Origin: a virus
Strand: one strand, 5' to 3'
IMG/VR virus record: IMGVR_UViG_3300031812_000022
Location: 1 to 23,472 of that record
Length of the DNA: 23,472 nucleotides
Positions within the stretch are counted from its first letter, which is position 1; each line of letters begins with the position of its first letter. A program made the translations under genes and the position numbers. This document shows, one piece after another, positions 1 to 23,472 of the stretch. The notes beneath the pieces were generated by a model. That model was given only the letters and a program-made list of their open reading frames with translations. It did no database searches and was not told where the DNA came from.

Positions 1-2682
1 AAGCCTAACCAAAGCATCATGGTTCTTTGCTAAATTCTCTACTTCCTGAAGTCTTGTTTCGTCGTATTTGGTTAGAGTGTTTAGAAGTGCTGTTTGATTT
101 ACTATTGCACTATTTAAGTCATTAGTACGATTGTTTATTATCGTTATAATGTCTTTAATGTCTTGTGTAACTCCTGCATTATCCAAAAACAATTGTCTTT
201 GCTTTGCTGTTATAATCCCCATTCTTTCTAGTTCGTTTACAATGCCAGCATAGATATTCCAAGCCTCCCTGCTAGCAACAATATTAATTCCAAAAGCTCC
301 AGTGCTAAATTGACCCTGGTTTTCCTGTAGCCACCTTAAGAAGTCTTCTAACTTACCTTTTTGTTGTTGTAACGAGTTAATACTTGCTCTTACTCTCTCC
401 GCTTCTCTTTCTCTTTCTTGCTTAGTCATCTCCGAGAGGTTTTTGTTAACTACCAAGATAGATTGGTTTAGATTTGCTAGTCTTTCCTGTAATCTTCGTA
501 TTTGTTCTTCTGTTTCTCTTATCTCTTTCTTTAGATAAAACTCATTCCTACCTCTTCCACCTGATGTTAGTTCGGTATTCAAAGTAACAAGCCTTTTTTG
601 TAGTCTTTCTATCTCACTTTGTGTTTCATTTATCTGTTTACGGTAGTATTCATTAACAATATCAGCTTGCTTTTTAAACTTTTCATCTAGTGTCTTCGTT
701 AACTCATCTAGTGCCATTTCCATGTCTCTAGTTGTATAGATTTCGCGCATTCTATCCTTTATGTCTTCAAGTCTTCTATCAATCTCTTCTAGCTCTGCTT
801 TAAGCCGATTGGCGTTAGAAATGGTAGTTTTTGTTTGCTGGTTGTAAAAAGAAATAATATTAGTAACATCATAAACCACTTGTGAAAGAAGAGTAATACT
901 ACCAACCAATGCTGAAGTGGTGTCTCCAGACATGATACCAGTTGCGAGTTCTTGAATAGAGGAAATATAAGTTTTTAAAGAACTAGCCGTTGCACTACTA
1001 ATTATACCGATTTTTTCTAACCCATTCACTAAAGCATCCAATACTCTAACAACATCGCTAATCGTTTTCTTAATTTCCTCCAAAACCTTTTTAAGTTCCT
1101 CTGAGTTGTCTTTGCTTTCATTTAGTTTTTCTGTTACTTTATCTAAATCTATTACTACTTGTGTTAAGTCTACATTTTCCAAAACTGCCTGCCACTCTTC
1201 AGCTGTTAGTTTGCTAGTTTTTAGCTTGTCTACAATTTCTCCAAAACTACCCTTTAAGTTGCCTACGGCTAATTGTGTTTTAAGTAAACTATCCACCTGT
1301 TCTTGTATTTTCTTTTTATTCTCCTCTGTTAGTGCATTATTTGCTTTTAGGAACTCTACTAGTTTTTCCAAAGCTGTTAGTCTTTCCTTTAACAAATCTA
1401 AAGTGTCTTTTTGTTTTGTTTTTGTTTGCTCTTCTTCCTCCTTAATTGTTTTTATGCTTGCTAGCGTAGTAGTGTTTATTTTTACCTGTCTTTCACCATC
1501 ACTGTTTATTTCCTTTATTTTCTTACTTATTTCATTATACTCACCCTTTAACGATACGATTTTATTTAGTAGTTCATTAGCATTAGCGGGTGATAAATTG
1601 CTTATTATCTTTCTAAACTCACTTTCAGCGCCAACACTACCAGCAAACAAAGCTTTTATGAAGTTTTCCCCAACCTCTTTACGGCTGTATTGGAAAATTA
1701 ACCTTCTAGCCTCACTAATTAACGCCTCTTGTTTTTTTGCTAACTTTTCCACATTTTTGGTTTCTAAAATGCCGATATTCTCCAGTAGGTTTTGGAATAC
1801 TTTTGTAATATTAGTTGCAATATTAATAACAAAACTTAATACCTGTGATAAAATATTCATTAATGCTTTAAAAGCGGGTTCTAACCCTCTTACCACCTCA
1901 CCCACTTTTTCAAACGCAGGTGCTAATGTATCCGCTAGTCTCGTTGCTAAATCACTTACAACATCCAAAATTGGTAAAATTATTTTAGCAATGGATTTAA
2001 GAATGTTATTAAAAGCAATCTGTGCTTTAGTTAAACTATCCACTTTCCCCTGTGCTTCAGCCATACCACCGTATGTTTTAACAAGGTAGTTTATTATTTC
2101 GGTGTTATCCTTTGCTGTTTTGTTTAAGTTCTTAAGATTAGCATCATAGCGGGTTAGTGCACTTTCTCCCGTTGTGAGTTGTTTATTAAGTTGTATAAAA
2201 GCAGTTTGTAAATCCATTCCGAATGTTGCACTAATACCAGCTGCGAGTTTAGTTAATTCTTTAGCCTGCTCTGCTGTCATACCCATCTGAATACCCAACT
2301 TAACAACCCCCAGGATAGCATCATCATCAACAGCCATTAGTCTAGATAACTCTGAAGAAAACTTATCTAGTTCCTCCGTTATTGCTTTTATCTCTTCTTT
2401 GCTTTTTCCAATCCCCAATAATGCTACTTCTAGTTGCTTAAGGTTTCTTTCTTTTTCTATAGCCCCCTTAATAGCATTTGTTAACTGTCTAAAAGCCTCT
2501 ACGATTAACATAATTTTACCAAAAGCACCAATGATGGAGTTACCAATATTGGCTAACCCCCTACTTGCATTCTCCGCTTCCTTTGGAATGTTCTTAACTT
2601 TTTCATTTACGGTGGCTATGTTCTTAACAGCATTATCTACTTCAGCCTTAATTTCATAAATAACTTGGATATCGCTTGCCAT
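1..2682 (-). CDS. Phage tail tape measure protein (N-terminal 894 residues, runs off left edge)
   Basis: The reading frame is open from an ATG at 2682 to the window edge. The product would set tail length and act as scaffold and DNA-injection channel inside the tail tube. The translation is long, alpha-helical and rich in K, E, L and N. It has a helical N-terminus with A/N repeats (residues about 10-60), glycine/alanine-rich hydrophobic stretches (about 230-320 and 540-620) and long coiled-coil stretches with many RLxxL/EIxRL heptads (about 640-800). This is the pattern of tape measure proteins, and it is the largest gene of the tail module, placed after the tail tube gene. No clear Shine-Dalgarno sequence precedes the ATG, but a copy of the dispersed 25-base motif lies about 40 bases upstream. 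Domain assignment rests on architecture and position, not on a specific catalytic motif. Confidence 0.88.
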   Translation of the reverse strand, partial: MASDIQVIYEIKAEVDNAVKNIATVNEKVKNIPKEAENASRGLANIGNSIIGAFGKIMLIVEAFRQLTNAIKGAIEKERNLKQLEVALLGIGKSKEEIKAITEELDKFSSELSRLMAVDDDAILGVVKLGIQMGMTAEQAKELTKLAAGISATFGMDLQTAFIQLNKQLTTGESALTRYDANLKNLNKTAKDNTEIINYLVKTYGGMAEAQGKVDSLTKAQIAFNNILKSIAKIILPILDVVSDLATRLADTLAPAFEKVGEVVRGLEPAFKALMNILSQVLSFVINIATNITKVFQNLLENIGILETKNVEKLAKKQEALISEARRLIFQYSRKEVGENFIKALFAGSVGAESEFRKIISNLSPANANELLNKIVSLKGEYNEISKKIKEINSDGERQVKINTTTLASIKTIKEEEEQTKTKQKDTLDLLKERLTALEKLVEFLKANNALTEENKKKIQEQVDSLLKTQLAVGNLKGSFGEIVDKLKTSKLTAEEWQAVLENVDLTQVVIDLDKVTEKLNESKDNSEELKKVLEEIKKTISDVVRVLDALVNGLEKIGIISSATASSLKTYISSIQELATGIMSGDTTSALVGSITLLSQVVYDVTNIISFYNQQTKTTISNANRLKAELEEIDRRLEDIKDRMREIYTTRDMEMALDELTKTLDEKFKKQADIVNEYYRKQINETQSEIERLQKRLVTLNTELTSGGRGRNEFYLKKEIRETEEQIRRLQERLANLNQSILVVNKNLSEMTKQEREREAERVRASINSLQQQKGKLEDFLRWLQENQGQFSTGAFGINIVASREAWNIYAGIVNELERMGIITAKQRQLFLDNAGVTQDIKDIITIINNRTNDLNSAIVNQTALLNTLTKYDETRLQEVENLAKNHDALVRL

Positions 2683-2722
2683 GTATTGAATTATTTATGA
2701 TTGGTGTTTCAAAAAGCATGTC

Positions 2723-2747
2723 ATATATTCTATGTGTATATATTATA
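2723..2747 (-). promoter_or_regulatory. Dispersed 25-base motif upstream of the tape measure gene
   Basis: TATAATATATACACATAGAA then TATAT on the minus strand, in the 78-base gap before ATG 2682. The tape measure gene lacks a visible ribosome binding site, so the motif may be important for its expression. Confidence 0.65.
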
Positions 2748-2760
2748 GAACTTGAGGTTT

Positions 2761-3327
2761 TTAATAAATCCTCAAAGCTCTCTTAAACTCTTCTAAATTC
2801 CAAGCCCCTGCATTATCCACAGCCACATTAAAACGGTGGTAGTTTAAGTTAACTAAAAGAATTCTTAACTCCTCAAAGGTAAGATTAAAGATTTCTTCCA
2901 AAGAACGCCCTGAATAAAAAAATAACTGTGAAACTGAATAATACATGTTTCTTGTGAAACTATCAAAATCAAAATTGTTTTCTTCGCTTTTGTTCCCTTC
3001 ACTACCGACATTATAATTCAAAATCTCTTGATAAATGGTTTGTAATAGTTTTAATTTTTTATCTTTTCGCATTAACAAAAACTTAAGTTTATCCTTAAGA
3101 GAGTAGAAAGCAAAGAAAGAAGAGAAAAGCCGCTTTGTGATGTTATTAATTTTCTTAAACTCTAATTGGTTTTGTTTAATCAAAAAAGTTAGCAAATCGC
3201 CACTAATTGCTTTGGTTTTGTTAAGGATATACAGGAGTAAATAAACCTCCCGTATACCCTTTTTAAATATTTTAACTTTAACCCCATCCCAGGTAAAGAT
3301 TTTTACCTTATCCAGGAACACTAGCAT
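2761..3327 (-). CDS. Probable tail assembly chaperone (position-based), 188 residues
   Basis: Its start overlaps the stop of the tail tube gene (TAATG) and it lies between the tail tube and the tape measure, the slot used in siphoviruses for the chaperone that coats the tape measure during tail assembly. The protein is basic and mostly helical, with a lysine-rich patch (KDKKLKLLQ, about residues 88-96) and a C-terminal helical half. Many chaperone genes are expressed as two products through a -1 frameshift. Here only about 78 bases remain before the tape measure gene and I see no long overlapping second frame, so no frameshift product is supported. Sequence similarity alone would not have identified the function. 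The role is inferred from gene order. Confidence 0.6.
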   Translation of the reverse strand: MLVFLDKVKIFTWDGVKVKIFKKGIREVYLLLYILNKTKAISGDLLTFLIKQNQLEFKKINNITKRLFSSFFAFYSLKDKLKFLLMRKDKKLKLLQTIYQEILNYNVGSEGNKSEENNFDFDSFTRNMYYSVSQLFFYSGRSLEEIFNLTFEELRILLVNLNYHRFNVAVDNAGAWNLEEFKRALRIY

Positions 3328-3938
3328 TATGTGCCACTGTTTAATGTCCCAACAACACCAAGCACACCTTTGTTATCAGAACCATCTACGCTTAAAGCCT
3401 GGAGTTTTAAAGTTAATATTTGCTGTCCACTCGGGTTATAACTAATCTCTAAACCACTAGCCGAAACTACTTTAAACAAAAGTATAGCCGTAGGGTCAGA
3501 ACCTGTCCCAAACTTCGGTGTGTCTGTTAGATTAGAAGGGTCGTAACTGGTATGATAAAGTAAAAGAGTAAAAGAATTAGTTATCTCAGTTCCCCTGTAG
3601 GAACCCTTTAGTGCCTTCACACCACCCGCAGTATCAACATTGGTAGGGTTGATTTGGAAATACTTAACAAGTGTTTCGTAACTAATATCCGCAATAGGAA
3701 TTTCCACTTCTACCTTGTCAACACCATTGATTATTCTTTTTCTTATTCCTTCCTGGTCGGTTTGTAAGTCTAGTAAGTCTCTGGATATTGTTATTTTAGC
3801 CTCCCCATTTGTGAATATTTGTTTCCATGTTACACTGTTTGGTATTGTTCCACCTACAGCACTATCCACGTTTGCAGATGTCCAAGTATACGTGCTAAAA
3901 AACACACGATACGAACCAGTTAAAACATTGCTTGCCAT
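3327..3938 (-). CDS. Major tail tube protein, 203 residues
   Basis: This would polymerise into the hollow tube of the siphovirus tail. The translation is beta-rich with many T, S, V and G residues, starts MASNVLTGSYRVFF, and has the mix of short beta strands and an alpha segment near residues 60-75 (EGIRKRIINGVDKVEVEIP) seen in tail tube proteins. It lies directly between a tail terminator-like gene and the chaperone/tape measure pair, which is the standard order. A strong ribosome binding site (GGGGGTGAAAG) precedes the ATG at 3938. Among the tail genes it is the best candidate for the abundant structural protein. The exact family within the lambda gpV/HK97-like tube fold cannot be settled by eye. 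Confidence 0.78.
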   Translation of the reverse strand: MASNVLTGSYRVFFSTYTWTSANVDSAVGGTIPNSVTWKQIFTNGEAKITISRDLLDLQTDQEGIRKRIINGVDKVEVEIPIADISYETLVKYFQINPTNVDTAGGVKALKGSYRGTEITNSFTLLLYHTSYDPSNLTDTPKFGTGSDPTAILLFKVVSASGLEISYNPSGQQILTLKLQALSVDGSDNKGVLGVVGTLNSGT

Positions 3939-3968
3939 CTTTCACCCCCTTAAACAAAATGATAACCG

Positions 3969-4331
3969 TTAATAAAACAAATAAACAATTTCAAAATTAA
4001 TCTCCAGAACTGATAGTTTTAATTTTTCATCTTTGGTTCTTGTGATGTTTGTTATTCTTGTTACTGCAAAATTATTGTCTCTTATCGTGCTTAACTTTCT
4101 TAAAAAATCATTAAAGTTATCAAAAGATAATAAGTTATCCTTAACTTTTATAAACAAAGCAATTTCACAAACCAAACCTCTTCCATCCTGGATGTATTTT
4201 TCGGTGTTAGATAAGCAAGCAATTTGCTTGTCTTGTGTGTTCAAAAAGTCTTCAAACGGAACTAATCTAACATTATAAGCATTTAGTAATGGTGTTATTC
4301 TTGTTTTTATCTCTTCACTAACCCAATCCAT
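3969..4331 (-). CDS. Tail terminator/completion-like protein, 120 residues
   Basis: The length and alpha/beta composition fit the small proteins that cap the tail and join it to the head (lambda gpU/HK97 gp-type minor tail proteins). The N-terminus is an amphipathic helix (DWVSEEIKTRITPLLNAY), followed by alternating strands (GLVCEIALFIKVKD and LKLSVLEINFEIVYLFY). It lies immediately after the gp10-like gene and before the tail tube gene, the expected place. The ribosome binding site is GGAGGGGGTAAA before the ATG at 4331. The call depends mostly on synteny and size. A head-tail joining role is the main alternative. Confidence 0.6.
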   Translation of the reverse strand: MDWVSEEIKTRITPLLNAYNVRLVPFEDFLNTQDKQIACLSNTEKYIQDGRGLVCEIALFIKVKDNLLSFDNFNDFLRKLSTIRDNNFAVTRITNITRTKDEKLKLSVLEINFEIVYLFY

Positions 4332-4344
4332 TTTACCCCCTCCA

Positions 4345-4878
4345 TTAAAACAACTTTTTAATGATATTTTTTAAATCGTTTTTTAAAGCATTCTTTACTA
4401 ACTGTCTTGTCTTCTCTTCTACTGTTTTTTTATCTACTTTCATTAAACTTCGTTTTATCCAAAGCTTTGGTTTTATCTTCGTTTCGTTTTTTAATACAAA
4501 ATAAGGAATAATACTATCGTTTTGCTTAAGATAAAAAATGTCTTTCTTTATAAACCCCTTATCAAAGACATCTTTTGGCGTCTGTCTTATCACCCCTGCA
4601 CTAGTTAAGTTTGGTGGTAATGGTATCCATAAACGCCTCGCCTTCTTTGGTGTTATTTCAGCCCCGAATTCCTGCGCTCTTCCGTAGATTGTTTGAGTAT
4701 AAATTCGTATTCCTCTGGTTGTTTCATTATAGTCATAATCTAACGTTCGCCTTAAGAAACCTGTTCTTACTTTCATGTAACTAGTGAATTCTCTTTTAGC
4801 AATATTAATTGCTTCGTTTATTATTATCCTTAGCCTCGCTTTACTGAATATTTCCTCTAAATCGTTTTCTAAACTCAT
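4345..4878 (-). CDS. HK97 gp10-like minor tail/head-tail component, 177 residues
   Basis: Proteins of the HK97-gp10-like family join the connector to the tail. The translation shows the family pattern: an N-terminal helix followed by VRTGFLRRTLDYDY (about residues 37-50), a beta stretch RGIRIYTQTIYGRAQEFG (about 56-73) and the Y-A-x-x-Q/E-F-G signature followed by a proline-rich loop (RRLWIPLPP, about 81-89). Its start overlaps the stop of the upstream connector gene by four bases (ATGA type), which suggests translational coupling. The basic C-terminus (KKTVEEKTRQLVKNALKN) is typical of the family. It fits well between the connector and the terminator-like gene. Confidence 0.75.
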   Translation of the reverse strand: MSLENDLEEIFSKARLRIIINEAINIAKREFTSYMKVRTGFLRRTLDYDYNETTRGIRIYTQTIYGRAQEFGAEITPKKARRLWIPLPPNLTSAGVIRQTPKDVFDKGFIKKDIFYLKQNDSIIPYFVLKNETKIKPKLWIKRSLMKVDKKTVEEKTRQLVKNALKNDLKNIIKKLF

Positions 4879-5417
4879 ACGCCGTAGTATCCTAATTTGC
4901 TTTTGATTTGGTAAATAATACTTGCTCTTTGCTCGTTAAAATCTTTGTAAGTGTTTCTTACACCATCCACGCTCTGTTCACTACTAATAAGCCCACCGTA
5001 TTTGGTTTCGTAATACTCAAGGTAAATTAGCTTGGAAATTAAAAGCATTAGGTGGATATCCATGTCGGTTTCGTTTAGATAGCCTCTTTTGAATACTATT
5101 CTTACCCGACCCATAGGTTTGGTTTTAAAATACAAAACGCCATTTGTATAAGTGTAGTCGGGAGTGCTTGTAACACCGTTAGTATCCGTAAAAGTGACAC
5201 TCAAAATTTGGAAATTAACATCAAAACGCTTAAAGAAGATTAAGTTTGTGTTTTTAAGTAGATTATCAAATTCATACGTATAAGTGGTTAGAAGAGGGTT
5301 TATATAGTCACTTTCCAAGTCCTTTAGCACCTTTTCCTTAAGTGCTAAAAGATAATCATCTTGGCTATTGTCTGTTATGTTTAGCATGTTTTTAACGGTT
5401 CCCAAAATCGTTGTCAT
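4875..5417 (-). CDS. Head-tail connector protein (gp6-like), 180 residues
   Basis: This would form the ring under the portal. It has the layout of the phage gp6-like connector: an N-terminal helical part (NMLNITDNSQDDYLLALKEK, about residues 11-30), a second helix ending in a Y/F-rich segment, a small beta insertion (FQILSVTFTDTNGV and TPDYTYTNGVLYFK, about 68-101) and a C-terminal helical part ending KSKLGYYGV. Position also fits, two genes after the capsid. The ORF lies just downstream of a strong hairpin terminator (5432-5456), so its transcription may depend on read-through. The ribosome binding site GGGGGC before the ATG is moderate. Confidence 0.72.
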   Translation of the reverse strand: MTTILGTVKNMLNITDNSQDDYLLALKEKVLKDLESDYINPLLTTYTYEFDNLLKNTNLIFFKRFDVNFQILSVTFTDTNGVTSTPDYTYTNGVLYFKTKPMGRVRIVFKRGYLNETDMDIHLMLLISKLIYLEYYETKYGGLISSEQSVDGVRNTYKDFNEQRASIIYQIKSKLGYYGV

Positions 5418-5431
5418 AAAGCCCCCAAAAT

Positions 5432-5456
5432 AAAAGGGAGGTTTAACCTCCCTTTT
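5432..5456 (-). terminator. Rho-independent terminator after the capsid operon
   Basis: An almost perfect inverted repeat (AAAAGGGAGGT / ACCTCCCTTTT with a 3-base loop) is followed on the minus strand by TTTTATTTT. It overlaps the stop of the 60-residue gene. It would limit transcription from the capsid genes into the connector genes, a common way to keep capsid expression higher. Confidence 0.75.
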
Positions 5457-5637
5457 ATTTTTCCTTTTTCTTTTCTTTTATCTTATCTTCCTGTGTTGTT
5501 ATCGTAGGTGAATTAACAACTAGCAAGGTAACAATGTTTTTTAGTTTTTCATAGTCTTCTTTGCTTATTTCCACTTCTTCGTCCGCTTGTATTAGTCTTC
5601 CGTTATACCAAAAACTTGCTAATGCTTTAACTATCAT
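5455..5637 (-). CDS. Small head-module protein, 60 residues
   Basis: A short gene directly after the capsid gene with a very strong ribosome binding site (GGGGGGGGTGA before ATG at 5637). The N-terminal 45 residues (VKALASFWYNGRLIQADEEV and following) look like the small beta-fold proteins often found after phage capsid genes. The last 15 residues are almost all K and E (DKIKEKKKEK). Such proteins are variously described as capsid fibre or head-tail accessory proteins, and I cannot choose between them. Its stop codon lies inside the terminator hairpin at 5432-5456. Confidence 0.7.
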   Translation of the reverse strand: MIVKALASFWYNGRLIQADEEVEISKEDYEKLKNIVTLLVVNSPTITTQEDKIKEKKKEK

Positions 5638-5652
5638 TGTTCACCCCCCCCA

Positions 5653-6726
5653 CTATGAATTAGCACTAACCATTCTGGTAAATGCTTTAGATATTATATT
5701 CCCAACGCTGTGTAGTCTTGTTGCTTTTATCGTTATTAAGTCTTTAGCAAAGTTATAATCCTTGCTTATCTCTACTGTTATTTCCTGTCCGATACCTCTT
5801 AAATGCCCATTAGCAAAGTTACCTATAACAACATAAGGTAGGTTACTACCAGTGGTGGAATTCGGCATAACTTTGGAGAAAAATACCCTATAGCCAGCTA
5901 TAGTGGGTGGATTAAGACCAACCATCGCATCAATTATGTAGCCACCTGTCATGCTTGTTATTTTCTTTTGCTTCTGGAATATGCTAAAGAATACAACACT
6001 ATTCATTACCAATACTACATCACTGGTTTGGTAGTCACTATCTACTAACCCAATCGCATTTATTATCTGTTCACTATCTATCCATCCATAACCAGTAGCA
6101 GAACCAACAACAGCAGGAACGTTTGCATTGTATCCAATACCATTGAATGGTGCACCTGTTCCCAAAAGTACCTGTCTATCTTCCTCTTTTGCCATATCCC
6201 TGGCTATGAGCTTAGAAACATAATTAGCAAGTTGAACTTCTGACCACTGTAGCATTTCCCTTGATATGTTTACCAATGCTGTCTGCTTCTTTGCAGTTAG
6301 TATTAAACCATTGGAGAAAATATTGTTGCTTTCGGTTATCTCCACCCCCTCATCAGGGTAGTATACATCTACAGCGCCCGAAACGGGAACCCTTAACGTT
6401 TTGCTAGCCATTGGTAAGTTTTCGGATAGTTTAGAAACAATACCATAGTTATTTATCATGTCTTGCACTTCACTGTAAATCTCTACCGGTAAAACATACT
6501 CCACCCCTGTAGAGCCTGTTGTAACAGCCTTTTTGATGTAACTCCCGAGTTCTTTCTTTGCTTTTTCTTTGCTGCCTTCGGGTGTTATTATTGACAGTGT
6601 TTTTATCTTTGCTATCTCTTCAGTAATATTATTCAACCGCTTCTCAAATTCATCAAATTTGTTTGTTTTTGTCTTTATTTCATTAACCAAATTTTCAAGT
6701 TCTGTTAAAACTGCTTCCATCTTCAT
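5653..6726 (-). CDS. Major capsid protein, HK97 fold, 357 residues
   Basis: The shell protein of the head. It has the HK97-type layout: an N-terminal coiled-coil scaffold region (about residues 3-65, ELENLVNEIKTKTNKFDEFE and following) likely removed by the prohead protease, then the N-arm and spine-helix region (about 80-130, VLPVEIYSEVQDMINNYG), the TALVNISREMLQWSEV segment typical of the family (about 155-170) and the AKEEDRQVLLGTGAPFNGIG motif (about 187-206). It lies directly after the protease and portal genes. Two ATG codons are possible: 6726, or residue 3 at 6720, which has better spacing from the GGGGG motif. I keep the longer form. The scaffold domain fused to the capsid explains the absence of a separate scaffold gene. 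Confidence 0.93.
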   Translation of the reverse strand: MKMEAVLTELENLVNEIKTKTNKFDEFEKRLNNITEEIAKIKTLSIITPEGSKEKAKKELGSYIKKAVTTGSTGVEYVLPVEIYSEVQDMINNYGIVSKLSENLPMASKTLRVPVSGAVDVYYPDEGVEITESNNIFSNGLILTAKKQTALVNISREMLQWSEVQLANYVSKLIARDMAKEEDRQVLLGTGAPFNGIGYNANVPAVVGSATGYGWIDSEQIINAIGLVDSDYQTSDVVLVMNSVVFFSIFQKQKKITSMTGGYIIDAMVGLNPPTIAGYRVFFSKVMPNSTTGSNLPYVVIGNFANGHLRGIGQEITVEISKDYNFAKDLITIKATRLHSVGNIISKAFTRMVSANS

Positions 6727-6792
6727 ACCCCCTTAAAAATTTTTTTTGTTTTTGTTTTATTTCTCGTTCTAACCATCACGGCTAAAACGGTT

Positions 6793-7743
6793 TTATTGCT
6801 TTAATTTTTTATGTAATTCTTTTATCTTTTCTAAAATTACTTTCTCTTTGTATTCATTAATGTTTTTCTTATTTGCTTCTCTTATTCTGTCGTAAATGTA
6901 TTGTAGTTTCTTTATTTTCTCCTCCGATATAGCATTCTGTAGTTTTATTGCTCTTGCGTTTAACCTGTCTTCCAAGTATCTTAATACCACCGCTTCAGGG
7001 TTGGCTGGAACTGAAACAATAGAAATCTCTAGTAGTTCTACGCTTTCATAAATAATACCATTACTATTATCGTTCTGCTTATACTGTAGTGACATAAAAC
7101 CAATGGAAAGAGTATTTAAAAAGCCTTCCGATACTAATTCTTTTATCTCTTGTGCCAGTGGAGTATTAGCAAATTGTATTTTAACAATTAAACTGTCATC
7201 TGTCTTCAAGACATCTATTGCTTTACCAATAATCTTATCAGGGTTGTGATTAAATAAAACAACAGGGTTTTTAAGATAGTTATCTACTTTGATACCAGAA
7301 ATCTTAACAATATCACCCATCCTGTCCACTACCTCTTTACTTGCTATTGCTGTAAATGTGTTATCTTGTTGTTTAGTTATGCTAACTTTAAACTCTTTTC
7401 CTTCTTTTTCATCTATCAACTCAAGTAACTTACCCGATGCCTCAAAAATATCATCATCACCATGCTGTCCTGCTCTTTGCCTTATCGCAATCAGTCCCCT
7501 TCTATCAATATTTTTAAAATCACTTGTGAACGGATATTTCCATTTTGCTTTAGTTTCATCATTTTCTACTTCGCTGTCGTATCCTAAATGCCACCTACTG
7601 TAAGCCTCCCAACCGTTCTCTTCTATGTAGTCATTTTCCTCTTCAGGTGTTGGTGGTTCCCATTCGCTTGTTATTTTGTATTTACCTTCGTTTATTAGTT
7701 TTTTAGCAAACTCAAAACCACTTTTGTTTAACTTATTAGCCAT
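6793..7743 (-). CDS. HK97-family prohead protease with N-terminal extension, 316 residues
   Basis: A serine protease that cleaves scaffold and capsid N-termini during head maturation. The catalytic core covers about residues 117-255. The catalytic histidine lies in LFNHNPDKIIG (H166) and the serine in TLSIGF (S213), with ELLEISIVSVPANPEA after it, all diagnostic of the HK97 protease (peptidase U35). About 110 extra residues precede the core. They include KYPFTSDFKNIDRRGLIAIR (about 69-88), a motif also found at the N-termini of some phage head proteins. A helical K/E-rich tail of about 60 residues follows the core. The ribosome binding site is AGGGGGT before ATG at 7743. A copy of the dispersed 25-base motif lies about 50-70 bases upstream. 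Confidence 0.9.
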   Translation of the reverse strand: MANKLNKSGFEFAKKLINEGKYKITSEWEPPTPEEENDYIEENGWEAYSRWHLGYDSEVENDETKAKWKYPFTSDFKNIDRRGLIAIRQRAGQHGDDDIFEASGKLLELIDEKEGKEFKVSITKQQDNTFTAIASKEVVDRMGDIVKISGIKVDNYLKNPVVLFNHNPDKIIGKAIDVLKTDDSLIVKIQFANTPLAQEIKELVSEGFLNTLSIGFMSLQYKQNDNSNGIIYESVELLEISIVSVPANPEAVVLRYLEDRLNARAIKLQNAISEEKIKKLQYIYDRIREANKKNINEYKEKVILEKIKELHKKLKQ

Positions 7744-7789
7744 ATTTACCCCCTAAAGAGAATGATAAATGATTTATTTTATACAGTGC

Positions 7790-7813
7790 ATATATTCTAT
7801 GTGTATATATATA
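7790..7813 (-). promoter_or_regulatory. Dispersed 24-base motif upstream of the prohead protease gene
   Basis: TATATATATACACATAGAAT then ATAT on the minus strand, one base shorter than the other copies in the TATAAT part. It lies in the 83-base gap between portal and protease genes. Confidence 0.65.
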
Positions 7814-7826
7814 GTAGTCTTGGTTT

Positions 7827-9719
7827 TTATGGCTCATAAATCACCGTGCACCTACAATTAATTACCTCTGATGGGTCTACCGCGTGAGGGTCTCCAGGAT
7901 ACATTAAGCCATTAGGAAACACTTCACCAATCCATACCTTCACACCATCTAACTGCTGGTGGCTTTCTCTTACCAACTCATCCATCGCCGTAACCCAAAT
8001 TTTATACTGAAAGTCGTAAGCCTCATGATAAGTAAAGTTAATATCTTCAACTACGCTTGTTAACTCCGTTCTTGCTATTGTCATCGCTCTAGCCCGTTGA
8101 TTTTTGAATGGCTTTATAACATCTAGTTTTATATTATCTACAATCTCATCGCTAAGTTCCCTAACGCTCCCGTAACTGTTTAGAAGATTGCTTATTTTGT
8201 TTCTTATTTGTCTTTTCACCGTTTCGTTTGTTTTCTTAATCTTTTTTGCGTGCCTGTCTATTATGTTATCTACTAGTATACTAAACATGTCTTTTTGCAC
8301 CTGTTTTCGGTGAACTTCCTTAAGGAACACAAAAACGTTTTTGATATAAAAGTCTTTGGTTGTTGTTATCCAGTCATTATTTCTATCCAGGAAAAATTTA
8401 TCAAGTTCGTATTCAAAATCGGCTAATTTTAATTCACCACTTAGAACCAAAAGAACTTTATTAAACATTTCACTGTCAAAATCCTTGATGTTTTCGGCTA
8501 TTAGTTTTGTAATAAGATTAACAAACTCTTTATCACTCTTCTTTCTAAAATTAAATGCTTTTATTCTAACATCTTCTAACATTGTATTATCTACTGTCTT
8601 TTTTATAACAATGTTAGCATTTGTTTTATCTTCGCTTGTATTCTCTTCGGTCTTGTTGCTTTCACTAATCTTCGGTTTTGGTAAATTAAACATTTCGGCT
8701 AACTCCTCAACACTATAACCCATTTGCCACAAAATCATCATTGCTTGTGCTCGCTCTTTTATATCTTGTTGCAATACCTCAATTGCATCAGTCCTGAAAC
8801 GTAGTTTTAAGCCTTGTTTGCTAAAGATTTTACTGTTAAACTCATCTTCCAAAAGTCTTGCAAGTGGTATTATCGTTTCGGTATAAAAGACTTGATACTG
8901 CTGTTTAGCATTAGCATAATTAACACTGTCCGTATCACCAACAAGCAGTCTTGGAACTCCCAAAACTGCTAAAACCTCATCCCTTATCTTATCTTTAACC
9001 GCTAAAGTCCACTCAGGGAACTTTGCTATTAGTTCCTTAAGTTCTGTGTCACCTTGTAAATATAAAAAGGAATAATTCCCCATTAGTTTTTGCTCCATAT
9101 CCTCAATAAATCGTTCTCTTTCGCTTGCTGGTAGTGGTTGTTTGTTAATTAGTGCAATGGAAGGAAGATTATTTCGCTTAAAGTTAATTGCTAGTGATGA
9201 GTTAATAAGATAGTTTAGTCTTAACATGTCTTCAATCCCTCTTGTCACACTGTCACCCCTTATGGTTCTGTAGTAGTCAGCTTCGTTTGGAATAAAACGC
9301 TTAAAGTGTAAAATATCCTCACCGTTTATTTCCTTTCCTTCCAAAATATACAGTGCCGTTCCATCATTGTTGGTTTTGATTAAAACTTTAGCAGGTGGTA
9401 AAGAAAAAAGATTTGTTATCTTATTAGTAACTTTAATAATGTAAACATAAGCATTACCATAGGTGTATAAGTCGTAAATAACAGCACGAAGCAAGTCGTT
9501 TAGGTTTATGCTATCCAGAAATGTTTTTATTTTCTCGCCTTTTTCATTCACCACCTCTACTTCTAACCTCTGTAGTCCTCTAATTATCGCTTCCACCCCT
9601 GCAACAAAATACGCATTTCTGAAGACATAGTCAGGTGATATTTCTATATCACTGGAAGGTAGCATTAATGATGTTTTTAGTTTTCTAAACGCATTAAAAA
9701 GAGTATCAAAAAGCCCCAT
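7827..9719 (-). CDS. Portal protein fused to a MuF-like head morphogenesis domain, 630 residues
   Basis: The N-terminal part (about residues 1-330) is an HK97/lambda-type portal: DLLRAVIYDLYTYGNAYVYI (about 72-91), EDILHFKRF, and the VLGVPRLLVGDTDSVNYANA signature (about 252-271) followed by ARLLEDEFNSK. It would form the dodecameric DNA entry ring. The C-terminal part (about 400-630) has the features of the phage Mu F-like minor capsid domain: RARAMTIARTELTSVVE (about 530-546), the KIWVTAMDELVRESHQQLDG segment and a closing DPSEVINCRCTVIYEP with CRC. These two functions are usually separate adjacent genes, and here they are one frame. The ribosome binding site GGAGG precedes ATG at 9719, and the leader carries a 16-base sequence also found near 19090. 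Confidence 0.9.
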   Translation of the reverse strand: MGLFDTLFNAFRKLKTSLMLPSSDIEISPDYVFRNAYFVAGVEAIIRGLQRLEVEVVNEKGEKIKTFLDSINLNDLLRAVIYDLYTYGNAYVYIIKVTNKITNLFSLPPAKVLIKTNNDGTALYILEGKEINGEDILHFKRFIPNEADYYRTIRGDSVTRGIEDMLRLNYLINSSLAINFKRNNLPSIALINKQPLPASERERFIEDMEQKLMGNYSFLYLQGDTELKELIAKFPEWTLAVKDKIRDEVLAVLGVPRLLVGDTDSVNYANAKQQYQVFYTETIIPLARLLEDEFNSKIFSKQGLKLRFRTDAIEVLQQDIKERAQAMMILWQMGYSVEELAEMFNLPKPKISESNKTEENTSEDKTNANIVIKKTVDNTMLEDVRIKAFNFRKKSDKEFVNLITKLIAENIKDFDSEMFNKVLLVLSGELKLADFEYELDKFFLDRNNDWITTTKDFYIKNVFVFLKEVHRKQVQKDMFSILVDNIIDRHAKKIKKTNETVKRQIRNKISNLLNSYGSVRELSDEIVDNIKLDVIKPFKNQRARAMTIARTELTSVVEDINFTYHEAYDFQYKIWVTAMDELVRESHQQLDGVKVWIGEVFPNGLMYPGDPHAVDPSEVINCRCTVIYEP

Positions 9720-9732
9720 TTTAGCCTCCGAC

Positions 9733-9748
9733 TTAATTATGGATGATT
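9733..9748 (-). promoter_or_regulatory. 16-base leader sequence shared with the gene at 19062
   Basis: The minus-strand sequence AATCATCCATAATTAA occurs identically here and at 19082-19097. It lies just upstream of the portal gene and contains a CATAAT hexamer that could act as a -10 element, although the -35 region here is poor. Seen directly; function is inferred. Confidence 0.35.
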
Positions 9749-9749
9749 T

Positions 9750-10916
9750 TTATTTCACAACAAAATAAAAACCGCTTGATTTTGTTAGGTAGGTTATAGC
9801 ATAACGCATAGCATCCAGAGCATGATTAGCAAAGTCAACGGGTTCATCAAGCCACTTGCCGTTCTTTTGCTTCCACGTATAACTTTTTAACTCTTTTATG
9901 GTGTTTTGACAGTAATTAAGCACTTTGATTTTAAAAGTTTTAATGTAGTTTATCTCCTCTGTTATTCTTGTCTTCACACTAGGAACCGCCCAAATCCCTG
10001 CAAGTTGTAGTTCTCTTATTCTATCAGGTTCAGCACTATCACAAACTACTAACTCATTCGGTGCTACTTTGCTTTTAACGATGTCTATGATTTCGGGGGT
10101 TGTAAGGTGTGTTTGATAAAATTCATCTAGAATTGTTATTTGCTTTATATCTGTGTTTACGGCTAACTTAACCAAAGCCGTAGGGTCATTGTAACCAAAA
10201 TCTAAACCCCAAATAATTTTATCTTTTTCGGTGGGTTCATAACCATAGATAATTTCAAAATTGTCATAAATAAGTCCCTCAGGAGTGGCAAATTCACCAA
10301 GTGTGTAAATTTTATAAAGAGTTTGGTTTTGGTGTTTTAAGTCTTCTAGAAGTCGCTTGTATTCCTCACTTAAAAATGGATTGTCTTTATAATTACTACG
10401 AATTATTTTAATATCTTTCTCCTCCACCATCACCCGTTCAGAGATGTAACACTCCACAGGGTTAAAAGTTAAAATGATTTGGTTTTTAGTGTTAGTCGGT
10501 CTAGATAAACGCATTTTAAGCAGTTGGTAATCTTCGTATGTGAATTCGTTTGCCTCCTCCATCCAGATGTAGCTGAATTCAGTAGATTTTATTTTTTCGG
10601 GGTTATCAAGAGATGAAAACAGAAGCAAATTATTATTAACTGCCAGGAGGTGTTCTGATTTGTTATAAAGATAACGAATTCCTAAATTGCTTAACATCTC
10701 CAAGAATGGTAGAATTACTGAAACACGTAACGATGGAAAAGTTTTTCTAGTGATAAGAATAAATCTATCTTGTTCTGAAAGTAGTTTGTAAATTAAGTAT
10801 TGCATTGTTGCATAACTCTTACCACTCCTAGCACCACCAACGTTTATGATTACAGTTTCTTTGCTATTTAGTAATTCCTTAAATAGCCTCGTTACTTTCA
10901 CTTTCACCTCTTGCAT
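9750..10916 (-). CDS. terL: Terminase large subunit, 388 residues
   Basis: The DNA packaging motor: an ATPase that pumps DNA into the prohead and a nuclease that cuts the concatemer. The ATPase part shows a Walker A box GGARSGKS (about residues 27-34) and a Walker B box YIWMEE (about 116-121), with NPVE as coupling motif near 152. The nuclease half contains GLDFGYNDPTAL (about 229-240), a later acidic CDSAEPDR and a closing NHALDAMRYAITYL, all typical of the PBSX/Terminase_6 group. A TTG at 10928 would give four more residues. I chose ATG at 10916 because GAGGTGG lies six bases before it. The gene overlaps the end of terS by about 38 bases, so the two are likely translationally coupled. Confidence 0.93.
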   Translation of the reverse strand: MQEVKVKVTRLFKELLNSKETVIINVGGARSGKSYATMQYLIYKLLSEQDRFILITRKTFPSLRVSVILPFLEMLSNLGIRYLYNKSEHLLAVNNNLLLFSSLDNPEKIKSTEFSYIWMEEANEFTYEDYQLLKMRLSRPTNTKNQIILTFNPVECYISERVMVEEKDIKIIRSNYKDNPFLSEEYKRLLEDLKHQNQTLYKIYTLGEFATPEGLIYDNFEIIYGYEPTEKDKIIWGLDFGYNDPTALVKLAVNTDIKQITILDEFYQTHLTTPEIIDIVKSKVAPNELVVCDSAEPDRIRELQLAGIWAVPSVKTRITEEINYIKTFKIKVLNYCQNTIKELKSYTWKQKNGKWLDEPVDFANHALDAMRYAITYLTKSSGFYFVVK

Positions 10917-11247
10917 CCACCACCTCAAAGATAATTTTCTTTTCCTCTCCGCCCGCTAACTCGTTACCTGTAACTTTCCAACGGTTCGGTCTTCGGTTAG
11001 TTAAAAAGAAAATCATCGCTCTTACATCACCCTTTATTGCTTTAGCATACAAAACATCTTCTACTAGCATTACAGCCACCTCTTCAGCTTCTGCTACTTC
11101 TCTAGCAAATTTTTTATCTTGGTTTAGCCAACGATAAAAAGTTGCTAAAGAAATGCCGACACTTTCGCAAGCCTTATAACGCGGTAGTCCACTACCCAAC
11201 GCTTCTAAAATCTGTCGTTTTATTATATCTTTTTTCTCGCTTCGCAT
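10879..11247 (-). CDS. terS: Terminase small subunit, 122 residues
   Basis: This would recognise the packaging site and load the large subunit. Residues about 7-45 form a helix-turn-helix (RQILEALGSGLPRYKACESV then GISLATFYRWLNQDKKF), followed by a helical part with EVAEAEEVAVMLVEDVL and the segment AMIFFLTNRRPNRW, a pattern common to small terminases. It directly precedes and overlaps terL. The acidic C-terminal tail (ARGESESNEAI) may contact TerL. No clear ribosome binding site is visible before ATG at 11247. Confidence 0.85.
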   Translation of the reverse strand: MRSEKKDIIKRQILEALGSGLPRYKACESVGISLATFYRWLNQDKKFAREVAEAEEVAVMLVEDVLYAKAIKGDVRAMIFFLTNRRPNRWKVTGNELAGGEEKKIIFEVVDARGESESNEAI

Positions 11248-11354
11248 ATGTTAAAGAATAAACGATTTTACGGGGGTTTAAGGTAGTAAATGGATGTATT
11301 TAGGTATAGTAAAAGTAATACAAAAGTAACAAAAGGGTAATTGTAAGGTAATGA

Positions 11355-12547
11355 CTAAGTTAATTTAATTGCTTTATTCCCTGTAAACCACTCCCACCTG
11401 TCTGTAACAGTTTGAACATATAGCGGATTCAATTCCATTCCATAACAAACTCTATTTGTTTTTTCGCAAGCGATTAAGGTGGAACCAGAACCTAGAAATA
11501 AATCCAGAACTACATCTCGTCTTCTTGAGGAGTTTAATATTGCCTTCTCAATCAATTCAATTGGTTTTTGAGTAGGATGTAAATCAGATTTTAAAGGTTT
11601 ATCTATTTCCCAAACCGATTGCTGATTTTTACCATAAAATTTATGTTTACCCCACCAGCCGTATATTATAAATTCATGTTTCGGTTGGTAATCTAATCTG
11701 CTTAATACTATATTATTCTTTACCCATACGAGGATTTGCGATAAATAAAATCCACTTCTTTCTAGCTCATTAAGCAAAACTACTAAGTCCTTACCAGAAA
11801 AGGTAATATAAACTGAATTGTAATCGTTGACAGAGCTTTTGATGTTGATAAGAAAATCTCTGCAAAAAGAGGCAAAATTAGGAATGTTATCGTTCAATAT
11901 AGGCGTTTGAATGCGATTCCCTTCATCTAGTTTATTAAGAAACACATTTTTACTTGAATAATCCACATTATAAGGCGGGTCAATGAAAACCATATCTGCC
12001 TTTTTGCCATCCATTAATACCTCTACATCCTCCTTCCTCGTTGCGTCCCCGCACATTAAGCGATGGCGCCCTAATAGAAAAATATCGCCCTGTTTTATAT
12101 CTGTTTCCTTTTTGGGCTCGGAAATCTCATCTTCTTTTTTGCCCAAATCTAAATCAAAAATCTTATCCAATTCCTCGCTACTGAATCCTACCCTTTTTAA
12201 TTCGTCTTCCGAAAAATTCGCTAACAAATCCCAATCCCATTCGCCAACATTTTTATTGCTCCTTAATAAATACTCTCTCGCTTCTTCTTCTGTTAGTGGC
12301 CTGCTAGGAACCCTAACCTCAATCTCCTCTTCTTCCCAGCCAAGCGCTTTTAATGCCTGAACTCGCATATTACCCGCAATAACTCTATTCTTTTGGTCAA
12401 TTACTATTAACTCAACGTAATTAAATTTTTTTTTAGAGAATTTAGTAACTGCTTCGCTTGTTCTTGTGACATCTTACGAGGGTTCCCTTCAAACAAGATT
12501 AAGTCTCTTACTTTCCTCTTTTCAGTTTTCCAATAAAGCGGTTCCAT
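11355..12547 (-). CDS. ParB-like/DNA methyltransferase (beta class), frame broken at an A9 run
   Basis: The long frame (11355-12368, 337 residues from its first ATG) is a beta-class amino-methyltransferase: DPPY catalytic motif in VFIDPPYNVDY (about residues 128-136) before the S-adenosylmethionine motif DLFLGSGST (about 289-297), with HPTQKP between them. It would methylate adenine N6 or cytosine N4 in DNA. Upstream in another frame (12407-12547, 46 codons) lies the missing start of a ParB-like domain (VRDLILFEGNPRKMS). The two halves join at nine A (12426-12434). One extra A, or a -1 ribosomal slip on A AAA AAA, gives one protein of about 397 residues continuing with FNYVELIVIDQKNRVIAGN. 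No ribosome binding site precedes ATG 12547. A TATAAT lies only seven bases before it, so a leaderless mRNA is possible. It lies immediately upstream of terS. Confidence 0.82.
12426..12434 (-). other. A9 slippery run joining two frames of the ParB-methyltransferase
   Basis: On the minus strand CTCT is followed by nine A and then TTTAATTAC. The upstream frame reads CTA AAA AAA AAT and stops 15 bases later at TAA. The downstream frame needs one base more. A -1 ribosomal shift or RNA polymerase slippage (+1 A) would restore it. A sequencing or assembly error in the homopolymer would look the same. Confidence 0.7.
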
Positions 12548-12583
12548 AAAAAAATTATAAACGATTAAAGATTTTTTAAGTTC

Positions 12584-12608
12584 TATAAAATATACACATA
12601 GAATATAT
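12584..12608 (+). promoter_or_regulatory. Dispersed 25-base motif, copy in reversed orientation
   Basis: TATAAAATATACACATAGAA then TATAT reads on the plus strand here. The other four copies read on the minus strand. It still lies upstream (37 bases) of a minus-strand gene, the ParB-methyltransferase. The one reversed copy argues that orientation may not be critical, as for an operator, or that this copy drives antisense RNA over the gene at 12656. Confidence 0.6.
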
Positions 12609-12655
12609 ACACTAAAGGGGATTTAAAAGTGATATGAAAGAGAAACGGGGAACGG

Positions 12656-13723
12656 TTAAACTAAAACACCGCTCCCGTTAGTATTTACACTAACAATTTC
12701 GCCTTGCTCGTTTACAATTACTTGAATGTTATATTTCTTTGCATCTTGTATCATTAACTCTTTGCCGTTACTTCTCCAGTTTCCTTTTTCTGTCTCAGTC
12801 ATCGCCGACCACTCCTTGAAAGCTTTTTCCAGAAATGAGTTAAGGGATGGTATAAACTCGCTACTATTTTTGCTCAAATCAAAAATTTTTGATTTAACGA
12901 ATTTATACGACATCTGTCCGAGTTTTGGTAGTATCTCTAACGAAATATAATCAGTCTTATGAATAAGAGTTTCCCATACTCGGTTTACTAGTTTGGATTT
13001 TAACACTGTGCTAGGTGTCTTTAGTGCTTTAGCAATAACTGACAGGGTAGGGAGTTGTGAAATAAACAGTTTCCAGCCACCTGCTGGTTCTATTTTTCTA
13101 AATATAGTTGCAAACAATATAATGTCATCTTCGTTATAACTTTGCAATTTATCCCGTAGTGACCACACGAATTCTTTTGGCATTTTTTCTGGTATTTTTA
13201 GCCTTTCCCATATCTTACCAGCAAATGCAAACAAAGAATTTAATTTTTCCTTGTTCTCTTTGTTTTCTTTTGTTTCTTTCTCTACTTGCTTATTAATTAA
13301 TTTTACAGTTTCACTAGTTTCGCTAGTCTGTTGTTTTTGTTCTTGTGTTTCTTTATTGTTTTGGTTTTGTTCTTTGGTTTCAGTTTGTTGTTGTGATTGT
13401 AAAAAGATTAGCTCGTGGAGTTCCGATATTGTTTTATCCCAGAAAGCCCTTCTATACTCAAAGCACCTAGCAAGGAAGGTGCTTTTTATAATGGTTTGAG
13501 TGTTAATATTTTTTGCTTTTTGTAAAACAAAAGCAATAAGAATATCCTTAAGGATGTCCATATCTTCATAACTTTTTAGTTCTCCTCGTTCCTGTAAGAC
13601 TATGATATAAGTTAAAATCTTTTGTTTTAGTTCTTTGTCGTGAAACATTTTAAGCACTTTTTTAATCTCTTCCATATACGCCCCCATAAGATTTTTTATT
13701 ATTTTCCTTATCTGTTTCATCAT
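12656..13723 (-). CDS. Unknown protein with central low-complexity Q/E/K linker, about 355 residues
   Basis: I do not recognise this protein. The N-terminal part (about residues 15-105) is helical. The middle (about 110-160) is a low-complexity hydrophilic linker of Q, E, T, N and K (QQQTETKEQNQNNKETQEQK). The C-terminal half (about 165-340) is again helical, with aromatic residues (WERLKIPEKMPKEFVWSLRD). A two-domain protein joined by a flexible linker is common among replication initiators and loaders. Its place between a likely recombination protein and a methyltransferase fits a DNA metabolism role, but this is inference. I chose ATG at 13723, eight bases after AGGGGGTGG. A GTG at 13732 and an ATG at 13675 (after GGGGG) are also possible. 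Confidence 0.75.
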   Translation of the reverse strand: MMKQIRKIIKNLMGAYMEEIKKVLKMFHDKELKQKILTYIIVLQERGELKSYEDMDILKDILIAFVLQKAKNINTQTIIKSTFLARCFEYRRAFWDKTISELHELIFLQSQQQTETKEQNQNNKETQEQKQQTSETSETVKLINKQVEKETKENKENKEKLNSLFAFAGKIWERLKIPEKMPKEFVWSLRDKLQSYNEDDIILFATIFRKIEPAGGWKLFISQLPTLSVIAKALKTPSTVLKSKLVNRVWETLIHKTDYISLEILPKLGQMSYKFVKSKIFDLSKNSSEFIPSLNSFLEKAFKEWSAMTETEKGNWRSNGKELMIQDAKKYNIQVIVNEQGEIVSVNTNGSGVLV

Positions 13724-13735
13724 AAACACCACCCC

Positions 13736-14209
13736 CTACCTTAACAAATTTTTTTTAGAACTTAAAAATTTCTTAAGTGCCTTTTCCTGTTCCGATAAAA
13801 ATCTATCCTGTTCCCGTTCCTCGTTATTAACTTGTTTAAGGAAGTTGTAAAAGTCGTGTAACCCCAACATGTAACCGCTTAAGAAGTATCCAGTTTCGAT
13901 TTTTAAGAAGTGCCTGTCTATGTCTTTTATTAATAACATCGCCTTAATGATATAATTTAGCATAGTCGTTTGGAAATCGTTTGTCTTTCTCTTTAGTCTT
14001 ATGAGCACATCTACAATTTTTCTTAGCATTGTTTTAGTAAGAATGGTATTGGTATTAGTAAAAAGTGAGTTAAGGAATTGGTTTAACTCTTCACTTTCCC
14101 TTACTGCCCACTCATTTTCTCTTGTCAAAACCCCCACCAGGAACGAAACTTTAGCGGTAAAGGTGGGGAAATATAATTTTTTTGTTTGTTTTATAAACTC
14201 TTTAAGCAT
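13736..14209 (-). CDS. Unknown helical protein, 157 residues
   Basis: I do not recognise it. The start at ATG 14209 follows GAGGAGGTGCGAT. A TTG five codons further upstream would overlap the ribosome binding site and is unlikely. The protein is basic and almost wholly helical (LNQFLNSLFTNTNTILTKTM and MLRKIVDVLIRLKRKTNDFQ), with a C-terminal charged helix (NEEREQDRFLSEQEKALKKF). It lies four bases or fewer from the flanking genes and is clearly in one operon with the recombination-like gene before it and the 355-residue gene after it. A helical replication or recombination partner is plausible only from context. Confidence 0.7.
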   Translation of the reverse strand: MLKEFIKQTKKLYFPTFTAKVSFLVGVLTRENEWAVRESEELNQFLNSLFTNTNTILTKTMLRKIVDVLIRLKRKTNDFQTTMLNYIIKAMLLIKDIDRHFLKIETGYFLSGYMLGLHDFYNFLKQVNNEEREQDRFLSEQEKALKKFLSSKKNLLR

Positions 14210-14242
14210 ATCGCACCTCCTCAAAAAATTACAAAGGGAGCA

Positions 14243-15046
14243 TTAAGCCCCCTTGACCATTTGCTGAATTTTTCTCTTTAGTGTCATTAACATTTTAACT
14301 TTTTCCTCATCACCGCTAGCCGATGCTTCGGTAATAAGCTTGTTTAACTTAGCATGTATTAATCTTGCTTTCTCGTTAATATCTTGCTTACTTGATATGA
14401 ATTTAACAAAATCTTGTTCTAAAATGCCTGTTATTATATCCTCTAATGAGTTAGAAATATTATTTTGTTGTTGGTTTTGCTGTTGGTTTACAATTGTTGT
14501 TTCCTTAATAGTAGTATCTTCGGTTTCAATAGTGTCTTCGTCCTGGGTAAATACATTGGAGAGACCCAGGATGTGCAAAACTGCATCTACGATAGCTCGC
14601 TTTTCTGCCATTTTAAGCAGTGTATTAGAAAGAGACTTAACCGCTACACTTTGAGGAATATTTTTGTTAATAAGTTTTTGAATTTGTAAATAATATTTCA
14701 CCTCATTACTGCTAGCAATTCCGAAACCTTCTGAAACCACCTTGTCGTTTTTATCTAATATCTGACATTTAATCGTATAGGATATTTCATTATCGTTTTC
14801 TCTTCTGTCCTGTATGGTTACCGATATTCTAAAGCCGAGTGCATAACAAATCTTTTCTGCACCCGCTTTGAATAGAAATGGCTTATTAACCCCCTCAACA
14901 GTGCCGTAGTCTTCACCCTCTCGTAACAAATTTTTGATAAAATTGTGAAACTGTTTGACCTCCTCCAGCCTTTCCTTAAAAGCTTGAAGTTGGGATTGAG
15001 AAACCTCAATCCCATTAGAAATTGTTGTTATGTTTTTAGCCTCCAT
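14243..15046 (-). CDS. Putative ssDNA-annealing/recombination-associated protein, 267 residues
   Basis: The protein resembles a group of phage and mobile-element proteins found next to recombination genes. Key segments are EGEDYGTVEGVNKPFLFKAG followed by AEKICYALGF (about residues 46-75), a strand rich in K and D (YTIKCQILDKNDKVVSEGFG, about 90-109), and NTLLKMAEKRAIVDAVLHIL then GLSNVFTQDED (about 140-170). From memory such proteins are often left hypothetical or grouped loosely with Rad52/RecT-like annealing proteins, so the function is tentative. The C-terminal third has a Q/N linker and a helical tail. Start chosen at ATG 15046 behind AAGGAGGTGTGTT. The longer ATG at 15076 would read through that site. 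A hairpin just at the gene end (GGGGGC / GCTCCC near 14236-14252) may attenuate transcription. Confidence 0.68.
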   Translation of the reverse strand: MEAKNITTISNGIEVSQSQLQAFKERLEEVKQFHNFIKNLLREGEDYGTVEGVNKPFLFKAGAEKICYALGFRISVTIQDRRENDNEISYTIKCQILDKNDKVVSEGFGIASSNEVKYYLQIQKLINKNIPQSVAVKSLSNTLLKMAEKRAIVDAVLHILGLSNVFTQDEDTIETEDTTIKETTIVNQQQNQQQNNISNSLEDIITGILEQDFVKFISSKQDINEKARLIHAKLNKLITEASASGDEEKVKMLMTLKRKIQQMVKGA

Positions 15047-15067
15047 AACACACCTCCTTAAAAATAT

Positions 15068-15088
15068 TTCCCACATGGTGCAGATATA
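15068..15088 (-). promoter_or_regulatory. Conserved 21-base leader block, copy 3
   Basis: On the minus strand TATATCTGCACCATGTGGGA lies between a T-rich terminator and the ribosome binding site of the gene starting at 15046. It matches blocks at 16145-16165 and 16804-16824 at about 17 of 21 positions. It may be a promoter, operator or RNA element; function unknown. Confidence 0.6.
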
Positions 15089-15090
15089 AA

Positions 15091-15105
15091 AAAAGGGTAT
15101 TACCC
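15091..15105 (-). terminator. Short hairpin with T7 tract
   Basis: On the minus strand GGGTAATACCC (four-base stem, three-base loop) is followed by TTTTTTT. A G8 run lies just before it. It is weak but has the form of an intrinsic terminator upstream of the conserved leader block. The 130 bases between it and the terminator at 15216-15252 hold no gene that I can support. Confidence 0.5.
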
Positions 15106-15215
15106 CCCCCTCTTTAGTTTTTGCTTATGTTTTTATGATTTTGGTTTCCTTACCATCCACCACCCATTTAACTGTTTATAATTTAAAACTTACTAATTTA
15201 ATTTGCAAGTTTTAA

Positions 15216-15252
15216 ATAAAAAAAAGGGAAAGAGATTTAAACCTCTTCCCCC
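15216..15252 (-). terminator. Rho-independent terminator after the gene at 15237
   Basis: The minus strand reads GGGGAAGAGG, a TTTAAAT loop, CTCTTTCCC, then eight T. The stem begins inside the end of the 76-residue gene. This is a strong intrinsic terminator and would separate the small-gene cluster from the recombination-like gene. Confidence 0.75.
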
Positions 15253-15467
15253 TTTTTTGAATACTTGGATAGGAGATATTCTAGTTCTCCTATCAAGGAA
15301 ACTATTTCCTGCTTTGGAATGGGTGGTTTTTTAGAATAGTACCACTCCCAAAGCAGGTCAATAAGAAACTTTACAGCGCCAAGTGCGCCGTATTTTTGTA
15401 TTATTCCTGGTAAGTCCCATACAACCCAGTTAAATTTTATTTTTAGTTCCTTTATTAGTTCCTCCAT
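15237..15467 (-). CDS. Unknown small protein, 76 residues
   Basis: I do not recognise it. It starts with an acidic helix (MEELIKELKIKFNWVVWDLP), then GIIQKYGALGAVKFLIDLLW, a short KKPPIPKQE proline linker and a second helix ending SKYSKKGEEV. No membrane segment is long enough to be convincing. The ribosome binding site GGAGGGAGGT lies directly before ATG at 15467. It is the last gene before a strong terminator, in a run of small early genes that includes the ring nuclease. Confidence 0.65.
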   Translation of the reverse strand: MEELIKELKIKFNWVVWDLPGIIQKYGALGAVKFLIDLLWEWYYSKKPPIPKQEIVSLIGELEYLLSKYSKKGEEV

Positions 15468-15477
15468 ACCTCCCTCC

Positions 15478-15753
15478 TTATTTTTTTAAGGGGGTTTTAG
15501 CCCCCTTTAAAACTTTTAGCAAATAATTATAAAGTGAATTGTTTACAATTTCAATCCTCACTTCTACTTTATCGGCAAGGTGGATAAACTCCACCTTACC
15601 ATAAACACTATCCCATCGGGTAATAAGGTAAGTATTCTCTTGAAAATTTGTAAAATCAAGAATACGGTAGCCTATTTCCTCTACCGTATCCCTTAAACTG
15701 AAGAGAAACTGGCGTTCCTCTCCGGTGGTTATTATAACTTTTAATTCATTCAT
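15478..15753 (-). CDS. Unknown small protein, 91 residues
   Basis: I do not recognise it. It is an alpha/beta protein with alternating strands (LKVIITTGEERQFLFSL, YLITRWDSVYGKVEFIHLAD, KVEVRIEIV). Its ATG at 15753 overlaps the stop of the ring nuclease gene by four bases, so the two are probably translated together, and it could act in the same process. The gene end lies in a GGGGGC/CCCCC hairpin without a T tract. A partner role with the ring nuclease is inference from coupling only. Confidence 0.65.
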   Translation of the reverse strand: MNELKVIITTGEERQFLFSLRDTVEEIGYRILDFTNFQENTYLITRWDSVYGKVEFIHLADKVEVRIEIVNNSLYNYLLKVLKGAKTPLKK

Positions 15754-16125
15754 TTTCTCCCCCTTCTCTTAACCCCTGTATAAATCACAACAGGGGTGTC
15801 GTTTATAACTATTAAGAATTTAAACTGTAATTTTGCTAATTCCTCTTCTGTTAGAATTTTGCCCTCTTCCAATCTCGTGGTTAACTGGAAAACCACGAGA
15901 ATATCCTGGGTATTTAAACTAACTTGGATGCGATTAAATGGAATTGGAATATTTAGCAGTCTTGATAGCAACTCAGCCGTTGCTTGGTGCCCAACGGCTG
16001 ATACAAAGTTGCTTTCTTGTGAAAGCAACTTTTTTAACATCTTCTAGCGAAACTTCCCTCACGCGCAAATACGCGGGGAAGCTTGAAAGCATCGAGAGAC
16101 TAAACGCATTTGATACATAAATCAT
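15750..16125 (-). CDS. Viral ring nuclease AcrIII-1 (DUF1874), split by a one-base frameshift
   Basis: Members of this family (STIV B116, SIRV1 gp29) degrade cyclic tetra-adenylate and so switch off type III CRISPR defence. The start at 16125 follows GGAGGAGGG and gives MIYVSNAFSLSMLSSFP, the family N-terminus. After residue 30 the frame changes at six A (16030-16035). The second frame carries SAVGHQATAELLSRLL, with the conserved catalytic histidine (H46 in the joined protein, H47 in SIRV1 gp29), then PFNRIQVSLNTQDILVVFQL and TTRLEEGKILTEEEL. Joining the frames needs one A fewer and yields 124 residues, a usual family length. Unshifted, the N-terminal frame adds about 20 foreign residues and stops. 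The C-terminal frame alone has an ATG at 16040 with no good ribosome binding site, and lacks the N-terminal strand. It is broken, recoded or misread; I cannot tell which. Confidence 0.86.
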
Positions 16126-16144
16126 ACAACCCTCCTCCTTTAAA

Positions 16145-16165
16145 ATCCCATATGGTTCAGATACA
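16145..16165 (-). promoter_or_regulatory. Conserved 21-base leader block, copy 2
   Basis: On the minus strand TGTATCTGAACCATATGGGA lies 20 bases before the ribosome binding site region of the ring nuclease gene, directly after a terminator T tract. CCATATGG in its centre is a perfect palindrome, which suits a protein binding site. Confidence 0.6.
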
Positions 16166-16170
16166 AATAA

Positions 16171-16191
16171 AAAAAAGGGGGGTTAACCCCC
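16171..16191 (-). terminator. Rho-independent terminator after the gene at 16200
   Basis: The minus strand reads GGGGGTTAACCCCCC followed by eight T. It lies nine bases after the stop of the 192-residue gene and just before the leader block of the ring nuclease gene. Confidence 0.65.
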
Positions 16192-16199
16192 TTGAAAAT

Positions 16200-16778
16200 T
16201 TACTTTATACTTTCCATTCTTTCTTTGAATTCTTCATAAAAATTTTCAAGTATTTTTATAATTTTTTGGTTTTCTTTTAGTATTTTGAAATATATAAACT
16301 TGTCATCATTCTTGATTTCCATAAATACTTCATCGCAAATAATAAGTGTTCTATTATTATCTTCTTCAATGTTAAAATTTTTTCTAAATTCCCATTCCAA
16401 AGATTTTTTTATGAATTTAGCAATAACTATCCTTGTATCTTCTGGGTGTGGCTTACCTATTTCCCCGCCACACTTATACCAATTTATGATCAAAGTTACC
16501 CCATGAACATCTTGAAATTTAACCGTTCCATCGTTTGATAGAAACTTATTTGTTCCCCACATTATACCAACCTCCTTTTTTAACACATCCTCGCTCATTA
16601 AGGCGAGAATGTAGTTATGTAAATGTGGGGAAAATGGAATGGATATTTCATCCATATCCATTTCTAATTTTTCTAGGGCTCCGAGAGCCCCTCTAACGTT
16701 TATATCCACCCCCATGTAAGATGGATATAAACTTTTCACAAACTCGGTTATTTTTGATAATTCTTTAATGTCAATCAT
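16200..16778 (-). CDS. Unknown protein, 192 residues
   Basis: I do not recognise it. The N-terminal 80 residues are helical with a short glycine-rich stretch (GVDINVRGALGALEKLEMDM). The middle (about 85-135) looks beta-rich and has GVTLIINWYKCGGEIGKPHP followed by EDTRIVIAKF. The C-terminal part is acidic and helical (NFYEEFKERMESIK). The ribosome binding site AAGGAGGAGGG precedes ATG at 16778, and upstream is a copy of the 21-base leader block. It shares this leader arrangement with the ring nuclease gene, so the two are probably controlled alike. A counter-defence or host-takeover role would fit the context but nothing in the sequence shows it. Confidence 0.7.
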   Translation of the reverse strand: MIDIKELSKITEFVKSLYPSYMGVDINVRGALGALEKLEMDMDEISIPFSPHLHNYILALMSEDVLKKEVGIMWGTNKFLSNDGTVKFQDVHGVTLIINWYKCGGEIGKPHPEDTRIVIAKFIKKSLEWEFRKNFNIEEDNNRTLIICDEVFMEIKNDDKFIYFKILKENQKIIKILENFYEEFKERMESIK

Positions 16779-16803
16779 ATAACCCTCCTCCTTAAAAAAT
16801 TTT

Positions 16804-16824
16804 ATCCCACATGGTTCAGATACA
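16804..16824 (-). promoter_or_regulatory. Conserved 21-base leader block, copy 1
   Basis: On the minus strand TGTATCTGAACCATGTGGGA follows a UUCG hairpin and precedes the TTAAGGAGGAGGGTT ribosome binding site of the gene at 16778. The leader from here to the ATG is nearly the same as that of the ring nuclease gene. Confidence 0.6.
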
Positions 16825-16826
16825 AC

Positions 16827-16848
16827 AAAGGGAGCCGAAGCTCCCTTT
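16827..16848 (-). terminator. UUCG tetraloop hairpin
   Basis: AAAGGGAGC and GCTCCCTTT pair perfectly around a TTCG loop on the minus strand, closed by C-G, the very stable form. Only a short T run follows, so it may be a terminator, an attenuator or an RNA-stabilising hairpin between the genes at 16861 and 16200. Confidence 0.6.
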
Positions 16849-16872
16849 AAAATTTAAAATTTAAAATTTAAA
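16846..16872. repeat. Short tandem repeat TTTAAAA x3.9
   Basis: Three full copies of TTTAAAA plus TTTAAA follow each other over the stop codon of the gene at 16861. Simple repeat of low complexity, probably prone to length change. Confidence 0.7.
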
Positions 16873-17169
16873 GGTTTTTAAAAATTTCTTAAGAATGTTT
16901 TCAACTCTTTTGGAATATGGTTTAAAAATAACAGAATTATAATACTCTTCAATCATTAGTAGGGTTACTTTAGGGGTTTGCAAATAGCAAATTCCCCCTT
17001 GAGGGTCCTCAGTTATATACGTACATCCATCATCAATAATAATTCTATAACTTTCGGTATACTCGGGATTGTTATAATATTCGCGAAAGAACTTTTTGAG
17101 TTCTCTGTAGAACTCTTCTTTCTTATCAAAATCATCAAAATCATCAAAATTAATCTTAATCTCTTTCAT
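16861..17169 (-). CDS. Unknown small acidic protein, 102 residues
   Basis: I do not recognise it. It begins with an acidic stretch (INFDDFDDFDKKEEFYRELK, about residues 5-24), then has YRIIIDDGCTYITEDPQGGI (about 42-61) and a basic C-terminal helix. Start chosen at ATG 17169 behind AAAAAGGAGGTG. A GTG two codons earlier is inside that site. It is the first gene behind the perfect promoter at 17202-17230, so it is probably strongly and early expressed. Acidic DNA-mimic-like proteins are frequent among phage inhibitors, but the acidity is local and this is only a suggestion. Confidence 0.68.
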   Translation of the reverse strand: MKEIKINFDDFDDFDKKEEFYRELKKFFREYYNNPEYTESYRIIIDDGCTYITEDPQGGICYLQTPKVTLLMIEEYYNSVIFKPYSKRVENILKKFLKTFKF

Positions 17170-17201
17170 ATACACCTCCTTTTTCTTTTTTTTACATATA
17201 C

Positions 17202-17230
17202 ATTATAAACCTTTAAAACCAATTTGTCAA
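17202..17230 (-). promoter_or_regulatory. Consensus sigma-70 promoter (TTGACA-N17-TATAAT)
   Basis: On the minus strand TTGACA (17230-17225) and TATAAT (17207-17202) are both perfect, with a 17-base spacer. Transcription would start near 17195, about 25 bases before the ATG at 17169. It would drive the early cluster 17169-15237 and is the strongest host-type promoter I see in the window. Confidence 0.88.
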
Positions 17231-17246
17231 GTGTTTTTATCATTTT

Positions 17247-18512
17247 TTAATAATCTTCCTCATAGTCCTCACTTCTTATTTCGCTAAAAAATTCCATTAT
17301 TCTTTCCGTATCCCCTTTATAGAACACCAAAACGTTTTGGTGAACTTTTACGACTTTCCTTGTTTTCATTTGCTTTCTAGCACGAACTGCTGCATTTCCA
17401 ACCGCGTTTAAATAAACAATATCGTTATAGAATTTTAACCCCGCTTCTTTAAATACTTCTTTTGTTAACTCCACTAATCCTCTATAAACTCCGTCTCTAT
17501 CTCTTACCTCAGAAACAACAAACACAGCAAACCGATTTTCCGCTAGTAAATCACAACTCTTTTTAATTATTGCTTTATATCTTTCCTTAAATCTCTCCCA
17601 GCTCATGTTACTTAAATCATTTGGATTATCAGTATAACGTTCCAAATCAAAATACGGTGGGCATGTGAAAATCAAATCAAACTCACGCTTTGGAATTAGT
17701 TTATCTATGTCATAACTGTCTCCAAGAACGTAGTTAGGTTTTACTTTTAATAAATGCTGTAACTCTTCTACCTGCTCCAAATTTGCTTTTATTTGCTCCT
17801 CGCTTATATCAACCCCCCAATACTCGTATCCAAGATAGCCAGCCACGAACCCCCTTGTGACACCGCCACTAAACGGGTCTAGAATGATACCATTTTCAGT
17901 ATTGAACCACCTATAACAAATCTCCGCCAATACTGGGTCAAACTTAGATGTCCCCTCTCCACCACCAAGTTGTTTAGAAATTCCAAGCAGTTTCGTTGGT
18001 CTTCCTTTTGTTCCATCAAACCCGAGTTCTTCCCATTCTGTCATTCTTGTTATCCATGTTTGTTTCCTAGCATCCAGAACCGATAATGGCGGAACGATAA
18101 AATCTTTGCTTAATACTTTCCTCGTTCTTGTAAAAATTTTCTCCAAATCTCTATCCGAAAAGCCAATTCGTTTCAAAAAATCACTTTCAAACATTCTTAA
18201 AAGCTTCCAATCCCATTCCCCAGTGTTACGATTTAGTCTTAAACTTAGTTCCTTCTCTTTTTCCTTATCCACATTAACATAAACAACAGGAACTTCTTTT
18301 ATACCAAGTTCTTTAGCAACTAGAAGTCTAAAATGTCCGCCGATTACGATGTTTTTTCTTTCGGGGTTGGAGTTGACAATCAAAGGGTCAACGAAACCGA
18401 ATTTTTTAATGCTTTCCTTGAGTTTATCCTTTGCTTCCTTCGGAAATCTGCGAGGGTTATACTCACTTTCTCTTAACTCATTTACACTAACATAAACTAT
18501 TTCCAAAGCCAT
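17247..18512 (-). CDS. ParB-like nuclease domain fused to DNA methyltransferase, 421 residues
   Basis: Residues about 6-95 are a ParB/Spo0J-like domain (NPRRFPKEAKDKLKESIKKF with GGHFRLLVAKELG), followed by a linker with NRNTGEWDWKLL and LKRIGFSDRDLEKIF. Residues about 150-405 are an amino-methyltransferase: motif I in LDPFSGGVTRG (about 211-221), VDIS as the acidic S-adenosylmethionine loop and the catalytic TCPPY (about 283-287). It would methylate DNA, most likely to protect phage DNA from host restriction. No matching endonuclease is next to it, so it is likely an orphan. It shares linker sequence with the methyltransferase at 11355-12547 but has the catalytic motifs in the opposite order. 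No good ribosome binding site precedes ATG at 18512. Confidence 0.88.
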   Translation of the reverse strand: MALEIVYVSVNELRESEYNPRRFPKEAKDKLKESIKKFGFVDPLIVNSNPERKNIVIGGHFRLLVAKELGIKEVPVVYVNVDKEKEKELSLRLNRNTGEWDWKLLRMFESDFLKRIGFSDRDLEKIFTRTRKVLSKDFIVPPLSVLDARKQTWITRMTEWEELGFDGTKGRPTKLLGISKQLGGGEGTSKFDPVLAEICYRWFNTENGIILDPFSGGVTRGFVAGYLGYEYWGVDISEEQIKANLEQVEELQHLLKVKPNYVLGDSYDIDKLIPKREFDLIFTCPPYFDLERYTDNPNDLSNMSWERFKERYKAIIKKSCDLLAENRFAVFVVSEVRDRDGVYRGLVELTKEVFKEAGLKFYNDIVYLNAVGNAAVRARKQMKTRKVVKVHQNVLVFYKGDTERIMEFFSEIRSEDYEEDY

Positions 18513-18547
18513 AACGTTTATTTTAAAGGAATATTATTAATAAAAGG

Positions 18548-18769
18548 TTATTTATTTTCTTCTTTCGGCTCAAAGTGGATGCAACCGAACCTTTCACCAG
18601 TAACGGCTATGAAAAAGAAATCAGAACTAGCAACAACAACATCTGGTTTATTATTGGATGGAGAACTTTCAAACTTTCTACAGTTCCCAAACTCGGTGAA
18701 AACTTTTATATGGTCAAAAAACTTTCCAAGACTTTTCCAGTGCTTACAGTTTTTGCAAATCCTTTCCAT
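18548..18769 (-). CDS. Small cysteine-motif protein, 73 residues (paralogue of next gene)
   Basis: Function unknown. Four cysteines are placed as CKNCKHW near the N-terminus, GNCRKF in the middle and FGCIHFEP near the C-terminus, a pattern that suggests one bound metal ion. ATG at 18769 follows GGGTAGGTTT. A TTG at 18781 is possible but less likely. The C-terminal GERFGCIHFEPKEE nearly repeats the end of the gene at 18787-19062 (GENFGCIHFKFKEK), so the two arose by duplication. Such proteins are frequent in phages and mobile elements. Confidence 0.72.
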   Translation of the reverse strand: MERICKNCKHWKSLGKFFDHIKVFTEFGNCRKFESSPSNNKPDVVVASSDFFFIAVTGERFGCIHFEPKEENK

Positions 18770-18786
18770 AAACCTACCCAAACTGC

Positions 18787-19062
18787 TTATTTTTCTTTAA
18801 ATTTAAAATGAATACAACCGAAGTTTTCACCAACAAAAACATAATAAGTAGGATCCCAAAAAGTTATATTAACACAGTTATCCTTTGGTGGGTATTTACG
18901 CTTTAAACCAATTAAACCACCATCTTCATCATAAACACTCTCCATATAAATTCGATTAATAAAAGGACAAAAACCAAATTTCTTTTTCTTGTAATTTAAG
19001 AATTCATAAAAATCTTCTGGAACCGGGCAGTAATATTTACAATTTTTACAAATCTTCTCCAT
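18787..19062 (-). CDS. Small cysteine-motif protein, 91 residues (paralogue of previous gene)
   Basis: It has the same frame of cysteines as its neighbour (MEKICKNCKYY, GFCPFINR, FGCIHFKFKEK), with an extra insert of about 20 residues (YDEDGGLIGLKRKYPPKDNC) in the middle. It probably binds a metal ion; the role is unknown. It is the first gene after the repeat-rich gap and follows a likely promoter at 19085-19114. Its ribosome binding site lies in the palindrome CTCCTTAAGGAG, which can fold on itself and may reduce translation. Confidence 0.75.
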   Translation of the reverse strand: MEKICKNCKYYCPVPEDFYEFLNYKKKKFGFCPFINRIYMESVYDEDGGLIGLKRKYPPKDNCVNITFWDPTYYVFVGENFGCIHFKFKEK

Positions 19063-19068
19063 AACTAC

Positions 19069-19080
19069 CTCCTTAAGGAG
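19069..19080 (-). promoter_or_regulatory. Perfect palindrome containing the ribosome binding site
   Basis: CTCCTTAAGGAG is its own reverse complement. On the mRNA CUCC can pair with the GGAG of the Shine-Dalgarno sequence through a UUAA loop and hide it. It could also be a DNA operator just downstream of the -10 element. Confidence 0.55.
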
Positions 19081-19084
19081 ATTA

Positions 19085-19114
19085 ATTATGGATGATTAAA
19101 TAAACATTTGTAAA
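19085..19114 (-). promoter_or_regulatory. Putative promoter of the early region (TTTACA-N18-CATAAT)
   Basis: On the minus strand TTTACA (19114-19109) and CATAAT (19090-19085) are each one base from consensus, with 18 bases between. It overlaps the 16-base sequence shared with the portal leader and lies at the edge of the repeat field. Confidence 0.55.
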
Positions 19115-19740
19115 GACTTTTAAGAGTAAAAAAGTGTTAAAAATCTTAACAAAAACCCCGCTTTTTTGATAAAAAACACACCATTTTTACGCAAAAACCC
19201 CCATTTTTGAACAGATTTTCGGTGTATAATAATATTATTATATAAATATATATAGATATTATATCACCGAAAATCTTACCAAAAACCCCCGATTTTGAGT
19301 AAAAAACACCCTAAAAAATGCCCAAAAACGCCACTTTTTGATAAGATTTTTGAATACTTTTAGGTGTAGAAAAATAGTCAAAAAATGCTAAAAAATCGCT
19401 TGTTTTTGATAGTTTTTGAGTAGTTTTTGATATTAAAAATAGTTAAAAAATAGCCACTTTTTGATAAGGAAAACACACATTTTTAAAACTTTTTTAGTGC
19501 TTTTTGATGATAAAAACTATTAAAAAATGATTAAAAAACACTTAATTTTGATACGAAAAACTAGCATTTTTTAATAAAAAAATAAGCATTTTTTTTTAAC
19601 AATTTTTGATGTTTTTTTAAGTGCTAAAAATATATTGAAAAATGATTAAAAAATATATGTTTTTAATATGTTTTTTGATAGTTTTTTAGTGAAAATTACA
19701 CATAATATAGTGAAATTTTTCTTATCTGATAAGAATAAAA
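19100..19740. repeat. AT-rich field of TTTTTGAT and A6TG-N-A6 repeats, no gene; possible replication origin
   Basis: This gene-free stretch of about 640 bases carries at least eight TTTTTGAT-type sites (near 19163, 19334, 19402, 19423, 19457, 19501, 19602 and 19674), plus AAAAAATG followed 2-3 bases later by a second A run, TTTTTAGTG, and AAAAACC to AAAAACCCCC blocks concentrated around the inverted repeat at 19213-19276. The repeats are degenerate, with spacing of about 20-100 bases. No reading frame is supported. Iteron-like repeats next to an AT-rich core and an early promoter suit a replication origin. That is inference. Confidence 0.6.
19213..19276. repeat. 12-base inverted repeat around a 40-base A/T-only core
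   Basis: AGATTTTCGGTG (19213-19224) and CACCGAAAATCT (19265-19276) are perfect inverted copies. The 40 bases between them are all A or T except one G. Looser symmetry may continue outwards, for example AAATCTTA near 19143 and TAAGATTT near 19342 at about equal distance from the centre. It resembles an origin core or a large cruciform site. Confidence 0.75.
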
Positions 19741-19742
19741 AC

Positions 19743-19787
19743 AGGAAGTGAAGCCCAAAGAAATGGCACTGATGGACTTCACTTCCT
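19743..19787 (-). terminator. Terminator downstream of the tRNA genes
   Basis: On the minus strand AGGAAGTGAAG pairs perfectly with CTTCACTTCCT across 23 bases and is followed by GTTTTTATT. It lies downstream of both tRNA-like genes and would end their transcript. Confidence 0.65.
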
Positions 19788-19851
19788 CAACAAACCATCC
19801 CAAGACATAAAACAGGAAACTGAAAAAATAACACCTTCCTTTTACACAAAT

Positions 19852-19926
19852 CGGGGTTGGTGGGATTTGAACCCGCGACCTCTGGTTTGACAGACCAGTA
19901 CTCTAGCCAAGCTGAGCTACAACCCC
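19852..19926 (-). tRNA. tRNA-Asp (anticodon GUC)
   Basis: The minus strand folds as a full cloverleaf: seven-base-pair acceptor stem GGGGTTG/CAACCCC, D arm GCTC...GAGT, anticodon arm CTGGT-CTGTCAA-ACCAG with anticodon GTC, variable AGGTC and T arm with loop TTCAAAT. One C-A mismatch is in the T stem. The discriminator is G, as required for aspartate. CCA is not encoded. Confidence 0.92.
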
Positions 19927-19936
19927 TTACACAAAT

Positions 19937-20004
19937 TGGGGCTCGCGGGAGTTGAACCCGCCCTTTGGTGTTAAAACCACTGCTCTACCCCGAGCCAAAG
20001 CCCC
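19937..20004 (-). tRNA. tRNA-like gene with defective anticodon arm, identity uncertain
   Basis: The acceptor stem GGGGCTT/GAGCCCC with discriminator A, the D stem GCTC/GAGC and the T arm GCGGG-TTCAACT-CCCGC are intact. The whole is only 68 bases. The D loop has six bases without the usual A14. The anticodon arm has only four pairs (TGGT/ACCA) around a six-base loop TTTAAC. Depending on where the missing base is placed, the anticodon is UUA (would read the UAA stop) or UAA (leucine). It may be a degenerate tRNA, a pseudogene or an unusual suppressor. Confidence 0.6.
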
Positions 20005-20069
20005 AAAACAAGGGAGTGGCTATGTCTTCTACGCCACCCCCAAAACTTTGGAATGGTTTTACTTAAAAA

Positions 20070-20096
20070 ATAATAAAAACACTATAGTTTTGTCAA
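20070..20096 (-). promoter_or_regulatory. Putative promoter of the tRNA genes
   Basis: On the minus strand a perfect TTGACA (20096-20091) is followed after 15 bases by TATTAT (20075-20070). The short spacer makes it less certain. Transcription would enter the two tRNA-like genes and end at 19743-19787. Confidence 0.45.
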
Positions 20097-20419
20097 GTTT
20101 TTATGTCTTCTATACTTGTTATTATTCTTACAGGTTTATGTAACATTCTAGCAAGTCTTAATTCTTTCTTTAGTCCTTTACTAGTAAAAAAGTCAGTTTT
20201 ACTAAAGATATAAACCCAAACAACATCGCATAAACTTAAGAGTTTTAAACTCTTCTTTATCGCTTCTTTTTCACTTATTCCACTCCAACCAAATAGAATT
20301 GGTGTGTTAATTATTACAATATCTTTTCTAACCTGATAAGCCTTAACGATAAAATCCCTTATCTCTTCCACGCGCCATTTTTCCATGTTGAATTTATGTG
20401 CAAGATAAACTACTAGCAT
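20093..20419 (-). CDS. Nucleoside 2-deoxyribosyltransferase-like protein, 108 residues
   Basis: The fold signature of small deoxyribosyltransferase-like/DUF4406 proteins is visible: VVYLAHKFN at the N-terminus (nucleotide-binding strand and loop), IVIINTPILFGWSGISEKEA (about residues 34-53), LLSLCDVVWVY (about 60-70) and SKGLKKELRLARMLHKPVRI (about 79-98). Enzymes of this superfamily move or hydrolyse the base on nucleotides. Some related phage and Toll-like defence proteins act on NAD or signalling nucleotides. The catalytic glutamate cannot be fixed by eye (E86 in KKELRLA is a candidate). The ATG lies four bases after the upstream stop with no clear ribosome binding site. A copy of the dispersed motif is about 100 bases upstream. 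Confidence 0.7.
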   Translation of the reverse strand: MLVVYLAHKFNMEKWRVEEIRDFIVKAYQVRKDIVIINTPILFGWSGISEKEAIKKSLKLLSLCDVVWVYIFSKTDFFTSKGLKKELRLARMLHKPVRIITSIEDIKT

Positions 20420-20422
20420 ACA

Positions 20423-20842
20423 CTAAAAAGAATACGATAAGAAGACATAAATAGAAAAGTTTGTAAAAGTAAAATAGTTAAATCTTAAGCCAGCACCAAG
20501 AGAAAAATCGCTATATATTCTATGTGTATATATTATAATACTCTCTAAATTATTCACCCCTAAACCGATAGTGTTATCTTTCTTAACATAGTATGGATAC
20601 AAAACCGTATTTGTTACACTTTCTTTTTCTGTTATCATTATTTCTTTCAATATCTCGCTATTATTGGTAATGTAATTAGTTTTATAACTTATCTTCGTAA
20701 CCACTTTTGTGTTTGTTATGTAGTTTGTTGTATGTTTTACTAAAGGAGATGGGTTTGGTAGAAAAAACTTACAAAGCATAAAACCCCCCACTAGTGCTAA
20801 TATTAGCATTGATAGCATTATTAAAGTAAAGATAAATCGCAT
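20423..20842 (-). CDS. Membrane-anchored protein with beta-rich C-terminus, 139 residues
   Basis: Residues about 4-28 form one membrane helix (FIFTLIMLSMLILALVGGFM). The middle has imperfect repeats of TNYITNTKVV / TNYITNNSEI (about 39-66). The last 50 residues are amphipathic strands (GLGVNNLESIIIYTHRI, FSLGAGLRFNYFTFTNFSIY) ending in an aromatic F, like the last strand of outer-membrane proteins. This could be a spanin-like or other lysis accessory protein of a Gram-negative host, but the function is not established. The ribosome binding site GGAGGG is good. The gene overlaps the nuclease gene by 22 bases and holds a copy of the dispersed 25-base motif in its coding sequence. Confidence 0.68.
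   Translation of the reverse strand: MRFIFTLIMLSMLILALVGGFMLCKFFLPNPSPLVKHTTNYITNTKVVTKISYKTNYITNNSEILKEIMITEKESVTNTVLYPYYVKKDNTIGLGVNNLESIIIYTHRIYSDFSLGAGLRFNYFTFTNFSIYVFLSYSF
20513..20537 (-). promoter_or_regulatory. Dispersed 25-base motif, inside a coding sequence
   Basis: TATAATATATACACATAGAA then TATAT on the minus strand, inside the gene at 20423-20842 and about 95 bases before the start of the gene at 20419. Its conservation within coding DNA argues that the sequence itself is selected. Confidence 0.65.
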
Positions 20843-21219
20843 TCTTTACCCTCCAGTTTTGTTTTAATAAATTTTAAAACAAAATCATCTAGCCTCACAT
20901 AATCGCGGTTTGGTTTCTCTTTGGTAGGATACAAAAAAAGATTTTTCTTTATCTGTATCGTTGTAAATCTTAACAAAGTCCAACCAAGAACGCTTGCTAA
21001 AGTGTATTTAATACAGTCCTCTTGGTAGCCTATCGGTGTATTGTGTCTTCCGTAGTTCCATAAGCCACCCTCTACCTCTAGTGCTATTTTTATTGCTGGA
21101 ATAGCATAGTCAAAACGAAATTTATATTTAGGATAAGCAAAATAATATTCTCTTTCCCAATCAAGATTGTAGACTGTCTTTATTGTATCCAGGATTGCTT
21201 CCAGTTCTGGATACTTCAT
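20821..21219 (-). CDS. Small PD-(D/E)xK-like endonuclease, 132 residues
   Basis: Residues about 26-85 show a Vsr/DUF559-like nuclease core: YKFRFDYAIPAIKIALEVEG has the acidic D of the first strand and the E-x-E of the second, followed by GGLWNYGRHNTPIGYQEDCI and LGWTLLRFT. This resembles phage proteins annotated as endonucleases or Holliday-junction-like resolvases. It would cut DNA in packaging, recombination or repair. The start overlaps the stop of the helix-turn-helix gene (ATGA), so both are co-translated. Confidence 0.75.
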   Translation of the reverse strand: MKYPELEAILDTIKTVYNLDWEREYYFAYPKYKFRFDYAIPAIKIALEVEGGLWNYGRHNTPIGYQEDCIKYTLASVLGWTLLRFTTIQIKKNLFLYPTKEKPNRDYVRLDDFVLKFIKTKLEGKECDLSLL

Positions 21220-21803
21220 AGCCTGTTTCTAACCCACCTAACAAAATCGCCTACTTTGTTTTTAAGAATTAAGTTTCTTATTACCGCTTCGTAATCATTA
21301 TTAGTTTTTATTATTATTCCCGTTTCCTTTTGGTATTTCTCCGCTAAATCTAGCAGTATATCCCTACTAGCACCATCTAACCCGTTTACATGCTTAAAAT
21401 CATTTACCGCCTCCCAAATTTCTTTTCGTGGATTTGGTAGATTATTGTTTTCCTTTAGTAGTAGTTTTTCAGAATAGGAGAAAGCTTTATTTAGCATGTA
21501 AGAAAGTTCCTTAGCCAAAACAACCATGTTTTCAGTCATTCTCTCTAACTTTGCTAGTTGTTCATCCACCTTACCAATTTTGGTAAGGTTAGCCTTATCT
21601 ACCTTACTAGTTTTGGTAAGGTTACTATTAAGATTTATAATCCCTCTGTGTTTCACTTCACTTATAACTTTTACTAGTTCTTCATCACTTAACACCGTTG
21701 TAACACCGTTTTTGATTTTTTCTGGAAACATCTCCTTTACTACTTTCCTAACGGTGTTGTGTGAAACCCCCAAAATACTAGCTATCCTTTTTATAGTCCA
21801 CAT
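21216..21803 (-). CDS. Helix-turn-helix DNA-binding protein with internal repeats, 195 residues
   Basis: Residues 1-25 (TIKRIASILGVSHNTVRKVV) are a clear helix-turn-helix of the Rha/MerR-like type. A linker follows with an 11-residue repeat, NLTKTSKVD (about 61-69) and NLTKIGKVD (about 72-80), then a long coiled coil (about 80-110) for dimer formation and a basic C-terminus. It is probably a transcription regulator of the phage. It lies between the lysis genes and the nuclease gene, with ribosome binding site GGGGGG before ATG at 21803. It is a candidate for binding one of the repeated sites in the window, though this is inference. Confidence 0.72.
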   Translation of the reverse strand: MWTIKRIASILGVSHNTVRKVVKEMFPEKIKNGVTTVLSDEELVKVISEVKHRGIINLNSNLTKTSKVDKANLTKIGKVDEQLAKLERMTENMVVLAKELSYMLNKAFSYSEKLLLKENNNLPNPRKEIWEAVNDFKHVNGLDGASRDILLDLAEKYQKETGIIIKTNNDYEAVIRNLILKNKVGDFVRWVRNRL

Positions 21804-22032
21804 CTTTACCCCCCTTAAAATTTAGATTAAGACTATTTGTTTTGATACTTAAACTTTTTAAATCTAAAACGCCCTCAACGAACAAGTACACAAGTGATAC
21901 CGAAAGCACGATTATTAAATAAGTTTCATCACTAATTTTGGAAAAATACTTAAGAAAAAAAGCACTAGCAAAGTTAACAACAAAAACGAAAAATTTTCTT
22001 GAGAATATTTTACTTAATCTTGGATAAAACAT
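21778..22032 (-). CDS. Holin-like membrane protein, 84 residues
   Basis: Two hydrophobic helices (FFVFVVNFASAFFLKYF, about residues 14-30, and YLIIVLSVSLVYLFVEGVL, about 38-56) separated by a short charged turn, basic N-terminus, hydrophilic K/D-rich C-terminus. This is the size and form of a two-helix holin, which would make holes in the inner membrane for the endolysin. It overlaps the XhlA-like gene before it and the regulator gene after it. Holins have no strict sequence signature, so the call is from topology and context. Confidence 0.65.
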   Translation of the reverse strand: MFYPRLSKIFSRKFFVFVVNFASAFFLKYFSKISDETYLIIVLSVSLVYLFVEGVLDLKSLSIKTNSLNLNFKGGKDVDYKKDS

Positions 22033-22258
22033 ACATTACAAAACTAGTAACAAACGATAATACCGCTGTAATTAGTGCTGTAATTGTTAAGTTTCTGTTG
22101 CTTCTTGTTTCTTTTTCAAAGTCTTCAAGTCTAGTAATCCTAACAGTGTGTTCTGTGACTTTCTTATCCACAGAGTAAAGAATGTTTTTTATTTCCTCAA
22201 GCTCCTTTAGTATTATGTCTAAAGTTTTATTTCTTGTCACTTTTTCTTTGCACTCCAT
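22010..22258 (-). CDS. XhlA-like coiled-coil membrane protein, about 82 residues
   Basis: An N-terminal helix forms a coiled coil (LKELEEIKNILYSVDKKV and TVRITRLEDFEKE, about residues 18-53), followed by one membrane helix (ITALITAVLSFVTSFVMYVL, about 58-77) and a short K-rich end. This is the plan of the XhlA/hemolysin family that works with holins in phage lysis. ATG at 22258 overlaps the stop of the upstream gene (TGATG). A GTG one codon earlier is the alternative start. It is part of the lysis cassette. Confidence 0.68.
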   Translation of the reverse strand: MECKEKVTRNKTLDIILKELEEIKNILYSVDKKVTEHTVRITRLEDFEKETRSNRNLTITALITAVLSFVTSFVMYVLSKIK

Positions 22259-22551
22259 CACAAGCCGATTTCCTCCATTTCCTTTAGTATGTTATTAGTT
22301 TCGAGTGGTTTTGCTGTCCATTTTTCCAAATACACTGTTACTTTGTAACAGGTATCATTTCCATCTTCACCTAAGTTAATATGCTGTACTACTGTTAAAA
22401 TATCTGGCTGTAATTTTTCTTTTAAGTAGTCTTTAATGACTTTTATAAAATCTTCTCTTTTTAATAACTCTTCCGTAATGTCTTTGGGGTCTAGTGATAT
22501 ATGTTTTTCTTCTCCAATTCTTATTTCGCCTGTTGCAAAGATTACCTCCAT
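22258..22551 (-). CDS. Unknown protein in the lysis module, 97 residues
   Basis: I do not recognise it. It is an acidic soluble alpha/beta protein (EVIFATGEIRIGEEKHISLD, EELLKREDFIKVIKDYLKEK, NDTCYKVTVYLEKW). No membrane segment or signal is visible. The ribosome binding site AAGGAGGGAGAAA is strong. It stands between endolysin and the XhlA-like gene, which it overlaps at TGATG. It could be an antiholin or an unrelated structural protein; nothing shows which. Confidence 0.65.
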   Translation of the reverse strand: MEVIFATGEIRIGEEKHISLDPKDITEELLKREDFIKVIKDYLKEKLQPDILTVVQHINLGEDGNDTCYKVTVYLEKWTAKPLETNNILKEMEEIGL

Positions 22552-22608
22552 TTTCTCCCTCCTTAACCGTTTTTATTAAAGGATTTAACCAGCAATTTGC
22601 AAGCACTT

Positions 22609-23136
22609 TTAGCCGTAGTCTGTAACACCTCTGTATTCCGCTCTTCTTAACCAGCCGTTTAAGAATTTTTTGTTTTGAGGTCTCTTTTCGGCTATTGTAA
22701 TGTAATATTGCTTTTGGTTTTTAATAAAGTTGTTTATTAACGCATCTTTCTTGTTTGTCATAACAATTTCCTTAACTGATAGCAAAATATCTTCATTCAT
22801 GTCTCTTTCATTAGTGACATTATATCCTAACTCATTAATACTCTTAATTAACACATTTTTTGCGTTCTTCTCACCCGCATTTATAAGGAAATCAAAATAC
22901 TTACTAGCCACTTGGAAACTCACTTTTGCTAACTTATCCACATGATATTTAAGCCAGTAGTCATAGTAGTAAATTGTTTTCGCTTGTTCTTCGGTGAGTT
23001 TAGCAATATCTAGGTGCGGATATGAACGCTTGGAAATTCCATACTTCGTTTCACCGCCTAAATCGTTTGGGTCATTAACATAACCCCCTTCATGCTTTAA
23101 TATGTCTCTAAAAAGTCTATTAAACCTCTCATCCAT
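22609..23136 (-). CDS. Endolysin, GH108-type muramidase, 175 residues
   Basis: The N-terminal domain (about residues 5-95) has the GH108 signature ILKHEGGYVNDPNDLGGETK followed by YGIS. The catalytic glutamate is E16 in HEGGYVND. The C-terminal part (about 100-175) corresponds to the peptidoglycan-binding PG_binding_3 part (KQYYITIAEKRPQNKKFLNG then WLRRAEY). It would hydrolyse the glycan of peptidoglycan at the end of infection. It has no signal peptide, so it needs a holin, consistent with the membrane genes that follow. The ribosome binding site is GGGGGTGAAAG. A dispersed motif copy lies 20-45 bases upstream. Confidence 0.9.
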   Translation of the reverse strand: MDERFNRLFRDILKHEGGYVNDPNDLGGETKYGISKRSYPHLDIAKLTEEQAKTIYYYDYWLKYHVDKLAKVSFQVASKYFDFLINAGEKNAKNVLIKSINELGYNVTNERDMNEDILLSVKEIVMTNKKDALINNFIKNQKQYYITIAEKRPQNKKFLNGWLRRAEYRGVTDYG

Positions 23137-23155
23137 CTTTCACCCCCTACAACGT

Positions 23156-23180
23156 ATATATTCTATGTATATATATTATA
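23156..23180 (-). promoter_or_regulatory. Dispersed 25-base motif upstream of endolysin
   Basis: TATAATATATATACATAGAA then TATAT on the minus strand, one base different from the other copies. It lies in the 59-base gap between the fibre end and the endolysin gene, so it would be a natural promoter or operator of the lysis cassette. Confidence 0.65.
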
Positions 23181-23195
23181 GTAGTCTAAAATTTT

Positions 23196-23472
23196 TTATC
23201 CCCACCAAGCACGCACATAAACATTAAAACTACTAAGCTGTGAATAAACAGGTGCACTAAATGTTTTTAAGTAAAGATTTATTTTATTGTTTTCTCTTTT
23301 TATCACTTTAGCCATTACACTACCACTAAAACCTATGTGAACCCGTGAGGTGTCGGTTTCGTGTTGCCATAATAGGATATCCTCACCATAATAGTTTTGA
23401 CTACCAAACCCTGTGCCATTAGCATAAATCCATACTTCCAAAAACGATGGTATTATGGGTAGTTCGGTGATG
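23196..23472 (-). CDS. C-terminal end of a tail fibre-like protein (runs off right edge)
   Basis: The frame is open to the window edge, so this is the last 91 residues of a longer protein. An internal TTG at 23441 is not a real start. The end is beta-rich (VWIYANGTGFGSQNYY, RVHIGFSGSVMAKVIKR, KINLYLKTFSAP) and finishes with FNVYVRAWWG, as do the C-termini of some phage fibres and other structural adhesins. It would be the distal part contacting the host, or a baseplate component. The lysis genes follow at once, so this is probably the end of the tail module on a circular map. Confidence 0.62.
   Translation of the reverse strand, partial: ITELPIIPSFLEVWIYANGTGFGSQNYYGEDILLWQHETDTSRVHIGFSGSVMAKVIKRENNKINLYLKTFSAPVYSQLSSFNVYVRAWWG

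Follow-up and report, generated by a model that had tools for sequence, protein, structure and literature searches.

Ring nucleases of the AcrIII-1 family degrade cA4, the activator of single-strand RNases such as Csx1/Csm6 (PMC7293037; PMC10897365). The AcrIII-1/Crn2 proteins SIRV1 gp29 (6scf), STIV B116 (2j85) and AFV3-109 (2j6b) belong to the same family as a gene in an IMG/VR virus record, classed linear, whose whole 23,472 bases (the window) we analysed, and they share with it the GH.AT and RLEEG motifs and the predicted fold. The window gene differs from them in being split in two frames and in having a C-terminal extension of approximately 18 residues; furthermore, its coding sequence is hairpin-rich, whereas the DUF1874 genes of SIRV2, STIV and lipothrixvirus are not. 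We conclude that it represents a known anti-CRISPR family in damaged form and is not evidence for a recoded anti-CRISPR, and that the part worth following is the hairpin-written accessory block in which it lies.

The original prediction described a DUF1874/AcrIII-1 gene laid out in two frames, with a ribosome-binding site before the N-terminal frame, the catalytic histidine in the C-terminal frame and a single-base break at six A; direct reading bears out the coordinates and the layout (Table 1), and the family, histidine and break hold as well. The N-terminal frame begins MIYVSNAFSLSML, its opening behind AGGAGG reads MIYVSNAFSLSMLSSFPAYLRVREVSLEDVKK, and the C-terminal frame contains SAVGHQATAELL, the motif SAVGHQATA and TRLEEGK. 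Against PF08960 (STIV B116-like, DUF1874; curated cut-off 26 bits) the C-terminal frame alone scores 82.9 bits (2e-23) over profile positions 28-100, and the chain joined by a single +1, or four-base, step in the A run (124 aa) scores 96.7 bits over positions 1-100, so that both exceed the cut-off. The split is not a product of chance, because the N-terminal part by itself matches a window-free profile (19.5 bits, domain E 0.0012, positions 1-34) and this independent match ends where that of the C-terminal part starts (106 bits, positions 31-105), the two pieces abutting at the A run. In an alignment of 14 sequences, residues G45, H46 (the histidine of GHQAT), R84, E87 and G88 of the read-through do not vary, and neither does N6, which is absent from the 96-aa frame. 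The joined chain, rather than the 96-aa frame by itself, was modelled with AlphaFold2; the model reached a pLDDT of 89.9, and its best PDB match is 6scf (Foldseek E 1.5e-11). As written, the gene does not encode a continuous chain with the N-terminal strand; the N-terminus lies in the other frame and a +1 step is needed to reach it. Family and modelled fold identify the gene as a phage AcrIII-1/DUF1874 ring nuclease with predicted cA4-degrading activity, and the encoded enzyme would degrade cA4 (cyclic tetra-adenylate) and so turn type III CRISPR effectors off.

Table 1. Coordinates of the DUF1874 gene, its hairpins and the surrounding accessory genes in the window
Feature	Position	Strand	Remarks
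76-aa gene	15237..15467	-	z -3.3; beside DUF1874 in L046 too
91-aa gene	15478..15753	-	start overlaps DUF1874 stop (ATGA); z -6.1, the strongest in the window
DUF1874 C-terminal frame	15750..16040	-	96 aa; core, GHQAT catalytic motif and RLEEGK motif
Perfect 8-bp hairpin	15772..15797	-	close to the gene's 3' end
Perfect 10-bp hairpin	15873..15900	-	over VVFQLTTRL codons
DUF1874 N-terminal frame	15973..16125	-	ATG 16125, stop ends 15973; 50 aa, first ~31 codons family-homologous
Perfect 10-bp hairpin	15973..16001	-	over SAVGHQATAE codons; directly after the 12-bp hairpin
Perfect 12-bp hairpin	16005..16032	-	loop ACAA; last three A of A6 make up its 5' foot
A6 run	16030..16035	- (T6 on +)	meeting point of the N- and C-terminal frames, +1 relative to the N-terminal frame
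Predicted hairpin, N-terminal part	16050..16084	-	same position as a 12-bp hairpin of L046
Shine-Dalgarno AGGAGG of the N-terminal frame	~16134..16139	-	direct reading
Repeated element TATCTGAACCATATGGG	16147..16163	-	before DUF1874; found again at 15070-15086 and at 16806-16822, also in L046 and G002
Terminator-like hairpin with T8	16173..16193	-	directly before the repeated element
192-aa accessory gene	16200..16778	-	hairpin-rich, z -4.3

The nature of the break is best judged from L046, a syntenic sister phage (25,098-base contig) in which gene order matches the window on both sides of DUF1874. Its DUF1874 protein is 65% identical to that of the window and is encoded in a single frame, with the junction GAAGTGAAGGAATTG and no A-run. 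Inactivation, recoding and error had been offered originally as the options for the split gene, together with a check of related phages for an intact or equally shifted copy; the list itself stands, but a recoded anti-CRISPR as its headline does not, given that the L046 copy is intact and has no shift. Between the window and L046 the C-terminal part has a dN of 0.22 and a dS of 2.7 and the N-terminal part a dN of 0.35 with saturated dS; no additional stop or shift is present in either of them. Since both halves are constrained and there is no second break, the event is either young or not real. Very probably, then, the gene owes its break to a one-base indel in A6 that is recent and non-programmed, be it a true mutation or an error of the consensus. 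Whether the indel is real in the phage is, in our judgment, an evenly balanced matter. A true mutation would mean that an accessory gene had been lost, or switched on or off by chance, and a consensus error beside the strong inverted repeat would be the alternative origin of the extra base. We infer that the break is non-programmed and would have cost the gene its activity; in the deposited sequence, a ribosome setting out from the good start site would terminate after 50 aa. Apart from serving as a warning that the deposited gene is not intact, the frame break itself carries little weight.

That the gene is intact in the real phage and broken only by sequencing or assembly is somewhat less probable than not, although an error is plausible where a homopolymer adjoins a perfect inverted repeat, both halves are still constrained and every other gene compared is intact. 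The same comparison tells against this explanation in that 23 conserved window genes, set against sister contigs, contain no frame breaks despite 37 A/T runs of at least 6, so homopolymer errors are infrequent in the contig and the idea of an error-ridden contig finds no support. True frame losses, moreover, exist in the DUF1874 family. Among approximately 60 loci fetched, two others have a frame-split look: L077 2995-3334 has an apparent +1 split at A5, reading CCCAAAAAGTTCGC followed directly by an 8-bp hairpin, with a diverged C-terminal half, and L104 2922-3283, on an archaeal MAG contig, has an apparent -1 split at a G5 run. The second halves of these splits are weak matches (9.5 and 9.0 bits) and are to be treated with care. 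In both loci the catalytic regions have diverged and parts of the R..EG motif are lost, so they resemble decayed genes and indicate that frame breaks arise occasionally in the family. Scans for DNA patterns, from whose records near-identical ones may have been withheld, found no second copy of this phage's site, searches of IMG/VR by DNA pattern or by protein found no closer copies, and no DUF1874 gene was seen in the near relatives G001-G003, although the G002 contig ends inside this region.

Programmed recoding, in which ribosomes shifting by +1 or RNA polymerase slipping at A6, aided by the hairpin, would set the level of full ring nuclease, we consider quite unlikely. It could draw on the coincidence of A6 and a 12-bp hairpin exactly at the junction, on the conservation of both frames (dN/dS against L046) and on L077, which shares the +1 direction and the layout of A-run (A5), GTT and hairpin. 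However: (i) the L077 junction falls at a different codon from that of the window; (ii) the intact L046 gene has the same hairpin without the run or the shift; (iii) the 0-frame reads GTT AAA AAA GTT GCT and has neither a stop nor an obviously slow codon of the sort found at known +1 sites; and (iv) the hairpin starts within A6, too near to act as a roadblock where mRNA enters the ribosome. Precedent for slippage comes from bacterial transcription, where it occurs at runs of approximately 9 A/T or where a nascent stem-loop forms immediately upstream of the RNA-DNA hybrid (PMC5009743). The stem-loop-dependent slippage of a Roseiflexus IS and the A9 slippage of dnaX (PMC5009743) likewise combine a homopolymer with a nearby stem-loop, but in the window the run is only 6, the strong stem lies downstream and not upstream (the predicted upstream stem ends 14 nt before the run) and the shift is not conserved. 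No Rfam recoding element matched. The hairpin was also considered as a frameshift stimulator and rejected; because L046 has it too, it is not a signal specific to the split gene, and the whole block is hairpin-rich. Less probable still is that the 96-aa frame is itself the product, a shortened ring nuclease started at ATG 16040. The ATG is there and the histidine and RLEEG motifs are in frame, but it has no properly spaced Shine-Dalgarno, the nearest purine-rich stretch being approximately 14 nt off and inside the first predicted hairpin, and the N-terminus is present in all intact relatives seen. Because this frame also lacks the first beta-strand (model residues 2-5) and the invariant N6, no full-length enzyme is expected from the gene as it stands. 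A non-programmed indel thus continues to be the explanation that we favor.

The hairpin at A6 is one of about five in the DUF1874 gene, all of which had been overlooked in the original prediction. In L046 the hairpin 16005-16032 is found at the same position with 12 of 12 pairs held, 7 of them changed on both sides, and for the hairpin 15973-16001 there 8 of 10 pairs hold, with 2 changed on both sides (compensatory). The latter is in part a by-product of the protein, because SAVGH.ATA favors pairing (GCNGT with ACNGC). We measured structure as a synonymous-structure z, taken against shuffled versions of each gene in which synonymous codons trade places, leaving the protein and the codon usage unaltered. 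The four genes of 15237-16778 have z values of -3.3, -6.1, -3.5 and -4.3, every other gene of the window lying above -2.6, and the most stable minus-strand 120-nt folds, judged against shuffles, fall mainly at 15.1-16.8 kb. The same block of the sister genome G002 holds different genes, with z values of -3.9 and -4.7. The chain of hairpins is a feature of the accessory block rather than of the frame break. No family match was found for the 192-aa gene of the block.

A 17-base element, TATCTGAACNATATGGG, precedes both DUF1874 and the 192-aa gene and occurs again near 15076; it is also found before four L046 genes and two G002 genes (copies at L046 1774, 2191, 2968 and 3614 and at L040 11286 and 11767), where the chance expectation is at most 0.15. 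Terminator-like stems stand just upstream of it at two window copies, and the one at 16173-16193 suggests a separate transcription unit. The element is possibly a shared promoter or operator and a cassette border. Given the shared element and the terminators, the accessory genes seem to be separate cassettes with common borders, which would allow their exchange by recombination.

The hairpin signal extends to other bacterial phages. Hydrogenobaculum phage 1, whose genome is complete, has DUF1874 as its only outlier (z -5.7, the next gene being at -2.8). The protein, ALG96929.1, is like that of the window a bacterial-phage DUF1874 whose gene is a strong structure outlier, but it is intact, is only 39% identical and comes from an unrelated phage, and the hairpins differ except over the catalytic motif. 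In Thermoanaerobacterium phage THSA-485A the hairpin-rich part of the genome is likewise a contiguous accessory block; all genes at z of -3.5 or lower lie in 86-4013, which includes DUF1874 (Tsac_2833), although that gene is intact and only mildly structured (z -1.9 to -2.8). By comparison, 1 of 40 T7 genes is at z -4 or lower. For phage phiBB the DUF1874 gene has a z of -3.8, although the frame scored there is lengthened at its N-terminus. Across 26 virus loci DUF1874 exceeds its neighbors in structure (mean -2.0 against -0.4, one-sided p 0.0002), a value that is descriptive, as are our other p-values, because the loci are not independent (several are HP1-like contigs), only 12-60 shuffles were used and the statistic was picked after the hairpins had been seen. 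When the HP1-like group was compared with a control by RNAalifold, the control lacked the variation needed for a contrast (91% mean column identity) and was inflated by long-range A-U pairs.

In 28 genome loci DUF1874 genes were not more structured than their neighbors, and there was no structure signal in named archaeal viruses, Fusobacterium phage FNU3, S-CBWM1 or most chromosomal copies. Nor are the hairpins specific to DUF1874, a possibility that we rejected because neighbors in THSA-485A and in a Microcystis phage exceed their DUF1874 genes in structure. Given the archaeal and chromosomal nulls and the other structured genes, the signal characterizes a subset of bacterial-phage accessory genes that includes ring nucleases as one type. 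Structured unnamed accessory genes were seen in several unrelated bacterial phages, at L040 11313-12078, L116 86-4013, L107 2092-2430, 3084-3599 and 3809-4561, and L057 1388-2080.

As for what the hairpins may do, a tentative idea, and one that we regard as doubtful, is that some bacterial-phage mRNAs of ring nucleases and their neighbors have been selected as hairpin chains, against Csx1/Csm6 or against pairing with crRNA. A message translated while cA4-activated RNases are active would gain from folding, the same fold would hinder crRNA pairing, and one coding text would carry both an RNA shield and a protein. Template-switch mutation, which can make and maintain hairpins (PMC8794818), offers another explanation; it would make or repair stems without selection, would be expected most in weakly constrained genes and predicts near-perfect stems with both sides changing together, as is seen between the window and L046. 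It would, however, affect both strands alike, whereas in 12 of 17 structured genes the coding strand carries more structure than the complementary one (Wilcoxon p 0.002, a modest test), an excess that points, modestly, to RNA rather than DNA. A role of the hairpins in translation control is a further alternative. Our literature search found no report of hairpin-structured anti-CRISPR mRNAs. If there is selection on the mRNA, phages would be shielding the message of a type III CRISPR antidote from precisely those RNases that the antidote has to shut down. Counter-defence would thereby gain a new layer, and this would provide a sequence signature for anti-defence genes not yet recognized as such, because the unnamed neighbors 15237-15467, 15478-15753 and 16200-16778 carry the signal too.

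Several further features were seen in the window. It is circularly permuted relative to contig G002 (window ends compared with L040 2119-5347), and approximately 3.2 kb of tail-region genes that belong between its two ends are missing from it. Genes for two DNA methyltransferases (N6_N4_Mtase family) lie at 11355-12368 and 17247-18512, the second with a ParB-like N-terminal domain. The stretch 19852-20005 holds a tRNA-Asp(GTC) and, adjoining it, a tRNA-like gene with an odd anticodon loop, for which ARAGORN reads a two-base anticodon and the Rfam tRNA model gives 42 bits. Finally, the intergenic stretch 5427-5461 holds a perfect 17-bp inverted repeat whose arms are separated by a single base.
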